This document shows positions 1-64,000 of a stretch of DNA of 64,000 nucleotides, piece after piece. The number at the start of each line of letters is the position of its first letter. Position 1 is the first letter of the stretch. This DNA comes from Caulobacter sp. CCUG 60055 (GTDB lineage Bacteria > Pseudomonadota > Alphaproteobacteria > Caulobacterales > Caulobacteraceae): positions 186,001 to 250,000 of the forward strand of contig NZ_PUIC01000003.1 in assembly GCF_022750545.1 (NCBI RefSeq), given 5' to 3'. The notes below the pieces were generated by a model. The model was given only the letters and a program-made list of their open reading frames with translations. It did no database searches and was not told where the DNA came from. A program made the position numbers and the translations under genes.

Positions 1-1
1 C

Positions 2-613
2 CATGCTCAAGCCAAGGTCGCCGTCGTCTATCATTCCGGCTACGGCCACACCGCCGTCCTGGCCGAGAAGGTCGCCGAGGGCGTCCGCGAATCCGGCGCC
101 GAGGCCGTCCTGCTCAAGGTCGAGAGCGCCGGGCAGGACTTCGATCCGCTGCTCGACGCCATCACCGAGGCCGACGCCGTGGTGTTCGGCGCGCCGACCT
201 ACATGGGCGACGTCTCGGCCGTGTTCAAAGCCTTCATCGACGCCACCTCTAAGCCCTGGTTCAACAGCCTTTGGAAGGACAAGCTGGCCGGCGGCTTCAC
301 CAATTCGCACAGCTTCTCGGGCGACAAGGTCCACGCCCTGACCACCCTGGCCGTGCTCGCCGCCCAGCACGGCATGAACTGGGTCAGCCTCGGCCTCGCC
401 CCTCCCGGGGTGACCGCCGCCGAACGCGGCCCCGACACGCTCAACCGCGTCGGCGCCTTCCTGGGCCTCGCCGCCCAGTCCGACCACGTCTCGCCCGAGC
501 TGAGCCCGCCGGCCGGCGACCGCGAGACCGCCCGCCTGCAGGGCCTGCGCATCGGCGAAGCCGCCCTGCGCTGGAAGCGCGGCGCGGCGGCCGACCTGGC
601 CCAGGCGGCCTGA
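2..613 (+). CDS. Flavodoxin-like NAD(P)H-dependent oxidoreductase, 5' end cut by window
   Basis: The frame is open from the first bases of the window, so the start codon lies to the left. The visible N-terminus reads KVAVVYHSGYGHTAVLAEKV, a beta strand followed by an FMN phosphate-binding loop typical of flavodoxin/WrbA-type proteins. Further on, VVFGAPTYMGDVSAVFKAFI matches the second FMN-contacting loop (GSPTYxG) of the same fold. The family reduces quinones or other acceptors with NAD(P)H through bound FMN in the cytoplasm. The length of about 203 residues fits the family. The next gene (an SDR) follows after 71 bp on the same strand. The specific substrate cannot be told. Confidence 0.82.
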   Translation, partial: HAQAKVAVVYHSGYGHTAVLAEKVAEGVRESGAEAVLLKVESAGQDFDPLLDAITEADAVVFGAPTYMGDVSAVFKAFIDATSKPWFNSLWKDKLAGGFTNSHSFSGDKVHALTTLAVLAAQHGMNWVSLGLAPPGVTAAERGPDTLNRVGAFLGLAAQSDHVSPELSPPAGDRETARLQGLRIGEAALRWKRGAAADLAQAA

Positions 614-684
614 CGCCGACTTGAACCGGCGGTGACGGCGGGCCAATCTTGCAGGCGTAAGAACGCTTCGAGGGCCCGCCCGTC

Positions 685-1485
685 ATGACCCGCCGCCTCT
701 GCCTCGTCACCGGCGCCTCCGCCGGCATCGGCGCGGCCTTCGCCCGCGTCTACGCCCAGCATGGCTACGACGTGGCCCTGACGGCGCGGCGGGCGGACCG
801 GCTCGACCGGCTGGCCGACGAGATCCGCCTGCGCTACGGGGTCGAGGCCTTTTCGATCGCCGCCGACCTGGCGCAGGAGGATGCGGTCGATGTCATCCTG
901 CAAGGCGTCGCCGACCATGGCCGGGTGGTGGACGCCCTGGTCAACAACGCCGGCTACGGACTGCCGGGAGCCTATGTCAGCGCCGGCTGGTCCGAGCAGC
1001 GCGCCCTGCTGCGGGTGCTGCTCGACGCCCCGTGCGAGCTGGCGCACAAGGTGCTGCCGGGCATGATCGAGCGGCGCTTCGGACGCATCGTCAACGTCGC
1101 CTCGCTGGCCGGGCTGATCCCCGGCGCGGCCGGACAGACGCTCTACGGCCCGGCCAAGGCCTTCCTGGTCAAGTTCTCCCAGGGGCTGCACCTGGAGACC
1201 GCCGCCCAGGGCGTGCACGTCACCGCCCTTTGTCCCGGCTTCACCTATTCCGAGTTCCACGACGTCAACAACACCCGCGAGGACATCAGCCGCAACACCC
1301 CGTCCTGGCTGTGGCTGGGCGCCGACGAGGTGGCCGCCGAGGGCTACGAGGCGGCCGAGGCCAACCGCGCGGTCTGCGTCACCGGCTCGCCGAACAAGGC
1401 CATCGCGGCGGCGGCCAAGCTGATCCCCGACGACTGGGCCCTGGCCCTGATGGCCAGCCAGGGCGGCCGCTTCCGCAAGGTCTGA
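685..1485 (+). CDS. Short-chain dehydrogenase/reductase (SDR) family oxidoreductase
   Basis: A 266-residue classical SDR. The NAD(P)-binding motif TGASAGIG is at residues 9-16, NNAG at 87-90, and the catalytic Ser140, Tyr154 and Lys158 sit in VNVAS and YGPAK, so the active site is intact. Arginines at the end of the second strand (TARRADR) suggest an NADP preference, by analogy with other SDRs. SDRs interconvert alcohols and carbonyl compounds; the substrate is not predictable here. It lies between a flavodoxin-like oxidoreductase and a convergent MarC gene, with only 3 bp separating its stop from the MarC stop. Confidence 0.85.
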   Translation: MTRRLCLVTGASAGIGAAFARVYAQHGYDVALTARRADRLDRLADEIRLRYGVEAFSIAADLAQEDAVDVILQGVADHGRVVDALVNNAGYGLPGAYVSAGWSEQRALLRVLLDAPCELAHKVLPGMIERRFGRIVNVASLAGLIPGAAGQTLYGPAKAFLVKFSQGLHLETAAQGVHVTALCPGFTYSEFHDVNNTREDISRNTPSWLWLGADEVAAEGYEAAEANRAVCVTGSPNKAIAAAAKLIPDDWALALMASQGGRFRKV

Positions 1486-1488
1486 GGC

Positions 1489-2199
1489 TCAGTCCTTGTC
1501 CGAGGCGTAGGGCGCGACGGTGTCGTGGCGCACCAGCCCCCGCGTCGAATCGGCCACCCCGGCGATGACGAACTGCACGGCCATGGCGCACAGGATCAGG
1601 CCCAGCACCCGCACGATGATGGTCATGCCGATGCGGCCCAGCATGCGGCTGATCAACCCGGTGGCCCAGAAGGCCAGGAGGATGGTCAGGGCCACCCCGG
1701 CGATGACGCCGAAGCCCATCACCGCGCCGGTCAGGCCGAAACGCTTGGCCTCGCCGGCGTAGATCACCACCGTCGAGATCGCCCCCGGCCCGATCAGCAG
1801 CGGCATGGCGAAGGGCACGATCAGCCGCTCGAACCGGCGGCGGGCGTAGGCGCGGGTCGACAGCGGCTCGCCGTCGGTGGCCGCCTCGGCGAAGGCGGCG
1901 GTGAAATCGTCGCGCGCCATCTCCAGGCCCAGCAGGAACAACAGGATGCCTCCGGCGATGCGGAAGGCCGGCAGCGAGATGCCGAAGAACTGCAGGAGGG
2001 CCAGGCCGCTGAAATAGAAGAAGGTCAGGAAGACCATGGCGAACAGGGCGATGTAGACCGCCGTCAGCCGCCGGCCGGCCGCCGTCGCCCCCACCGTCGC
2101 CGCCGCGAACACCGGCACGTTGCCGATCGGGTCGATCAGGGCGAACAGGGCGACGAAGAAGTTCACGAAGAAGTTGACGGAGATGTCCGCGTGTCCCAT
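1489..2199 (-). CDS. MarC family integral membrane protein
   Basis: A 236-residue polytopic inner-membrane protein with about six hydrophobic segments. The N-terminus (FFVNFFVALFALIDPIGNVP) carries the ALxDPIGNxP signature of the MarC/UPF0056 family, and a second related half follows around PFAMPLLIGPGAIS. The family is often labelled as transporters, but the role of its members is not established. The frame is open a further 57 codons upstream, but that stretch is Arg/Pro/Gly-rich with no membrane character, so the ATG that gives MGHADIS was chosen. It is divergent to pyrF, with about 140 bp between them. Confidence 0.85.
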   Translation of the reverse strand: MGHADISVNFFVNFFVALFALIDPIGNVPVFAAATVGATAAGRRLTAVYIALFAMVFLTFFYFSGLALLQFFGISLPAFRIAGGILLFLLGLEMARDDFTAAFAEAATDGEPLSTRAYARRRFERLIVPFAMPLLIGPGAISTVVIYAGEAKRFGLTGAVMGFGVIAGVALTILLAFWATGLISRMLGRIGMTIIVRVLGLILCAMAVQFVIAGVADSTRGLVRHDTVAPYASDKD

Positions 2200-2296
2200 G
2201 CAGAGGCTCGCTTTCAACTTTTCGGCTTCGACCGCCAGGGTCCCAGGACCCTTGTGTAAGGCCGCGCGCGCGCGCAAGCCACCCCTGGCGCGCGAC

Positions 2297-2312
2297 GGCC
2301 CCCCGGGGGGCC
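2297..2312. repeat. Perfect 16-bp G/C palindrome in the pyrF leader
   Basis: GGCCCCCCGGGGGGCC is a perfect palindrome ending about 26 bp before the pyrF start and about 10 bp before its Shine-Dalgarno. In RNA it would compete to form a very stable stem next to the ribosome binding site. No T-tract follows, so it is not an intrinsic terminator. A role in pyrF expression is only inference. Confidence 0.4.
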
Positions 2313-2338
2313 GAGCCCCGACCGGAGGAGGACCCGCC

Positions 2339-3085
2339 ATGACCACCGCCCAAAGCGCCCAGGACGCCATGACCGCCGCCAGCGACCCGCGCCTGATCGT
2401 TCCGCTCGACGTGCCGACCGTCGCCGAGGCCCGCGCCCTGGTCGACCGCCTGGGCGAGGCCGTCTCGTTCTACAAGGTCGGGCTGCAGCTGTTCGCCAGC
2501 GGCGGCATGGAGCTGGCGCGGGCGCTCAAGGGCGAGGGCAAGCAGGTGTTCCTGGACTGGAAGCTGCACGACATCGGCGCCACGGTCGAGAAGGCCGCCG
2601 CCGCCCTGGCCGTCGCCGGCTGCGACCTGCTGACCGTGCATGGCGAGCCCCAGGTGATGAAGGCCGCCGTGCGGGGCCGCAAGGCCGCCGGCGACGAGGG
2701 CCTGAACATCCTGGCGGTGACGGTGATGACCAGCCTGACCGACGCCGACCTCGACGAGATGGGCTACGCCATGGGGGTCGAGGCCCTGGTCGAGCGGCGC
2801 ATCCGCCAGGCGCTGGCCTGCGGCTGCGACGGGGTGGTCGCCAGTCCGCACGAGGCGGCGATGGCCCGCGCCCTGGCCCGCGAGGCGGGGCGCCTCGACT
2901 TCCTGGTGGTGACGCCCGGCGTGCGGCCGGACTGGGCCGGCAAGGACGACCAGGCCCGGGCGGCGACCCCGGCCGAGGCCCTGGCGGCGGGCGCCAGCCA
3001 CATCGTCTGCGGCCGGCCGATCACCGCCGCCGCCGACCCACGCGCGGCGGCCGAGCGGATCGTCGCCGAGATCGCCGGGGTCTAG
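2339..3085 (+). CDS. pyrF: Orotidine-5'-phosphate decarboxylase
   Basis: Catalyses the last step of UMP synthesis, decarboxylating OMP to UMP in the cytoplasm. The 248-residue protein shows the catalytic D-x-K-x-x-D motif in FLDWKLHDIG (Asp73, Lys75, Asp78), the substrate loop around LTVHGE, and the phosphate-binding end VTPGVRPDWAG followed by IVCGRPIT. The frame extends upstream, but the ATG at this start is preceded by GGAGGAGGA at the right distance; a second ATG ten codons later is possible. It stands alone, divergent from MarC and convergent with a small secreted-protein gene. A G/C palindrome lies in its leader and a possible terminator follows. Confidence 0.95.
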   Translation: MTTAQSAQDAMTAASDPRLIVPLDVPTVAEARALVDRLGEAVSFYKVGLQLFASGGMELARALKGEGKQVFLDWKLHDIGATVEKAAAALAVAGCDLLTVHGEPQVMKAAVRGRKAAGDEGLNILAVTVMTSLTDADLDEMGYAMGVEALVERRIRQALACGCDGVVASPHEAAMARALAREAGRLDFLVVTPGVRPDWAGKDDQARAATPAEALAAGASHIVCGRPITAAADPRAAAERIVAEIAGV

Positions 3086-3115
3086 GCCGGCGGCGCGCGG
3101 GAGCCGGTCGGCGAT

Positions 3116-3143
3116 GGCGAGCATGCGCCGTCGCTCGCCTTTC
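3116..3143 (+). terminator. Possible intrinsic terminator after pyrF
   Basis: GGCGAGC (3116-3122) can pair with GCTCGCC (3133-3139) across a 10-nt loop, followed by TTTC. It lies 30 bp beyond the pyrF stop. The T-run is short, so efficiency is uncertain. Confidence 0.4.
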
Positions 3144-3196
3144 GCGGCGGCCCCGGCCTTCGCCTGAAGGATTGAAGCGGCGGTAGGGCCCGAACC

Positions 3197-3631
3197 CTAG
3201 CGGACCGAGACCGAAACCCTGCTCGACGCGTGGGCCGAGGCGAAGGCCGAAGCCCGGGCCGAGGCGAACGCGGCGACCGGCCGCGACGGCCAGATCACAT
3301 AGCCCCAGCGCACGCCCGTATCCAAGACCAGGCCCTGGGGACCGACGCCGCCCGCGCCCGCGAAGAAGCTGGCCGGCAGGCGGACGGTCTCGGGGCCCGG
3401 ACCCCAGCCGCCGTAGTCGCCGTATCCGCCATAGGCCGGGGCGCTCCACGCCGATGGCGCCGGCCACGGCGCCTGGACGGGCGATGCATAGACGGGCTGG
3501 GCGTAGACTGGCGAGGCGGGCGCGGACCAGGCGGCCTCCGGCCCCCAGTTCTGCGCCCAGTCCTGGGCCGCGGCCGCGCCGGCCGCCAGCAGGGCCAGGG
3601 CGGCCGTCCCGGCGCAGATCATCGGTTTCAT
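3197..3631 (-). CDS. Small secreted protein of unknown function
   Basis: I do not recognise a family. The 144-residue product begins MKPMICAGTAALALLAAGAA, a clear Sec signal peptide with a probable cleavage after AAAA near residue 22. The mature part is rich in Ala, Pro, Tyr and Trp (repeats of the type PVYAQPVYASPV and YGGYGDYGGWGPG), and the tail is an Ala/Ser repeat (ASARASAFASAHASS). A GTG four codons upstream lies inside the GGAGG ribosome binding site, so the ATG at 3631 is the better start. A CtrA-like site lies 44-58 bp upstream. It is probably periplasmic or surface-exposed. Confidence 0.65.
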   Translation of the reverse strand: MKPMICAGTAALALLAAGAAAAQDWAQNWGPEAAWSAPASPVYAQPVYASPVQAPWPAPSAWSAPAYGGYGDYGGWGPGPETVRLPASFFAGAGGVGPQGLVLDTGVRWGYVIWPSRPVAAFASARASAFASAHASSRVSVSVR

Positions 3632-3674
3632 CGTCGCCTCCACGCGATCGTCTCCACGTCCGCGTTCATAATCC

Positions 3675-3689
3675 TTAACATAAACTTAG
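3675..3689. promoter_or_regulatory. CtrA-like binding site (TTAA-N7-TTAG)
   Basis: TTAACATAAACTTAG matches the CtrA consensus TTAA-N7-TTAA except for the last base. It lies 44-58 bp upstream of the small secreted protein start at 3631 and within an unusually AT-rich patch. CtrA is the cell-cycle master regulator of Caulobacterales; binding here is an inference from the match and position. Confidence 0.45.
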
Positions 3690-3729
3690 GGAGGCGACGA
3701 CGGCTGCGCCAGTGCGCGGCGGCGAGGGA

Positions 3730-3930
3730 TCAGAAATCGACCGCGACGCCCTTGCGCTCCCAGTCGCCGAAACGCGTGGGCTCGGGGCCGGCGGGGCCGC
3801 CCTGCTCGCCGGTGTCGGCGCGGGCGGCCTCGGCGGCGCGGCGGGCGGCGGCCTCTTCAAGGGCCCGGCGGGCGGCGGGCGTCAGGACGCGGTCGGCGCG
3901 GCCGGCGGTTGGAGGGACTTGGTCGGTCAT
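3730..3930 (-). CDS. DUF1674 / SDHAF4-type succinate dehydrogenase assembly factor
   Basis: A 66-residue protein whose C-terminus, GPEPTRFGDWERKGVAVDF, is the signature of DUF1674, the bacterial counterpart of mitochondrial SDHAF4, which aids flavination and assembly of the SdhA subunit. The N-terminal half is Ala/Arg-rich and probably disordered, as in the family. It is divergent from the rsmB-like gene. Function is transferred from the family. Confidence 0.8.
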   Translation of the reverse strand: MTDQVPPTAGRADRVLTPAARRALEEAAARRAAEAARADTGEQGGPAGPEPTRFGDWERKGVAVDF

Positions 3931-4065
3931 GACGTCTTATCTAGGAACCAGCGCCCGTCGGCGAAAGCCGGCTGCGGCGCTTCGCCGTTTCGAACGGCCG
4001 CCGTCCTGGTCTAGAAGGCCGGATGGCGCCGCCGATCCAGCGCCCCACGCCCGGAGTCCGCCGTC

Positions 4066-5436
4066 ATCGCCCGTCCCCCCGTCCCGCCCGGCCGCAAGCC
4101 GCGTCCCGCCTCCCGCAAACCCTCGACGCCCCGCGCCGCCGCGCCCAGGCTGGAAAAGCCCCGCGCCGCGCCGGTTTCGGTCGATCCGGCGCGCGAGGCG
4201 GCCCTGGCGGTGGTCGAGGCGGCGCTGGAGCGGCGCGGCGGCCTGGACGAGGCGCTCGGCGCCGCGGCCCTGGCCGGGCTCGACCCGCGCGACCGGGGCT
4301 TCGCCCGCATGACGGCGATGACCGTGCTGCGCCGGCTCGGCCAGATCGACCGCGCCCTGGGGGCCCGGCTGCAGAAGCCGCCGCCGCCGCCGGTCGTCGC
4401 CCTGCTGCGGCTGGGCGCGGCCCAGGCCCTCTATATGGACGTGCCCGACTTCGCGGCGGTGTCGACCACCCTGGCCCTGGCCGAGGCGCGCGGCGATACG
4501 CGGCCGTTCAAGGGCCTGATCAACGGCGTGCTGCGCGGCCTGCTGCGCGAGCCGCCCGTCTTCGATCCCGAAACCCTGGCGCCGGCCTGGCTGTTCGCCC
4601 GCTGGCGCGCCGCCTATGGCGGGGAGACCGCCCAGGCCCTCGCCGCCGCCATCGCCGACGAGCCGGCGACCGACCTGACCCTGCGCGACCCCGCCGAGGC
4701 CGAGACGGTCGCCGCCCAGGTCGAGGGCCGCGTCCTGGCCGGCGGCGGCGTCCGCGCCGGCCTGAAGGGCGACCTGTCCGGCTGGCCGGGCTTCGCCGAA
4801 GGCCGCTGGTGGGTGCAGGACGCCGCCGCCGCCGTCCCCGCCCGGCTGCTGGCGGTCCGTCCGGGCGAGACCGTCCTCGACCTGTGCGCCGCGCCCGGCG
4901 GCAAGACCCTGCAGCTGGCCGCGGCCGGCGGCCGGGTCACCGCCGTCGACCGCTCCGCGCCGCGCCTGCGCCGCCTGGCCGAGAACCTCGCCCGCACCGG
5001 CCTGGAGGCCGAGGTGGTCGCCCAGCCGGCCGAGACCTGGGAGGACCCGCGCAAGTTCGACGCCGTGCTGCTCGACGCGCCCTGCTCGGCCACCGGCACC
5101 TTCCGCCGCCAGCCCGACGTGCTGTGGGCCGCCCGCCCCGCCGACATCGCCAAGCTGGCCGAGGTCCAGGCCCGCCTGCTCGACGCCGCCGCCGACCGCC
5201 TGAAACCCGGCGGACGGCTGGTCTATTGCGTCTGCTCGCTGGAGCCCGAGGAGGGCGAGGCGCAGATCGAGGCGGTTCTGCGCCGCCGGCCCGACCTGCG
5301 GCGCGACCCGGTCGCCCCGGGCGAAGCCGGCGCCCCGGCGGCCAGCCGCACGCCCGACGGGGACCTGCGCATCCTGCCCCGCCACGCGGAAGGCGGGATC
5401 GACGGCTTTTTCGTCTCCAGGTTGCAGATATCGTGA
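4066..5436 (+). CDS. rsmB: RsmB/NOP family SAM-dependent RNA (cytosine-5) methyltransferase
   Basis: Methylates cytosine C5 in RNA, by analogy 16S rRNA. An N-terminal NusB-like RNA-binding domain is followed by the Rossmann methyltransferase domain: SAM loop LDLCAAPGGKT, motif IV LDAPCSATGTFRRQPD and motif VI VYCVCSLEPEEGE, which supply both conserved cysteines. The first ATG/GTG/TTG in frame is GTG 4210, but it would remove part of the first NusB helix (AREAALAVVEAAL). The frame is open from 4015 with no usual initiator, so ATC 4066 is proposed as the start; it has GGAG nine bases upstream. CTG 4150 is another option. The stop is certain and the start is not. Confidence 0.85.
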   Translation: MARPPVPPGRKPRPASRKPSTPRAAAPRLEKPRAAPVSVDPAREAALAVVEAALERRGGLDEALGAAALAGLDPRDRGFARMTAMTVLRRLGQIDRALGARLQKPPPPPVVALLRLGAAQALYMDVPDFAAVSTTLALAEARGDTRPFKGLINGVLRGLLREPPVFDPETLAPAWLFARWRAAYGGETAQALAAAIADEPATDLTLRDPAEAETVAAQVEGRVLAGGGVRAGLKGDLSGWPGFAEGRWWVQDAAAAVPARLLAVRPGETVLDLCAAPGGKTLQLAAAGGRVTAVDRSAPRLRRLAENLARTGLEAEVVAQPAETWEDPRKFDAVLLDAPCSATGTFRRQPDVLWAARPADIAKLAEVQARLLDAAADRLKPGGRLVYCVCSLEPEEGEAQIEAVLRRRPDLRRDPVAPGEAGAPAASRTPDGDLRILPRHAEGGIDGFFVSRLQIS

Positions 5437-5509
5437 GCCGGAACGGCTGCGGGGCGCGGCGGACCGGCGGCGGCTTGCCGCGATTCAACCATAGGACTAA
5501 GTCGGAACC

Positions 5510-6190
5510 ATGAGTCAGATCCGTCCTGGCGGCCCCTCGCCGATCATCGCCCCCTCGATCCTCGCCTCGGACTTCTCGCGCCTGGGCGAAGAGATCAGGG
5601 CGGTCGAGGCGGCCGGCGCCGACTGGCTGCACATCGACGTGATGGACGGCCATTTCGTGCCCAACATCACCCTGGGCCCCGACATCGTGAAGGCGCTGCG
5701 GCCGCACGTCTCGATCCCCTTCGACGTGCACCTGATGATCGCCCCGGCCGATCCGTACCTGGAGGCCTTCGCCGCCGCCGGCGCGAACTGGATCAGCGTC
5801 CATCCCGAGGCCGGTCCGCACCTCAACCGCTCGCTCAAGCGCATCCGCCAGCTCGGGGCCAAGGCCGGCGTGGTGTTCAACCCCTCGACCCCGCCCGAGA
5901 CCATCGAATGGATGATGGACGAGATCGACCTGATCCTGGTGATGTCGATCAATCCGGGTTTCGGCGGCCAGACCTTCATGCATTCCCAGCTGAAGAAGAT
6001 CGAGCGCCTGCGCGCGATGATCGACGCCTGCGGCCGCGACATCGTGCTCGAGGTCGACGGCGGCGTCACGCCCGAGACCGCGCCCCTGTGCGTCGCCGCC
6101 GGGGCCACCGCCCTGGTGGCCGGCACCGCCGTGTTCAAGGGCGGGCCCGAAGCCTACGCCGCCAACATCGCCGCCTTGCGGAGGGCCTGA
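5510..6190 (+). CDS. rpe: Ribulose-phosphate 3-epimerase
   Basis: Interconverts ribulose 5-phosphate and xylulose 5-phosphate in the pentose phosphate and Calvin-type pathways. The 226-residue TIM barrel shows APSILASDFSRLGEEI at the N-terminus, the metal-site segment HIDVMDGHFVPN, FDVHLMI, the phosphate loop MSINPGFGGQTF and EVDGGV, all intact. The ATG follows the rsmB-like gene by about 70 bp. The stop is 7 bp before the heparinase-like gene, suggesting that rpe, the heparinase-like gene and the dehydratase form one transcript. Confidence 0.96.
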   Translation: MSQIRPGGPSPIIAPSILASDFSRLGEEIRAVEAAGADWLHIDVMDGHFVPNITLGPDIVKALRPHVSIPFDVHLMIAPADPYLEAFAAAGANWISVHPEAGPHLNRSLKRIRQLGAKAGVVFNPSTPPETIEWMMDEIDLILVMSINPGFGGQTFMHSQLKKIERLRAMIDACGRDIVLEVDGGVTPETAPLCVAAGATALVAGTAVFKGGPEAYAANIAALRRA

Positions 6191-6197
6191 GCACGCC

Positions 6198-7946
6198 ATG
6201 ACGGCCCTGCCGACCGCCCTGACCCACGCCGCCGCCGGTCCCCGGCCGGCGCTGTGGGCGTTGGCGGCCGGAACCGGGCTGCGGCGGCAGGCCGAGACCG
6301 AATGGTTCGGCTCGCCCTTCCACCTGCTCGGCCTCAGAGGCCCCCGCGCCGAGGCGGCCGCCGTGCGCCCGCACGACGCCCGGCCCGTGCGCCCCGACGT
6401 CGGCGCGGCCCTGCTCAAGGGCGTGTTCGCCTTCGGCGGCGAGACCCTCGACGTCGGGCCGGGCGGCGATCCCTGGGATCAGCCCAGTCCCAGCCGCGCC
6501 TTCGCCGAGACGCTGCACCGCTTCGCCTGGATCGCCGACCTTCTGGCGACGGGCGAGGCCGGCGCCCGCGAGGGGTTGCGGCTGCTGCTCGACTGGCGGC
6601 GACTGTTCGGCCGCTGGAACAGCTTCGCCTGGGGCGCCTTGGTCCTGGAGCGGCGGGTGCTGCACCTGGCCTGCGCCCTGGAGCCCCTGACCGCCGCCGC
6701 CTCCGAGGCCGAGACGGCGGTCCTGGCCAACGACCTCGCCCGTCAGGCCCGCCAGCTGCTCAAGCTGCGCGATCCCGAGCATCGCGCCGCCGAACGCGCC
6801 GCCGCCGCCGCGACCGCGGGCGCGGCCCTGGCCGGCGAGGCCGGCGAGGGCCTGATCGACCAGGGCCTGGACCGGCTGCGCGGCGCGCTCGACGCCGCCG
6901 TCCTGGCCGACGGCGGCCACGCCACCCGCTCGCCGGAGGCCGGGATGGAGCTGCTGTTCGACCTGCGCGCCCTCGACGACGGCCTGGCCCGGCGCGGCCG
7001 CCCGGCCCCGCCGGCCCTCAGCCGGGCCATCGACCGGCTCGACGCCGCCCTGCCGCTGTTCACCTTGCCCGACGGCCGGCTCGCCTGCTTTCAGGGCGGC
7101 GAGGAATGCGCCGCCGAGCGGGTGGCCGCCGCGCCCCGGCCCGACGTCCAGGGCGCCGAGCGCCGGCGTCCCACCCAGGCGCCGCACGCCGGCTACCAGC
7201 GGCTGCAGGGCCGGGCCATGACCATCCTTCTCGACGCCGGCGCCCCGGCGCGCGACGCCTGGAGCGTCGCGGCCTGCGGCCAGCCGGGCGCGATCGAGAT
7301 CCTCTGCGGGGCCGACCGCCTGATCACCAACTGCGGCTGGTCGCCCCGCGCCGCCGGGCGCGACGCGTTCCGGCTGGCCGAGGCCGGTTCGACCCTGTCG
7401 ATCGGCGAGGGCGCCGCCGGAACCCCGGCCGGCGGCTTCATCGGCCGCGCCCTGGGCCCCCGGCTGATCGGCGGCGCCCGCGAGGTCAAGGCCGCCCGCC
7501 AGGAAGGCGACGACGGCGTGCTGGTCGAACTGACCCACGACGGCTGGCTGGCCTCCTGGGGGTTCGTCCATGTCCGGCGGCTGTTCCTCGACCCGCGCAC
7601 CGACGAGCTGCGCGGCGAGGACCGCCTGAGCCCTGCCGCCGGCCCCGACGCCTCGCCTCCTCGCCCGCCGGCGCGGCGGACAGCCCCGGTCGCCGTGCGC
7701 TTCCACCTGCACCCGGACGTCCGCGCCTCGCTGGCGCGCGACAAGCGCAGCGTCCTGCTGCAAGGACCGTCCAACCAGGGTTGGTGGCTGCGCAACGACG
7801 CCGCCGACGTGGCGGTCGAGCCTTCGGTGCATTTTCTGGACGGCGTCGCGCGGCGCACCAGCCAGATCGTCCTTCACGCCCAGGCGCCGACGGACACGGG
7901 CGGCCGCGTGCGTTGGAAACTGACGGCGGCGGAACCGGGGGCCTAG
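6198..7946 (+). CDS. Heparinase II/III family protein
   Basis: A 582-residue protein. The N-terminal half (GLRRQAETEWFGSPFHLLGL, ALLKGVFAFGGE, FAETLHRFAWIADLL, LLLDWRRLFGRWNSFAW) is the alpha-helical region seen in alphaproteobacterial heparinase II/III-like proteins. The C-terminal half (HAGYQRLQGRAMTILLDAG and VRFHLHPDVRASLARD) matches the beta-sandwich domain. Named family members are lyases acting on uronic-acid polysaccharides, so a role in capsule, holdfast or cell-wall glycan turnover is possible. I see no signal peptide in this reading. It is wedged between rpe and a nucleotide-sugar dehydratase, whose ATG directly abuts its TAG stop. Confidence 0.75.
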   Translation: MTALPTALTHAAAGPRPALWALAAGTGLRRQAETEWFGSPFHLLGLRGPRAEAAAVRPHDARPVRPDVGAALLKGVFAFGGETLDVGPGGDPWDQPSPSRAFAETLHRFAWIADLLATGEAGAREGLRLLLDWRRLFGRWNSFAWGALVLERRVLHLACALEPLTAAASEAETAVLANDLARQARQLLKLRDPEHRAAERAAAAATAGAALAGEAGEGLIDQGLDRLRGALDAAVLADGGHATRSPEAGMELLFDLRALDDGLARRGRPAPPALSRAIDRLDAALPLFTLPDGRLACFQGGEECAAERVAAAPRPDVQGAERRRPTQAPHAGYQRLQGRAMTILLDAGAPARDAWSVAACGQPGAIEILCGADRLITNCGWSPRAAGRDAFRLAEAGSTLSIGEGAAGTPAGGFIGRALGPRLIGGAREVKAARQEGDDGVLVELTHDGWLASWGFVHVRRLFLDPRTDELRGEDRLSPAAGPDASPPRPPARRTAPVAVRFHLHPDVRASLARDKRSVLLQGPSNQGWWLRNDAADVAVEPSVHFLDGVARRTSQIVLHAQAPTDTGGRVRWKLTAAEPGA

Positions 7947-9818
7947 ATGTCGGATCGCAAGACGCGGCGGAGCGGCGACGTCGCGGCCGTGGCGCTCGGC
8001 TATATTCACGACCTGGCCGTGGGCGGGCTGGCCATGGCCGGCGTGCTGATGGTGCGCTACCGCTTCGAGGACAAGCCGACGCCCTATCTGGCCATCGGCA
8101 CCGCGACGGCGGTGTTCGTCGCCCTCGCCGCCATCGTCTTCCCGCTGTTCAAGCTGAACCGCACCATGTGGCGGTTCACCACCCTCAACGACATCGTGCG
8201 GGTGGCCTCGGCGGCGGCCGTGGTCAACCTGATGCTGGTGCCGGTGCTGTTCGCCTTCAACCGCGGCGAGGACTTTCCCCGGTCGGCGCCGTTCTTCGGG
8301 ACCCTGGGCGTCACCCTCGCCCTGTGTCTGGGCCGCGCCTTCGCCCACGTGGCGGCCAGCGGCGATTTCCGCGGCGTGCTGCACTTCGAGGACCGCTCCC
8401 TGCCGGCCACCGTCATCGTCGGCCGCGCCGCCGACGCGGCGGCGTTCCTCAAGGAATCGCGCCGGACCAGCGACGCGCGGCTGCGGGTGGCCGGCATCGT
8501 CGTGCTCGACGACGCCCCCGTCGGGCGGATCATCGCCGGGGCCGAGGTGCTGGGCCAGCTCGGCCGCCTCGCCGCCATCCTCAAGGCCCTCGGCGCGCGC
8601 GACGCCCAGCGGCCGCAACTGGTGCTCGCCCACCCCCGGCCCAGCCGCGCCCTGCTGGACGAGGTGGTCGCGGCCGCCGGCGAGGCGGGCGCGGCGGTGG
8701 CCAGGGCCCGGCCGGCCAACGGCTCCGGCGGCGGCGCCCTGCTGACCCCGGTCCAGGCCGCCGACCTGCTCGACCGGCCGCCGCGCAACCTCGACGTCGC
8801 CGCCCCGGCCGCCCTGGTCGCCGGCCGCCGCGTCATGGTCACCGGCGCCGGCGGCACCATCGGGGCCGAGCTGACCCGCCAGATCGTCAAGCTGGGGCCC
8901 GAGCGGCTGATCCTGCTCGACGCCTCCGAATTCAACCTGTACGCCATCGACCAGGAGCTGACCGAGCTGAAGCCCGCCTGCACCTGGACCAGCGAACTGG
9001 GCGACGTGCGCGACGCCGCCCGCCTGCGCGAGCTGTTCCTGCGCGAGCGGCCCGAGGTCGTGCTGCACGCCGCCGCCCTCAAGCACGTGCCGCTGATGGA
9101 GCTCAACCCGGCCGAGGCGGTGCTGACCAATGTCGGCGGCGCGCTCAACGTCGCCAAGCGGGCCCGCGACACCGGCGCGGCCTTCGTGTTCATCTCCACC
9201 GACAAGGCGGTCAACCCCACCAACGTCATGGGCGCCACCAAACGGGTGGCCGAGCGGGTGGTGCAGGCGCTGTGCGCCGGAAGCGAGGCCAAGGCCGCCA
9301 TCGTCCGGTTCGGCAACGTACTGGGCTCGGCCGGCTCGGTGGTGCCGCTGTTCGAGCGCCAGATCGCCCACGGCGGGCCGGTCACCGTCACCCATCCCGA
9401 GATGGAGCGTTACTTCATGACCGTGCAGGAGGCGGCCAGCCTGGTCCTGCAGGCCGCCTCGCTGCCGGCCGAGACGGGCGAAGCGGGGGTCTACGTCCTG
9501 GACATGGGCGAGCCGGTGCGCATCGAGGCCCTGGCCCGCCAGGTCATCCGCCTGCACGGCCTGCGCCCGGGCGCCGACATCGACATCGTCCACACCGGGC
9601 TGCGTCCCGGCGAGAAGCTGTTCGAAGAGATCTTCTACGCCGCCGAGGACGTGCGCCCCACCGCCGCCGACGGGGTGCTGCGGGCCTGCGCCTCCGACGG
9701 CGACTGGTCCAGCCTGGAAAAGCCGGTGCAGGACCTGCTCACCGCCGCCGCCGCCCGCAACGCCGGCGAGGTGCTGGCCCGGCTGCGCGCGCTGGAGCCG
9801 GCCTTCAAGCCCGGCTGA
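7947..9818 (+). CDS. Membrane-bound nucleotide-sugar 4,6-dehydratase (FlaA1/CapD/WbpM family)
   Basis: A 623-residue protein with hydrophobic segments in the first 135 residues and a cytoplasmic SDR-type dehydratase domain from about residue 290. The NAD loop TGAGGTIG is at 299-306. Near residue 415, STDKAVNPTNVMGATKR contains the MxxxK active-site form (Met replacing Tyr) typical of WbpM/PglF/CapD proteins. These convert UDP-GlcNAc or similar sugars to 4-keto-6-deoxy forms for O-antigen, capsule or flagellin glycans. The start codon immediately follows the heparinase-like stop, suggesting translational coupling and a shared polysaccharide role. Confidence 0.87.
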   Translation: MSDRKTRRSGDVAAVALGYIHDLAVGGLAMAGVLMVRYRFEDKPTPYLAIGTATAVFVALAAIVFPLFKLNRTMWRFTTLNDIVRVASAAAVVNLMLVPVLFAFNRGEDFPRSAPFFGTLGVTLALCLGRAFAHVAASGDFRGVLHFEDRSLPATVIVGRAADAAAFLKESRRTSDARLRVAGIVVLDDAPVGRIIAGAEVLGQLGRLAAILKALGARDAQRPQLVLAHPRPSRALLDEVVAAAGEAGAAVARARPANGSGGGALLTPVQAADLLDRPPRNLDVAAPAALVAGRRVMVTGAGGTIGAELTRQIVKLGPERLILLDASEFNLYAIDQELTELKPACTWTSELGDVRDAARLRELFLRERPEVVLHAAALKHVPLMELNPAEAVLTNVGGALNVAKRARDTGAAFVFISTDKAVNPTNVMGATKRVAERVVQALCAGSEAKAAIVRFGNVLGSAGSVVPLFERQIAHGGPVTVTHPEMERYFMTVQEAASLVLQAASLPAETGEAGVYVLDMGEPVRIEALARQVIRLHGLRPGADIDIVHTGLRPGEKLFEEIFYAAEDVRPTAADGVLRACASDGDWSSLEKPVQDLLTAAAARNAGEVLARLRALEPAFKPG

Positions 9819-9835
9819 GGACCCGGTCGAAGACG

Positions 9836-9863
9836 TTGACTCGCCGGGGCCGGGCCGTATTTT
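9836..9863 (+). promoter_or_regulatory. Sigma-70-type promoter for the ZTP riboswitch/purH transcript
   Basis: TTGACT at 9836-9841 and TATTTT at 9858-9863 are separated by 16 bp. The expected transcription start, near 9870, falls at the first base of the ZTP aptamer. The promoter starts only 18 bp after the dehydratase stop. Confidence 0.65.
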
Positions 9864-9870
9864 GCCCCCG

Positions 9871-9965
9871 CCTGCGTGACTGGCGATCGAGGTGGAGAAC
9901 CACCGGGGAGCGCGGGCCTGGATCGTGTTCGGCTGAGCGCGCGCCAGTTGCCGCGCGCCTGGGCC
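9871..9965 (+). promoter_or_regulatory. ZTP riboswitch (pfl motif) upstream of purH
   Basis: The region contains the conserved blocks of the pfl/ZTP aptamer in order: GCGTGACTGGCG (9874-9885), GGTGGAGAACCACCGGGGAG (9891-9910) with its hairpin and CCGGGGAGC strand, a variable linker, and the terminal pseudoknot element GCGCGCCTGGGC near 9952-9963. ZTP riboswitches sense ZMP/ZTP, purine intermediates that accumulate when 10-formyltetrahydrofolate is low, and commonly precede purH. Only about 22 nt separate the aptamer from the ATG, and they include the GGAG ribosome site, so control of translation initiation is the likely mechanism. Confidence 0.9.
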
Positions 9966-9987
9966 TTTCCTCATTCCGGAGCCCTCC

Positions 9988-11577
9988 ATGTCTGCGCCCG
10001 CCTTCCCGCCCGCCCCCGACCACGTCGCCGTCAAGCGCGCCCTGATCTCGGTCTCCGACAAGACCGGCCTGATCGACACCGCCAAGGCTCTGGTCGAACT
10101 GGGCGTCGAGCTGGTCTCGACCGGCGGCACCAAGGCGGCGATCGCGGCGGCCGGCCTGCCGGTCAAGGACGTCTCCGACCTCACCGGCTTTCCGGAAATG
10201 ATGGACGGGCGGGTCAAGACCCTGCACCCGATCGTCCACGGCGGCCTCTTGGGCGTGCGCGACGCCCCGGCCCACGCGGCGGCCATGGCCGAGCACGGCA
10301 TCGGCGGCATCGACCTTTTGTACGTCAACCTCTACCCGTTCGAGGCCACCGTCGCCCGCGGCGGCGACTTCGCCGACTGCATCGAGAACATCGACATCGG
10401 CGGCCCGGCCATGATCCGCTCGGCGGCCAAGAACCACGGCTATGTCTGCGTCTGCACCGAGCCAGCCGACGTCGCCGAGGTCGTCGCCGCGCTGCAGGCC
10501 GACGGCGCCATCGCCCTGTCGCTGCGCAAGAGCCTGGCCGCCCGCGCCTACGCCCGCACCGCCGCCTACGACGCGGCGATCTCGACCTGGTTCGCCGCCC
10601 AGCTCGGCGAGGACTATCCGCGCCGCAAGGCCGTGGCCGGCGAGCTGCGCCAGACCATGCGCTACGGCGAGAACCCTCACCAGAGCGCGGCCTTCTACAC
10701 CTATCCGAACCCGCGCGTCGGCGTCGCCACCGCCCGCCAGCTGCAGGGCAAGGAGCTCTCCTACAACAACATCAACGACACCGACGCCGCCTTCGAGCTG
10801 GTCGCCGAGTTCGATCCCGCCGACGGCCCGGCGGCGGCGATCATCAAGCACGCCAACCCCTGCGGCGTGGCGGTCGGCGGCTCGCTGAAGAGCGCCTATG
10901 AGCGCGCCCTGGCCTGCGACCCGACCTCGGCCTTCGGCGGCATCGTCGCCGTCAACACCCGCCTCGACCGCGCCGCCGCCGAGGAGATGGTCAAGATCTT
11001 CACCGAGGTGGTGATCGCCCCCGAGGCCGACGACGACGCCGTCGCCGTGTTCGCCGCCAAGAAGAACCTGCGCCTGCTGGTGACCGGCGGCCTGCCCGAC
11101 CCGCTGGCCAAGGGCGTGACCTTCAAGTCGGTGTCCGGCGGCTTCCTGGTCCAGAGCCGCGACGACGCCCGCATCCGCAGCCACGACCTGAAGATCGTCA
11201 CCAGGCGCCAGCCGACCGAACAGGAAGTGCGCGACATGCTGTTCGCCTTCACCATCGGCAAGCACGTCAAGTCGAACGCCATCGTCTACGCCCGCGACGG
11301 CCAGACCCTGGGCGTCGGCGCCGGCCAGATGAACCGCAAGGATTCGGCCCGCATCGCCGCCCTGCGCGCCGCCGACTTCGGCCTCGACCTGGCCGGCTGC
11401 GCCTGCGCCTCGGAGGCCTTCTTCCCGTTCGCCGACGGCCTGATCCAGGCCGCCGAGGCCGGGGCGACGGCGGTGATCCAGCCGGGCGGCTCGATCCGCG
11501 ACGAGGAGGTCATCGCCGCCGCCGACGAGCGCGGCCTGACCATGGCCTTCACCGGCGTGCGGGTGTTCCGCCACTGA
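9988..11577 (+). CDS. purH: Bifunctional AICAR transformylase / IMP cyclohydrolase
   Basis: Performs the last two steps of de novo purine synthesis: formylation of AICAR with 10-formyl-THF and closure to IMP. The 529-residue length is standard. The N-terminal MGS-like cyclohydrolase domain begins [20 protein letters not shown] and includes STGGT and [15 protein letters not shown]; the C-terminal transformylase domain contains [13 protein letters not shown] and the KHANPCGVA active-site segment. The ATG has GGAG upstream and is preceded by a ZTP riboswitch and promoter. Its TGA stop overlaps a probable CTG start of the downstream hydrolase. Confidence 0.97.
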
Positions 11578-12371
11578 CGGCCGGGCTCGACACCCTGGCG
11601 GCGCGCTGGGCCAGGCTCGGCCCGCACGTCGCCGTCTTCGGGCCGGCGGACCAGACGCCGCGTCCGGCCGTGCTGCTGTTCCACGGCTGCGGCGGGGTCC
11701 AGGCCCATCTGGACGCCTACGCCCAGGCCGCCGCCGAGGCCGGCGTGCGGGCCTTCGTGGTCGATTCCTTCGCCCCGCGCGGCTGGGGCCGGCGGTTCGG
11801 CCTGACCCTGGTGTGCACGGGCGCGCGGTTCGGCGGCGCCGAGCGGGCCGGCGACGTCCTGGCCGCCCTGCACGGGATCGCCGCCCGGCCCGACGTCGAT
11901 CCCGCACGCCTCGGCCTGGCCGGATGGAGCCACGGGGCCTGGGCGATGATGGACCTGATGACCATGCCGCTGACCCGGTCGGGCGAGGCCCGGCTGGCCG
12001 ATCCGTCGCCCGCGCCCCTGGCCGGGCTGAAGTCGCTGAGCTTCTTCTACGCCTATGTCGGCCTGGGGACGCGCGGCGGCCGGCGGCCCTGGCTGCGCAC
12101 CGCCCCGGCCCTGGCGGTGGTGGCCGAGCGCGACCACCTGGCCAAACCGGTCCGCCACGCCGTCGTCCACCGGCGCTGCGAGGCCGCCGGCGGCGCGGTC
12201 CGCGCCTGGATCGCCGAGGGCGTCGGCCACGCCTTCGACCAGCCCGATGAGAACGGCGCCTGGCCGCCGCCACGGCTGGCCAACCAGGCCCTGCAAAGCC
12301 GCGACCTCTTCGCCGACCACCTGCGGCGCACGCTGGTCGAGGCCGCGCCGGCCCAGGCCGGCATGGCGTGA
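11574..12371 (+). CDS. Alpha/beta hydrolase of the dienelactone hydrolase type
   Basis: An alpha/beta hydrolase with oxyanion segment LLFHGCGG, nucleophile elbow GWSHGAW, an acidic residue in VAERDHLAK and histidine in GVGHAFDQ, so the triad is Ser-Asp-His. The first ATG/GTG/TTG in frame is GTG 11670, directly on the oxyanion-loop strand, which would remove the first strands of the fold. Upstream residues ([20 protein letters not shown]) look like real N-terminal sequence. CTG 11574 overlaps the purH TGA as CTGA, copying the 4-nt overlaps used elsewhere in this window, so it is proposed as the start. Length would be 265 residues. Substrate unknown. Confidence 0.72.
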
Positions 12372-12390
12372 ACAAGGTTCGCGGCCGGCC

Positions 12391-13278
12391 CTAGTGCGCC
12401 GCCCGCGCCGCCAGGGCGTGGTCGATCAGGGCCCGGACCTTCGGCGACAGCTGCCGGGTGGCGGGATAGAGGGCGTAGAGTTCGCGGTCCTCGACTTTCC
12501 AGTCGCCAAGGGAGATTTCGACCAGTTCCGGGAAGCGGCCCGCCAGGCCCCTCGGCAGATAGGCCGCGCCCAGGCCCTGACTGGCGGCCAGGGCCCCCAG
12601 CGACAGGTCGTCGACAGAGGCCCCGATGACGCGCGGCGTGACGGCCAGGGTCTCGCCCCCCGCATGGACGAAGCGCCACGACGAGATCGGCGGCGTCATC
12701 ACGGCGGGCAGCCGACCCAGGCGCCGGGGATGGTCCAGCGCGGCGGCCTCGGGGTGGTTTTCCAGAAACCGCCGGCTGGCGGCCAGCATGTACGGCGCCG
12801 TCCAGAGCCGGCGCGCCACATGCCGGCCCTCCGGCAGCGGGGCCAGCTGGAAGGCGACGTCGACGCCCTCCTCGACCAGGTCGGGGACGCCGTTGGTCAA
12901 GCGCAGCTCCATGACCAGGTCCGGGTGCTTGACCGCGAAGGCCAGGAGATGAGGCGCGAACTCCTCGTTGCAGACGTGATGGGGCGCGGTGACGGTCAGC
13001 CTGCCCGAAAGGCGGGAGTCGCAGACGTCCAGCCCGCGGGCGGCGGCCTCCAGCTCGTCCATGGCCGCGGCGGCGCGGTCGACGAAGGCGCGGCCGTCGT
13101 CGGTCAGGCTGACGGCGCGGGTGGTCCGCCGCAGCAACTGGGTCCTGAACCGGGCCTCCAGGGCCGCGACGCGGCGGCTGACCGTGCTGGTCGGCAGGCC
13201 CAGGGCCTCAGCGGCGGCCACGAAACTGCCCTCGCGCGCCACCTTCAGGAAGATCGCCACGTCATCATAGCCCAGCAC
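12391..13278 (-). CDS. LysR-family transcriptional regulator
   Basis: A 295-residue regulator. The N-terminal winged helix-turn-helix is clear (FLKVAREGSFVAAAEALGLPTSTVSRRVAALEARF), followed by the LysR substrate-binding domain (LSGRLTVTAPHHVCNEEFAPHL onward). The frame is open farther upstream, but GTG 13278 (LGYDDVAIFLKV) has a GGAG at the right distance and gives the normal N-terminus. It is divergent from an MDR dehydrogenase gene, the usual arrangement for a LysR regulator controlling its neighbour. The inducer is unknown. Confidence 0.88.
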   Translation of the reverse strand: MLGYDDVAIFLKVAREGSFVAAAEALGLPTSTVSRRVAALEARFRTQLLRRTTRAVSLTDDGRAFVDRAAAAMDELEAAARGLDVCDSRLSGRLTVTAPHHVCNEEFAPHLLAFAVKHPDLVMELRLTNGVPDLVEEGVDVAFQLAPLPEGRHVARRLWTAPYMLAASRRFLENHPEAAALDHPRRLGRLPAVMTPPISSWRFVHAGGETLAVTPRVIGASVDDLSLGALAASQGLGAAYLPRGLAGRFPELVEISLGDWKVEDRELYALYPATRQLSPKVRALIDHALAARAAH

Positions 13279-13339
13279 GCGCGCGCTCCGTCGAAACACA
13301 TGGTCCACATCGCCTCCGGCGGCCGACGCCGCAAGCCCC

Positions 13340-13388
13340 CGATTGTCCCGTTTACGGAAAACAGAGTTCCATACGACGCGATTGTCCC
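13340..13388. promoter_or_regulatory. Candidate LysR operator: repeated CGATTGTCCC
   Basis: The decamer CGATTGTCCC occurs at 13340-13349 and again at 13379-13388 in the same orientation, 39 bp apart, in the region between the divergent LysR and dehydrogenase genes. It sits in an AT-richer patch. Regulation by the adjacent LysR protein is inferred from position. Confidence 0.4.
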
Positions 13389-13455
13389 AACAGGCGACGG
13401 TCCGCATCTGACGCTCCAGCTCGCGGCTGGTCGCGGGCGGTCAGGAGTTCACGCC

Positions 13456-14436
13456 ATGAAAGCCCTCGTTCAGGACCGTCTCGGTCCACCCCTCGACGTC
13501 GTCGAGCTGCGGGAGGTTCCCGAGCCCCGGCCGGGTCCGGGCCAGGCCCTGGTGCGCATGGTCGCCGTCGGCGTCCATCCCGGCGACTTCTTCTTCACCC
13601 AGGGCCTCTATCCCGAGGCCAAGCAACCCAGGCTTCCCGGCCAGATCGTCGGCAACGATGGCGTCGGCCGGGTGGTGGAGACCGGCGGCCGCCCCGACCT
13701 GTCGCCGGGCGCGCTGGTGACGTTCAGCGGCGCCGGCCTGTGGGCTGAGCAGGTGGTCGTCGATCCCGCCGCCCTGACGCCGCTGCCGGACGACTACCCG
13801 ATCGAGCGCGCCGCCCAGTTCATGCCGGCGGTGACGGCCCGCGACCTCCTGGAGGCCAGCGAGGTCAAGCCTGGCCAGTGGCTGGCGGTGACGGCCGGCC
13901 ATTCGCTGGTCTCGACCCTGCTGATCCAGATGGCCAGGAGGCGCGGCGTGCGGGTGGCGGCGATCGTCCGCAAGCGGGTCGAGGGCCGCGATCTTTCGGC
14001 CCTGGGCGCCGAGGCGGTGATCGAGCTGTCGGGGCTGGAGGTCCCGCTCTCCCAGGCCGTGCGCGCGGCGACCGGGGGCGAGAGCCTGTCGGGCGTGGTC
14101 GACGCGGTCGGCGGGGCGGTGCTGACCGAGCTGCTGGCGGCGCTCGGCTTCATGGGCCGGGCGGTGATCGTCGGCGCCTACGACACGACCCCGTTCCAGA
14201 CCAACGCCCTGAGGATGCTGATGGAGAACCAGGTGATCCGCTCGTACATCTACCGCTACTTCTTCGAGGCCCCGACGCCCGGGGACGCCGCCTGGCTGAA
14301 GAGCGTGCTGGACGAACTGGCCGACCCGGCGACCGAGGTGCTGATCGCCGGCCTGCGGCCCCTGGAGGACTATCGCGCCGCGCTTGAGGAAACCGTCCAT
14401 GCGCCCGAGCGGGGAAAGCAGGTGCTGACCTTCTGA
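13456..14436 (+). CDS. Medium-chain dehydrogenase/reductase, zinc-free quinone-reductase type
   Basis: A 326-residue MDR protein: MKALVQDRLGPPLDVVELREVP, GVHPGDFFFTQG and LPGQIVGNDGVGRVVETGG are the GroES-like domain, and a Rossmann domain follows (WLAVTAGHSLVSTLLIQMARRRGVRVAAIVRK). The cysteine ligands of zinc alcohol dehydrogenases are absent, so it resembles NADPH:quinone/enoyl reductases. The nucleotide loop (AGHSLVS) departs from the usual GxGGVG. The ATG has GGAG upstream. Probably controlled by the divergent LysR regulator. Confidence 0.85.
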   Translation: MKALVQDRLGPPLDVVELREVPEPRPGPGQALVRMVAVGVHPGDFFFTQGLYPEAKQPRLPGQIVGNDGVGRVVETGGRPDLSPGALVTFSGAGLWAEQVVVDPAALTPLPDDYPIERAAQFMPAVTARDLLEASEVKPGQWLAVTAGHSLVSTLLIQMARRRGVRVAAIVRKRVEGRDLSALGAEAVIELSGLEVPLSQAVRAATGGESLSGVVDAVGGAVLTELLAALGFMGRAVIVGAYDTTPFQTNALRMLMENQVIRSYIYRYFFEAPTPGDAAWLKSVLDELADPATEVLIAGLRPLEDYRAALEETVHAPERGKQVLTF

Positions 14437-14510
14437 CCAAGACGCGCCTATGGTCTTCCCGGCGACGCTGGTCCCTCGCCGCCTTTCCCCTCCGCAGAGG
14501 AGCGCGTTCG

Positions 14511-15272
14511 ATGGCTGGTTCCCCAAGCCGTTTCGTCTGGTACGAGCTGATGACCCCCGACCCCGCGGCGGCCCAGGCGTTCTACGCCGCCGTCGTCGGC
14601 TGGGGCGCGCAGGACGCCTCGCAACCCGGCAAGCCCTATAGGTTGCTGACGGTCGGCGGCGCGCCGATCGGCGGGCTGATGGGCCTGCCCCGGCCCGGGG
14701 CGCCGCCCTGCTGGACCGGCTATGTCGGGGTCGCGGACGTCGACGCCGCCGCCGCCAGGGCCGAAAGCCTGGGCGGCGCGGTGCACGCCCCGCCCGCCGA
14801 CATTCCCGGCGTCGGGCGTTTCGCGGTGATCGCCGACCCGCAAGGCGCGGCCGTCGTGCTGTTCCGCGGCCGCGACAGCGACGCCCCGCCGCCGGAATCG
14901 ACCGACCCCGGCTTCGTCGGCTGGCGCGAGTTGGCGACCGACGACTGGCCGGCGGCCTTCGCCTTCTACGAGGCGATGTTCGGCTGGCGGAAGGTCGAGG
15001 CCGTCGATATGGGGGCCATGGGCGTCTATCAGCTGTTCGCCGGCGACGGCGCGCCGATCGGCGGCCTGTTCAACCGCCCGCCCGGCGCGCCCGGTCCCTG
15101 CTGGCTGTACTATTTCGTGGTCGACGACATCGACGCGGCGGCGGCGCGGCTCAAGGCCGCCGGCGGCAAGGTGCTGAACGGGCCGATGTCCGCGCCCGGC
15201 GGCGCCTGGATCGTCCAGGCCCAGGACCCGCAAGGGGTGTTCTTCGCCCTGACCGGCCCGCGCAAGGGCTGA
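14511..15272 (+). CDS. VOC family protein with two glyoxalase-like domains
   Basis: A 253-residue protein made of two tandem vicinal-oxygen-chelate modules: the first starts at FVWYELMTPDPAAAQAFYAAVVGW and the second at VGWRELATDDWPAAFAFYEAMFGW. Both contain GAPIGGL and end in phrases like VIADPQGAAVVLFRG and VQAQDPQGVFFALTGP. This layout is that of the CFP30B-like hydroxylase/glyoxalase group. The reaction is unknown. It follows the MDR gene by 74 bp on the same strand. Confidence 0.85.
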   Translation: MAGSPSRFVWYELMTPDPAAAQAFYAAVVGWGAQDASQPGKPYRLLTVGGAPIGGLMGLPRPGAPPCWTGYVGVADVDAAAARAESLGGAVHAPPADIPGVGRFAVIADPQGAAVVLFRGRDSDAPPPESTDPGFVGWRELATDDWPAAFAFYEAMFGWRKVEAVDMGAMGVYQLFAGDGAPIGGLFNRPPGAPGPCWLYYFVVDDIDAAAARLKAAGGKVLNGPMSAPGGAWIVQAQDPQGVFFALTGPRKG

Positions 15273-15287
15273 GGCCGGTCGGCGGGG

Positions 15288-15848
15288 TCAGGCGGCCAGG
15301 CGCGGCGCGGTCAGGGCGGCGACGATCAGCGCCGCCCCGTAGAAGACGAGGTCGACCGCGACCAGCAGGCCCAGGGTCAGCACGCCGCTGGCCGGCCAGT
15401 TGAACAGGACCAGCAGGCCGAGGACCAGGGTGACCGCCCCGCCCAGGGCCACCCAGCCCCAGCTGCGGAACACCCGTCGCCGGCTGAAGGCCAGGGCCAC
15501 GGCGAACACGCCGCGCACGATGAAGGCGGCGGCGAGGAACAGGGTCAGGGACAGGGCCCCGCTGACCGGCCAGACCACCAGCAGCACGCCCAGGCCGAGG
15601 GCGGCGACCGCCCAGAGCAGGCTCCAGGCCATCCCCGGCCGGCCGCGTTCGCGCAGCACGGCGATCAGCCCGGCGATTCCGGCGACGGCCATGCAGGCGC
15701 CGATGGTCACCGTGGCGGCGATGGTCGACACCACCGGCATGGCGAAGGCGAAGACGCCCAGGGCGACGAGCACGACGCCGAACAGGACGCTGACGGCGCT
15801 GAACTCCCATCGCGAGCGGGCGAAGGAGGTTGGGTGAGCGGTGGACAT
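15288..15848 (-). CDS. HdeD family (DUF308) membrane protein
   Basis: A 186-residue inner-membrane protein with about six hydrophobic helices in repeated pairs (SVLFGVVLVALGVFAFAMP, AATVTIGACMAVAGIAGLIAV, LLWAVAALGLGVLLVVWPVS and onward), matching the HdeD/DUF308 family linked to acid resistance in enterobacteria. The frame runs far upstream only because of GC content; ATG 15848 (MSTAHPTSFARSRWEF) gives the family N-terminus. The physiological role here is not known. Convergent with the VOC gene, 15 bp away. Confidence 0.82.
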   Translation of the reverse strand: MSTAHPTSFARSRWEFSAVSVLFGVVLVALGVFAFAMPVVSTIAATVTIGACMAVAGIAGLIAVLRERGRPGMAWSLLWAVAALGLGVLLVVWPVSGALSLTLFLAAAFIVRGVFAVALAFSRRRVFRSWGWVALGGAVTLVLGLLVLFNWPASGVLTLGLLVAVDLVFYGAALIVAALTAPRLAA

Positions 15849-15949
15849 GGCGAGGCTCCCGAACCGACGGCTCTCGCCAGGGAACGCCCGCCGTCGCCTC
15901 TTGGTTGCGACGGCGGACGGCCTCTCCGTCCTTTGGACCGCTCCGCGCG

Positions 15950-18900
15950 CTAGGCCTGCACGGCCAGTTCGCGCAGGGCGGCGTTGGCGATGGTCAGCTT
16001 GGCGAAGGTCCAGCCCGCCCCGCCCTTGGCGTTGGCGTCCTCGATCTCCTCGACCGTCTGCTTGGCCGCCTTGACCGGGGCCGGGTGCAGCGCCGCCCAG
16101 GACTGGACGGCGGCCTTGGCGTGCTCGGCGTCCTCGCCCGCCTGGGCGTTGGCGACGAACTTCATGATCGCCTGGGTCAGCTGGGTCTGTTCGGCCAGCA
16201 TGTCCTCGACCAGGCGGCGCACAGCCAGCCGCTCGAAGGCGTCGCCGGCCGCCTGCGACCCCGCCGCCGAACGCAGGCGGTCGAAGCCGAAGTTCGCCCC
16301 GACCTGATGGTACAGCCGCGCGACGTTGGTCACCGACCAGCTGGAGGCGTTGGCCAGTTCGACCAGGTCGCTGGCCGTGGTCAACGGGCGCAGCAGCGCG
16401 ATCTGGTGCGCCAGCTCCTTGGGCGCCCCGGCCTTGACGAAGTCCGAGCCGCGCCGCGCCGCCGCCTTCTGTTCGAACGGCGACAGGATCTGCGGCACCA
16501 GGGTCTTCAGCTCGTCCACCGCCGGGCGGTAGGCGTCGATCAGCCCCTGCACCGTGGCGTTGTCGCGCGCCGCGCGCCGGGCCAGCCAGAAGGTCTGGCC
16601 GCGCAGGATGTAGGCCAGCTCCTTGAACAGGGCCATCTGGCCCTCGGCCGGGGCCTGGCCGTCGAGGGCGGCGACCTTGCCCCACACCTCGTCGATGCGC
16701 TGCACCTGACGGGCGGCGGTGAAGCCGATCACCAGGGCGGCGGTGTCGCCCCCCGCCGCGGCGCGCAGGCGCTGCGGGAAGGTCGGGCCGCACATGTTGA
16801 CCAGCTCGTTGTCGACCACCGTGGCGATGATCTCCCGCCGCAGGCGGTGGTGCTTCATCGCGTCCCGGTACTTGGACAGCGGCTTGGGGAAATAGCCTTC
16901 CAGGGTCCGGAAGAAGTAGGGATCGTCCGGCGCGCGGCTGGCGATGATGTCCTCGAACAGGTCGAGCTTGCCATAGGCCAGCAGCACGGCCAGCTCGGGC
17001 CGGGTCAGGGCCTTGCCGGCCTGCTTGCGTTCGGCCAGGGCCAGGGCGTCGGGCAGGCCCTCGACCTTGCGGTCGAGTTTGCCCTTGGCCTCCAGGTCGC
17101 TCATGAACCGGGCGTGCTGGTCGATCTCGGCGGCGGCGTCCATCTGCAGCAGCGACAGGGCCAGGGTCTGGTCGTAGTTGTGCGCCAGGACGTGGTGGGC
17201 GACCGTGTCGGTCATCGATTCCAGCAGGGCGTTGCGGTCCGGCCGGGTCAGCTCGCCCGCCCGCTCGACCATGCCGGTGAGGATCTTGATGTTGACCTCG
17301 TGGTCGGAGGAATCGACGCCGGCCGAGTTGTCGATGGCGTCGGTGTTCAGCCGCCCGCCCTTCAGCGCGAACTCGATGCGGCCGGCCTGGGTCAGGCCGA
17401 GGTTGGCCCCCTCGCCCACCACCTTGCAGCGCAGCTCGGCGCCGTTGACGCGGATGGCGTCGTTGGCCTTGTCGCCGGCGTCGGCCTGGCTCTCGTGGCT
17501 GGCCTTCACGTAGCAGCCGATGCCGCCGAAATAGAGCAGCTCGGCCCGGGCCTTGAGCAGGGCGTTGAGCAGCTCGGCCGGAGTCATGGCGTCGACCTTG
17601 ATGTCGAAGGCGGCCTTGACCTCGGCGCTGATCGGGATCGACTTCAGGCTGCGCGGGAACACCCCGCCGCCGGCCGAGATCAGGCTCTTGTCGTAGTCGT
17701 CCCAGGACGAGCGCGGCAGGTCGAACATGCGCTTGCGCTCGACCCAGCTCTTCGCCGGGTCCGGATCGGGGTCGAGGAAGATATGGCGGTGGTCGAAGGC
17801 GGCCAGCAGGCGGGTCTGCTTGGACAGCAGCATGCCGTTGCCGAACACGTCGCCCGACATGTCGCCGACGCCGACGACGGTGAACGGCTCGGCCTGGATG
17901 TCCTTGCCCATCTCGCGGAAGTGGCGCTTGACCGCCTCCCAGGCGCCGCGGGCGGTGATGCCCATCACCTTGTGGTCGTAGCCCGCCGAGCCGCCCGAGG
18001 CGAAGGCGTCGCCCAGCCAGAAGCCGTAGGATTCGGCCACGCCGTTGGCGATGTCGGAGAAGGTCGCCGTGCCCTTGTCGGCGGCGACGACCAGATAGGG
18101 ATCGTCGCCCTCGTGGGCGACGACGCCGGCCGGGCGGACCACGGCGTTGTCGGCGTCGATGTTGTCTGTGATGTCGAGCAGGCCCGACAGGAAAGTCTTG
18201 TAGGCGCGGATGGCCTCGGCGCGGACCTCGTCGGGGCTGCCGCCGCGCGGCAGGGCCTTGGGATAGAAGCCGCCCTTGGAGCCGACCGGCACGATCACCG
18301 CGTTCTTGACCTGCTGGGCCTTGACCAGGCCGAGCACCTCGGTGCGGAAGTCGTCGCGGCGGTCCGACCAGCGCAGGCCGCCGCGGGCGACCGGGCCGAA
18401 GCGCAGGTGGACGCCCTCGATGTGCGGGGCCCAGACGAAGATCTCGCGGAACGGCTTAGGCGCCGGCAGGTCGGCCAGTTCGCGGCTAGCCACCTTGAAG
18501 CTGATATAGGGCTTGGGCTCGCCGTCCTCGCCGGCCTGGTAGTAGTTGGTGCGCTTCAGCGCCTGTACCAGCAGGGCCAGCCGGCGCAGCACGCGGTCGG
18601 CGTCGAGGCTCTCGACCTTCTGCAGCGCCTCGACGATCTCGGCGAACACCGCGTCGGCCTGGGCCTGGCGGGCGTCCAGCTCGGCGGCGACGGCCGGGTC
18701 GAACTTGGTGCGGAACAGGTCGAGGATCAGCCGGGCGACGCAGGGGTTGTCGGCCAGGGCCTGTTCCTGCACCGCCTGCGACGGGTCGAGCCCGGTCTGC
18801 TGGCGATACTTGGCCAGGGCGCGGATCAGGGCCGCCTCGCGCCAGGAGACGCCCAGCTCCAGCACCAGCCGGTTGAAGCCGTCGCTCTCGGTGCGGCCGG

Positions 18901-20851
18901 TCCACACGGCGACGAAGGCGGCCTCGAAGGCGGCGCGCACGTCGTCGAACACCAGATCGGCGCCGCGCGGGTCCTCGAGCACGAACTCGTGGACCCAGAC
19001 CTTGGCCGCCGTCCCGTCGGCGCGCAGCGGCTTGACCGGGAAGCCGTCCTCGACCAGGGCCTTGAGGCCCATGTGCTCCAGGATCGGCAGCACGTCGGCC
19101 AGCGGCGCGGATTCGCCTGGGCGATACAGCTTGAAGCGGAAGCGCAGGTTGGTGTCCTCGGCCGCGCGATAGGCGCGGATGCGCACCGCCTCGCCGGGCT
19201 TGAGGCTCTCGATCACCGCCAGGTCGGCCAGGGCCTCGGCGGCGTCGAACTGGTCGCGATAGCCGGCCGGGAAGGCGCCGGCGTAGCGCGACAGCACGTC
19301 GGCCACCTGTCCGACGGCGACGCCGCCGTCGCGGGCGGCCGCCTCGAAGCGGTCCTCCCAGGTGCGGGCGGACTGGGCGATCTCGGCCTCGACGGCGTGC
19401 AGGTCCGGCTGGCGATGGGCGCCGGGGGTGACGCCGATGATGTAGAGGACCCGCGCCAGCGGAGCTTCGGAGAAGTTGGGATAATAGGCCGACATGCGGC
19501 CGCCGAAGGCCTCGGCCAGGATGGCGCCGGCCCGGGCGCGCACACCGGAATCGTAGCGGTCGCGCGGCACGTAGAGCAGCACCGACACGAAGCGGTCGAA
19601 GGGGTCCTTGCGGGTGAACAGCCGCACGCGCGGGCGGTCGTAGAGGTGCAAGATGCCCAGGGAGATGTCGAGGAGGTCGTCCTCGGTCATCTGGAACAGC
19701 TCGTCGCGGGGATAGTTCTCGACGATGTTGCGCAGGCGCATCTCGTTGTGGCTGCCCGGCGTCTTGCCGGCCCGCTCCATGACGTGGGCCACCTTGCGCC
19801 GGATCAGCGGCACGTCGCGCGCCGGCTCGTCATAGGCCTCGGCGGTGAACAGGCCGACGAAGCGGACCTCGCCGGAGGGCCGGCCGTCGGCGCCGTAACG
19901 CTTGACCCCGACATAGTCCATGTAGCCGCGGCGATGGACGCGCGAGCGCAGGTTGGACTTGGCGACCACCAGCGGCGCGTCGGCCTCCAGCAGCTTGCGC
20001 ACCTGCTCGGTCAGCACCGCCGGCTCGTTGGCGCGGCGCAGCACCATGCGGTCCTGGTCGCGCAGCACGCCCAGGCTGCCCTCGGGCTGGAACAGCGGCT
20101 CCTCCGAGGCGTACTCGCCGTCGGCGGTGCGCGGATAGTCGTAGACCCGCGCGCCGAGGAACACGAAGTGGTCGCCCTTCATCCAGCGCAGGAAGGCGAC
20201 GTATTCGGCCAGGGCCTCGGGCGGGACGTTGGGGCCGCCCTCCTCCAGGCCGGCGATGGAGCGGCTCATCAGGGCGCGCATGGCGTCGAAGTCGTCGACG
20301 GCCAGCCGCACGTCGGCCAGGGCGCCGCGCACGGCCGCGATCAGCTGGTCGACGCGGTCCTCGCCGACCGGGTCGAGCACCACCTGGATCATCGATTCCC
20401 GCGCCGTCGGGCCGGCCTCGCCGCGAACGCCGGCGGCGTCGCGGGCGATCTCGACCACGGGGTGGAACATGGCGCGCACCGAGAAACCGGCCTCGGCGAT
20501 CTCGCCCATGACGCTGTCAACCAGGAACGGCGCGTCGGTCTGGACGATCTCCAGCAGGTCGCGCTTGAGGTCGCGGCCGTCGGCGCCGACGGCGCGGACC
20601 AGGCGGATGGCCAGGCCGGCCGGGTCGCGGCGGGCGGCGAAGGTCCAGAAGCCGGCCGCGGCGGCGGCCAGGTCGGCGCCGGACCAGCCTTGCAGCTCGT
20701 CGACCGCGCAATCTTCCTGCACCCCGGCGATGAACGCGGCCTCCGCCGCGCTCAGGCCGCCGGGCGGGCGGCCGACGGCCTTGGCGAAGGCCTCCTCGAT
20801 CTCGGCTTTGGGGAAGGCGGGTTCGGCGGTCTGCAAGCTGGCGCCTGGCAT
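15950..20851 (-). CDS. gdhZ: NAD-specific glutamate dehydrogenase, large (180-kDa) type
   Basis: Oxidatively deaminates glutamate to 2-oxoglutarate with NAD. The 1633-residue length is that of the L-GDH180 class. Regulatory N-terminal segments are followed by the catalytic region, where GPVARGGLRWSDRRDDFRTE and PVGSKGGFYPK carry the catalytic lysines near residues 820-860, and VGVGDMSGDVFGNGMLLS is the dinucleotide-binding part. In Caulobacter the orthologue GdhZ also restrains FtsZ assembly, linking glutamate use to division; that function is transferred from the literature. The start MPGASLQTAE has GGAG upstream. The promoter region contains a GANTC (CcrM) site at 20911. Confidence 0.96.
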   Translation of the reverse strand: MPGASLQTAEPAFPKAEIEEAFAKAVGRPPGGLSAAEAAFIAGVQEDCAVDELQGWSGADLAAAAAGFWTFAARRDPAGLAIRLVRAVGADGRDLKRDLLEIVQTDAPFLVDSVMGEIAEAGFSVRAMFHPVVEIARDAAGVRGEAGPTARESMIQVVLDPVGEDRVDQLIAAVRGALADVRLAVDDFDAMRALMSRSIAGLEEGGPNVPPEALAEYVAFLRWMKGDHFVFLGARVYDYPRTADGEYASEEPLFQPEGSLGVLRDQDRMVLRRANEPAVLTEQVRKLLEADAPLVVAKSNLRSRVHRRGYMDYVGVKRYGADGRPSGEVRFVGLFTAEAYDEPARDVPLIRRKVAHVMERAGKTPGSHNEMRLRNIVENYPRDELFQMTEDDLLDISLGILHLYDRPRVRLFTRKDPFDRFVSVLLYVPRDRYDSGVRARAGAILAEAFGGRMSAYYPNFSEAPLARVLYIIGVTPGAHRQPDLHAVEAEIAQSARTWEDRFEAAARDGGVAVGQVADVLSRYAGAFPAGYRDQFDAAEALADLAVIESLKPGEAVRIRAYRAAEDTNLRFRFKLYRPGESAPLADVLPILEHMGLKALVEDGFPVKPLRADGTAAKVWVHEFVLEDPRGADLVFDDVRAAFEAAFVAVWTGRTESDGFNRLVLELGVSWREAALIRALAKYRQQTGLDPSQAVQEQALADNPCVARLILDLFRTKFDPAVAAELDARQAQADAVFAEIVEALQKVESLDADRVLRRLALLVQALKRTNYYQAGEDGEPKPYISFKVASRELADLPAPKPFREIFVWAPHIEGVHLRFGPVARGGLRWSDRRDDFRTEVLGLVKAQQVKNAVIVPVGSKGGFYPKALPRGGSPDEVRAEAIRAYKTFLSGLLDITDNIDADNAVVRPAGVVAHEGDDPYLVVAADKGTATFSDIANGVAESYGFWLGDAFASGGSAGYDHKVMGITARGAWEAVKRHFREMGKDIQAEPFTVVGVGDMSGDVFGNGMLLSKQTRLLAAFDHRHIFLDPDPDPAKSWVERKRMFDLPRSSWDDYDKSLISAGGGVFPRSLKSIPISAEVKAAFDIKVDAMTPAELLNALLKARAELLYFGGIGCYVKASHESQADAGDKANDAIRVNGAELRCKVVGEGANLGLTQAGRIEFALKGGRLNTDAIDNSAGVDSSDHEVNIKILTGMVERAGELTRPDRNALLESMTDTVAHHVLAHNYDQTLALSLLQMDAAAEIDQHARFMSDLEAKGKLDRKVEGLPDALALAERKQAGKALTRPELAVLLAYGKLDLFEDIIASRAPDDPYFFRTLEGYFPKPLSKYRDAMKHHRLRREIIATVVDNELVNMCGPTFPQRLRAAAGGDTAALVIGFTAARQVQRIDEVWGKVAALDGQAPAEGQMALFKELAYILRGQTFWLARRAARDNATVQGLIDAYRPAVDELKTLVPQILSPFEQKAAARRGSDFVKAGAPKELAHQIALLRPLTTASDLVELANASSWSVTNVARLYHQVGANFGFDRLRSAAGSQAAGDAFERLAVRRLVEDMLAEQTQLTQAIMKFVANAQAGEDAEHAKAAVQSWAALHPAPVKAAKQTVEEIEDANAKGGAGWTFAKLTIANAALRELAVQA

Positions 20852-21193
20852 GGCGGCTCCTGTTCGAAACTCGGCGCGAGCCTAGTCATCCCGGCGGATC
20901 GATCAACCGGGACTCGCCGGCCATTTTTTGTAACGATTGGACGAATTGCCGCTGTTTTCAGGCAAAATTCCCCGCCGCCGCTCCGCGAAGCCCGCCAAGG
21001 CCCGGCTTTTCAACGCAAAACGCCGCCGGACGGCGCTCTTGGGCCATCCGACGGCGGGTCTCGCCGAGGGGGGAACGGCGAGGCGCTTGTTCGGCGCCCT
21101 GCTTCTCGGGGGGACGGGAAGGGCGCCTTGCGGTCCGGCGCGAGGGGGGGAACGCTCCGGAACAGGCTTGAGATAGGCGCCCTCGTCCGGATT
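20852..21193. other. Intergenic region between gdhZ and the AI-2E transporter gene
   Basis: About 340 bp with no convincing gene; a 79-codon frame from a TTG at 20937 has no ribosome site and Arg-rich, low-complexity content. It should hold the gdhZ promoter, on the minus strand. A weak TTGATC-N16-TAGGCT candidate reads leftward near 20883-20910, and a GACTC (CcrM) site lies at 20911-20915. Two short G-runs (GAGGGGGGAAC type) occur near 21067 and 21144; their meaning is unclear. Confidence 0.5.
21014..21036 (-). terminator. Possible intrinsic terminator of the AI-2E transporter gene
   Basis: Read leftward, GCGCCG and CGGCGGC can form a GC stem followed by GTTTTGCGTTG. It lies about 160 bp past the transporter stop. 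The T-tract is interrupted. Confidence 0.35.
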
Positions 21194-22330
21194 TCACCCC
21201 CCCTTCACAGTTCCGTGACGATTTTTTCCGTCCGCCCCGTCGGCGTCGGGCTGCTCGTCCTTGGGAAAGCCGCCGGAACCGCCCAGGGGATCGCCGTCGC
21301 CCGACAGCAGCACCGCGATCCAGCGCGAGCCGTCGAACTGGGCCAGGATGACCATGGCCATCACCGTCAGCGGCGTCGACAGGAACATCCCCGGCAGGCC
21401 CCAGATCGCGCCCCAGAAAGCCAGAGACAGCAGCACCACCACCGGGTCCATGTTCAGGCTTTCGCCCTGCATGCGCGGATAGATGACGTTGCCGACGAAG
21501 AAGTGGATCGCCTCGAGGGCCGAGATCAGGATCACCGCCGGCCAGATGCTGTCGAACTGCACCAGGGCGAACAGGGTCGGCAGGATCATGCCGATGGCCG
21601 CGCCGATGATCGGAATGTAGGACAGGATGAAGATCAGGAACGTCCAGAACAGCGCGTTCTCGAGGTGCAGCAGCGCCATTACCGCCCAGCAGCCGGCGGC
21701 GATGATCAGGCCGGTGACCGTCTGGATCCACAGGTAGTTCTCGACGCCGTTGCGGATGCGGGTGAAGGCGTCGGCGGCCTCGCGGCGCTCCGTGTCGGTG
21801 CGGAACAGCCGGTCGGTCTTGCGCTCGAAGCCGCTGCGCGAGGCGATGATGAACCCGAGATAGATCAGCACCAGCACGGCGCTGGACGCGGCGCTCTGCA
21901 GGGCGTTGGCCACCGAGCCGATGTACTTGGTCGGGTTGAGCTGCTGGAACAGCTGGTCGGCGGTGGGCGGCACCTTGACGCCGACCAGGCCGGCGACCTT
22001 GGCGATGATGCCGTCGAGACGCGAGGCGTAGCCGGGCAGCTCGGCGATGAAGCGGCCGGCGTTGTCGGCCACCACATAGACCACCAGCCCGAACAGGACC
22101 ACCGACAGGGCCAGGGCCACCGGCAGGGCGGCCCGCTCGGGCAGGATCGGCGCGCGCTTGCGCAGCACCCGCGCCAGGCTGTCGATCATCACCGCCAAGA
22201 ACATGGCCAGGGCCAGGGGGGTGAGGATGCCGGCCATCCATCGGAACGCCGCGCCGGCGACGATGACGGCGATGACCACCAGCGCGTTGCGGGCGGTGGG
22301 GTCCAGCTTCGGGATGACGGCGCGGGCCAT
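21194..22330 (-). CDS. AI-2E family transporter (TqsA/PerM-like)
   Basis: A 378-residue membrane protein with an N-terminal hairpin of hydrophobic helices (ALVVIAVIVAGAAFRWMAGI), a long amphipathic/periplasmic part around residues 90-150, and a C-terminal block of membrane helices with the family phrases FILSYIPIIGAAIGMILPTL and VIYPRMQGESLNMDPVVVLLSL. The family contains AI-2 exporters and Na+/H+ antiporters, so the substrate is open. The tail is charged (PDADGADGKNRH). Divergent from the HerA-like ATPase gene. Confidence 0.88.
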   Translation of the reverse strand: MARAVIPKLDPTARNALVVIAVIVAGAAFRWMAGILTPLALAMFLAVMIDSLARVLRKRAPILPERAALPVALALSVVLFGLVVYVVADNAGRFIAELPGYASRLDGIIAKVAGLVGVKVPPTADQLFQQLNPTKYIGSVANALQSAASSAVLVLIYLGFIIASRSGFERKTDRLFRTDTERREAADAFTRIRNGVENYLWIQTVTGLIIAAGCWAVMALLHLENALFWTFLIFILSYIPIIGAAIGMILPTLFALVQFDSIWPAVILISALEAIHFFVGNVIYPRMQGESLNMDPVVVLLSLAFWGAIWGLPGMFLSTPLTVMAMVILAQFDGSRWIAVLLSGDGDPLGGSGGFPKDEQPDADGADGKNRHGTVKGG

Positions 22331-22482
22331 GCGGAACTCCGGGTGACGGATGGGGAACTGTCGCGGCAGTGCGGTCTTTTCGTCAATGGCGCAAGGCCGG
22401 ACGCAAGGCGGGTGGCCGCCGCCCGCCCGCGCCGCTAGGCTGAAGACCGCCGCCTGCCGACCAGAGCCGGGAGACCCGACCC

Positions 22483-24075
22483 ATGACCGCCGAGACCGCC
22501 GCCTCGATCTTCATCGGCTTCTCCGACAAGCCCGAGGCCCTGCTGCTCGACCGGGCCAACCGCCACGGGGTGGTGGCCGGGGCCACCGGCACCGGCAAGA
22601 CCGTCACCTTGCAGATCATGGCCCAGGCCTTTTCGGACGCCGGGGTGCCGGTGTTCGCCGCCGACGTGAAGGGCGACCTGTCCGGCGTGGCCGAGCCGGG
22701 CGCGCCGGGCGACAAGATGCTGGCGCGGGCCAAGGCCATGGACCTCGACCTCACGCCCGCCGCGCCGCCGGTGATCTTCTGGGACCTGTTCGGCAAGAAG
22801 GGCCATCCGATCCGCGCCACCGTCTCGGAGATGGGCCCGGTGCTGCTCGCCCGCCTGCTCGACCTCAATGAGGTGCAGGAAGGGGTGCTGGCCATCGTCT
22901 TCCGCGTCGCCGACCAGGAAGGCCTGCTGCTTCTGGACATGAAGGACCTGCAGGCGGCGCTGAAATACGTCTCCGACAACGCCCAGGCGATCAGCGCCCA
23001 GTACGGCAACGTCGCCCCGGCCACGGTCGGCACCATCCAGCGCAAACTGCTGACCCTGGAGAACCAGGGGGCCGAGCACTTCTTCGGCGAACCGGCCCTG
23101 CGGCTGGCCGACCTGATGCGCACCGACGCCTCGGGCCGCGGCTATGTCAACGTGCTGGCCGCCGACACCCTGATCCAGAGCCCGGCGCTCTATTCGACCT
23201 TCCTGTTGTGGCTGATGTCGGAGCTGTTCGAACAGCTTCCCGAGATCGGCGACCCGGGAAAGCCCAGGCTGGTGTTCTTCTTCGACGAGGCGCACCTGTT
23301 GTTCCGCGACGCGCCCAAGGCCCTGCTCGCCAAGATCGAGCAGGTGGTGCGGCTGATCCGCTCCAAGGGGGTGGGGATCTATTTCGTCACCCAGAACCCG
23401 TCCGACATCCCCGACAGCGTGCTGGCCCAGCTCGGCAACCGCGTGCAGCACGCCCTGCGCGCCTACACCCCCGCCGACCAGAAGGGCTTGCGCGCGGCGG
23501 CCCAGTCGTTCCGCGCCAATCCGGCCTTCGACACCGCCGAGGCGATCCAGGCCCTGGGGGTGGGCGAGGCGCTGGTTTCGGTGCTCGACGAGAAGGCGGC
23601 CCCGACCGTGGTGCAGAAGACGCTGATCCGCCCGCCCGCCTCGCGCCTGGGGCCGGTCAGCGACCAGGAGCGCGCCGCCGTCATGGCCCGCAGCCCCGTC
23701 GCCGGCCAGTACGACCAGGTCCAGGACCGCGAGTCGGCCTTCGAGATCCTGCAGGCCCGCGCCGGCCAGGCCGCGTCGACCGCCCAGACGCCCGCCCGGA
23801 CGGCCGGCGGCGGCGCGCGGACGGGCCAGCCCTCCGCCGGCTCGGAGATCGGCGGCGTGGTGGTCAAGCAGGTGCTGCGCACCGTGCTGTCGGTGACCTT
23901 CCTGAAGATGGTGATGAGCCTCTTCACCGGCTCGCGGCGCGGCGGCGGCGGACGCGCCGCCTCCGGCGGGGCGGGGGGCGTGGTCGGCGGCCTCGCCGGT
24001 CAGCTGTCGCGCAGCGCCATCTCGGCGGCCAGCCGCGAGATCACCCGCGGCGTGCTCGGCGGCATGCGGCGCTGA
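22483..24075 (+). CDS. HerA-like ATPase, DUF853 family
   Basis: A 530-residue P-loop ATPase: Walker A GATGTGKT at about residues 29-36, and Walker [32 protein letters not shown] is the sensor/arginine-finger region typical of the HerA/FtsK superfamily. This is the DUF853 group (E. coli YjgR type), whose biological role is not settled. The C-terminal ~110 residues are Gly/Ala/Ser-rich with a hydrophobic [18 protein letters not shown] stretch that may contact the membrane. Its stop is 7 bp from the convergent MHYT-GGDEF-EAL gene. Confidence 0.87.
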
Positions 24076-24082
24076 GGCCGCC

Positions 24083-26500
24083 TCAGGCCGCCGCGCTCTT
24101 GCGGCGGCGGGGGCGGACGGCGGGTTCGACCGCGACCGGCGCGGCCTTGCCGCTGGTCAGGGCCGTCATGGTCTCGATCGGGGCCGGCCGGCCGATGGCG
24201 TAGCCCTGCAGCTCGGCGCAGGCCTCGCCGCGCAGGAAGGCGATCTGCTCCTCGGTCTCCACCCCTTCGGCCACCACCGGGATGTCCAGGCTGCGGCCCA
24301 GGCCCAGCACGGCGCGCACGATCACCGTGGCGCGGTCGTGGACGTGGATGTTCTCGACGAAGCTCTTGTCGATCTTGATCTTGTCGAAGGGGAACGACTG
24401 CAGGGTCGACAGCGACGAGAAGCCGGTGCCGAAGTCGTCCATGGCGATGCGCACGCCCAGCGCCTTGAGCCGGCGCAGGTTGTCGAGGGCGCGCTGGTAG
24501 TCCTTGAACAGGGCGCTCTCGGTGACCTCCAGCTCCAGCCGCTGCGGCGACAGGCCCGCCTCCAGCAGCACCTCGTGAACCAGCTTGGGCAGGTCGCCCT
24601 GGTGCAGCTGCAACGGCGACAGGTTCACCGCCACGTTCAGCGGCCGCGCCCAGGCCGCCGCGTCGGCGCAGGCCCGGCGCAGCACCCATTCGCCGAGCGG
24701 CACGATCAGCCCGCTCTCCTCGGCCAGGGGGATGAAGTCGGACGGCGCCACCATGCCCCGGGTCGGGTGGTTCCAGCGCACCAGCGCCTCGAAGCCGCAG
24801 ACCTCGCCGTCGGCGGCGTTGGCCTGGGGCTGATAGTGCAAGGTGAGCTGCTCGTCGCTGATCGCCTGGCGCAGCTCGCGCGCCAGGTTGCGCCGTTCAC
24901 GGATGGTTTCGTCCATCTCGCGCTTGAAGAAGCGGAAGGTGCCGCGCCCGGCCTCCTTGGCGCGGTAGAGCGCCATGTCGGCGTTGGCCAGCAGCGTCTC
25001 GGCCTCGCGGCCGTCGTCGGGATAGAGGGCCACGCCCAGGCTGGCCCCCGCGGTCAGGTCGTCGCCCTCGTGGGCGTAGGGCGCGCGCATGGCCTCGATG
25101 ACGTTGTTGGCCAGCTCGCCGGCGGCGGCGGCCTGATCGCCCGCCCCGATCTGGATGATGATGAATTCGTCGCCGCCGAGGCGGGCGGCGAAGGACGGCG
25201 CCGTCACCTGGGCCTGCAGGCGGCGGGCGGCCTCGATCAGCAGGGCGTCGCCGGCCAGGTGGCCGTGCAGGTCGTTGGCTTCCTTGAAGTGGTCGAGATC
25301 GACGCAGATCACCGCCAGGGTCTCGCCGGCCGCCTCGACGCGGTCGAGGGCGGCGGCCAGCTTGGTCTGCAGGGCGTTGCGGTTGGGCAGGCCGGTGAGG
25401 CCGTCGTGCTCGGCCAGATAGCGGATGCGCTCCTCGGCCGACCGGCGCTCGCGCAGGTCGCGGATGGCCAGCACGGTCATCGAGGCGTCGAAGCTGAAGC
25501 CGTCGTCCAGGGCGCGGGCGAAGATCTCGACCGGGATCGGCTCGCCGCCGTCGAGCGGGGCCAGCCAGCCCTCGCGCCGGGTGTCCTCGCCGGCCGGGGC
25601 GTCGGCCTCGTAGGCCAGCACTTCGCGCAGCAGCAGGCCCTCGAGCCTGGCCAGCGGCGCGCTCATCAGCTCGCAGAACGCCAGGTTGGCGTCGTTGACC
25701 CGGCCGTTCTGCACCACGACCAGGCCCTCGTAGGCGGCGTTGGCCAGGCGGCGGATGCGGTCGAGGGCCGAACGGCTGGTCTGGGCCTCGATCATCACCG
25801 CGCCCAGGCCGCCCAGGATGATCAGGGTGGTGATCGAGGCGACGGCGAAGGTGAGCACGGCGCCCGACAGCAGTTGCGGCGGCACCCTGATCGAGGGGTC
25901 GGGGATGATGGTCGCCGCGCCCATGCCGGTGAAGTGCAGCAGGCAGATGGCCAGGGTCAGCACCGCCGCGCCCGCCATCTGGCGCTTGAGGGTGCGCGCG
26001 CGGTCGGCCGCCAGCAGGGCCAGGATCGACACGCCCATGCCCAGGGCGATCGAGACGGCCACCAGCAGCGAGTCCCATTCGACGCGGCCCTGGGTCTGGA
26101 AGGCGGCCAGGCCGATATAGTGCATGGCGGCGACGCCGCCGCCGAACACCATGCCGCCGGCCACCTGGTTCAGGCGGTCGCGGTGGGCCGAGGCGACGGC
26201 GAAGGCCAGGCCGACGCAGGCCGTGCCCACCAGCAGCGAGGCCAGGGTCCCCGCCGGCGAGTAGCCGGTCGGCAGGCCCGGCTGGTAGGCCAGCATGGCG
26301 ATGAAATGGGTGGCCCACACGCCGGCCCCGGCGGTCAGGGCCGTCAGCGTCAGCCAAGAGGCCCGCACGACCCCCCGCGAGGCGCGGATGCGCGAATAGA
26401 GCCGGAACGCCGTCAGACAGGCGCTGAGGCACACGGCCGCCGCGACAAGCACCAGCCGATGGTCGTGTTGGACCACGAGGCAGGTCAGGACTTTCAGCAC
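24083..26500 (-). CDS. MHYT-GGDEF-EAL cyclic-di-GMP signalling protein
   Basis: An 805-residue inner-membrane protein. The N-terminal seven-helix MHYT sensor carries its three signature repeats at THFIAM (64-69), MHYIG (126-130) and LHFTGMG (188-194), thought to bind a diatomic gas through copper. A PAS-like segment (about 245-355) leads to GGDEF (motif at 442-446, intact) and EAL (motif at 571-573, with later DDFGTGFSS and EGVE motifs intact). No RxxD inhibitory site precedes GGDEF. It could therefore make or degrade c-di-GMP. The start is a GTG without a strong ribosome site, so the first residues are uncertain. Confidence 0.92.
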   Translation of the reverse strand: MLKVLTCLVVQHDHRLVLVAAAVCLSACLTAFRLYSRIRASRGVVRASWLTLTALTAGAGVWATHFIAMLAYQPGLPTGYSPAGTLASLLVGTACVGLAFAVASAHRDRLNQVAGGMVFGGGVAAMHYIGLAAFQTQGRVEWDSLLVAVSIALGMGVSILALLAADRARTLKRQMAGAAVLTLAICLLHFTGMGAATIIPDPSIRVPPQLLSGAVLTFAVASITTLIILGGLGAVMIEAQTSRSALDRIRRLANAAYEGLVVVQNGRVNDANLAFCELMSAPLARLEGLLLREVLAYEADAPAGEDTRREGWLAPLDGGEPIPVEIFARALDDGFSFDASMTVLAIRDLRERRSAEERIRYLAEHDGLTGLPNRNALQTKLAAALDRVEAAGETLAVICVDLDHFKEANDLHGHLAGDALLIEAARRLQAQVTAPSFAARLGGDEFIIIQIGAGDQAAAAGELANNVIEAMRAPYAHEGDDLTAGASLGVALYPDDGREAETLLANADMALYRAKEAGRGTFRFFKREMDETIRERRNLARELRQAISDEQLTLHYQPQANAADGEVCGFEALVRWNHPTRGMVAPSDFIPLAEESGLIVPLGEWVLRRACADAAAWARPLNVAVNLSPLQLHQGDLPKLVHEVLLEAGLSPQRLELEVTESALFKDYQRALDNLRRLKALGVRIAMDDFGTGFSSLSTLQSFPFDKIKIDKSFVENIHVHDRATVIVRAVLGLGRSLDIPVVAEGVETEEQIAFLRGEACAELQGYAIGRPAPIETMTALTSGKAAPVAVEPAVRPRRRKSAAA

Positions 26501-26725
26501 AGGACAACCCCACCCATAGCTACAGCGGGATTGGATAGCCGGGTAAACCTTAATGATTTGAGGATGTGAGGAAGATTTTCCTCGGATTGAGCAAATCCCG
26601 CATCCTTCATGACTCGGGCGGCGGCGTCTCCCAGAGTCAAACGCGAGATTTTCGACTCTCGAACAGAGTCTAGACGGCCTTCCGAGGCCGGCTGACCTTC
26701 AACGTCGCCGATCCGTCACACCCCG

Positions 26726-27694
26726 TCACGGCGGCGAGACCGGCCGGGGCTTGCGGGGGCGGCCGAGGGCGCATTCGAGGCTGGCGCGGTCCCAGCCGCC
26801 CAGCGAGGCGGCGGCGGCGTGGGCGCTCTCCAGGAAGGCCAGCAGCGCCGCGTCGGGATCGGGCGCCAACCGCACCGCGTCATAGGGCAGGATGAACTCG
26901 CCCAGCGCCGGGTCGTAGCGGGCCTCGGCCGGGGCGACCTTGGCCTCGGCGTAGCCGGCCGGCTGGGGATAGGCGTAGGCGTAGAAGGCGGGATGGTCGA
27001 CGCCCGCGCCCCCGGGCCAGAAGCCGGCGCTGCTGACTTCATGCGAATAGGCCTCGCGGGCGACGGCGTCGGGCAGGCCCGGCGCGCCGCCGGGGTGCAG
27101 CGGCGCGCGGCGGCCGGAAAAGCGCGTCACCGCCAGGTCGAAGCTGCCCCAGAAGAAGTGCGACGGGCTCGACTTGCCCAGGAACCCGGTGCGGAACAGG
27201 CTGAACACCCGGTCGACCTGCAGCAGCACGCGCCAGAACCGCTCGGCGTGGACCGGGTCGTAGGCGGCGTGGACCTCGTCGCGGTCGAAGGGGATGGCGT
27301 CGGCGATCTCGTTGGGCGTGCGGTCGATGCGGACGTCGAGGTCCAGCTCGGACAGGGCCCGCCGCACCGCGCCGAAGAAGTCGGCCGTCGTGCGCGGCCT
27401 CAGCGCCACGTGGCGGTCGGCCCCGTCGTCGGCGCGCAGGATCAGCTGATGGTCGATGAAGTCGAAGGCGACGTCGAACAGCCGCCGGCCGCAGGGGATG
27501 TTGCCGGTCGACAGGCCGCGCGGGGTCAGGTGCAGGGTGGTCTGCCACGAATGGTTCAGCCACGGCGCCTGGGCCACGCGGATCTTGCCGACGATCTGGG
27601 TCCACAGGTGCAGCGTCTGGCGCGTGTCGGCCCAGGCCGCGCAAGGCAGGTCGGGCCACACCGCTTCCCGCTCTTTCGAAGACGCGCTCGTCAT
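26726..27694 (-). CDS. DUF5996 family protein
   Basis: A 322-residue soluble protein of unknown function. The opening VWPDLPCAAWADTRQTLHLW with QIVGKIRVAQAPWLNHSWQT and the phrases FDVAFDFIDHQLIL and RTTADFFGAVRRAL match what I recall of DUF5996. There is no signal peptide or membrane segment. ATG 27694 has GGAGG upstream; the open frame before it is Arg-rich non-coding sequence. The neighbour on the same strand upstream is a small unknown gene. No function can be inferred from context. Confidence 0.75.
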   Translation of the reverse strand: MTSASSKEREAVWPDLPCAAWADTRQTLHLWTQIVGKIRVAQAPWLNHSWQTTLHLTPRGLSTGNIPCGRRLFDVAFDFIDHQLILRADDGADRHVALRPRTTADFFGAVRRALSELDLDVRIDRTPNEIADAIPFDRDEVHAAYDPVHAERFWRVLLQVDRVFSLFRTGFLGKSSPSHFFWGSFDLAVTRFSGRRAPLHPGGAPGLPDAVAREAYSHEVSSAGFWPGGAGVDHPAFYAYAYPQPAGYAEAKVAPAEARYDPALGEFILPYDAVRLAPDPDAALLAFLESAHAAAASLGGWDRASLECALGRPRKPRPVSPP

Positions 27695-27771
27695 CGTCGT
27701 TCCTCCGCCGCAGCCGCAACCTACACGGGACGGCGACGGGCGGCGAGACCCCCGCCGCGAGGCCGGGGAGA

Positions 27772-27963
27772 TCAGAACCCGCGGCGGCCGATGCGGTCGA
27801 AGGCCTCCATGACGGCGGCGGCAAAGGCGCCGGTGCGCTGGGCCGCGCCGCGGTCGGCGGCCTCGCCGCACAGGCGCGCCCCGTCCGGCGTGGTGGCCGC
27901 CCAGGTCCAGCGGCGGTCGTTCGGCCGCACGTCGACGCCGGCGGGGATGGGAAGGCTTTTCAT
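27772..27963 (-). CDS. Hypothetical small protein, 63 residues
   Basis: I do not recognise a family. MKSLPIPAGVDVRPNDRRWTW begins a compact, soluble, fairly balanced sequence ending in AVMEAFDRIGRRGF. It is preceded by GGCGAG as a weak ribosome site and lies upstream of the DUF5996 gene on the same strand (77 bp gap), so co-transcription is possible. Amino-acid usage looks more protein-like than the neighbouring shadow frames, but it may not be real. Confidence 0.45.
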   Translation of the reverse strand: MKSLPIPAGVDVRPNDRRWTWAATTPDGARLCGEAADRGAAQRTGAFAAAVMEAFDRIGRRGF

Positions 27964-28086
27964 CGAGTCTCGCCAGGATGGAAGGGTTGCGACGAGGCCA
28001 GACTAGCCGCGTCCCCGCGCCCGGTGATGGCGGGCGCGGGGGAGATTCCGTGCAGAAACGATGGAGACGCCGGCGGGCGAGAGACC

Positions 28087-29682
28087 CTAGGCCGTCTCGG
28101 CGCGCGGCAGGAAGAGGTCGAAGCAGGCGCCCGTTCCGCCCTCGGCCAACACGATCCGCCCATGGCTGGCCGCCAGCAGCGACCGGGCGATCGGCAGGCC
28201 GAGACCGGTGCCGCCGGCCGTCCTGCGGCTGGTGAAGAACGGCTCGAACAGTCGCTCGCGGTCGCCGGCGGCGACGCCCGGCCCGTCGTCGCGGACGCTC
28301 ATGCGCAGGCCGTCGGCGGCGTCGACGACCTGGATGTCGACCCGGCGGGCGCCCGCCTGCCGGCTGTTCTCGATCAGGGCGGCGAGCACGGCCTCCAGGG
28401 CGGCCTCGGGCACGGCGGTCGGGGCCAGACCGGCCGGCGCCTCGGCCGCGACGGCGAAGTCGGGCCCGCCGAAGGCGTCGGCCAGCCGGCCGAGGACGTC
28501 CCGCACGTCGACGCTGGCTCCCGCTTCGGGCCGGGCCATGTCGGCGCGGGCCAGCTCGAGCAGGCGGGAGACCAGATGCGAGAGCCGGCGCACGTCGGCG
28601 GAGGCGTTGTCGAGGAAGCGCCGGCGCTCCTCGTCGCTCATGTCGTCGGCGTGGTCCTGCAGGAGCTCGACCGCGCCGCCGATCGCCGTCAGCGGCGTCT
28701 TGAACTCATGGCTGACCGAGGCGGCGAGGTCGCGCAGATAGCGCGACCGCCGCTCGATGGCGTCGGCCATGGCCCGGAAGTCCTCATAGAGGGCCTTGAT
28801 CTCGACGGCGGCCGTGGCCGGCGTGTCCGGAATGTCCCCGCCACGGCCGGCGGCGACGTCGCGCGAGGCGGCGCTGAGCCCCTCGATCGGGCGGGTGACC
28901 CCGCGCGAGACCAGGCCCGACAGCACGGCCAGCACGCCGAAGATGGTCAGGCCGGCCAGGGCGATCTTGCCCCGGTCGTCATAGACCCCCCGGAACAGCG
29001 CCCGGGGCGAGCGCGACAGCAGCAGCACCCCGACCACCTGATCGCCGACGCGGATCGGGCGGGCGTGGTGCAGCCGCAGGCTGGACGCGCGGCTCAGCCA
29101 TTCCAGCGGATAGCGGGGGCGGTAGTCGCCGGCGCGGCGCATGACGCTGTCGGGACGGCCGGCCAGGGCCTCGCGCACCTCGGGCAGCACCGAGAAGTCG
29201 CCGCCGGCCTGGTCGCCGGTGACGGCGACGCCGCGCCGGTCGAGCAGCAGGATCGAGGCCAGGGTGGTCTGGGTGGTGCGGTCGATGATCGGCCCGACCG
29301 CCCCCGCCGCCGCCAGCGCCGCCGGATCGGCCGGGCCGCCGGGGCGCACCGGCGGCCGTTCGGGCAGGACCGGCGAGCCGTTGAGGTCGATGGTGCTCGG
29401 TTCGGGACGATAATAGCCGGGGTCGCGGGCGGAGCCGGGCGTCCGCGACCCCGGCCGCGCGGGCTCCGCCGGCCAGGCCGCCGAGGCGGCGGCGGCCAGG
29501 GCCGCGCCCTGGGCGATCAGCTCGGCCTCGGTCTGGTGGACCAGGGTGTTCTCGTAGACGCGCAGGAACACCGCGCCGGCCGCCGGCATGGCGGCGGCGA
29601 ACACCAGCACCGCGAACAGGATGGTGCGCAGCCGCAGGCTCGGCCAGTAGCGCTTGACGAGGGTCTTGGCCGCCTCGATCAC
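28087..29682 (-). CDS. Two-component sensor histidine kinase
   Basis: A 531-residue membrane kinase. TM1 spans about residues 20-42, a Pro/Ala-rich periplasmic sensor follows, TM2 is about 239-259, then HAMP (GVTRPIEGLS), and HisKA with the phosphoacceptor His325 in ASVSHEFKTPL. The ATPase part has an N box (LIENSRQAGA), G1 (RDDGPGV) and G2 (GGTGLGLPIAR), all intact. The GTG start overlaps the stop of the upstream response regulator (GTGA), so the pair is translationally coupled. Architecture resembles CreC/ChvG-type kinases, but the signal is unknown. Confidence 0.92.
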   Translation of the reverse strand: MIEAAKTLVKRYWPSLRLRTILFAVLVFAAAMPAAGAVFLRVYENTLVHQTEAELIAQGAALAAAASAAWPAEPARPGSRTPGSARDPGYYRPEPSTIDLNGSPVLPERPPVRPGGPADPAALAAAGAVGPIIDRTTQTTLASILLLDRRGVAVTGDQAGGDFSVLPEVREALAGRPDSVMRRAGDYRPRYPLEWLSRASSLRLHHARPIRVGDQVVGVLLLSRSPRALFRGVYDDRGKIALAGLTIFGVLAVLSGLVSRGVTRPIEGLSAASRDVAAGRGGDIPDTPATAAVEIKALYEDFRAMADAIERRSRYLRDLAASVSHEFKTPLTAIGGAVELLQDHADDMSDEERRRFLDNASADVRRLSHLVSRLLELARADMARPEAGASVDVRDVLGRLADAFGGPDFAVAAEAPAGLAPTAVPEAALEAVLAALIENSRQAGARRVDIQVVDAADGLRMSVRDDGPGVAAGDRERLFEPFFTSRRTAGGTGLGLPIARSLLAASHGRIVLAEGGTGACFDLFLPRAETA

Positions 29683-30404
29683 GCCGGGCCGCCGAGGCAG
29701 GGACCGAGCCGGTAGCCGACGCCGGGCCGCGTCTCGATCACGTCGACCCCGCCCAGCTCGGCGAACTTGCCGCGGATGTTGCGGATGTGGCTGTCGATGG
29801 TGCGGTCGGTGACGGCGAAGCCGGGTCCGTGCAGGCGGTCGATGATCGCGTCGCGGCTGAACACCCGCGACGGCGCCGTCGCCAGGACGCGCAGCAGGCT
29901 GAACTCGGTGACGGTCAGCGCCGCCGGGGCCTCGTCCCAGCGCGCCGTCCAGCCCTCGAGGTCGAGCCGCAGCCGGCCGTGGCCGACGACGCCCGGCTCG
30001 GCGGCGGGAGAACCGGGCGGCGGGCGGCCCGCCCCCGTCCGCCGCAGGATGGCGGCCACCCGGGCGGCGACCTCGCGCGGGCTGAACGGCTTGACCACGT
30101 AGTCGTCGCCGCCCAGCTCGATGCCGAGCACGCGGTCGATCTCGTCGTCGCGCGAGGACAGGAACAGGATCGGCAGGTCGCCCTCGGCGCGCAGCCGCCG
30201 GCAGACCTCCAGCCCGTCCAGGCGCGGCATGTTGATGTCGAGGATGACGAGGTCGGGCCGCTCGGCCGCCACCTCGGCCAGGGCGCGCTCGCCGTCCTCG
30301 GCCTCGCGGGCGGCCATGCCGGCCTTGGCCAGGGCGAAGACGAGAAGCTGGCGGATGTGGGGATCGTCGTCGACGATCAGGATGGTGCGCGACATGGCCC
30401 CCAT
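29679..30404 (-). CDS. OmpR-family response regulator
   Basis: About 241 residues: a receiver domain (TILIVDDDPHIRQLL, phosphoacceptor Asp56 in VILDINMPRLDG, Lys in DDYVVKPFS) and a C-terminal winged helix (TVTEFSLLRVLATAPSRVFS, ending VIETRPGVGYRLG). ATG 30404 begins 2 nt after the stop of the DUF4173 gene and has AGGG upstream; ATG 30395 is an alternative three codons in. It is followed by its cognate kinase through a GTGA overlap. Target genes are unknown; the DUF4173 partner gene is an obvious candidate. Confidence 0.92.
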   Translation of the reverse strand: MGAMSRTILIVDDDPHIRQLLVFALAKAGMAAREAEDGERALAEVAAERPDLVILDINMPRLDGLEVCRRLRAEGDLPILFLSSRDDEIDRVLGIELGGDDYVVKPFSPREVAARVAAILRRTGAGRPPPGSPAAEPGVVGHGRLRLDLEGWTARWDEAPAALTVTEFSLLRVLATAPSRVFSRDAIIDRLHGPGFAVTDRTIDSHIRNIRGKFAELGGVDVIETRPGVGYRLGPCLGGPA

Positions 30405-30406
30405 GT

Positions 30407-31978
30407 TCAGCCCTGCGGCGCGGCGGTCAACGGGGCGACGGCGCGGTCGGCCTCCGCGGGCGGCGGGGCCGGCGGCCGCTGCAGAAAGCCGTCGCAGTCG
30501 CGCGGTCCGGGCGCCGGCGTCGCCAGCACCCCCCGGCCCGGCGACAGGCGGGCGGCGGCGGCGAGGCGGCGGGCCCCGCGCCAGGTCCAGCCGCGCCAAT
30601 CCGCCTGCCGCGCCTCCAGATCACGAGCCGCCGCGGTCCGCGCCCAGGCGACGCGGTCGCGCAGCTCCGGATCGAGGGGCCGCTGCTCCAGCTCGGCCAG
30701 GGGAACCAGGGCCGACGCGCCCAGGACGCGCAGGTAGCAGATGTCCAGCGCCGCGCCGGCGCCGCCGGCCTCGCGGGCGTGGCGGACGTTCCAGGCCGCC
30801 GAGACCGCGCCGAGATCGACCAGGCCGACCGCCGCCAGCACCGCCGCCGCGGCCAGGGCGTTGGCGTCGATCAGCCAGCCGGCGCTCTTGCCGCGCAGCA
30901 GCCGCCAGCAGATCAGAACCAGGCCGACGGCGACGAGGCCCATCCAGATCAGGGCGGCCAGCCGCAGCCGCGTCAGCGAATAGGCCCCCACATAGTCCAG
31001 GGTGCGCAGCGCCGCCGACGCCGTCAGGAACACGTTCTGGGCCACCCACAGCGACACCAGCCCGCGGATCAGCGGCCGGCCCGCGTCGTCCGACCCCGGC
31101 CGCAGCGCCGTCAGCACGAACAGGCCGGCCAGGAGGGCGGTGGCCACCAGCGGATAGGCGCCGCGATGGGCGTAGTCGGCCAGGGTGACGCCGGCGGGCA
31201 GCGGCGCGCCGCTCCACAGGAAGGCGATGTCGAGGCCGTTCTGCACCGCGAACAGCAGGTTGAAGACCACCAGCGACAGCGCCGCCGAGCCGGCGGCGAC
31301 GCCGGGCAGGCCGGCGGGACCTTCCGGCGGGGCCAGCGTCCGCCGCAGCCGGCGCGGCCGCAGCAGGGCCCAGGCCGCGACCGCCGTCAGCAGCAGGAAC
31401 ATTATCCGGCCGATCTCGGGCCTCGGCAGGCGCAGTTGGGCCATGGCCTGGGCGATGACCGGGTTGGCCAGGGCGAACAGTCCGAGGAAGACCGCGCCGC
31501 CGGCCAGCGGCCACAGCAGGGTCTGCGCCAGCCGCCAGGCGCCGCCTTGCGAAGGGCGGCGCGGCCGGCGGCGGGCCAGCCGCAACCCGTCCAGCACCGG
31601 CCCCGCCGGCGCGCAGACCACGAGCGCGGCCAGGCGCTGGAGCCAGCGCCAGACGTCCTCGCGCGGGCCGGCGCGCCCGGACAGGGCGGCGATTCCGGCG
31701 GCCGCCCCGAACAGGGCCATCCCGGCGAGGCTCGGCTGCTCGATCTGCGTCAGGGCCAGGATCGCGGCCGCCGCCAGCGCCCATCGGGCCCGCCGGTCGC
31801 CGGGCGGGGCCGGCCTGCCGACCCACGACGCTGCGCACAGGGCCAGGGCGAACAGCCCGAGGCTGGCCCCCGCCGGCCGGCCCCAGAACAGCAGGTCCGC
31901 CAGGATCGCCAGCCCGACGGCCAGCACCGGCTTGCGTGCGAACGAGCCCTTGAGGCGGCGGCGTGGGAAGGCGGGCAT
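30407..31978 (-). CDS. DUF4173/DUF4153 multi-spanning membrane protein
   Basis: A 523-residue protein with roughly ten or more hydrophobic helices through residue 390 (KPVLAVGLAILADLLFWG, LLWPLAGGAVFLGLFALANP, LFAVQNGLDIAFLWSGAPLP, LTRLRLAALIWMGLVAVGLV) and a soluble Arg/Ala/Pro-rich tail. The phrases NGLDIAFLWSGAPLP and ADYAHRGAYPLVATALL are typical of DUF4173. The family has no assigned function. The stop lies 2 nt before the response-regulator start, so all three genes are probably co-transcribed and the protein may modulate or be controlled by that two-component system. Confidence 0.82.
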   Translation of the reverse strand: MPAFPRRRLKGSFARKPVLAVGLAILADLLFWGRPAGASLGLFALALCAASWVGRPAPPGDRRARWALAAAAILALTQIEQPSLAGMALFGAAAGIAALSGRAGPREDVWRWLQRLAALVVCAPAGPVLDGLRLARRRPRRPSQGGAWRLAQTLLWPLAGGAVFLGLFALANPVIAQAMAQLRLPRPEIGRIMFLLLTAVAAWALLRPRRLRRTLAPPEGPAGLPGVAAGSAALSLVVFNLLFAVQNGLDIAFLWSGAPLPAGVTLADYAHRGAYPLVATALLAGLFVLTALRPGSDDAGRPLIRGLVSLWVAQNVFLTASAALRTLDYVGAYSLTRLRLAALIWMGLVAVGLVLICWRLLRGKSAGWLIDANALAAAAVLAAVGLVDLGAVSAAWNVRHAREAGGAGAALDICYLRVLGASALVPLAELEQRPLDPELRDRVAWARTAAARDLEARQADWRGWTWRGARRLAAAARLSPGRGVLATPAPGPRDCDGFLQRPPAPPPAEADRAVAPLTAAPQG

Positions 31979-32111
31979 CCGGCGGGCTCCATTGCGGGAG
32001 CGCCCTCAATGCCAGCCGCGCGTCGATCGCCGTCGCGGACCTTGTCGCGGGCGGATGCGGATTGGATGCAGGACCGGTGCAGCCGGTCGCGGGCGGTCCG
32101 GCCCGACGGGC

Positions 32112-32621
32112 TCAATCCGAGCCGAGCGCCTTGGACAGCTGGGCCATGGCGGCGGTCATGTGCTTTTCGATGGCGTGCACGGTCACGCCCATCCGCCGCG
32201 CCGCCTGGGCGTAGGTCAGCTCCTCCATGCGGCACAGGAGGAACGCCTCCCGGCGGCGAGGCGGCATGTCGTCGATGACGGCGAGGGCGCGCTTGAGATT
32301 CTCGGACGCCAGCAGCCGGTGCTCGGCGGCGGGCGACGGGTCCGCCGCCGTCTCTTCGAGGCCGTATTCGAGAACCCGCTCGCGCCGGGTCCGCGAACGC
32401 AGGCTGTCCAGCAAGGTGTTGCGGGTGACGTGGAACAGGAAGCGCACCGGTTCGAGGATCTCGGTCCGCCGGCCGGCCTCCAGCGTCTTGACCACCGCGT
32501 CGTGGACCAGGTCGGCGGCGTCCTGACGGCCGCCCCGGCCCGCCACCTGGCGCAGGCGCAGCTCATGGTCGCGATAGACCTGTTCGAGATCGGGCGGCGC
32601 GGGGCGTCGGCTAGCCGACAT
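32112..32621 (-). CDS. ECF-type RNA polymerase sigma factor (FecI-like)
   Basis: A 169-residue sigma factor. Region 2 includes YRDHELRLRQVAGRGGRQDAADLVHDAV and FLFHVTRNTLLDSLRSRTRRE; region 4 includes IDDMPPRRREAFLLCRMEELTYAQAARRMGVTVHAIEKHM, a helix-turn-helix that reads the -35 element. The style is FecI-like, but no FecR or other anti-sigma gene is adjacent. It lies 133 bp upstream of the DUF4173/two-component genes on the same strand. ATG 32621 was chosen because MSASRRPAPPDLEQVYRDHE is a normal ECF start. Confidence 0.9.
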   Translation of the reverse strand: MSASRRPAPPDLEQVYRDHELRLRQVAGRGGRQDAADLVHDAVVKTLEAGRRTEILEPVRFLFHVTRNTLLDSLRSRTRRERVLEYGLEETAADPSPAAEHRLLASENLKRALAVIDDMPPRRREAFLLCRMEELTYAQAARRMGVTVHAIEKHMTAAMAQLSKALGSD

Positions 32622-32922
32622 GACCCGCCATCCTCGCCCCACGCGCCGCGCGATCCGCCGCGAGGCCGCTGTCGCCCAGCTCCATGGCTCTCCCCGTCTT
32701 TCTTGTTCGCCCGGCTCGCTTCCGGCCGGTTCGACGCCAGTCTATCGGCGCAGCGCGCCGAAAAATCGGCGCGAGGGACGCAGGCGCGCCAAAGTCGCGC
32801 GTCCGTCCGGCGGCGGACGCCGCCAGATTGCAATCACGGTTTCGAGGAAGCCGGTCGCCGGCGGCCCGGAAAGCAGAAAGGCCGGGGCGAGCCCCGGCCT
32901 TGCTTCAAAGCTCTTCGAAATT
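32622..32922. other. Intergenic region between the ECF sigma gene and tRNA-Gly
   Basis: About 300 bp. It must hold the ECF sigma gene promoter (leftward) and contains the tRNA terminator at its right edge. Several GC-rich inverted segments occur near 32760-32825, but I see no gene and no recognisable regulatory element. Confidence 0.5.
32870..32898 (-). terminator. Intrinsic terminator downstream of tRNA-Gly
   Basis: Read on the minus strand, GCCGGGGC pairs with GCCCCGGC across a TC loop (32881-32898), followed by CTTTCTGCTTT. It sits 24 nt beyond the tRNA 3' end and faces the right way. Confidence 0.7.
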
Positions 32923-32997
32923 TGGAGCGGGCGATGAGATTCGAACTCACGACCCCAACCTTGGCAAGGTTGTGCTCTACCCCTGAGCTACGCCCGC
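32923..32997 (-). tRNA. tRNA-Gly (anticodon GCC)
   Basis: The minus strand gives a 75-nt cloverleaf with encoded CCA. The acceptor arm GCGGGCG pairs with CGCCCGC; the D arm is GCTC...GAGC with AGGGGTAGA; the anticodon stem-loop is CAACCTTGCCAAGGTTG with GCC at the centre; and the T arm contains GTTCGAATC. The sequence ends TCCA. It decodes GGC and GGU glycine codons, heavily used in this GC-rich genome. A promoter and terminator flank it, so it is a single-gene unit. Confidence 0.97.
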
Positions 32998-33042
32998 GCT
33001 CCGGAACCGCCGGTGAAGGCCGTCCCCTCCGAAGAGGCCGGG

Positions 33043-33071
33043 CTTATGGCAGAGCCCCCCGGCCTTGGCAA
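33043..33071 (-). promoter_or_regulatory. Possible promoter of tRNA-Gly
   Basis: On the minus strand TTGCCA and CATAAG are separated by 17 bp, about 46 bp upstream of the tRNA. Match to sigma-70 consensus is moderate. Confidence 0.35.
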
Positions 33072-33111
33072 GAGGGTTTCGCGACCTTTCGGCCGCCGCC
33101 CCGGCGACGGT

Positions 33112-33855
33112 TCAGAAACCCAGGCGCTTGGGCTTCAGCCGGCGCTTGTTGACGTGCTCCTTGGGGGCCGGGCCCTTCTCCTCGGGGATCTCGCCCTTGA
33201 AGTAGAACCTCTGCCACGCCTCGCGCATGGCCTCGGGATCGCCCTTGAAGATCTTGGTGTTGAACTCGGTGCGCTGGCGGTGCCAGGCGTCGTACTGGCC
33301 GCGCAGGGTCTCGTCGCTGTCCATCGAACGCTGCACCACGTCGAACTCCGACAGCCGCTTGTCCTGCAGCAGGGTGATGAAGCAGAACGGCTCGCTCTTC
33401 TCGAACCGCACCTTGCCCGGCCGCGTCATCATCCAGTTCATGGTGAAGGGGAACGGCAGCCAATCGGTCTCGACCAGGCCGACCAGGGGCTGGATGCCGT
33501 CCTTGATGTGGTTCGGCGGGCCCGAGGTCCACATCGACCAGCCGGGCGGCGTGCGGAACAGGTAGCCCGGATGGAAGGTCACCACCCCGTGCGAGAAGTG
33601 CGACTTCACGAAGTCCTCGAAGTCGGGATAGCCCGGATCGGCGCGGAAGGTGATGTCGTTCTGGTGGACGCCGCCGTTCCACTCGATGGTGAAGCCGATC
33701 GGGCAGAGGATCTCCCAGCCCGTGGTGTTGGCCATGGTCAGCGGCAGGCAGCGATAGGGGTGGCGGTCGGCGAACCGGTCCATCCAGCCGCGCTGGGGGC
33801 GGCCGGGCACCAGATCGGGGGGCCGGCCGGTGGTGGGAAAGCACTCCAGTTCCAT
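33112..33855 (-). CDS. DUF6065 family protein
   Basis: A 247-residue soluble protein. RGWMDRFADRHPYRCLPLTMANTTGWEILCP and the Trp/Pro-rich stretches TPPGWSMWTSGPPNHIKDGI and TDWLPFPFTMNWMMTRPG match the DUF6065 family as I remember it. The many aromatics and the NTTGWE segment suggest a binding pocket, but no reaction is known. The C-terminus is basic (NKRRLKPKRLGF). It is divergent from the deacylase gene. Confidence 0.72.
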   Translation of the reverse strand: MELECFPTTGRPPDLVPGRPQRGWMDRFADRHPYRCLPLTMANTTGWEILCPIGFTIEWNGGVHQNDITFRADPGYPDFEDFVKSHFSHGVVTFHPGYLFRTPPGWSMWTSGPPNHIKDGIQPLVGLVETDWLPFPFTMNWMMTRPGKVRFEKSEPFCFITLLQDKRLSEFDVVQRSMDSDETLRGQYDAWHRQRTEFNTKIFKGDPEAMREAWQRFYFKGEIPEEKGPAPKEHVNKRRLKPKRLGF

Positions 33856-33940
33856 GACACGCCTTCTCGCGGATTTCCTCGTCCACCGTCCTAGCCGGGC
33901 GGGGCTTGAGCCGTAAAGGCCCGGCCGTTACAGCGGACGC

Positions 33941-34483
33941 ATGACCGCCGAAGCCGCCGCCGAACCGTCCGCCGAACCCGGGCTCGCCACGGCCGAGGAC
34001 CTGTTCGCCTTCCTCGACCGCTGCGCGATCGCCCACTCGACCCTGCGCCATCCGCCGGTGTTCCGCGTCGAGGAGGGGCTGGAGATCAAGGCCGCCCTGC
34101 CCGGCGGCCACACCAAGAACCTGTTCCTCAAGGACGCCAAGGGCCAGATCTGGCTGATCAGCGCCCTGGGCGAGACCCGCATCAACCTCAAGACCCTGCA
34201 CCGGACCATCGGCTCGGCCCGGCTGTCGTTCGGCTCGGAGGCGCTGCTGTTCGAGGTCCTCGGCGTGCGGCCCGGCTCGGTGACCGCCTTCGCCCTGATC
34301 AACGACCGCGCCCGGCGCGTGCGCTTCGTGCTCGACGCCGCCCTGATGCGGACCGACCCGGTCAATTTCCACCCCCTGGCCAACACCGCCACCACCGCCG
34401 TGTCGCGCCAGGGTCTGCTCAAATTCCTCGACGCCCTGGGCGTCGAGCCCCTGATCGTCGATTTCGCGGCCCTGGAGGGCTGA
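33941..34483 (+). CDS. YbaK/ProXp-type aminoacyl-tRNA deacylase
   Basis: A 180-residue single-domain editing protein. [67 protein letters not shown] and [16 protein letters not shown] match the prolyl-tRNA synthetase-associated (PrdX/ProXp-ala) group, with the catalytic lysine expected in HTKNLFLKD. These proteins hydrolyse Ala-tRNA(Pro) in trans to protect translation accuracy. The domain is the standard length. The start [10 protein letters not shown] is a short disordered leader. Confidence 0.88.
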
Positions 34484-34596
34484 TCGCGCGCCGGCGCCGA
34501 TTGCGGCCGGCGGTCGATGAGACCATTTTAGCCGCCGAACAGTTTCCACGACGGGCGACGCCGCCGGCGGCGCCTCTCTTGCTCCAAGGATATCCC

Positions 34597-35490
34597 ATGC
34601 TGGGCGAAGCCACGCAGAACGGCGCCGCGAACGACCTGATCAAGGAAGGGTCCGACGCCGCCTTCATGGCCGACGTCATCGAGGCCTCCAAGATCCAGCC
34701 AGTGATCGTCGACTTCTGGGCCACCTGGTGCGGTCCGTGCCGCCAGCTGACGCCGGCCCTGGAGAAGGCCGTCAGGGAGGCCAAGGGCGCGGTCAAGCTG
34801 GTCAAGATCGACGTCGACAAGAACCCGGCCTTCGCCGGCCAGCTGCGCGTGCAGTCGATCCCCACCGTCTACGCCTTCGTCGACGGCCAGCCGGTCGACG
34901 GCTTCATGGGCGCCCAGCCCGACAGCCAGATCAAGGCCTTCATCGACCGCCTCGCCGGTCCGCCCGCGCCGTCGGACCTCGACGCCGTCCTGGCCATGGG
35001 CAAGGAATCGATGGACCTCGGCGATCTCGGCGGCGCGGCCCAGGCCTACGCCCAGGCGCTGCAGATGGACCCGGCCAACCTCAAGGCCATCGCCGGCCTG
35101 GCGCGGTGCTACCTCGCCGGCGGCGACGTCGACCAGGCCCGCCAGATCGCCGGCATGGCCCCGGCCGACGCCAAGGACGCCGACCTGGAAGGCGTGCGCG
35201 CGGCCCTGAAACTGGCCGACGAGGCCCCGTCCGAGACCGCCGCCTTCGAGCAGCGCCTCGCCCGGGACGCCGACGACCACGAGGCCCGCTTCGAGCTGGC
35301 CTCGGCCCTGGCCGGCCACGGGGCCATGGCCGAGGCCGCCGACCATCTTCTCGCCATCGTCGCCCGGGATCGTGACTGGAACGACGGGGCGGCGCGCAAA
35401 CAGCTTCTGACCATCTTCGAGGCCGCGGGTCCGACCTCGGAGGTCGCCAAGACCGGACGCAGGAAACTGTCTTCGATCTTGTTTTCGTAA
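34597..35490 (+). CDS. CnoX/YbbN-like thioredoxin-TPR co-chaperone
   Basis: A 297-residue protein: an N-terminal thioredoxin fold with active site WCGPC (VDFWATWCGPCRQLTPALEK) and SIPTVYAFVDGQPVDGFMG, then TPR-type helical repeats (YAQALQMDPANLKAIAGLARCYLAGGDVDQA, LASALAGHGAMAEAADHLL). This is the YbbN/CnoX layout, a chlorine- and heat-stress holdase that hands clients to GroEL. Unlike E. coli YbbN, which has lost the first cysteine, both redox cysteines are present. The ATG has AAGGA upstream; an upstream TTG frame was rejected. The LON-domain gene follows after 29 bp. Confidence 0.9.
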   Translation: MLGEATQNGAANDLIKEGSDAAFMADVIEASKIQPVIVDFWATWCGPCRQLTPALEKAVREAKGAVKLVKIDVDKNPAFAGQLRVQSIPTVYAFVDGQPVDGFMGAQPDSQIKAFIDRLAGPPAPSDLDAVLAMGKESMDLGDLGGAAQAYAQALQMDPANLKAIAGLARCYLAGGDVDQARQIAGMAPADAKDADLEGVRAALKLADEAPSETAAFEQRLARDADDHEARFELASALAGHGAMAEAADHLLAIVARDRDWNDGAARKQLLTIFEAAGPTSEVAKTGRRKLSSILFS

Positions 35491-35519
35491 CGGGGACCCC
35501 AGGCAGGGCGGAGGCGTCC

Positions 35520-36188
35520 ATGGTCACGGGCGGATACAGGAAGGCGGCGGATCTGCCGCGGGTGATCCCGGTCTTTCCCCTGAACGGCGCCCTGCTGCTG
35601 CCCTACGGCCAGCTGCCGCTCAACGTGTTCGAGCCGCGCTATCTCAACATGGTCGACGACGCCATGGCAGGGGACCGCATCATCGGCATGATCCAGACGC
35701 GGGCCGGCGGCGTCGCCGACCTCCCGCCCCCCCTGGCGCCGATCGGCTGCGCCGGGCGCATCACCAGCTTCGCCGAGACGCCGGACGGCCGCTATCTGAT
35801 CACCCTCAGCGGTCTGTGCCGGTTCGCCGCCGGCGACGAGCTGCCGGTGCGCACCCCCTACCGGCAGGTGATCGCCGATTTCCACGGGTTCGCCGGCGAC
35901 CTGCGGCCGATGGTCGAGGACGAGGGCTTCGACCGCATCCGTTTCCTGTCGGCCCTCAAGGCCTATCTCGACCGCCGCGCGCTGGACCTCGACTGGGAGG
36001 CCGCCAAGACCGCGCCGGGCGACGCCCTGGTCAACAGCCTGGCCATGGCCCTGCCCTTCGAGCCGGCCGAGAAACAGGCGCTGCTGGAGGCGCGGGGCCT
36101 GCGCGACCGGCGGCAGGCCCTGATCGCCCTGATGGAGATTGACGCCGCCGGCCTGGCGGGCGAGGACGACCCGCCGCCGCTGCAATAG
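35520..36188 (+). CDS. LON peptidase N-terminal-domain protein
   Basis: A 222-residue protein consisting only of the Lon substrate-binding (LAN) domain: [71 protein letters not shown]. There is no ATPase or protease domain. Such stand-alone proteins are common in alphaproteobacteria, and their role is unclear. It lies in a rightward run with the CnoX-like gene before it and Trm112-like and DUF971 genes after it, 11 bp to the next start. Confidence 0.9.
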
Positions 36189-36199
36189 GACCGCCCGCG

Positions 36200-36403
36200 A
36201 TGACCGAACCCGCCGCCCCGCCGATCGAGGTCGATCCGCGCCTGCTGGAGGTGCTGGTCTGCCCAGTCACCCGCACCGCCCTGACCTACGACCGCGCCCG
36301 GGGCGAACTGGTCAGCCGCGCCGCGCGCCTGGCCTACCCCATCCGCGACGGCGTGCCGGTCATGCTGCCGGAAGAGGCCCGCCCCCTCGAAGACGGCGAA
36401 TGA
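36200..36403 (+). CDS. Trm112/YcaR family small protein
   Basis: A 67-residue protein. [21 protein letters not shown] and [16 protein letters not shown] are the two blocks of the Trm112/UPF0434 fold. In eukaryotes and archaea Trm112 activates methyltransferases; the bacterial role is unresolved. Only one cysteine of the zinc site is kept (VCPVT), as in other short bacterial members. Its TGA overlaps the DUF971 start as ATGA. Confidence 0.87.
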
Positions 36404-36756
36404 GCCGTCCCTGGCCAACCGAGCTGCGGGTGCGCCGCGGCGAGCGGACCCTGACCGCCAGCTTCGACGACGGCGCCAGCTTCGTGCTGGACGCCGAGTA
36501 CCTGAGGGTGATGACCGCCAGCGCCCTGGACCGGGGCCACGGCGCCGGGCCTGGGCGGACCGTCGCCGGCAAGCGGGGCGTCGGCCTCGTCGACGTGCGG
36601 CCGGTCGGCCGCTACGCCGTGCGCATCGCGTTCGACGACGGCCACGCCAGCGGCTTCTACGGCTGGGACGCCCTCTATCGCCTCGGCCGCGACCGCGACG
36701 CCCTGTGGGCCGACTATCTCGCCCGCCTGGAGCGCGAGGGCCTCGATCGCGGCTGA
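36400..36756 (+). CDS. DUF971 family protein
   Basis: A 118-residue protein with the DUF971 features [31 protein letters not shown] and [28 protein letters not shown]. The domain occurs alone or fused to iron-sulfur handling proteins such as Mrp/ApbC and gamma-butyrobetaine hydroxylase N-termini. Its function is not defined. The ATG overlaps the Trm112-like stop (ATGA), giving translational coupling. Confidence 0.87.
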
Positions 36757-36780
36757 CCGGGGTCGCCGACCTGGACCGAT

Positions 36781-36810
36781 TTGACATCGGCGCCGTCGCC
36801 GGGGTTTGAT
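36781..36810 (+). promoter_or_regulatory. Promoter upstream of the rnk leader ORF
   Basis: TTGACA at 36781-36786 and TTTGAT at 36805-36810 with 18 bp between them. Transcription would start about 7 nt on, at or next to the ATG at 36817, giving a leaderless short ORF. Confidence 0.5.
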
Positions 36811-36816
36811 GGCGGC

Positions 36817-36882
36817 ATGTTGCTGCGGTCGACCTATCCGCGTTTCACGCACCACGGCGGAAGCCTGCTCGCAGGATTCTGA
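36817..36882 (+). CDS. Candidate 21-residue leader peptide upstream of rnk
   Basis: A short ORF beginning MLLRST and ending HGGSLLAGF, with TGA at 36880. It lies about 137 bp before the rnk-like gene. The promoter candidate places the transcript start at the ATG, so it would be translated leaderless. Its codons are less GC-restricted than the flanks (TTG, CGG, TAT, GCA, GGA). A GC-rich inverted repeat (CCCGGC with GCCGGG, about 36885-36915) follows its stop. Whether it is made or regulates rnk is an inference. Confidence 0.4.
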   Translation: MLLRSTYPRFTHHGGSLLAGF

Positions 36883-37018
36883 GCCCGGCCGCGCGCGCTT
36901 TGCGCCGCAGCCGGGTCGAACATCCCTCCCCGCGACGCCCTTCCCGAATTCGGCCCCTCCCCGCATCGATCCGCCGGCCCGAGCCCGGCGATCCTCCGCG
37001 CCTTCACGAGCTCCTTCG

Positions 37019-37429
37019 ATGACCAACGTCCACGCCTTCCCCTCCAGCCCCGCCCTGGTCCTCAGCGAGACCGACGCCGAGCGCCTGTCGGCGCTGGCCC
37101 TGCGGGCGATCGACGCCCAGCCGGTGGTCGCCGGCCTGCTGCTGGCCGAGATCGAGCGGGCCGAGGTGCGGCCCGACCCGCAGACCCCGGACAAGGCCGT
37201 GGGCATGGGCGCGACCGTCCAGTTCCTCGACGAGGTCAGCGGCCGGCGACGCACGGTCGAGCTGGTCTATCCGCAGGACGCCGACATCGCGGCCGACCGC
37301 ATCTCGGTGCTGACGCCGATCGGCGCCGGCCTGATCGGCCTGTCCGAGGGCCAGACCATCGCCTGGCCGGACCGCGACGGCCACACCCGTCTGCTGCGCA
37401 TCCTGGAGGTGCGGCGGGCGGCGGCCTGA
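37019..37429 (+). CDS. rnk: Rnk/GreA-GreB-fold nucleoside diphosphate kinase regulator
   Basis: A 136-residue protein with an N-terminal helical part (LSETDAERLSALALRAIDAQPVVAGLLLAEIERAEV) and the C-terminal GreA/GreB-like FKBP-fold domain (AVGMGATVQFLDEVSGRRRTVELVYPQDADIAADRISVLTPIGAGLIGLSEGQTI). Rnk proteins bind RNA polymerase in the secondary channel region. The ATG at 37019 starts the family N-terminus; the frame upstream is non-coding in character. The 262-bp leader contains a promoter, a short ORF and a hairpin. Confidence 0.88.
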   Translation: MTNVHAFPSSPALVLSETDAERLSALALRAIDAQPVVAGLLLAEIERAEVRPDPQTPDKAVGMGATVQFLDEVSGRRRTVELVYPQDADIAADRISVLTPIGAGLIGLSEGQTIAWPDRDGHTRLLRILEVRRAAA

Positions 37430-37456
37430 GGCCCGCGCGCGTCGTGGGTCAAAAGG

Positions 37457-38710
37457 TCAGAGCGCCTCGCCGCGCAGCAGGCGCGGCAGGTCGCCGACCG
37501 CGCCGCCGGCCTCCTGCATGAAGAAGCGGCGGGCCGGCCCGATGCGGTTGACCGCGGCCATGCCCAGCCCCCGGGCCAGGCGCAGCAGGCGGTCGTCGTT
37601 GGAGAACAGCCGGGTGAACACGTCGGTGGCCGCCGCCAGCATGACGTTGTCGAACCGCCGCCAGCGGGCGTAACGCTCCAGCACGGCCTCCGAACCGATG
37701 TCCTCGCCCAGGCGGGCGGCGTCGACCAGCACCTCGGCCAGGGCGGCGGCGTCCTTGAGGCCGAGGTTCAGGCCCTGGCCGGCGATGGGATGGATGCCGT
37801 GGGCGGCGTCGCCGAGCAGGGCGACGCGATGCGCCGACAGCCGCTCGGCCAGCAGCAGCGACAGCGGATAGACGAAGCGCGGGCCCAGCACCTCGACCTT
37901 GCCCAGGAACGGGCCGAAGCGGCGGCGCAGATGGGCCTCGAACACCTCGGGCCGGGCTCGCCGCAGCGCCTCGCCCTGGGCGCTCTTCTCGGTCCAGACC
38001 AGCGAGGCGCGGTCCTCGGTCAGCGGCAGGATGGCGAACGGCCCGCCGGGCAGGAAATATTCGTGGGCGACGCCCCGGTGGCCGCGCTCCAGCTTGACGG
38101 TGGCGACGACGCCGGCCTGGCCGTAGCCCCAGCCGATGGTGTTGATCCCGGCGTCGCGCCGCACGGTCGATCCCCGGCCCTCCGCCCCGACGACCAGGGG
38201 CGCGGCCAGCACGCGGCCGTCGGCTAGCCGCACCCGCGCCGCCGGGCCGGCGGTCTCCACCGCCTCGACCCGGGCCGGGGCCAGCACCTCGATCCCCGCC
38301 GCCGCGACCGCCTTGGCCAGGCCGGCGCGGATATGGCGGTTCTCCAGCATGTAGCCGAGCGGCTCGCCGGCCACCCGGTCGGCGATCTCGGCGGAATCGA
38401 AGCGCAGGAAGAACGGCGACACGCCCCCGGCCGCCGCCCCCGGGGCGCGGCCGTCGGTGACCAGGATCTGTTCGATGCGCTGGGCGTGCGGCTCCAGCCA
38501 GCCGCCGGCGCCGACCACGCCCCATTGGCGGAAGGACGAGAAGGCGATGGCCGAGGCGCGGCCGTCGAAATCCGGCGCGATCTGGTCGTCGAACACCACC
38601 GGGTCGACCAGCACCGGCCGCAGGCCGCCGCTGGCCAGGGCCAGGGCGAAGGTGACGCCGGCCATGCCGGCTCCGGCGACGACGACGTCTGCGGTCAGGT
38701 CCGAGCTCAT
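37457..38710 (-). CDS. UbiH/UbiF/COQ6-family FAD-dependent hydroxylase
   Basis: A 417-residue flavoprotein monooxygenase of ubiquinone ring hydroxylation. The FAD loop is VVVAGAGMAGVTFALAL; the middle motif is APLVVGAEGRGSTVRRDAGI; and the distal motif is VALLGDAAHGIHPIAGQGLNLGLKDAAALAE, the ubiH/coq6 signature. ATG 38710 and an ATG three codons earlier (38719) are both possible. Which ring position it hydroxylates cannot be told. Convergent with rnk, 27 bp away. Confidence 0.9.
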   Translation of the reverse strand: MSSDLTADVVVAGAGMAGVTFALALASGGLRPVLVDPVVFDDQIAPDFDGRASAIAFSSFRQWGVVGAGGWLEPHAQRIEQILVTDGRAPGAAAGGVSPFFLRFDSAEIADRVAGEPLGYMLENRHIRAGLAKAVAAAGIEVLAPARVEAVETAGPAARVRLADGRVLAAPLVVGAEGRGSTVRRDAGINTIGWGYGQAGVVATVKLERGHRGVAHEYFLPGGPFAILPLTEDRASLVWTEKSAQGEALRRARPEVFEAHLRRRFGPFLGKVEVLGPRFVYPLSLLLAERLSAHRVALLGDAAHGIHPIAGQGLNLGLKDAAALAEVLVDAARLGEDIGSEAVLERYARWRRFDNVMLAAATDVFTRLFSNDDRLLRLARGLGMAAVNRIGPARRFFMQEAGGAVGDLPRLLRGEAL

Positions 38711-38760
38711 GGCCGGCATATGCCGCCGTCTCCGAGGCCGCGTCCAGCCCCGCGCGCGCC

Positions 38761-39240
38761 TCAGGCGACGTGGCGCTCCGACCGGGCCCGGCGGATGGCC
38801 CGGTCCAGGGCGGCGGCGAAGTCGTGGCGTTCGGACGGGCTCAGCGCCTCGCCCACCGTCACCGCCTTGTCCGACAGCCGCAGGCTCAGGCTGGCCTCGT
38901 GCGCGCCGTCGTCCTCGAGGGCCACCCGGGTAAAGGCGGTCGGCGAGCTCCACACGAGGCGGGCCGCCTCGCCCCATTCGTGGGTGACCACCACCTCCTC
39001 GGCCGAGACCTGCACCCGTTCGGCCCGGCGGCCGGCGGCGTAGCTGACCTTGAAGGCCACGAACACCGCCAGCACGTCGACGCCGAGGAAGATGGGGATC
39101 GGCGGCGCGCCGATGATCAGGAAGAAGGTCGCCCACCCGGCGCTGATCAGCAGCAGGGCCCCGATCAGCACATGGAAGCCGCGCTTCGACAGCGAACGGT
39201 TCGGCGTGATGATCGCATCCATATACAGCGCGGCGCTCAT
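38761..39240 (-). CDS. DUF2244 family membrane protein
   Basis: A 159-residue protein with two adjacent hydrophobic helices (GFHVLIGALLLISAGWATFFLIIG and IPIFLGVDVLAVFVAFKVSY) and a cytoplasmic C-terminal part (RRAERVQVSAEEVVVTHEWG and onward), typical of DUF2244. The function is unknown; alphaproteobacterial members often lie near nth. Divergent from nth with 64 bp between. Confidence 0.85.
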   Translation of the reverse strand: MSAALYMDAIITPNRSLSKRGFHVLIGALLLISAGWATFFLIIGAPPIPIFLGVDVLAVFVAFKVSYAAGRRAERVQVSAEEVVVTHEWGEAARLVWSSPTAFTRVALEDDGAHEASLSLRLSDKAVTVGEALSPSERHDFAAALDRAIRRARSERHVA

Positions 39241-39304
39241 GCCGCCATCTTAGAGCGCCGAGGCGGCTTGGCGAAGCCCGCGACGCGGGTCATGGTCCGC
39301 CCTC

Positions 39305-39976
39305 ATGAGCCCGCCCCGCCGAAAGCGCCTGTCGCCCGCCGAGAAGGCCCGCATCCAGGAGATCTTCGACCGCTTCGCCGCCCGCACGGACCACCCGCGC
39401 ACCGAGCTGGAGTTCCACAACCCCTACACCCTGGTCGTCGCCGTCGCCCTGTCGGCCCAGGCCACCGACAAGTCGGTGAACAAGGCCACCCAGAAGCTGT
39501 TCGCCGTCGCCGACACGCCGCAGAAGATGCTCGACCTCGGCGTCGAGGGCCTGACGCCGTTCATTCAGTCGATCGGCCTCTACCGCACCAAGGCCAGGAA
39601 CGTCGTCGCCCTGTCGCAGATCCTGGTCGACCAGCACGGCGGCGAGGTCCCGCTGAACCGCGAGGCGCTGCAGGCCCTGCCCGGCGTCGGCCGCAAGACC
39701 GCCAGCGTGGTGCTGAACGAGTTGGACATCGAGCCGGCCATCGCCGTCGACACCCACGTCTATCGCGTCGCCCACCGGCTGAAGCTGTCGGCCGGCAAGA
39801 CCCCGGACGCGGTCGAGCGCGACCTGATGGCCATCGTGCCGGCGCCCTATCTGACCCGCGCCCACCACTGGCTGATCCTGCATGGCCGCTACGCCTGCGT
39901 GGCGCGCAAGCCAAAATGCGGCGATTGCCTGGTCGCCGACCTGTGCCCCTCGCGCGAGCTGTTCCTGGGGGCTTGA
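39305..39976 (+). CDS. nth: Endonuclease III
   Basis: A bifunctional DNA glycosylase/AP lyase removing oxidised pyrimidines in base excision repair. The 223-residue protein has the helix-hairpin-helix LPGVGRKTASVVL with the catalytic Lys, the catalytic Asp in VDTHVYRVAHRL, and a complete [4Fe-4S] ligand set C-x6-C-x2-C-x5-C in CVARKPKCGDCLVADLC. All key residues are present. An inverted repeat follows the gene. Confidence 0.96.
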   Translation: MSPPRRKRLSPAEKARIQEIFDRFAARTDHPRTELEFHNPYTLVVAVALSAQATDKSVNKATQKLFAVADTPQKMLDLGVEGLTPFIQSIGLYRTKARNVVALSQILVDQHGGEVPLNREALQALPGVGRKTASVVLNELDIEPAIAVDTHVYRVAHRLKLSAGKTPDAVERDLMAIVPAPYLTRAHHWLILHGRYACVARKPKCGDCLVADLCPSRELFLGA

Positions 39977-39986
39977 TCCGATCCCT

Positions 39987-40012
39987 GTCCTCCCCCGCAA
40001 GCGGGGGAGGAC
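39987..40012. repeat. Perfect 12-bp-stem inverted repeat, REP-like
   Basis: GTCCTCCCCCGC (39987-39998) and GCGGGGGAGGAC (40001-40012) form a perfect hairpin with an AA spacer, between the convergent nth and ATP-grasp genes. No T-tract follows. The TCCTCCCCCGC-type stem resembles dispersed palindromes seen in many alphaproteobacterial genomes; it may end transcription from both sides. Confidence 0.6.
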
Positions 40013-40025
40013 TGACTAAGCACAT

Positions 40026-40880
40026 TCAGGCGAGGGCCGCCCGCATTCCCCGCGCAAAGGCCGCGCCGCCGTCGGCGGCGTATTGCAGGTAGAGGTCGGG
40101 CTCGATCGCCTCCAGCTCCATCAGCTTCAGCGCGCCGTCGAGGTCGCGGATCAGGTCGACGCGGGCATAGGCCAGCGGCCGGTCGGCGGCGGCCAGCACC
40201 GCCTGGCCGACGGCGAGCATCTCCGCGCTGGGCGTCATCGCCGCCACCTGGCCGCCGAACTGCGGCTGGACGCGGAAATCGCCGCCGGTCGCCGCCTTGG
40301 CCACGGCGTGGCTGAGGACGCCGTTAAAATAGAACAGCGACTGCTCGCCCTCCTGCGCCACCGCCGGCAGGAACGGCTGCAGCAGGGCCGGCCCCCGGGG
40401 CGCGCCGTCGAGGGGATCGCCCGGCTTCAGGCGCACCGTGTCCTGCGAGCCGGCCGAGACCTGCGGCTTGGCGACCACCACCTCGGTTGCGAAACGGGCG
40501 CGGGCCTCGGCGACCGCCTCCTCGGTCACCCGCTCGACCGCCACGGTGGGGACCACCGGCGCGCCGCGTCCGGCCAGCTCGGCCAGATAGGTCTTGGCGG
40601 TGTTCCAGCGCAGGGTCGCGGCCGGGTTGGGCATGCGCAGGCCCGCCCGCTCCCAGGCGTCCAGCCGCGCGGCCCACAGGTCGGCCTTCAGGTGATAGCC
40701 CCAGGCCAGCAGCGGCAGCACGGCGTCGGCGCCGGAGAGGTCGGACGCTTCGGTCCACGGGGCCGGTTCGACCGCGAAGCCTTCGGCCCGCAGGGGCGCG
40801 GCCAGCCGTTCGAACCATTCCGGCCATGTGCCCGCGAAGCGCGGATTGTCGGTCGCCGGGGTGAGGATGACGAGGCGCAT
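40026..40880 (-). CDS. ATP-grasp domain protein
   Basis: A 284-residue protein of the RimK/glutathione-synthetase-like ATP-grasp fold. MRLVILTPATDNPRFAGTWPEW begins the N-terminal domain; NTAKTYLAELAGRGAPVVPTVAV, VVAKPQVSAGSQDTVRL, LLQPFLPAVAQEGEQSLFYFNG and ARVDLIRDLDGALKLMELEAIEPDLYL are the ATP- and metal-binding parts, with the E-x-E and P-D end. The ligase partner is unknown; amino-acid or glutathione-like conjugation is possible. Divergent from the adenosine kinase-like gene. Confidence 0.8.
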   Translation of the reverse strand: MRLVILTPATDNPRFAGTWPEWFERLAAPLRAEGFAVEPAPWTEASDLSGADAVLPLLAWGYHLKADLWAARLDAWERAGLRMPNPAATLRWNTAKTYLAELAGRGAPVVPTVAVERVTEEAVAEARARFATEVVVAKPQVSAGSQDTVRLKPGDPLDGAPRGPALLQPFLPAVAQEGEQSLFYFNGVLSHAVAKAATGGDFRVQPQFGGQVAAMTPSAEMLAVGQAVLAAADRPLAYARVDLIRDLDGALKLMELEAIEPDLYLQYAADGGAAFARGMRAALA

Positions 40881-40922
40881 GGGCGGTCCTTTGTCGGTCG
40901 GCTTCCGGTCGGGAATGCTGCG

Positions 40923-40950
40923 TTGCCTCCCCGACGCCTGTCTCTATACT
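40923..40950 (+). promoter_or_regulatory. Sigma-70-type promoter for the adenosine kinase-like gene
   Basis: TTGCCT at 40923-40928 and TATACT at 40945-40950, 16 bp apart, about 40 bp upstream of the ATG at 40991. Confidence 0.5.
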
Positions 40951-40990
40951 CCGCGCCGATTTTTCAACCGTCCCGGATCGTTTCCCCGAC

Positions 40991-41980
40991 ATGACCGCTC
41001 TTTACGACGTCGCCGCCCTCGGCAACGCCATCGTCGACGTGATCGCGCCCGCCGCCGACCAGTTCCTGGTCGACGAGCACCTCGCCAAGGGCTCGATGAT
41101 GCTGATCGACGAAGCCCGGGCGGTGGAGCTGTACGGCCGCATGGCGCCGGGCATCGAGGCCTCGGGCGGCTCGGCCGGCAACACCGTCGCCGGCGTCGCC
41201 AGCTTCGGCGGCCGCGCCGCCTATGTCGGCAAGGTCGGCCAGGACCAGCTCGGCGACGTGTTCGACCACGACATCACCGCCATCGGCGTGCATTTCAGCG
41301 GCGGCCGCCTGGTCGGCGGGCCCGGCACCGGCCGCTCGCTGATCAACGTCACCCCCGACGGCCAGCGCACCATGTGCACCTATCTGGGCGCGGCCAACCA
41401 GCTGATCCCGGCCGACGTCGACGCCAAGGTCATCGAGGCCGCCAGCATCGTCTATCTCGAAGGCTACCTCTTCGACCCCGAGGACGCGCGCCGGGCCTTC
41501 GCCAAGGCCGCGGGCCTGGCCCACGGCGCCGGCCGCCGCATCGCGCTCACCCTGTCGGACGCCTTTGTGGTCGAGCGCCATCGCGAAAGCCTGCTGGAGT
41601 TCATCGACACCCAGGTCGACATCGTGTTCGCCAACGCCGCCGAGATCGGCTCGCTGTTCCAGACCGACGACTTCGACGCCGCCGTGCAGGCCATCCGCGG
41701 GCGGGCCAAGATCGCCGCCATCACCCGCAGCGAGCACGGCTCGGTCATCGTCGCCGGCGAGACGCTGCACGAGGTTCAGGCGGCCCGCGTCGAAAAAGTC
41801 GTGGACACCACGGGCGCGGGCGACCAATACGCGGCCGGGTTCCTGTTCGGCCTCGCCCAGGGCCGGCCGCTCGACGTCTGCGGGCGGCTGGGTTCGCTGG
41901 CGGCGGCCGAGGTGATCTCGCACTATGGCCCCCGGCCCCAGGTCTCCCTGCGCGACCTGGCGGCGGCGAGCGGACTTTAA
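40991..41980 (+). CDS. PfkB-family adenosine kinase-like protein
   Basis: A 329-residue ribokinase-fold kinase. The N-terminal motif is YDVAALGNAIVDV; the substrate region is GGSAGNTVAGVASFGGRAAYVGKVGQDQLGDVF; and the catalytic anion hole is VVDTTGAGDQYAAGFLFGLAQG with the catalytic Asp. The pattern (SGGSAGNTV) is that of alphaproteobacterial adenosine/nucleoside kinases rather than fructokinases, but sugar kinase activity cannot be excluded. A promoter precedes it and a palindromic terminator follows it. Confidence 0.87.
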   Translation: MTALYDVAALGNAIVDVIAPAADQFLVDEHLAKGSMMLIDEARAVELYGRMAPGIEASGGSAGNTVAGVASFGGRAAYVGKVGQDQLGDVFDHDITAIGVHFSGGRLVGGPGTGRSLINVTPDGQRTMCTYLGAANQLIPADVDAKVIEAASIVYLEGYLFDPEDARRAFAKAAGLAHGAGRRIALTLSDAFVVERHRESLLEFIDTQVDIVFANAAEIGSLFQTDDFDAAVQAIRGRAKIAAITRSEHGSVIVAGETLHEVQAARVEKVVDTTGAGDQYAAGFLFGLAQGRPLDVCGRLGSLAAAEVISHYGPRPQVSLRDLAAASGL

Positions 41981-41985
41981 AGGGA

Positions 41986-42015
41986 CGCCTTCCGGCCGGA
42001 AGGCGTTCCGGTTTT
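41986..42015 (+). terminator. Intrinsic terminator after the adenosine kinase-like gene
   Basis: CGCCTTCCGGCCGGAAGGCG (41986-42005) is a perfect 20-bp palindrome 5 bp after the stop, followed by TTCCGGTTTT. It separates this gene from the his cluster. Confidence 0.65.
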
Positions 42016-42077
42016 GACTTAAGCGCGTTTCCGGCGGCGGCCCCTGGCTCCGCCAGGAACGCTTGGAGGAGCGCCTG

Positions 42078-42671
42078 ATGGCGAACCGCACGGCGGAAGT
42101 GGTCCGCGAGACGAAGGAGACGCAGATCCGCGTCCGCATCGATCTCGACGGCGTCGGACAGTCGACGATCTCGACCGGGATCGGCTTCTTCGACCACATG
42201 CTCGAGAGCTTCGCCCGGCACGGCGGTTTCGATCTTGAGGTCGAGACCAAGGGCGACCTGCATATCGACATGCACCACACCGTCGAGGACACCGGCATCG
42301 TCATCGGCCAGGCGATCAACAAGGCGCTGGACGGCTTCAAGGGCGTGCGCCGGTTCGGCCACGCCTATATCCCGATGGACGAGACCCTGACCCGCTGCGC
42401 TCTGGACCTGTCCAACCGGCCCTATCTGATCTGGAAGGTCGAGTTCAAGCGCCCCAAGGTCGGCGAGATGGACACCGAGCTGTTCAAGGAGTTCCACCAC
42501 GCCTTCGCCATGAACGCCGGCGCCTGCGTGCACCTGGAGACCCTCTACGGCGACAACACCCACCACGTCGCCGAAAGCGGGTTCAAGGCCCTGGCCCGGG
42601 CCCTGCGCGCGGCGGTGGAGATCGACCCCAAGACCCAGGGCCGCGCCCCGTCCACCAAGGGCGTGCTCTGA
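42078..42671 (+). CDS. hisB: Imidazoleglycerol-phosphate dehydratase
   Basis: Sixth enzyme of histidine synthesis, dehydrating IGP to imidazole-acetol phosphate. The 197-residue protein has the metal-binding histidine motifs [36 protein letters not shown] and [19 protein letters not shown], all intact. It is the monofunctional form without the HolPase domain. ATG 42078 follows a strong GGAGGA; the ORF start five codons earlier was rejected. It leads a rightward hisBHAFE cluster. Confidence 0.97.
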
Positions 42672-42680
42672 GCTGACCCC

Positions 42681-43316
42681 ATGCAGAGCGTCGTCCTCAT
42701 CGACTATGGGTCGGGCAACCTGCGCTCGGCCGAAAAGGCGCTGATCGCCGCCGCCGGCGACGGCGCGCGCGTGGTGGCGACCGACGATCCCGACACCATC
42801 CGCCGGGCCGACCGCGTGGTGCTGCCAGGGGTCGGCGCCTTCGCCGCCTGCATGGCGGCCCTGGCCGAGCGGCCGGGGGTGATCGAGGCCATGACCGAGG
42901 CCGTGCGCGGCCGCGGCGCGCCGTTCCTGGGCATCTGCGTCGGCATGCAGCTTCTGGCCACGCGCGGGCTGGAGTTCGGCGAGGCCCGCGGCCTCGACTG
43001 GATCGGCGGCGACGTCCGCGCCCTGGCCCCGTCCGAGCCGCGCTTCAAGGTGCCGCACATGGGCTGGAACGCCCTGGTCGACGTCGCCGGCCACCCGCTG
43101 TTCGCCGGCCTCGGCGACGGGGCGCACATGTATTTCACCCACTCCTTCGCCATGGACGTCGCCGATCCGGCCGACGTCGCGGCCAGGACCGACCACGGCG
43201 GCGTCTTCACAGCCGCCGTCGCCAAGAACAATATCGCCGGGGTGCAGTTCCACCCCGAAAAGTCGCAAGGTCCCGGCCTGCGGCTGCTGGCCAATTTCCT
43301 GGAGTGGCGGCCATGA
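42681..43316 (+). CDS. hisH: Imidazole glycerol phosphate synthase, glutaminase subunit
   Basis: Supplies ammonia from glutamine to HisF. The 211-residue class-I amidotransferase has the nucleophile in [15 protein letters not shown] and the His-Glu pair in [17 protein letters not shown]. It starts [18 protein letters not shown]. Its stop overlaps the hisA start (ATGA at 43313-43316), and hisB is 9 bp upstream, so it is co-translated with the cluster. Confidence 0.97.
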
Positions 43317-44050
43317 TCCTTTATCCCGCCATCGACCTGAAGGACGGCCAGTGCGTGCGCCTGCTGCACGGCGACATGGACAAGGCGACGGTGTTCAACG
43401 CCTCGCCCGCCGACCAGGCCGCGCGCTTCGCCAGGGACGGCTTCGACTGGCTGCACGTGGTCGACCTCAACGGGGCCATCGAGGGCCGCGCGGTCAACGC
43501 CGAGGCGGTGGCCGACATCCTGGGCGCCGTGTCGATCCCGGTCCAGCTCGGCGGCGGCGTCCGCACCCTGGAAGGGGTCGAGCGCTGGATCGAGGCCGGC
43601 GTCAGCCGGGTGATCCTGGGCACCGTCGCCGTGCGCGAGCCCGAGATGGTCAAGAAGGCCGCCCGCCTGTGGCCCGAGCAGATCGCCGTCGCCGTCGACG
43701 TGCGCGACGGCAAGGTGGCCGTGGACGGCTGGGTCGGCGCTTCCGACCTCGACCCCATCACCCTGTCCAAGCGCTTCGAGGACGCCGGCGTCGCCGCCCT
43801 GATCGTCACCGACATCAGCCGCGACGGGGCCATGACCGGCGTCAATGTCGAGGGCGTCGGCGCCGTGGCCGACGCGGTGTCGATCCCGGTGATCGCCTCC
43901 GGCGGCGTCGCCTCGGTCAAGGACATCGAGCAGCTGATCGCCCGCAAGGGCGTCCCCATCGCCGGCGCAGTGCTGGGCCGCTCGCTCTACAACGGCGCCA
44001 TCCGCCCGGCCGAGGTCATCGCCGCCGCCCAGAAGAAGCGGACCGCCTGA
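43313..44050 (+). CDS. hisA: ProFAR isomerase
   Basis: Isomerises ProFAR to PRFAR in histidine synthesis. The 245-residue half-barrel repeat protein starts [17 protein letters not shown], with the catalytic Asp in the first strand and a second Asp in [21 protein letters not shown] and IASGGVAS are the phosphate-binding loops. The start overlaps the hisH stop by 4 nt; hisF begins 2 bp after its stop. Confidence 0.97.
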
Positions 44051-44052
44051 CC

Positions 44053-44817
44053 ATGCTCAAGGTCCGCGTCATCCCCTGCCTGGACGTCAAGGACGGCCGG
44101 GTGGTCAAGGGGGTCAACTTCGTGGCCCTGCGCGACGCCGGCGATCCGGTCGAACAGGCCCGGGCCTATGACGCGGCCGGGGCCGACGAGCTGATGTTCC
44201 TCGACATCACCGCCAGCCACGAGGGGCGCGGGGCCATTCTCGACGTCATCGCCCGCACCGCCGACGTCTGTTTCATGCCGCTCTCGGTCGGCGGCGGCGT
44301 CCGCGCGGTCGAGGACGCCCGCCGCCTGCTGCGCGCCGGGGCCGACAAGATCTCGATCAACACCGCCGCCGTCGAGGACCCCGGCCTGGTCGCCCGCTGC
44401 GCCGACGCCTTCGGGGCCCAATGCGTGGTGGTCGCCGTCGACGCCAAGGCGCGCGAGGACGGCTCGGGCTGGAACGTCTTCACCTATGGCGGCCGCAAGG
44501 ACGCCGGCCTCGACGTCGTCGACTGGGCGGCTGAGGCCGTGGCGCACGGCGCCGGCGAGATCCTGCTGACCTCGATGGACCGCGACGGGGCCAAGTCGGG
44601 CTACGACACCGCGCTGCTGCGGGCCGTGACCTCGGCCGTCGGCGTGCCGGTGATCGCCTCCGGCGGGGCCGGCTCGGCCGCCGACCTGGTGGCCGGCGTG
44701 CGCGACGGCGGGGCCGACGCGGTGCTGGCCGCCTCCATCTTCCACTTCGGCGAGGTCGGCGTCGGCGAGGCCAAGCGGGCCATGGCCGAGGCCGGCCTGC
44801 CGGTGCGCCTGACCTGA
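44053..44817 (+). CDS. hisF: Imidazole glycerol phosphate synthase, cyclase subunit
   Basis: Condenses PRFAR with ammonia from HisH to give IGP and AICAR; the AICAR enters the purH step encoded elsewhere in this window. The 254-residue barrel starts [20 protein letters not shown], with both catalytic Asp residues present (CLDVKDG and [13 protein letters not shown]). Phosphate loops [12 protein letters not shown] and IASGGAGS are intact. The ATG is 2 bp after the hisA stop. Confidence 0.97.
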
Positions 44818-44856
44818 TCTGACCCGCCCCTTCCCCTCCGGACCGGAGACGCCCGC

Positions 44857-45180
44857 ATGAGCCGCTTCGCCGAGACCCTGGATCGCCTGGCCGCGACCAT
44901 CGAGGCCCGGCGCGGCGCGGATCCGGCCTCGTCCTGGTCGGCCAGGCTGATCGCCGACCCTCGCCTCGCGGCCAAGAAGCTGGGCGAGGAAGCCATCGAG
45001 ACGGTGCAGGCCGCCGCCCTCGGCGACAAGACCGCCATCGCCGCCGAAAGCGCCGACCTGATCTACCACTGGCTGGCCCTGCTGGCCGCGACGGGCGTCG
45101 GCCTGGACGACGTCGCCGCCGTGCTCGAAGCCCGCGAGGGCCGCTCGGGCGTGGAGGAGAAGGCGGGGCGCAAGGGCTGA
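44857..45180 (+). CDS. hisE: Phosphoribosyl-ATP diphosphatase
   Basis: Hydrolyses PR-ATP to PR-AMP, the second step of histidine synthesis. The 107-residue all-helical protein shows SWSARLIADPRLAAKKLGEEAIETVQAA and ESADLIYHWLALL, the metal-binding acidic motifs of the MazG-like HisE family. It is the stand-alone form, not fused to hisI. It begins 39 bp after hisF, with GGAG upstream. Confidence 0.95.
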   Translation: MSRFAETLDRLAATIEARRGADPASSWSARLIADPRLAAKKLGEEAIETVQAAALGDKTAIAAESADLIYHWLALLAATGVGLDDVAAVLEAREGRSGVEEKAGRKG

Positions 45181-45297
45181 CGCCCTAACCTCGCCGCCAA
45201 GCTCGCCCAGGTTCGACTTGAGCCGGCCAGGAACCACCGCTTAGTCTCGACGGCGGCGGACCGATATCGGCCGGCCTCGAAGCGAAAGGGACGCGCC

Positions 45298-45771
45298 ATG
45301 GCCAAAAACACCATCTGTCTCTGGTTCGACAAAGAGGCCGAAGCGGCCGCCCGCTTCTACGCCGAGGTCTTTCCGGACAGCGCCGTGACCGCCGTCCGCC
45401 GCGCGCCGAGCGACTATCCGGCCGGCAAGGCCGGCGACGTGCTGACGGTCGAGTTCACCGTGGCGGGCGTTGCCTGCCTCGGCCTCAACGGCGGCTCGAC
45501 CTTCAAGCCCAGCGAGGCCTTCTCGTTCCAGATCGCCACCGACGACCAGGAAGAGACCGACCGCTACTGGAACGCCATTGTCGGCCACGGCGGCCAGGAG
45601 AACGCCTGCGGCTGGTGCAGGGACCGGTGGGGAATTTCCTGGCAGATCACCCCGCGCGCGCTGACCGGCGCGCTGGCGGCCGGCGGCGAGGAGGCCAGGC
45701 GCGCCTTCGAAGCCATGATGACGATGAAGAAGATCGACGTCGCCGCCATCGAGGCGGCGCGGCGGGGCTGA
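45298..45771 (+). CDS. VOC family protein, PhnB-like
   Basis: A 157-residue single vicinal-oxygen-chelate domain protein. ICLWFDKEAEAAARFYAEVFPDSAV and FSFQIATDDQEETDRYWNAIVGHGGQENACGWCRDRWGISWQ match the PhnB/3-demethylubiquinone-methyltransferase-like group, which is usually without proven catalytic role. It follows the his cluster by 117 bp and faces the smr gene. Confidence 0.87.
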   Translation: MAKNTICLWFDKEAEAAARFYAEVFPDSAVTAVRRAPSDYPAGKAGDVLTVEFTVAGVACLGLNGGSTFKPSEAFSFQIATDDQEETDRYWNAIVGHGGQENACGWCRDRWGISWQITPRALTGALAAGGEEARRAFEAMMTMKKIDVAAIEAARRG

Positions 45772-45803
45772 CGCCCCTTCGCCCGCCCGGGGTCGCCGTC
45801 AGT

Positions 45804-46322
45804 TCAGACCTCTGCCTTCCGCTTCAGCGCCACATAGAGCGCGCCCTCGCCGCCGTGGCGGCGGTGGGCTTCGGACACCCCGGCGACGACGCCGCGCAGG
45901 GCGGGGGCGGCCAGCCATTCGGGGGCGTAGCGGCGCAGGACGCCTTCGCCGCGCGAACCCTTGCCGGTGATGACCAGCACCGAGCGAGCGCCCTGGTCCT
46001 GGGCGCGGCGCAGGAAGGTCTCAAGCGTGTTGCGGGCGCGGTCCTGGTCCAGGCCGTGCAGGTCGATCCGCGCCGAGATCAGCTCGCGTTCGCGCACGAT
46101 GCGTCGCTTGCGGCCGGGCTCGATGCCCTCGGGCGGGATATAGGGTTTGGGTCCGGCCGGCCTGGCCGATCCCGACGGGGCCGGCGCCAGGGCCACCGGC
46201 GCGGCCGCCGCGTCTTCGGGCTCGGCCGGCGAGGCCGGCCGGCGCCGGCCGGGGGCCGGGCGCACCGTGGTCAGCACCGTCGCCCAGAGCTTGAGCTCCT
46301 CCGGGCGCAGCGGCCGTTTCAC
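45804..46322 (-). CDS. Smr (MutS2 C-terminal) domain protein
   Basis: A 172-residue protein with a disordered Ala/Pro-rich middle and a C-terminal Smr domain: ISARIDLHGLDQDRARNTLETFL (DLHGL motif), VITGKGSRGEGVLRRYAPEWL and HRRHGGEGALYVAL. Smr domains nick DNA or cleave RNA on collided ribosomes. GTG 46322 overlaps the mltA stop as GTGA and gives the usual start (VKRPLRPEELKLW); the longer frame was rejected. Confidence 0.87.
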   Translation of the reverse strand: MKRPLRPEELKLWATVLTTVRPAPGRRRPASPAEPEDAAAAPVALAPAPSGSARPAGPKPYIPPEGIEPGRKRRIVRERELISARIDLHGLDQDRARNTLETFLRRAQDQGARSVLVITGKGSRGEGVLRRYAPEWLAAPALRGVVAGVSEAHRRHGGEGALYVALKRKAEV

Positions 46323-47506
46323 GACCCGCGGCCCGGGACCGGCGCCGGGCTCGTGGCCACCGCGTCGACGGGGACCAGCCGGTAGAGGTGCAGGATATGG
46401 CGCACGCGGCCGGCCTCGCCGCCGGCCGCGTCGCCGCGACCGGTGTAGAGGTCGGCGCGCACCTCGCCCTTGATCGCGCCGCCGACGTCGAGGGCCACCG
46501 CCAGCCGGCGATAGACCGGGAAGGCGCCGGCCAGGGCCGGGGCGCTGGCGTCGATCCAATAGAGGCCGCCGAAGGGGTGCCTCGTCGGATCGACGGCGAT
46601 GGACCGGCCGGGCGTCAGGGCCACGCCCGCCGCCCCGTTCGGCTCCTTGCCGTCGTCGGGGGCGACATGGAAGAACACGTAGCGGGGATTGCGCCGCATC
46701 ACCGCGTCGGCCTCGGGGCCGCGATGGTCGGCCAGCCAGTTGCGGATGTTGTCGGCCGAGGTGTTGTCGTCGCGCAGCAGGCCCTGGTCGCGCATGTAGG
46801 TGGCTATGCCGACGAACGGCCGGCCGTTGTTGGCCGAGAACAGCGCCTTGAACCGCCGGCCGTCGGGCAGCACCAGGACGCCCGAGCCCTGGATCTGCAG
46901 GAAGAAAAGGTCCTCGGGCCGCATCCAGGCCAACGGCTCGCGGGCCGGGACGGCCTCGATGGCCGCGCGGTCGGGATAGGGCTCGAAGCCGTCGCGGGTC
47001 TGCCGGCCGATGACGCCGGGGTCGTCGGGATTGGCGGCGAGGTCGGCGGGACGGCCGCGCACGGCGGCGGTGAACGGGCCCTGGCGCGAGAACCGCGCCT
47101 CGTAGACCGGCGCGAAATAGCCGGTGAGCAGGCCGCCCTTGTCGCCCGGAGGGGGAACCACGGCCTCGGGCCGGAAATGGGCTTCGAGATAGGCGCGCGC
47201 GGCGGCCTCGTCGACGGGGCCCAGGGCCCGGGCGCGCCGGCAGGCGTCGGCCAGGGCCGCCGGCTTGGCGACGCCGCAGCCGTCCTGGAACGCTCGCAGG
47301 GCGGCGGCGTGGTCGTCCTGGGCCCAGCCGGGCAGGTCGGAGAAACGCAGCTGCGCCGTGGCGGGCGGCGGCGGGGTGGCGACCCCGCCCTGCGAAGGCT
47401 CAACCGGCGGCCTGGGCGGAACCGGCGGCGCCGGCTTGGGCGCCGTGGCGCAGGCGTAAAGCAGCAGCGAGGACGCGACGACGCCCGCGAAACCTCCAAA
47501 CCGCAT
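46319..47506 (-). CDS. mltA: Membrane-bound lytic murein transglycosylase A
   Basis: Cleaves peptidoglycan to 1,6-anhydro-muropeptides in the periplasm. The 395-residue protein starts with a lipoprotein signal ending LLYACA, with Cys19 as the probable lipid-modified residue. The MltA domain follows (LTGYFAPVYEARFSRQGPFTAAV), then the 3D-type segment (GAAGVALTPGRSIAVDPTRHPFGGLYWIDA and ALDVGGAIKGEVRADLYTGRGDAA) with the conserved Asp residues. Upstream is the Tim44-like gene, 5 bp away; the downstream smr overlaps by GTGA. Confidence 0.92.
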   Translation of the reverse strand: MRFGGFAGVVASSLLLYACATAPKPAPPVPPRPPVEPSQGGVATPPPPATAQLRFSDLPGWAQDDHAAALRAFQDGCGVAKPAALADACRRARALGPVDEAAARAYLEAHFRPEAVVPPPGDKGGLLTGYFAPVYEARFSRQGPFTAAVRGRPADLAANPDDPGVIGRQTRDGFEPYPDRAAIEAVPAREPLAWMRPEDLFFLQIQGSGVLVLPDGRRFKALFSANNGRPFVGIATYMRDQGLLRDDNTSADNIRNWLADHRGPEADAVMRRNPRYVFFHVAPDDGKEPNGAAGVALTPGRSIAVDPTRHPFGGLYWIDASAPALAGAFPVYRRLAVALDVGGAIKGEVRADLYTGRGDAAGGEAGRVRHILHLYRLVPVDAVATSPAPVPGRGS

Positions 47507-47511
47507 CCGAC

Positions 47512-48126
47512 CTACGCCTCCGCCGCATCCACTCGCACCAGCAGCCAGTTGGGGTCGCGGCTGTTAAGGTTTCGTTCAAACGTCCAAAGTTCGGCGGTGC
47601 GCTTGTCGTCGACCGCCTCGCCCTCCGGTCCCTTGGTGCGGCTGCGGAACTCGGCCAGAAAGCGCACCTTGGCGCGGGCGACGTCGCCGTCGACCTCGGC
47701 GGTCTCCAGGTCGGCGCGCGGCGAGGACAGGAATTCGACCGTCTCGGTGCGGCCTTCGGTCTCGCGGCCGGAGATCGCCTGTTCGAACGGCCGCATGATC
47801 GCCGGGGCCAGCAGCCGCCCCAGGGTGGCGCGGTCGCCCTGGGCGAAGGCGCGCACGACCATCTCGTAGGCCGAGGCGGCGCCGGCGAGGAAATGGCCGG
47901 TCTCGAACGAGGGGTCGCGGGCCCGCAGCGCCGCAAGGCCGCCGAGCGAGGCCGGGTCGATCGCGGCCGGAGCGGCCGGGTCGCTGTCCACCGCCGAGCG
48001 GATCGCGGGCGGCCCGGAGGGCATGTCCTCGGGCTGGCGGCCCACGCGCCGGCCGAGGACGGCGTAGAGCTGATACAGCACGACGGCGGCGAGGACGGCG
48101 AAGATGATGAGTTCGAGCACTTGCAA
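47512..48126 (-). CDS. Tim44/TimA family putative membrane adaptor
   Basis: A 204-residue protein with one N-terminal transmembrane helix (LELIIFAVLAAVVLYQLYAVLG) and a C-terminal Tim44-like domain (FLAGAASAYEMVVRAFAQGDRATLGRLLAPAIMRPFEQAI, LWTFERNLNSRDPNWLLVRVDAAEA). Mitochondrial Tim44 tethers Hsp70 to the import channel, and bacterial TimA is a proposed relative. Placed beside secB (divergent) and mltA, as in other Caulobacterales as far as I recall. Confidence 0.85.
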   Translation of the reverse strand: MQVLELIIFAVLAAVVLYQLYAVLGRRVGRQPEDMPSGPPAIRSAVDSDPAAPAAIDPASLGGLAALRARDPSFETGHFLAGAASAYEMVVRAFAQGDRATLGRLLAPAIMRPFEQAISGRETEGRTETVEFLSSPRADLETAEVDGDVARAKVRFLAEFRSRTKGPEGEAVDDKRTAELWTFERNLNSRDPNWLLVRVDAAEA

Positions 48127-48322
48127 CGGATCGACCGGAACTTGAGCGAAAGAATGGCCTGACGACAGGCCGGAGATGTCAATATAGGCTCACCTGAGGC
48201 GCGCGTCAGGCGCCGCCGTTGCACGACGGCGGCTTGTCGTGTTAGCAGCGCCGCTTCGAACCTGAAAGCCGGGCGACCGCCGCGTCGGCGCAAAACGCCT
48301 TCGTTACTGGAAAAAACCTCTC

Positions 48323-48823
48323 ATGACCGACACGCAAGCCAGCGCCGTGCAGGAAAATGGCAACGGCGCTGACCAATCGGCGCAGCCGGGCATCCGCATC
48401 ATCGCCCAGTTCATCCGCGACCTGTCGTTCGAAAACCCGCGCGCGCCGGAGTCCCTGCGCGCCGGCGCCGAACAGCCGCAGATCGACATGGGCGTCGAGA
48501 TGAACGCCCGCGGCCGCAACGACGGCTTGTTCGAGGTCGACCTGAAGCTGACCGCCCGCGCCGAGCGCGACGGCGAGACCGTGTTCCAGGTCGAGCTGGT
48601 CTATGGCGGCCTGTTCCAGATCCAGGGCGTGCCCGAGGCCGACCTGGAGCCGGTGCTGCTGATCGAGTGCCCGCGCTTCCTGTTCCCGTTCGCCCGCCGG
48701 GTGATCGCCGACCTGACCACCGAAGGCGGCTTCCCGCCCTTCCTGCTCGACCCGATCGATTTCGCCGGCGTCTACACCGCGCGCCGCGCCCAGATGGAAG
48801 GCCCCGCCGCCGGCGAAGCCTGA
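48323..48823 (+). CDS. secB: Protein-export chaperone SecB
   Basis: Holds pre-proteins unfolded and delivers them to SecA. The 166-residue protein shows [22 protein letters not shown] and the SecB core [58 protein letters not shown]. Length and motifs are standard. Convergent with dnaQ across 70 bp; divergent from the Tim44-like gene, about 196 bp of shared promoter region. Confidence 0.96.
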
Positions 48824-48893
48824 CCCGATGTGATTTGGCCGCCGGCGCCGTCCGCCAGGATGGGGCCGGCCGGTCTTGCGGCGGCCCGGGAAT

Positions 48894-49610
48894 TCAGTCG
48901 GCGCCGACGCCGTATTTCAGCCAGACGGCTTTGTCCTTCAGCTTTCCACGCACCCATTCGGCGTGAAGCTCGCGCTCGGCCTCGGTCGATCGCGGGGCCA
49001 GGGGCCGTGGCCGTGGCCCGTGGTCGATCCGCCCGCCGACCGTGGCGGCGGCGGTCTTGAGGCGGGCCGGGGCCAGGTCGAGCCCGCGCTCCTTGCCGCC
49101 CTGCAGCTCCAGATAGACCTCGGCTAACAGCCGCACGTCGATCAGGGCCCCGTGCTTCTCGCGCTCGGCCAGCGAGATCTTGAACCGCTTACACAGCGCG
49201 TCCAGCGAGTTGTACATGCCCGGAAAACGCTTCTGGGCCAGGGCCAGGGTGTCGATCCAGCGGTCGTCCGGCGGCGCGGGCCGGTTGATCAGGCCCAGTT
49301 CGTGATTGATGAAGCCCCGGTCGAAGGGGGCGTTGTGCGCCACCAGCGGCGCGTCGCCGATGAAATCCAGGAAGGCGTCGACGATGTCGGGATCGCCGAA
49401 CTTGGGCTTGCCGACCAGCATGGCGGTCGAGATGCCGTGCACCTTCTCGGCCTCGGCCTCGACCTCGCGGCCGGGATCGACATAGCGGTGGAAGGTGCGC
49501 CCGGTCGGGATGAAGTCCTCGATCTCCAGGCAGGCGATTTCGATCAGGCGGTGGCCATGCCTGGGGTCGAGCCCGGTGGTTTCGGTGTCGAGGACGATCT
49601 CACGCGCCAT
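48894..49610 (-). CDS. dnaQ: DNA polymerase III epsilon subunit
   Basis: The 3'-5' proofreading exonuclease of the replicative polymerase. The 238-residue protein has ExoI REIVLDTETTGLDPRHGHRLIEI, ExoII HNAPFDRGFINHEL and ExoIII EKHGALIDVRLLAEVYLEL, with all metal ligands. The C-terminus would hold the polymerase-binding segment. It ends the leftward operon from the origin, 6 bp after the coaE stop. Confidence 0.96.
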   Translation of the reverse strand: MAREIVLDTETTGLDPRHGHRLIEIACLEIEDFIPTGRTFHRYVDPGREVEAEAEKVHGISTAMLVGKPKFGDPDIVDAFLDFIGDAPLVAHNAPFDRGFINHELGLINRPAPPDDRWIDTLALAQKRFPGMYNSLDALCKRFKISLAEREKHGALIDVRLLAEVYLELQGGKERGLDLAPARLKTAAATVGGRIDHGPRPRPLAPRSTEAERELHAEWVRGKLKDKAVWLKYGVGAD

Positions 49611-49616
49611 GGTCGA

Positions 49617-50255
49617 TCAATGGGGCGCTTCGCCGCCGGCTTCAAGGGCCGGTCCCGCGCGCCAGCCCGGCCGGCGCAGCGTCTCGACCACCTCGCGGAC
49701 CTGCAGCCGCGCCGCCTCCAGCCCCCGGCCGGTGTCGATGACGAAATGGGCGCGGGCGCGCTTTTCGGCGTCGCGCATCTGGCGCGCCAGGATGGCGTCG
49801 AGTTTTTCGGCGGTCATGCCCGGGCGGGCGAGCACGCGGGCCCGCTGCGTCTCGGCCGGGGCGGAGACGACGACCACGGCGTCGACGCGTTTTTCGCCGC
49901 CGGTCTCGAACAGCAGGGGAATGTCGAGGACGACGAGGTCGGCCCCGTCGCGCGCCGCGCGCTCGAAGAACTCGGCGCGGGCCGCGCCGACCAACGGGTG
50001 GACGATGGCCTCCAGCCGCTTGAGCGCCTCGGGGTTTCCGACCACCTGGGCGCTGAGCGCGGCGCGGTCGACCGCGCCGTCCTTCACCACGCCGGGGAAA
50101 GCCGCCCCCACCGGCCCAACCGCCGCGCCGCCCTCGGCGTAGAGGGCGTGGACCTCGGCGTCGGCGTCGTAGACCGGAGCGCCCTCGGCGGCGAACATCG
50201 CCGCCGTCGTCGACTTGCCCATGCCGATGGAGCCGGTGAGGCCGACGACGATCAC
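49617..50255 (-). CDS. coaE: Dephospho-CoA kinase
   Basis: Phosphorylates dephospho-CoA in the last step of CoA synthesis. The 212-residue P-loop kinase has [17 protein letters not shown], a lid-type segment [31 protein letters not shown] and the Asp of [14 protein letters not shown]. The GTG start overlaps the aroE stop (GTGA). Confidence 0.95.
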
Positions 50256-51115
50256 GCCGCGCCTCGCAGGGCGGCGAGCGCCAGGGCGCGGGCGTCGACT
50301 TCGGCGGGCGGCGGGCGGCCGAAGAAGGCTTCGAACGAGGGCATGGCCTGGCGGATCAGCATCTCCAGCCCGTCGACCGCCGGGCGGCCCGAGGCGGCGG
50401 CCCGGCCCAGAAGATCGGTGCGCAGCGGTTTATAGACCATGTCCATGACCACGGCGGCCGGCGGCAGGGCGTCGATGGCGAGGTCGAGCGGTTGGCCGCC
50501 GGCCAGGCCCAGCGAGGTGGCGTTGATCAGCGCTCCAGCGCCGCCGAAGGCGGCGTCGCGTTCCTCCCAGCCGAAGGCCCTAACCTTAAGCCCCAGGGCG
50601 GCGGCGATGGCCTCGGCGCGGGCGCGGGTGCGGTTGACGACGCGGACTTCGGGCGCGCCGGCGGCCAGCAGGGCGGCGACCGCCCCCCGCGCCGCGCCGC
50701 CCGCGCCCAGCACCACGGCCGGCGCGGCGGCGGGCGAAAAGCCGGGGGCCTGGACCGCCAGGGCCTGCAGCAGGCCGAAGCCGTCGGTGTTGTCGGCGCG
50801 AATCCGGCCGTCGGTCTCGAAGACCAGGACGTTGGCCGCCCCGGCGGCGCGGGCCAGGTCGCTGGCCTCGTCGGCCAGGGCCAGGGCCTCTTCCTTGAAC
50901 GGCAAGGTGACGTTGAGACCGCGCACCGCCCCGCCGCGCAGGCCCTCGACGAAGGCGGCGAAACGGTCGGCCGGCGGGGCGAAGGCGACATAGACCCCGT
51001 CGATCCCGGCGCCGGCCAGCCAGGCGTTGTGCAGGATCGGGCTTAGAGAATGGCGCACCGGCGCGCCGGCCACGCCGGCCACCACCGTGGCCCCGGTGAT
51101 CGCCGGCCGGCTCAC
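50252..51115 (-). CDS. aroE: Shikimate dehydrogenase
   Basis: Reduces 3-dehydroshikimate to shikimate with NADPH. The 287-residue protein has the substrate-binding segments [18 protein letters not shown] and [16 protein letters not shown] with the catalytic Lys, [11 protein letters not shown] with the Asn-Thr-Asp triad, and the nucleotide loop [13 protein letters not shown] followed by [11 protein letters not shown]. The GTG start overlaps the maf stop (GTGA). Confidence 0.95.
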
Positions 51116-51705
51116 AGCGGCAGCACGCCGTGGCGGCGCAGAAGGTCGAGCAAGCCCATCAGCGGCAGGCCGAGGATGGTGAAATAGTCGCCGTCGATCC
51201 GGTCGAACAGCTGCACCCCCTCGCCTTCGAGCTGGTAGCAGCCCACCGAGCTCAGGGCCGCCTCGCCGTTGCGGGCCAAGTAGCCGTCGAGGAACGCGTC
51301 GGTGAACGGGCGCATGCGCAAGGTGGCGGTGACCACCTCGCGCCAGATCGGCGCGCCGTCGCGGGCGACCACCACCGCCGAATGCAGCTTGTGGCTCCTG
51401 CCGCGGAAATCCTGCAGGCGCGCGCGGGCCTCGTCCAGGCTGGCGGCCTTGTCGTAGAGCCGGCCGTCGAGATCCAGGGTCTGGTCGGTGCCGACGACCA
51501 GGCCGGCGGTCTTTTCCGAGACCCTGACGGCCTTGATCTCGGCCAGGGCGTCGGCGATGTCGCGCGGCCCCGCGCCGTCAGCCAGCATGGCCGATTTCAC
51601 CGCGTCCTCGTCGACGCCGGCGACCCGGGTCTCGAAGGAGACGCCGGCCCCGCGCAGCAGCGCGCCGCGCGCCGCGCTCTTGGACGCCAGGATCACCGGG
51701 ATCAC
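51112..51705 (-). CDS. maf: Maf-like nucleoside triphosphate pyrophosphatase
   Basis: A 197-residue member of the Maf/Ham1 group that hydrolyses non-canonical or specific nucleoside triphosphates to keep nucleotide pools clean. [22 protein letters not shown] is the N-terminal signature with S-x-[18 protein letters not shown] carries the catalytic Asp, and [32 protein letters not shown] is the C-terminal block. The GTG start overlaps the upstream PPSR gene stop (GTGA). Confidence 0.93.
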
Positions 51706-52550
51706 GACGACAGCACCTCCACCTGCCCCTTGCCGGAGGTCAGCACATTGATCACCGCCGCCGCCGTCTCCTCGACCGAGCGGCGGGTGACGTCGATCAC
51801 CGGCCAGCCGTGCCGCTCGAACAACCGCCGGGCGCGGATGATCTCCTCGCGCACCGCCTCGGTGTCGATATAGCTGCTTTCGCGCTCCTCGCGCAGGTTG
51901 AGCAGGCGGTTGCGGCGGATCTGCAGCAGGCGGTCGGGCGAGACGGTCAGGCCGACGACCTGGGCGTGCTTGAGACTGAACAGCTGGGCCGGAGGATCGG
52001 CCCCCGGCACCAGCGGCACGTTGGCCGCCCGCACGCCGCGATGGGCCAGATAGATGCAGGTCGGCGTCTTCGACGTGCGGCTGACCCCGACCAGCACCAC
52101 GTCGGCGCGCTCCAGCTCCTGGGCGCCCTGGCCGTCGTCGTGGCCCATGGCGTAGTCGAGCGCGTCCATGCGGTTGAAATAGTCGTTGTCGAGATTGTGC
52201 TGGGCGCCGACCCGGGTGGACAGCGAGGCGCCGAGATAGCGGGACAGGGCCGAGACCAGCGGATCGAGCGCGGCGATGCAGGCCATGTCCAGGTCGCGGC
52301 AGCCCTGCTCCAGCGCCGCGCGCAACTCCTTGTCGACGATGGTGTGCAGCACCACGCCCGGCGCGCCCTCGATCTCGTGCAGCACCCGCTCCAGCTGACG
52401 GGGCGAACGCACCAGGGCGTAGATGTGCTCGATCGGCAGCACGTCGTCGAAGCGGGCGCACACGGCCTTGGCCATGGCGTTCAGCGTCTCGCCCGTGGAG
52501 TCGGAGACGAGATGGACATGGAAATAGGTCGCGAAGCGCGCGGCGGTCAT
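51702..52550 (-). CDS. Pyruvate, phosphate dikinase regulatory protein (kinase/pyrophosphorylase, DUF299)
   Basis: A 282-residue bifunctional regulator that inactivates PPDK by ADP-dependent phosphorylation and reactivates it by phosphate-dependent pyrophosphate release. HVHLVSDSTGETLNAMAKAV and the P-loop VLVGVSRTSKTPTCIYLA are intact, and IDVTRRSVEETAAAVI closes the protein. It is the first gene left of the origin and reads away from it. In Caulobacter the same gene type (RP001) flanks the origin opposite hemE, which supports the origin call. Confidence 0.95.
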   Translation of the reverse strand: MTAARFATYFHVHLVSDSTGETLNAMAKAVCARFDDVLPIEHIYALVRSPRQLERVLHEIEGAPGVVLHTIVDKELRAALEQGCRDLDMACIAALDPLVSALSRYLGASLSTRVGAQHNLDNDYFNRMDALDYAMGHDDGQGAQELERADVVLVGVSRTSKTPTCIYLAHRGVRAANVPLVPGADPPAQLFSLKHAQVVGLTVSPDRLLQIRRNRLLNLREERESSYIDTEAVREEIIRARRLFERHGWPVIDVTRRSVEETAAAVINVLTSGKGQVEVLSS

Positions 52551-52632
52551 CGCGCCATTGTTTCCCGCGTGGCGGGCCCGATGTCCATGGCCGATCGGCC
52601 GATCATGGTTTCCGGAGCCTGTGGAAGCATCG

Positions 52633-52647
52633 TTAACTCCGTCTTAA
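52633..52647. promoter_or_regulatory. CtrA binding site in the origin
   Basis: TTAACTCCGTCTTAA is a perfect TTAA-N7-TTAA match. CtrA bound at the origin blocks initiation in swarmer-type cells of Caulobacterales. Confidence 0.75.
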
Positions 52648-52842
52648 CCCTTGTCGGGCGAATTGGACGAAACCTGGGATGGAAACGTCCCGGTCGCGGC
52701 CCGCCAGGGCCGACGGTGGAGAACGACCCGGTTCGACCGGCGGTCGTCCCCATGCCCGATCCCATTGTGGATTCCTGTCGCCCGACGGCTTGGCCGGCGC
52801 GGGGGAAAAGTCTATGACTCGCTGGTCCGCCCTCCGACCGCG

Positions 52843-52857
52843 TTAAGAATTCATTAA
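52843..52857. promoter_or_regulatory. CtrA binding site in the origin
   Basis: TTAAGAATTCATTAA is a second perfect TTAA-N7-TTAA match, 21 bp before the adjacent DnaA-box-like nonamers, so occupancy could compete with DnaA. Confidence 0.75.
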
Positions 52858-52877
52858 TGATTTCGGGTGGTTGAGAG

Positions 52878-52895
52878 TTGTCCACGTCATCCACA
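52878..52895. promoter_or_regulatory. Abutting DnaA-box-like nonamers
   Basis: TTGTCCACG (7 of 9 to TTATCCACA) is immediately followed by TCATCCACA (8 of 9), both in the same orientation. Likely DnaA-binding cluster of the origin. Confidence 0.65.
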
Positions 52896-53001
52896 GACGC
52901 CTTCGCTCAACAGGGAAAGCCTCGGTGCGACAAGGGGAAAGCCTGCGTATGACCGGGCCGCGCCGACCAGTCATCCCCACGGCGCCCTGGTCCAACCTCT
53001 T

Positions 53002-53040
53002 CCTCCTCAATATTCTTATTAATCTTTTATTTAAGAGTTG
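53002..53040. other. AT-rich candidate DNA unwinding element
   Basis: In a strongly GC-rich region, this 39-bp stretch is mostly A and T and includes TTAA at 53019 and 53031 with 8 bp between, one base off CtrA spacing. It lies on the hemE side of the DnaA-type boxes, as expected for a duplex-opening site. Confidence 0.55.
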
Positions 53041-53115
53041 GTTCGGGGCGGGGAGGACAAAAGGACCGATCAAGCGGGCTTGAGCCTTCGGGCTGGAGCG
53101 TCTTTAAGGACGGCC

Positions 53116-54156
53116 ATGACGACGCCCTCTCCCGCGCCCGCCCGCCCCGCCTTGCTGCGCGTCCTGGCGGGCGAGACCCTCAAGCGGCCGCCGGTCTGGT
53201 TCATGCGCCAGGCGGGGCGCAGTCTTCCGGAATACCGGGCTTTGCGGGCCAAGGCCCCGGACTTCATTTCGTTCTGCCTCGATCCGGCGATGGCGGCCGA
53301 GGCGACCTTGCAGCCGATGCGGCGGTTCCCGTTCGACGCGGCCATCGTCTTCGCCGACATCCTGCTGATCCCCCGCGCCCTGGGCCAGGACGTCTGGTTC
53401 GAGACGGGCGAGGGCCCCAAGCTCGGGCCGCTGCCCGACATCGGCCGGCTGGCCGACAATGTCGAGGCCTCGGTCGAGCGGCTGTCCCCGGTGGGCGAGA
53501 CCTTGTCGCGGGTGCGCGCGGCGCTGGAGCCTGAGCGGGCCCTGATCGGCTTCGCCGGGGGGCCGTGGACGGTGGCGACCTATATGATCGAGGGCGGCTC
53601 CAGCGATCGCAGCCGGGCGCGGACCTTCGCCTACGAGCACGCCGACAGGCTGGACGCCCTGATCGAGGTGCTGGTCGAGGCCACCACGCGCTATCTGGTC
53701 ATGCAGGCCGGCGCCGGCGCCCAGGCGCTCAAGCTGTTCGAATCCTGGGCCGAAGGGCTTTCCGAGGACCTGTTCGAGCGCCTGGTGGCGCGGCCGCACG
53801 CCGAGATCGTCCGCCGGCTGCGCTTGGCCAGGGTGACGGCGCCGGTGATCGGTTTCCCGCGCGGCGCCGGCGGCCTGGTCGAGACCTACGCCGGGACGGT
53901 CGACGTCCAGGCGGTGGCGCTGGACGTCCAGGCCCCGGCGGCCCTGGGCCGGCGCATCCAGGCGGGCAAGGCCATCCAGGGCGCCCTCGATCCGCTGCTG
54001 CTGCGCGCCGGCGGCGCTGCGCTGGATCGCCGGGTCGATCAGCTTCTGGAGCAATGGGGCCAGGCGCCGTACATCTTCAATCTGGGGCACGGCGTTCTGC
54101 CGGACACCCCCATCGCCCATATCGAGCAGACGCTCGCCCGGGTGGTTCGGGACTGA
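53116..54156 (+). CDS. hemE: Uroporphyrinogen decarboxylase
   Basis: Decarboxylates uroporphyrinogen III to coproporphyrinogen III. The 346-residue protein starts with the family signature PPVWFMRQAGRSLPEYRALR, has VFADILLIPRALG with the catalytic Asp, GFAGGPWTVATYMIEG, and ends YIFNLGHGVLPDTPIAHIEQTL. ATG 53116 has TAAGGA upstream; the frame extends 26 codons farther into the origin without coding character. It leads hemE-hemH-hemJ and is the classic origin-flanking gene of Caulobacter. Confidence 0.97.
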   Translation: MTTPSPAPARPALLRVLAGETLKRPPVWFMRQAGRSLPEYRALRAKAPDFISFCLDPAMAAEATLQPMRRFPFDAAIVFADILLIPRALGQDVWFETGEGPKLGPLPDIGRLADNVEASVERLSPVGETLSRVRAALEPERALIGFAGGPWTVATYMIEGGSSDRSRARTFAYEHADRLDALIEVLVEATTRYLVMQAGAGAQALKLFESWAEGLSEDLFERLVARPHAEIVRRLRLARVTAPVIGFPRGAGGLVETYAGTVDVQAVALDVQAPAALGRRIQAGKAIQGALDPLLLRAGGAALDRRVDQLLEQWGQAPYIFNLGHGVLPDTPIAHIEQTLARVVRD

Positions 54157-54165
54157 GGAAGAGCC

Positions 54166-55230
54166 TTGGCGCGTGACAGCGGGCAGATGCGGCGGATCGC
54201 CGTGGTGTTGTTCAACCTCGGCGGCCCCGACGGCCCCGGGGCGGTGCGGCCGTTCCTCTACAACCTGTTCTCCGATCCGGCGATCATCCCCTGGCCCGCG
54301 CCGTTCCGGCAGTTGCTGGCGGCGCTGATCTCGCGGACCCGCGAGAAGGCTGCCAAGGCCAACTATGCGCTGATGGGCGGCGCCTCGCCGCTGGCGCCGG
54401 AGACCGAGGCGCAGGCCCGGGCCCTGGAGACGGCGCTCGCCGCGCGCATCCCCGGATCGACGGTCAAGGCCTTCGTGGCCATGCGCTACTGGCGGCCGAT
54501 GAGCGACGAGACGGCCGCGGCGGTGGAGGCCTTCGCCCCCGACGAGATCGTGCTGCTGCCGCTCTATCCGCAGTTCTCGACCACCACCACGGCCTCGTCG
54601 TTGAAGGCCTGGGCGGCGGCCTATCGCGGCGGCGGCCGGGCCCGGGCGGTCTGTTGCTATCCGACCGAGGCCGAGCTGGCCGAGGCCCACGCCCGCCGGA
54701 TCGAGGCGGCCTGGCGCGAGGCGGGCTCGCCCGACAAGGTGCGGCTGCTGTTCTCGGCGCACGGCCTGCCGCAGAAGGTGGTCGACGGCGGCGATCCCTA
54801 CCAGGCCCAGATCGAGGCCACCGCGGCGGCGGTCGTCGCCCGGCTGGAGGCGGCCTGGGACTGGAGCGTCTGCTACCAGAGCCGGGTGGGACCGATGGCC
54901 TGGATCGGCCCGGCCACGCCGGACGCCATCGCCCAGGCGGCGCGCGAGGGCCTGGGCGTGGTGGTGGCCCCCATCGCCTTCGTCTCCGAGCATGTCGAGA
55001 CGCTGGTCGAGCTGGACCATGAATACGCCGCCCTCGCCGCCGACCTGGGCTGTCCGGCCTATGTTCGGGTTCCGGCCCTGGGGGTGGATCGGGTGTTCAT
55101 CGACGGCCTGGCGCGGATCGCGGTCGAGGCCCTGGCCCGTGACGGCGGGGTCCGGCCGGCGGGCGATTGGGCGTGCGCGGCCTGTTGGCCGAAATGCGCG
55201 AGGGACCAGAGGACGGGAGCGGCGGCGTGA
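54166..55230 (+). CDS. hemH: Ferrochelatase
   Basis: Inserts iron into protoporphyrin IX. The 354-residue protein shows VLFNLGGPDGPGAVRPFLYNLFSD, the catalytic His in LLFSAHGLPQKVVDGGDPYQ, and VCYQSRVGPMAWIGP. A C-terminal cysteine group CAACWPKC recalls the [2Fe-2S]-containing ferrochelatases reported for Caulobacter. The TTG at 54166 has GAGGAAGAG directly upstream, better than ATG 54187. The stop overlaps the hemJ start (GTGA). Confidence 0.95.
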   Translation: MARDSGQMRRIAVVLFNLGGPDGPGAVRPFLYNLFSDPAIIPWPAPFRQLLAALISRTREKAAKANYALMGGASPLAPETEAQARALETALAARIPGSTVKAFVAMRYWRPMSDETAAAVEAFAPDEIVLLPLYPQFSTTTTASSLKAWAAAYRGGGRARAVCCYPTEAELAEAHARRIEAAWREAGSPDKVRLLFSAHGLPQKVVDGGDPYQAQIEATAAAVVARLEAAWDWSVCYQSRVGPMAWIGPATPDAIAQAAREGLGVVVAPIAFVSEHVETLVELDHEYAALAADLGCPAYVRVPALGVDRVFIDGLARIAVEALARDGGVRPAGDWACAACWPKCARDQRTGAAA

Positions 55231-55694
55231 GCGATTTCCTGATCGGCCAGTACGATCTGTTGCGGGGCCTGCACATCATCGGCGTCATCGCCTGGATGGC
55301 GGGAATGCTCTATCTGCCGCGGCTCTACGTCTATCACGCCCGGGCGACGCCGGGCTCGGAGATGGACGAGACCTTCAAGGTCATGGAGCTGAAGCTGCTG
55401 CGGATTATCATCAATCCGGCGATGATCTTCACCCTGGTCATGGGTCTTGCGCTGATCTGGGTCGATGGCCACATACGCGGCTGGAGCTTCCTGGCCCAGC
55501 CGTGGATGCTGACCAAGCTGGCCGGCGTGGTGTTCCTGTTCGGCTGGCACGGGTTCCTGTCCAAGGCCCGCCGCGCCTTCGCCGAGGGCCGCAACACCCG
55601 ATCTGAGAAGTTCTGGCGCGCCACCAACGAACTGCCGTTCATCGTGGCGATCATCATGGTGCTGGCGGTGACGACCGAGTTCGGCCGCCGCTGA
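55227..55694 (+). CDS. hemJ: Protoporphyrinogen oxidase HemJ
   Basis: Oxidises protoporphyrinogen IX to protoporphyrin IX in the inner membrane. The 155-residue protein has about four helices; LLRGLHIIGVIAWMAGMLYLPRLYVYHA holds the conserved His and Arg, and WRATNELPFIVAIIMVLAV is near the end. GTG 55227 overlaps the hemH stop and has GGGAG upstream; the longer frame was rejected. Together with hemE and hemH it covers late haem synthesis. Confidence 0.93.
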   Translation: MSDFLIGQYDLLRGLHIIGVIAWMAGMLYLPRLYVYHARATPGSEMDETFKVMELKLLRIIINPAMIFTLVMGLALIWVDGHIRGWSFLAQPWMLTKLAGVVFLFGWHGFLSKARRAFAEGRNTRSEKFWRATNELPFIVAIIMVLAVTTEFGRR

Positions 55695-55710
55695 CGACGG
55701 GGTCGGGCTT

Positions 55711-56223
55711 TCAGGGCCTGGCCAGGCAGGGGGCGATCACCGCCGCCAACACCCGGTCGTCGGCCGGCAGCCTGAACTCGGCCTCCAGGACCGGGCTCGG
55801 CTTGCCCGAGGCGGCCGGCGGCAGGGCGATGCGAAGCGGCCGGCCGGCGGCGGCCTTCCAGGCCAGGGCCTCGGCCGCATCCAGCCGGAACGACAGGTTG
55901 AAACGCTCGGACGTCGTCCACCAGCCCGAAACATTGCGCGGCGGCGCGGCACGGCCGTCGAGGGCGACCGTCAACAGCTTATGGGTCTCGCCCCAGGCGT
56001 CGGGTCCCTCATAGGGCGACAGGTCGAAGCCGGTTTCGCCGCCTAAGCGCAGGTTGGCGCTGATCGGCGATCCGGCCCGGCATTCGACGACCAGCTCGGC
56101 CGGGGCCTGGTTCGGCCCCACCTGCAATCGGCCGGTGGTGGTCGCGGCGCGAAGCGGAGCCGCCGGTTCGGGACGGCTCTCAACCCAGGCCGGCGGGGCT
56201 GGCGGCGGCTGGGCGTCGGGCAT
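55711..56223 (-). CDS. Hypothetical protein, 170 residues
   Basis: I do not recognise the family. MPDAQPPPAPPAWVESRPEP is a Pro-rich start without a signal peptide, followed by a mixed-composition segment (LVVECRAGSPISANLRLGGETGFDLSPYEG, VSGWWTTSERFNLSFRLDAAEALAWKAA) that looks beta-rich and globular. The ATG has GAGGAG upstream, and the stop is 16 bp from the convergent hemJ. It is probably a real protein given the ribosome site and composition. Confidence 0.6.
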   Translation of the reverse strand: MPDAQPPPAPPAWVESRPEPAAPLRAATTTGRLQVGPNQAPAELVVECRAGSPISANLRLGGETGFDLSPYEGPDAWGETHKLLTVALDGRAAPPRNVSGWWTTSERFNLSFRLDAAEALAWKAAAGRPLRIALPPAASGKPSPVLEAEFRLPADDRVLAAVIAPCLARP

Positions 56224-56527
56224 GACGGTCTCCTCGCGGGCGGCGCGCCCGGCCCGCAGGCTGACACGTCGATGCGGCCGACGGAAGACCGGCGCGCGTC
56301 GGGGCCTTGACCTGCCGCCGCCCATGTGGTTCCGCTGGCTGCGAAGCGTCGTCGCAAGCCGACGTTCCCCTCTCTCCACGGACCCGCGCCCGAGCCGTCC
56401 GCTCCGCGCCGCGACGGTCCGCCTCCCGCTCCGCGCCGCGTGCGCACATCAATTTACCTGAGGGCCGCTTGGCCCTCGCTCGTTCCGGCGGATCGCCGGC
56501 GCGAGCCTTTTCGACAGAGTCATCATC
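56224..56527 (+). promoter_or_regulatory. rho leader with attenuator-like hairpins
   Basis: The 304 bp between the hypothetical gene and rho. GAGGGCC (56460-56466) pairs with GGCCCTC (56471-56477). Next, GCTCG and CCGGCG pair with CGCCGG and CGAGC (56478-56506), followed by CTTTTC, a terminator-like structure 16 bp before the rho ATG. A 45-codon ORF (56324-56461) ends at the first hairpin, without a clear ribosome site. rho autoregulation by attenuation is known in E. coli; here it is inferred. Confidence 0.5.
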
Positions 56528-57958
56528 ATGCAAGACGAAAACCAAACCGAAGCCGCGCAGGACGAAACCCTCGTCGCCGACGCGGCCGCCGCCATCGAGG
56601 ACGCCGCCGATCTCGGCGATGAGCTCGGCGGCGCCGAGGACGACGGTCCCGAAGAACCGACCGCCGCCGCCAACGCCATCGCCGCCATGGGCCTGACGCG
56701 CATGTCGCTGCAGGAGCTCAAGGACAAGTCGCCGGCCGATCTGCTCGCTTTCGCCGAAAGCCTGGAGATCGAGAACGCGAACGCCATGCTCAAGCAGGAC
56801 ATGATGTTCGCCATCCTCAAGGGCCTGGCCGAGGAAGGCGTTGAAATCTCCGGCTCGGGCACCATGGAGGTGCTGCCGGACGGCTTCGGCTTCCTGCGCA
56901 GCCCGGAAGCCAACTACCTGCCCGGGCCCGACGACATCTATGTCAGCCCCTCGCAGATCCGCAAATTCGGCCTGCGCACCGGCGATTCGGTCGAGGGCGG
57001 CGTGCGCAGCCCGCGCGAGGGCGAACGCTATTTCGCCCTGGTGAAAGTCGATCAGGTCAACTTCGAGAGCCCGGAGAACGTCCGCCACAAGGTGGCGTTC
57101 GACAATCTGACGCCGCTCTATCCCGACCAGCGCCTGACCATGGAGATCGACGATCCGACCCTGAAGGACCGTTCGGGCCGGGTCATCGACATCGTCGCCC
57201 CGCTGGGCAAGGGCCAGCGCTGCCTGATCGTCGCCCCGCCGCGGGTCGGCAAGACGGTGATGCTGCAGAACATCGCCAAGTCGATCGAGACCAACCACCC
57301 CGAATGCTATCTGATCGTGCTGCTGATCGACGAGCGGCCGGAAGAAGTCACCGACATGCAGCGCACGGTGAAGGGCGAGGTGGTCGCCTCGACCTTCGAC
57401 GAGCCGGCGACCCGCCACGTCCAGGTGGCCGAGATGGTCATCGAGAAGGCCAAGCGCCTGGTCGAGCACAAGCGCGACGTGGTCATCCTGCTGGACTCGG
57501 TGACGCGTCTGGGCCGGGCCTACAACACCGTGGTCCCCTCCTCCGGCAAGGTGCTGACCGGCGGCGTCGACGCCAACGCCCTGCAACGGCCGAAGCGGTT
57601 CTTCGGCGCGGCGCGGAACATCGAGGAAGGCGGCAGCCTGACCATCATCGCCACCGCCCTGATCGACACCGGCTCGCGCATGGACGAAGTGATCTTCGAA
57701 GAGTTCAAGGGCACCGGTAACTCGGAAATCGTCCTTGATCGGAAGGTCGCCGACAAGCGCGTGTTCCCGGCGATGGACATCCTCAAGTCCGGCACCCGCA
57801 AGGAAGAGCTGCTCACCCCGAAGGACGTGCTGCAGAAGACCTATGTCCTGCGCCGCATCCTCAACCCGATGGGGCCGCAGGACGCCATCGAGTTCCTGCT
57901 CGACAAGCTGCGTCAGAGCAAGAACAACGGCGACTTCTTCCAGTCGATGAACACCTGA
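56528..57958 (+). CDS. rho: Transcription termination factor Rho
   Basis: A hexameric RNA helicase that ends transcription. The 476-residue protein has an acidic N-terminal extension of about 50 residues (typical of alphaproteobacteria), the Rho N domain ([20 protein letters not shown]), the cold-shock RNA-binding domain ([40 protein letters not shown]), Walker A APPRVGKT and Walker [17 protein letters not shown]. It ends [17 protein letters not shown]. An intrinsic terminator follows. Confidence 0.97.
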
Positions 57959-57990
57959 TCGCGCGGTCGACGCCGATCTCCGCGACAGAG

Positions 57991-58018
57991 GAGCCGGGCC
58001 CTGGGGCCCGGCTCTTTT
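57991..58018 (+). terminator. Intrinsic terminator after rho
   Basis: GAGCCGGGCCC (57991-58001) and GGGCCCGGCTC (58004-58014) form a perfect 11-bp stem, followed by TTTT. It lies 33 bp after the rho stop. Confidence 0.85.
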
Positions 58019-58040
58019 GCTTTGCGGCGCGGCCTTGGGA

Positions 58041-59012
58041 TCAGGGGATCAGCAGGGTCGCGCCGGTGGTCGCCCGGCCCTCCAGCGCTTCGTGGGCGCG
58101 GCGGGTTTCGGCCAGCGGAAACTCCTGGCCGATGTCGATCCTGACCGCGCCCGAGGCGATGGCCGCGAACAGGGCGGCGGCGCTGGCGTCCAGCTCTTCC
58201 GTCGTGGCGACATAGTCGAACAGGGTCGGCCGGGTGAAGAACAGCGAGCCGGCCTGGGACAGGCGCAGCGGCGCGAACGGCGGCACGGGTCCCGAGGCGT
58301 TGCCGAAGCTGACGAAGGTTCCCCGCCGGGCGAGGCTGGCCAGGGTCGCCTCGAAGGTCTCGGCCCCGACCCCGTCATAGGCGACGGCGACGCCCTTGCC
58401 GCCGGTCAGCTCGCGGACCCGCGCCGCCACGTCCTCGTCGCGATAGAGGATGACGTGGTCGCAGCCGTAGGTCCTGGCCAGGGCCGCCTTGTCGGCCGAG
58501 CCGGCCGTGCCGATGACCACGGCCCCCAGCGACTTGGCCCACTGCGCCAGGATCGAGCCCACCCCGCCGGCGGCTGCGTGGACCAGGATGGTCTGGCCGG
58601 CCTGGACGCGATAGCACCGCCGCAGCAGGAACTCGGCGGTCATGCCCTTGAGCATCGCCGCGGCGGCGGCGCGCGACGACACCCCCTCCGGCGTGCGCAC
58701 GGCGCGTTCGGCGGGGACCACGTGGAACTGGGCGTATGCCCCGGCCGGGCCGTTGCCGTAGGCGGCGCGGTCGCCGACCTTGAAGCGGGCGACCCCCTCC
58801 CCGACCGCATCGACGACGCCGGCGCCTTCGAGGCCGAGCACCGCCGGCAGCTTCATCGGATAGAGGCCGCTGCGCTGGTAGGTGTCGATATAGTTGAGGC
58901 CGACCGCTTCGTTGCGGATGCGGATCTGACCGGGACCCGGCTCGGGCGTGGAAAGCTCGACGACCTCCAGGACCTCGGGGCCGCCGGCGCGGACAGCTTG
59001 AACAGCCAGCAT
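58041..59012 (-). CDS. NADPH:quinone oxidoreductase (MDR family)
   Basis: A 323-residue zinc-free MDR protein: VVELSTPEPGPGQIRIRNEAVGLNYIDTYQRSGLYP, LPAVLGLEGAGVVDAVGEGV, the nucleotide loop ILVHAAAGGVGSILAQWAKSLGAVVIGTAGS and GKGVAVAYDGVGAETFEATLASL. This is the quinone oxidoreductase (QOR) pattern. The upstream dienelactone hydrolase gene is 9 bp away on the same strand, so they are likely co-transcribed. Confidence 0.93.
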   Translation of the reverse strand: MLAVQAVRAGGPEVLEVVELSTPEPGPGQIRIRNEAVGLNYIDTYQRSGLYPMKLPAVLGLEGAGVVDAVGEGVARFKVGDRAAYGNGPAGAYAQFHVVPAERAVRTPEGVSSRAAAAAMLKGMTAEFLLRRCYRVQAGQTILVHAAAGGVGSILAQWAKSLGAVVIGTAGSADKAALARTYGCDHVILYRDEDVAARVRELTGGKGVAVAYDGVGAETFEATLASLARRGTFVSFGNASGPVPPFAPLRLSQAGSLFFTRPTLFDYVATTEELDASAAALFAAIASGAVRIDIGQEFPLAETRRAHEALEGRATTGATLLIP

Positions 59013-59021
59013 CGCCGCGCC

Positions 59022-59720
59022 TCAGGCCAGGTTGGTCTTGAAGAAGGCCGCCGTGCGGCCCTCGGCCAGGGCGGCGTCCTTGGCGTCGTAGTGCTGGCCG
59101 CCCTTGCGCGCGAAGGCGTGGTCGCGGCCGGGATAGGTGTGGATCTCGATCTGGGGGTGGTTCTTCAGCGCGGCCAGGATCAGCTCCTGGGCCGGCTTGG
59201 GCACGAACTGGTCTTCCTCGGCGATATGCATCAGCAGCGGATGGGCCAGCTTGGCCGCTTCGCCGGTGAACTTCTCGATCCCGACGCCGTAGAAGGCGAC
59301 CGTGGCGTCGCTGTCGGTGCGGGCGGCGGTCAGGAAGGCCAGCAGGCCGCCGAGGCAGAAGCCCACCGCCCCGACCTTGCCGGTGCAGCCGGCGTCCTTG
59401 CGGATGGCGTCGATGGTCGCGGCGATGTCGGCGACGCCCTTTTCGACGTCGAAGGCGTTGTAGAGTTCGAAGGCCTTTTTCCATTCCGCTTCGGAATGGT
59501 CGGTGATGTCGACGCCCGGCTCGATCCGCCAGAACAGGTCCGGGCAGATGGCGAGATAGCCTTGGGCCGCCAGGTCGTCGGCGACGCCGCGCATGACGGC
59601 GTTGACCCCGAAGATCTCCTGGATGACCACCACGGCCGGCGCCTTGGCGGCGGCGGGGCGGGCGACATAGGCGCTGAAGTCGCCGTCGGGGGTGGTGACG
59701 GTCAGGCTTTCATGGCTCAT
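59022..59720 (-). CDS. Dienelactone hydrolase family protein
   Basis: A 232-residue alpha/beta hydrolase with the Cys-Asp-His triad of this family: [14 protein letters not shown] (Cys), [13 protein letters not shown] (Asp) and [12 protein letters not shown] (His), plus [30 protein letters not shown] 59720 has GGAG upstream; the longer frame was rejected. Dienelactone hydrolases open lactones in chloroaromatic breakdown, but most genomic members have unknown substrates. Confidence 0.93.
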
Positions 59721-59837
59721 GGTTTTCGCTCTCCGTTTATGTCCCAGGGGGTAGTAACGCTCTGGGCCGCGAAGCGCCCATAACAAAGTCGTGCCCCCGC
59801 CCGATTGCGGGGCGCGCCCAGGAGACGAAGGCCGGCC

Positions 59838-60080
59838 ATGAAGGTGACGATCGAGATCGACTGCACTCCGCAGGAGGCGCGCGCCTTCCTCGGCCTGCCC
59901 GACGTGTCGGCCCTCAACGAGCGGCTGACCGCCGAGATGCAGAAGCGCATGGACGCCAACATCGCCATGCTGCAGCCCGAGGAGCTGATGAAGACCTGGA
60001 GCGCGTTCGGCGACCAGGCCCAGGAGCAGTTCCGCCGGCTGATGGCGGCGGCGGCGGCCGGGGCGGCGGGCAAGCCCTGA
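59838..60080 (+). CDS. DUF6489 family small protein
   Basis: An 80-residue protein starting [20 protein letters not shown], with [37 protein letters not shown], matching the DUF6489 small-protein family as I recall. It is helical with an Ala-rich end. The function is unknown. It lies 17 bp before mnmE and probably shares its transcript. Confidence 0.75.
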
Positions 60081-60097
60081 GGACGCAAGGCGGATCG

Positions 60098-61447
60098 ATG
60101 TCGGATACCATTTTCGCCCCGGCCACGGCGCCGGGACGCGCGGCGGTGGCCGTGGTCAGGTTGTCGGGTCCGCGCTCGGCGGACGTGGTGGCGCGGCTTT
60201 GCGGCGGCCTGCCGGCGCCGCGGCTGGCGTCGCTGCGCCGCCTTCGCCGGCCGGGGGACGGCGAGACCATCGACCAGGCCCTGGTGCTGTGGTTCCCCGG
60301 GCCGGCCAGCTACACCGGCGAGGACTGCGCCGAGTTTCACGTGCATGGCGGCCAGGCCGTGGTCGAGGCCGTGGTCGAGACCTTGGCCGCCCTCGGCCTG
60401 AGGTTGGCCGAGCCGGGGGAGTTCACCCGCTTGGCTTTCCAGAACGGCAAGCTGGACCTGGCCCAGGCCGAGGCGGTGGCCGACCTGGTCGACGCCGAGA
60501 GCGAGGCCCAGCGCCGCCAGGCCCTGTCGCAGCTGGATGGGGCGTTGAGCGACCGTTACGCCGCTTGGCGGGCGTCCCTGATCGAGAGCCTGGCCCTGCT
60601 GGAGGCGGGCGTCGACTTTCCCGACGAGGAGCTGCCCGAGGACCTGGCGGCGCGGGCCCGGCCCGGCCTTGCGGCGCTGATCGCCGAGCTGGACGCCGCC
60701 CTGTCCGACGCCGCGCGGGGCGAGCGGGTGCGCGACGGCTTCCGCGTCGCCCTGATGGGCGCCCCCAACGCCGGCAAGAGCAGCCTGCTCAACGCCCTGG
60801 CCGGCCGCGACGCCGCCATCGTCACCGCCCAGCCGGGCACCACGCGCGACGTCATCGAAACGCCGCTGGTGCTGGAAGGCTACAAGGTGCTGCTGGCCGA
60901 CACCGCCGGGGTGCGGCGGGCCGAGGATGTGATCGAAGCCGAGGGCGTGCGTCGGGCGCGGGCCTGGGCGGAAAGCGCGGCCCTGCGCCTGTGGGTGGTC
61001 GATGGCGCGGCGGGCGACGGCCATTGGCGGGAGGCGGCGGGCTTGCTGCGGGCCGGCGACATCTGCGTGATCAACAAGGCCGATTTGCCGGCGTCCGGCG
61101 ACGGCGAGGCGGCGCGCAAGCACGCGGCGGCCGTCGGGGCGACGATGGCCTCCGTGTCGTTGACCACGGGCCTGGGCCTGGACGAGCTGACCGGGCGCCT
61201 GCGCCGGACGGTGGTCGCCGCCTTGAGCGGGGCCGATTTTCCCGCCGCGACGCGGGAGCGGCATCGCGGCCGGCTGGTGGAGGCGCGGGATCACCTGGGC
61301 CGGGCGGTCGAGATGCTGGACGCCGAGGTCGAGCTGGCGGCCGAGGATGTGCGGCTGGCGGCCCGATCGCTGGGCCGCATCGCCGGCCGGGTGGACGCCG
61401 AAGACGTGCTGGACCGGGTGTTCTCCAGCTTCTGCATCGGCAAGTGA
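60098..61447 (+). CDS. mnmE: tRNA modification GTPase MnmE
   Basis: With MnmG it installs the 5-carboxymethylaminomethyl group on wobble U34. The 449-residue protein has the N-terminal tetrahydrofolate domain ([49 protein letters not shown]), the G domain with [21 protein letters not shown] and NKAD, and the C-terminal CIGK with the essential Cys. All motifs are intact. mnmG follows, with parS sites between. Confidence 0.96.
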
Positions 61448-61452
61448 GGCGG

Positions 61453-61468
61453 TGTTTCACGTGAAACA
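61453..61468. other. parS: parS centromere site 1
   Basis: TGTTTCACGTGAAACA is a perfect 16-bp parS palindrome, the ParB/Spo0J binding site for chromosome segregation. It lies 6 bp after the mnmE stop. Confidence 0.96.
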
Positions 61469-61500
61469 TCGCCGTCGCCAGTCGCCTGCCCTGGGTCCGA

Positions 61501-61516
61501 TGTTTCACGTGAAACA
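61501..61516. other. parS: parS centromere site 2
   Basis: A second identical TGTTTCACGTGAAACA, 48 bp centre-to-centre from the first. Together they lie about 8.6 kb from the proposed origin. Confidence 0.96.
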
Positions 61517-61609
61517 CGCCTGACCGACTCGCCCTCCCCGGCCCTTTCGGCTATAAGAAGCTCCGCGCCCCCGCTCGCCGGGGGCGTTCCTCGTTCAGCC
61601 TCGGTTTCG

Positions 61610-63472
61610 ATGACCCGCACCTTGTCCTGGGATGTGATCGTGATCGGCGGCGGCCACGCCGGCTGCGAAGCCGCCGCCGCCGCCGCGCGCTTCGGCGCGC
61701 GCACGTTGCTGTTGACCCACAAGATCGAGACCATCGGCGAGATGTCCTGCAACCCGGCCATCGGCGGCCTGGGCAAGGGGCATCTGGTGCGCGAGATCGA
61801 CGCTCTCGACGGCCTGATGGGCCGCGTGGCCGACGCCGCCGGCATCCAGTTCCGCCTGCTCAACCGCTCCAAGGGCCCTGCGGTGCGCGGCCCCCGCGCC
61901 CAGATCGACCGCCGTCTTTATCGCGAGGCCATGCAGGCCGCCCTCGCCGCCCAGCATGGCCTGGACATCGTCGCCGAGGCGGTCGAGGACCTGATCGTCG
62001 AGGATGGCCGGGTCGCCGGCGCCGTCGGCGCCACGGGAAACCTCTATCGGGCCCCGCGCGTGGTGCTGACCACCGGCACCTTCCTCAAGGGGTTGATCCA
62101 CCTCGGCGACAAACGCATCCCGGCGGGCCGGGTCGGCGACGCGCCGTCGATCGGCCTCGCCGACCGGCTCTACGCGCTCGGCCTGGACATGGGGCGGCTG
62201 AAGACCGGCACCCCGGCGCGCCTCGACGGCCGCACCATCGCCTGGGACCGCCTGGAGATGCAGGCCGGCGACGACCCCGCCACGCCCTTTTCGTTCCTGA
62301 CCGCCAGTGTCGACCGGCCGCAGGTGTCCTGCGGCGTCACCTACACCACCGAGGAAACGCACCGGATCATCGCCGAGCGACTCAGCGAGTCGGCGGTCTA
62401 TGGCGGCCGCATCCACGGCCGGGGCCCGCGTTACTGCCCTTCGATCGAGGACAAGGTCGTCCGCTTCGCCGACAAGACCAGCCACCAGATCTTCCTGGAG
62501 CCGGAGGGTCTCGACGACGACACCGTCTATCCAAACGGCGTCTCGACCTCGGTGTCCGAGGAGACCCAGTCGCTGTTCCTGCGCACCATTCCCGGCCTGG
62601 AGCAGGTCGAGGTCAAGCGGTTCGGCTACGCCATCGAATACGACTATGTCGATCCGCGCGAGCTGTCGCCGCTGCTGGAGGTCAAGCGCCTGCCCGGCCT
62701 TTATCTGGCTGGCCAGATCAACGGCACCACGGGCTACGAGGAGGCCGGCGCGCAGGGGCTGGTGGCCGGGCTGAACGCCGCCCGCGCCGCCTCGGGGGCC
62801 GAGCCCGTCTCCTTCGCCCGCGACGAAGCCTATATCGGGGTGATGATCGACGACCTCGTCACCCGTGGCGTCACCGAACCCTATCGCATGTTCACCAGCC
62901 GGGCCGAGTTCCGGCTGTCGCTGCGCGCCGACAACGCCGACCAGCGCCTGACCGCGCGCGGGACGGCGTTGGGCGTGGTCGGGGCGGAGCGGGCCCGCGC
63001 CTATGAGGCCAAGGCCGAAAAGCTGGCCGCCGCCCGCGGCTTGGCCCGCGATCTCAAGCTGACCCCGGCCGAGGCCGCCCGCCTGGGCTTCAAGGTCAAC
63101 GCCGACGGCCAAAGGCGCGACCTGCTGCAGATGCTGGCCTATCCCGGCGTCGACCTGCAGGGTCTGGCGGCCGTCTGGCCGCAGATCGCCACGTGGGACG
63201 CCGCCACCCGCGAGCAGATCGAGATCGACGCGGCCTATGCCGGCTATCTCGACCGCCAGGCCGCCGACGTCGAGGCCTTCCGCCGCGACGAGGACCTGCG
63301 CCTGCCCGCCGATCTCGACTATGCCGGGCTGGGCGGCCTGTCCAACGAGGTGCGCGAGAAGCTGGACCGCATCCGCCCGCTGACCCTGGGCCAGGCGGCC
63401 CGCATCGAAGGCGTCACCCCCGGCGCGATCACCGCCCTGTTGGCCCATGTCCGTCGCGCCCGCGTCGCTTGA
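61610..63472 (+). CDS. mnmG: tRNA uridine-5-carboxymethylaminomethyl synthesis enzyme MnmG
   Basis: The FAD-dependent partner of MnmE. The 620-residue protein has the FAD loop [42 protein letters not shown], a GTFLKG loop, [42 protein letters not shown] and the C-terminal helical region. All family blocks are present at normal length. Its 5' region holds the parS sites and a TATAAG -10-like hexamer at 61552. Its last codons overlap the rsmG start. Confidence 0.97.
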
Positions 63473-64000
63473 GGCCGCGCCCGTGCGCGTGGTCGACGCC
63501 GCCGGCTTCCAGGCCGCGTCCGGCGCGACCGACGCCCAACTCGCCGACCTTGCCGTCTTCCTCGACCTGTTGGCCGAGTGGAACGAGAAGATGAACCTGG
63601 TCGGGCCGGCCACCCTGCCCGATTTCTGGTCGCGGCACGCCTGGGACAGCGCCCAGCTGCTGCGTTACGCGCCGCAGGCCCTCACCTGGGCCGATCTCGG
63701 CGCCGGGGCCGGGTTTCCGGGCTTGGTCCTGGCCATCCTGCTCAAGGGCGTCGCCGGCGCCCAGGTGCATCTGGTCGAGAGCATGGCCAAGCGTTGCCGC
63801 TTCCTGGCCGAGGTCAGCACGCGTCTGGCCCTGCCGACGACGATTCACAACATACGTGCGGAAGAGTTGTCGCTTTCCGTGGATATCGTCACGGCCCGGG
63901 CTTGCGCGCCCATGGCGCGGCTGCTCGGGTACGCCCGGCCCTACCTGAAGCGAGGCGCGACCGCCTTGTTTCTAAAGGGTCAAGATGTTGAGGTTGAATT
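63447..64000 (+). CDS. rsmG: 16S rRNA (guanine-527-N7) methyltransferase, 3' end cut by window
   Basis: Methylates G527 of 16S rRNA. The visible part, about 184 residues, shows [28 protein letters not shown], the SAM loop [21 protein letters not shown] and [34 protein letters not shown] 63447 lies inside the mnmG 3' end (26-nt overlap); GTG 63483 is an alternative start after the mnmG stop. The frame is open to the last base, so it continues beyond the window. In this order (mnmE-mnmG-rsmG) parA and parB usually follow. Confidence 0.95.

Follow-up and report, generated by a model that had tools for sequence, protein, structure and literature searches.

A Caulobacteraceae replication origin orthologous to Cori, with a candidate derived DnaA-trio array beside its AT-rich stretch

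The intergenic region between PPPase and hemE

The window is a stretch of 64,000 nucleotides (C3:186001–250000) from contig C3 (551,400 bases) of a 4.09 Mb draft genome, which is assembled in 27 contigs, is an estimated 99.99% complete and is the sole member of its genus among the genomes compared. Within it, an intergenic region lies between two divergent genes, and positions below are those of the window unless C3 is named.

51702–52550, minus strand: boundary gene for PPPase (DUF299, COG1806), matching PF03618 Kinase-PPPase with E=1e-92
52551–53115, unstranded: candidate chromosomal replication origin, flanked by the divergently transcribed PPPase (DUF299) and hemE genes
53080–53108, plus strand: candidate hemE promoter TTGAGC-N17-TTTAAG, directly upstream of the hemE ATG and kept in the alignment of relatives
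53116–54156, plus strand: boundary gene hemE (uroporphyrinogen decarboxylase), matching PF01208 with E=4e-97; ATG at 53116

The profile matches bear out the gene context named in the initial annotation, with PF03618 on the minus strand on one side and PF01208 on the plus strand on the other, and so locate the region between hemE and COG1806 (DUF299), as a Cori-type origin requires. The origin of Caulobacter crescentus maps between the same two genes and contains CtrA, DnaA and integration host factor (IHF) sites (PMC1914354). On the hemE side, the promoter-like TTGAGC-N17-TTTAAG is conserved among relatives and ends 7 bases ahead of the ATG, and the hemE message may therefore be nearly leaderless.

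CtrA sites and their spacing in the family

Three predicted CtrA sites lie in the region; we name them a, b and d.

52633–52647, unstranded: CtrA site a, TTAACTCCGTCTTAA, a perfect TTAA-N7-TTAA
52843–52857, unstranded: CtrA site b, TTAAGAATTCATTAA, a perfect N7 site, identical to the matching site in the relatives G135 and L138
53019–53034, unstranded: CtrA site d, TTAATCTTTTATTTAA, N8 here and N7 at the equivalent place in relatives

Both the two perfect boxes and the N8-spaced one had been proposed from the letters alone, and all three are present. The perfect boxes at 52633 and 52843 are the only two of their kind in the window and account for two of the eleven in the whole genome; against the 0.001 expected from a Markov-shuffled copy of the region, they are above chance. 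Site d carries one inserted base relative to its counterparts and still matches the N7 form with one mismatch. The genome encodes a CtrA ortholog, 85% identical to a C. crescentus query sequence, and also has genes for GcrA and DnaA.

For comparison, orthologous PPPase–hemE intergenic regions were taken from Caulobacteraceae genomes, giving 94 distinct family sequences. In these, the three boxes correspond to conserved sites: at no more than one mismatch, site a is found in 63/94 origins, site b in 77/94 and site d in 30/94, as against about 2–3% of shuffles. The distances between them are also shared. Sites a and b, 210 bp apart here, are separated by 206–212 bp in 21 family origins (the window included) and in relatives usually by 206–211 bp, and the distance from b to d, 176 bp here, is mostly 170–176 bp in relatives that have both sites.

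The number of perfect sites is far less constant, with 0, 1, 2, 3 and 4 perfect N7 sites found in 19, 31, 30, 11 and 3 family origins, respectively. Four are present in G135, a complete, Caulobacter-type and presumably C. crescentus-like genome whose record starts inside the origin and whose site b is identical to that of the window. The suggestion that CtrA control might be leaner here thus holds against C. crescentus, but it is not distinctive, because two perfect sites are typical of a family that ranges from none to four. An alternative CtrA spacing of about 107–109 bp occurs in part of the family (L031, L037, L141 and L159 among others), and several of the loci that have it are labelled Phenylobacterium or are unplaced. 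This second arrangement suggests turnover of CtrA sites within the family. In genus g2, the origins L116 and L117 are without perfect a and b sites; close to hemE, both carry a TTAA pair with N8 spacing, whose register differs from that of the window.

DnaA boxes and the AT-rich stretch

Taking as DnaA-like any nonamer with at most two mismatches to TTATCCACA, the region holds five where 0.77 are expected (P about 0.0007), the densest cluster of the window. The elements in and around this cluster are as follows.

52620–52628, minus strand: DnaA-box-like nonamer GCTTCCACA, just upstream of site a, with the core TCCACA retained
52747–52752, plus strand: W-box-type core TCCCCA in the interval from site a to site b, conserved in the alignment
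52766–52774, minus strand: DnaA-like nonamer GAATCCACA, two mismatches to TTATCCACA
52878–52895, plus strand: abutting DnaA-like nonamers TTGTCCACG and TCATCCACA, a family-conserved arrangement
52971–52979, plus strand: DnaA-like box TCATCCCCA beside the unwinding region, two mismatches to TTATCCACA
52980–52992, plus strand: GC-rich spacer of 13 bp, separating the DnaA box from the period-3 element
52993–53010, plus strand: period-3 element CAA CCT CTT CCT CCT CAA, candidate derived DnaA-trios (3′-G..-5′ on the other strand)
52991–53040, unstranded: AT-richest 50-mer of the window and candidate DNA unwinding element, 70% AT, overlapping the period-3 element

The abutting nonamers noticed at the outset, TTGTCCACG followed directly by TCATCCACA, are present, and 87/94 family origins have a matrix match to them. 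The AT-rich stretch, too, proved to be the most AT-rich 50-mer in a window that is 72% GC overall. At the other end of the region, the alignment places GCTTCCACA at the position taken in Caulobacter relatives by the G-box TGATCCACA, and CCTGTGGA (at no more than one mismatch) adjoins site a in 27/39 origins in which that site is perfect. One further signal fell away: a CcrM site had been counted among the marks of an origin, but GANTC is not enriched in the region (2 observed against 3.1 expected), and at this chance-level count the point carries no weight. Nor did the family alignment show site c, at which IHF and CtrA sites coincide in C. crescentus.

Read from PPPase to hemE, the aligned representatives of the family share a common order. 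It begins with CCTGTGGA and CtrA site a; CtrA site b and the two abutting DnaA-like nonamers come next, and are succeeded by a DnaA-like box, the GC-rich spacer and the period-3 element, after which come AT-rich DNA and CtrA site d. The motifs CTTGAGC and TTTAA stand right before hemE.

Segregation sites and strand asymmetry around the region

Two further features lie on the hemE side of the region.

61453–61468, unstranded: parS TGTTTCACGTGAAACA, perfect, an origin-proximal segregation marker
61501–61516, unstranded: parS TGTTTCACGTGAAACA, perfect, an origin-proximal segregation marker

They are the only two perfect parS sites of the genome and lie 8.4 kb from the origin region. The pair is spaced 48 bp apart, with the mnmE reading frame on one side and that of mnmG on the other.

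The initial annotation had tied its reading to the place of the GC-skew minimum over the complete genome. As the chromosome is not closed in this draft, skew was computed over stretches of contig C3 only, on which the locus lies at 238.8 kb. The best GC-skew split falls at C3:197–232 kb, varying with window size, and the cumulative curve reaches its minimum near 200 kb, at a distance of about 39 kb from the locus. The polarity of the GGGNAGGG octamer switches at C3:256.8–260.9 kb (0/2000 permutations), about 18–22 kb from the locus and on the opposite side to the skew minimum. The switches therefore bracket the locus, and with the minimum near 200 kb they do so without pinpointing it.

The dnaA gene is found at C3:99711–99917, 139 kb from the origin region rather than about 6–8 kb. 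Across relatives this distance varies between about 6 kb and more than 400 kb, with dnaA and PPPase separated by tens to hundreds of kb in G137, G140 and G018 and by about 6 kb in G135. Because dnaA is also distant in several relatives, its position here is not evidence against an origin.

Together, the gene context, the parS pair, the strand-asymmetry switches and the comparative anatomy (orthologous order and spacing in about 94 origins) agree. On these four lines, to which the DnaA-box cluster adds, we regard the region, with high confidence, as the chromosomal replication origin of this Caulobacteraceae bacterium and the ortholog of C. crescentus Cori, as the initial annotation had proposed.

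A period-3 element next to the DnaA box

One element of the region, shared across the family, was less to be expected. The matrix of the block that holds the DnaA-like box showed C at every third position past the box and the spacer, with low conservation between. Since this first matrix had included the period-3 element itself, a second alignment was anchored on nothing but the box and spacer, and the columns downstream of them were then read. The period-3 positions again stood out, with C at frequencies of 0.73, 0.82, 0.82 and 0.74 as against 0.15–0.50 in the columns between; a few of the realigned sequences landed on the abutting-nonamer block instead, which would dilute the signal. Runs of at least five C-first triplets occur in 39/92 origins in the conserved frame and in 0–2/92 in four other frames.

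A three-base repeat at this place, by the presumed melting site, looks like an eroded form of a known DNA-opening signal. The rule given for the basal unwinding system calls for at least three consecutive 3′-NAN-5′ triplets, that is, with a middle adenine (PMC8287927), and the criterion we used for that system was that a DnaA box with at most two mismatches to TTATCCACA should lie no more than 16 bp from the trios. In the window, TCATCCCCA has two mismatches and lies 13 bp from the first C-first triplet. By contrast, a run of three NTN triplets, as the trio rule would read on this strand, is absent from the conserved C-first frame of the window, and only 16/92 family origins have one in that frame. 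Another frame of the window holds a four-triplet NTN run, CTC TTC CTC CTC, at 17 bp from the box, one base past the limit. The authors of the rule themselves suspect that deviant trios without the middle adenine exist (PMC8287927).

Outside Caulobacteraceae, CTA-rich runs occur at the equivalent place in some origins. With a scoring that favoured CTA, 5/15 loci tested from other families of the order have trios at a shuffle P≤0.02 (L052, L056, L066, L069 and L085), and canonical trios fail the shuffle control at the other 10/15. Many hemE genes of the same order do not adjoin a recognisable origin, and for this reason the support that these runs lend to a trio reading is partial and suggestive. 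We tentatively propose that Caulobacteraceae carry a derived trio array whose conserved base is the first one (G on the bound strand) and not the middle adenine. The array would lie between a DnaA box and AT-rich DNA in which a CtrA site is also found, and CtrA could thereby act directly as a block to unwinding. Should the period-3 element function as a variant of the DnaA-trios, the middle adenine would not be universally required, a possibility raised in PMC8287927, and CtrA would be placed directly at the melting site.

Discussion

How such an origin might be controlled can be sketched by analogy. DnaA would be loosely held on weak boxes and assemble at the box at 52971–52979, from which it would spread across the period-3 element into the AT-rich DNA at 52991–53040; this stretch would then melt and allow helicase loading. 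Phosphorylated CtrA at a, b and probably the off-register d would cover or abut the melting region as well as the DnaA boxes, thereby excluding DnaA and blocking initiation in the non-replicating cell type. We infer binding, competition, unwinding and cell-cycle timing alike from work on C. crescentus (PMC4468827; PMC4285127), for which steric exclusion of DnaA by CtrA has been put forward (PMC4468827).

Other readings of the same features deserve weighing. The region might be nothing but the divergent promoter region of PPPase and hemE, its CtrA sites serving transcription, with the true origin elsewhere, for example near dnaA at C3:99.7 kb. The 139 kb that separate the locus from dnaA, a skew minimum that is not exactly at the locus and the conserved promoter-like motif upstream of hemE would suit such a reading, which we nevertheless consider highly improbable: the parS pair lies 8.4 kb away, the GGGNAGGG and skew switches fall near 197–261 kb and not near 100 kb, the region itself contains a DnaA-box cluster and an AT-rich stretch, and its ortholog is the experimentally mapped origin of C. 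crescentus (PMC1914354). An origin it may be, and yet one with weakened CtrA control, in which c and e are either missing or degenerate, d is off register and timing is left mostly to DnaA. Site d is indeed N8 where relatives have N7, there are two perfect sites against the four of G135, and in C. crescentus replication timing was only mildly perturbed when all five sites were mutated (PMC4468827). We think it unlikely all the same, given that two perfect sites are a common state in the family, that d fits the N7 form at one mismatch, and that a and b are perfect and conserved in spacing.

A different explanation concerns the DNA between a and b, whose length of 206–212 bp could reflect a gene for a non-coding RNA like CcnA, with a as its promoter box and b at the gene end. 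C. crescentus CcnA is 182 nt long, and its two CtrA boxes stand at −23 and at the very end (PMC8959179); this geometry agrees with a spacing of about 209 bp, and 21 diverged origins have preserved the spacing. Against it, the sequence between a and b is poorly conserved, the interval folds no better than its shuffles (z about −0.4 and −0.1) and has no Rfam match, and the position of ccnA within this interval is itself deduced from the published geometry. We hold a CcnA-like gene as conceivable and somewhat doubtful; a structured RNA of this kind, which neither folding nor Rfam supports, was set aside. That the distance is fixed despite a poorly conserved interval is an observation in its own right, and may mark a CcnA-like transcript.

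The origin itself was to be expected from its gene context, and our preferred reading, a Cori ortholog, extends the Cori-type set by one genus. Constant across that set are the boundary genes, the tandem DnaA nonamers and the box, spacer and period-3 element, whereas the number and spacing of the CtrA sites and the register of site d turn over. Other Caulobacteraceae origins resemble the window in their boundary genes, in the tandem nonamers after b and in the succession of box, GC-rich spacer, period-3 element and AT-rich DNA, and depart from it in the number and placement of CtrA sites, many having a spacing of about 107–109 bp in place of about 209 bp, and in that the d site of the window is N8.

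With C. crescentus Cori the region shares the COG1806/DUF299–hemE setting, TTAA-N7-TTAA boxes beside DnaA boxes, TCCCCA cores in weak boxes, an AT-rich stretch near hemE and parS nearby. The two differ in that the window has two perfect CtrA boxes and one N8 box where Cori has five footprinted sites, in a G-box-like nonamer altered to GCTTCCACA, in a dual site c that is not seen here and in a dnaA gene 139 kb away. The basal unwinding system of Bacillus subtilis and others has the same succession of a DnaA box, a short GC-rich spacer, a trinucleotide repeat in the same orientation and AT-rich DNA; the Caulobacteraceae triplets keep their first position (C here, G on the opposite strand), and are often without the middle adenine that the published rule calls for.
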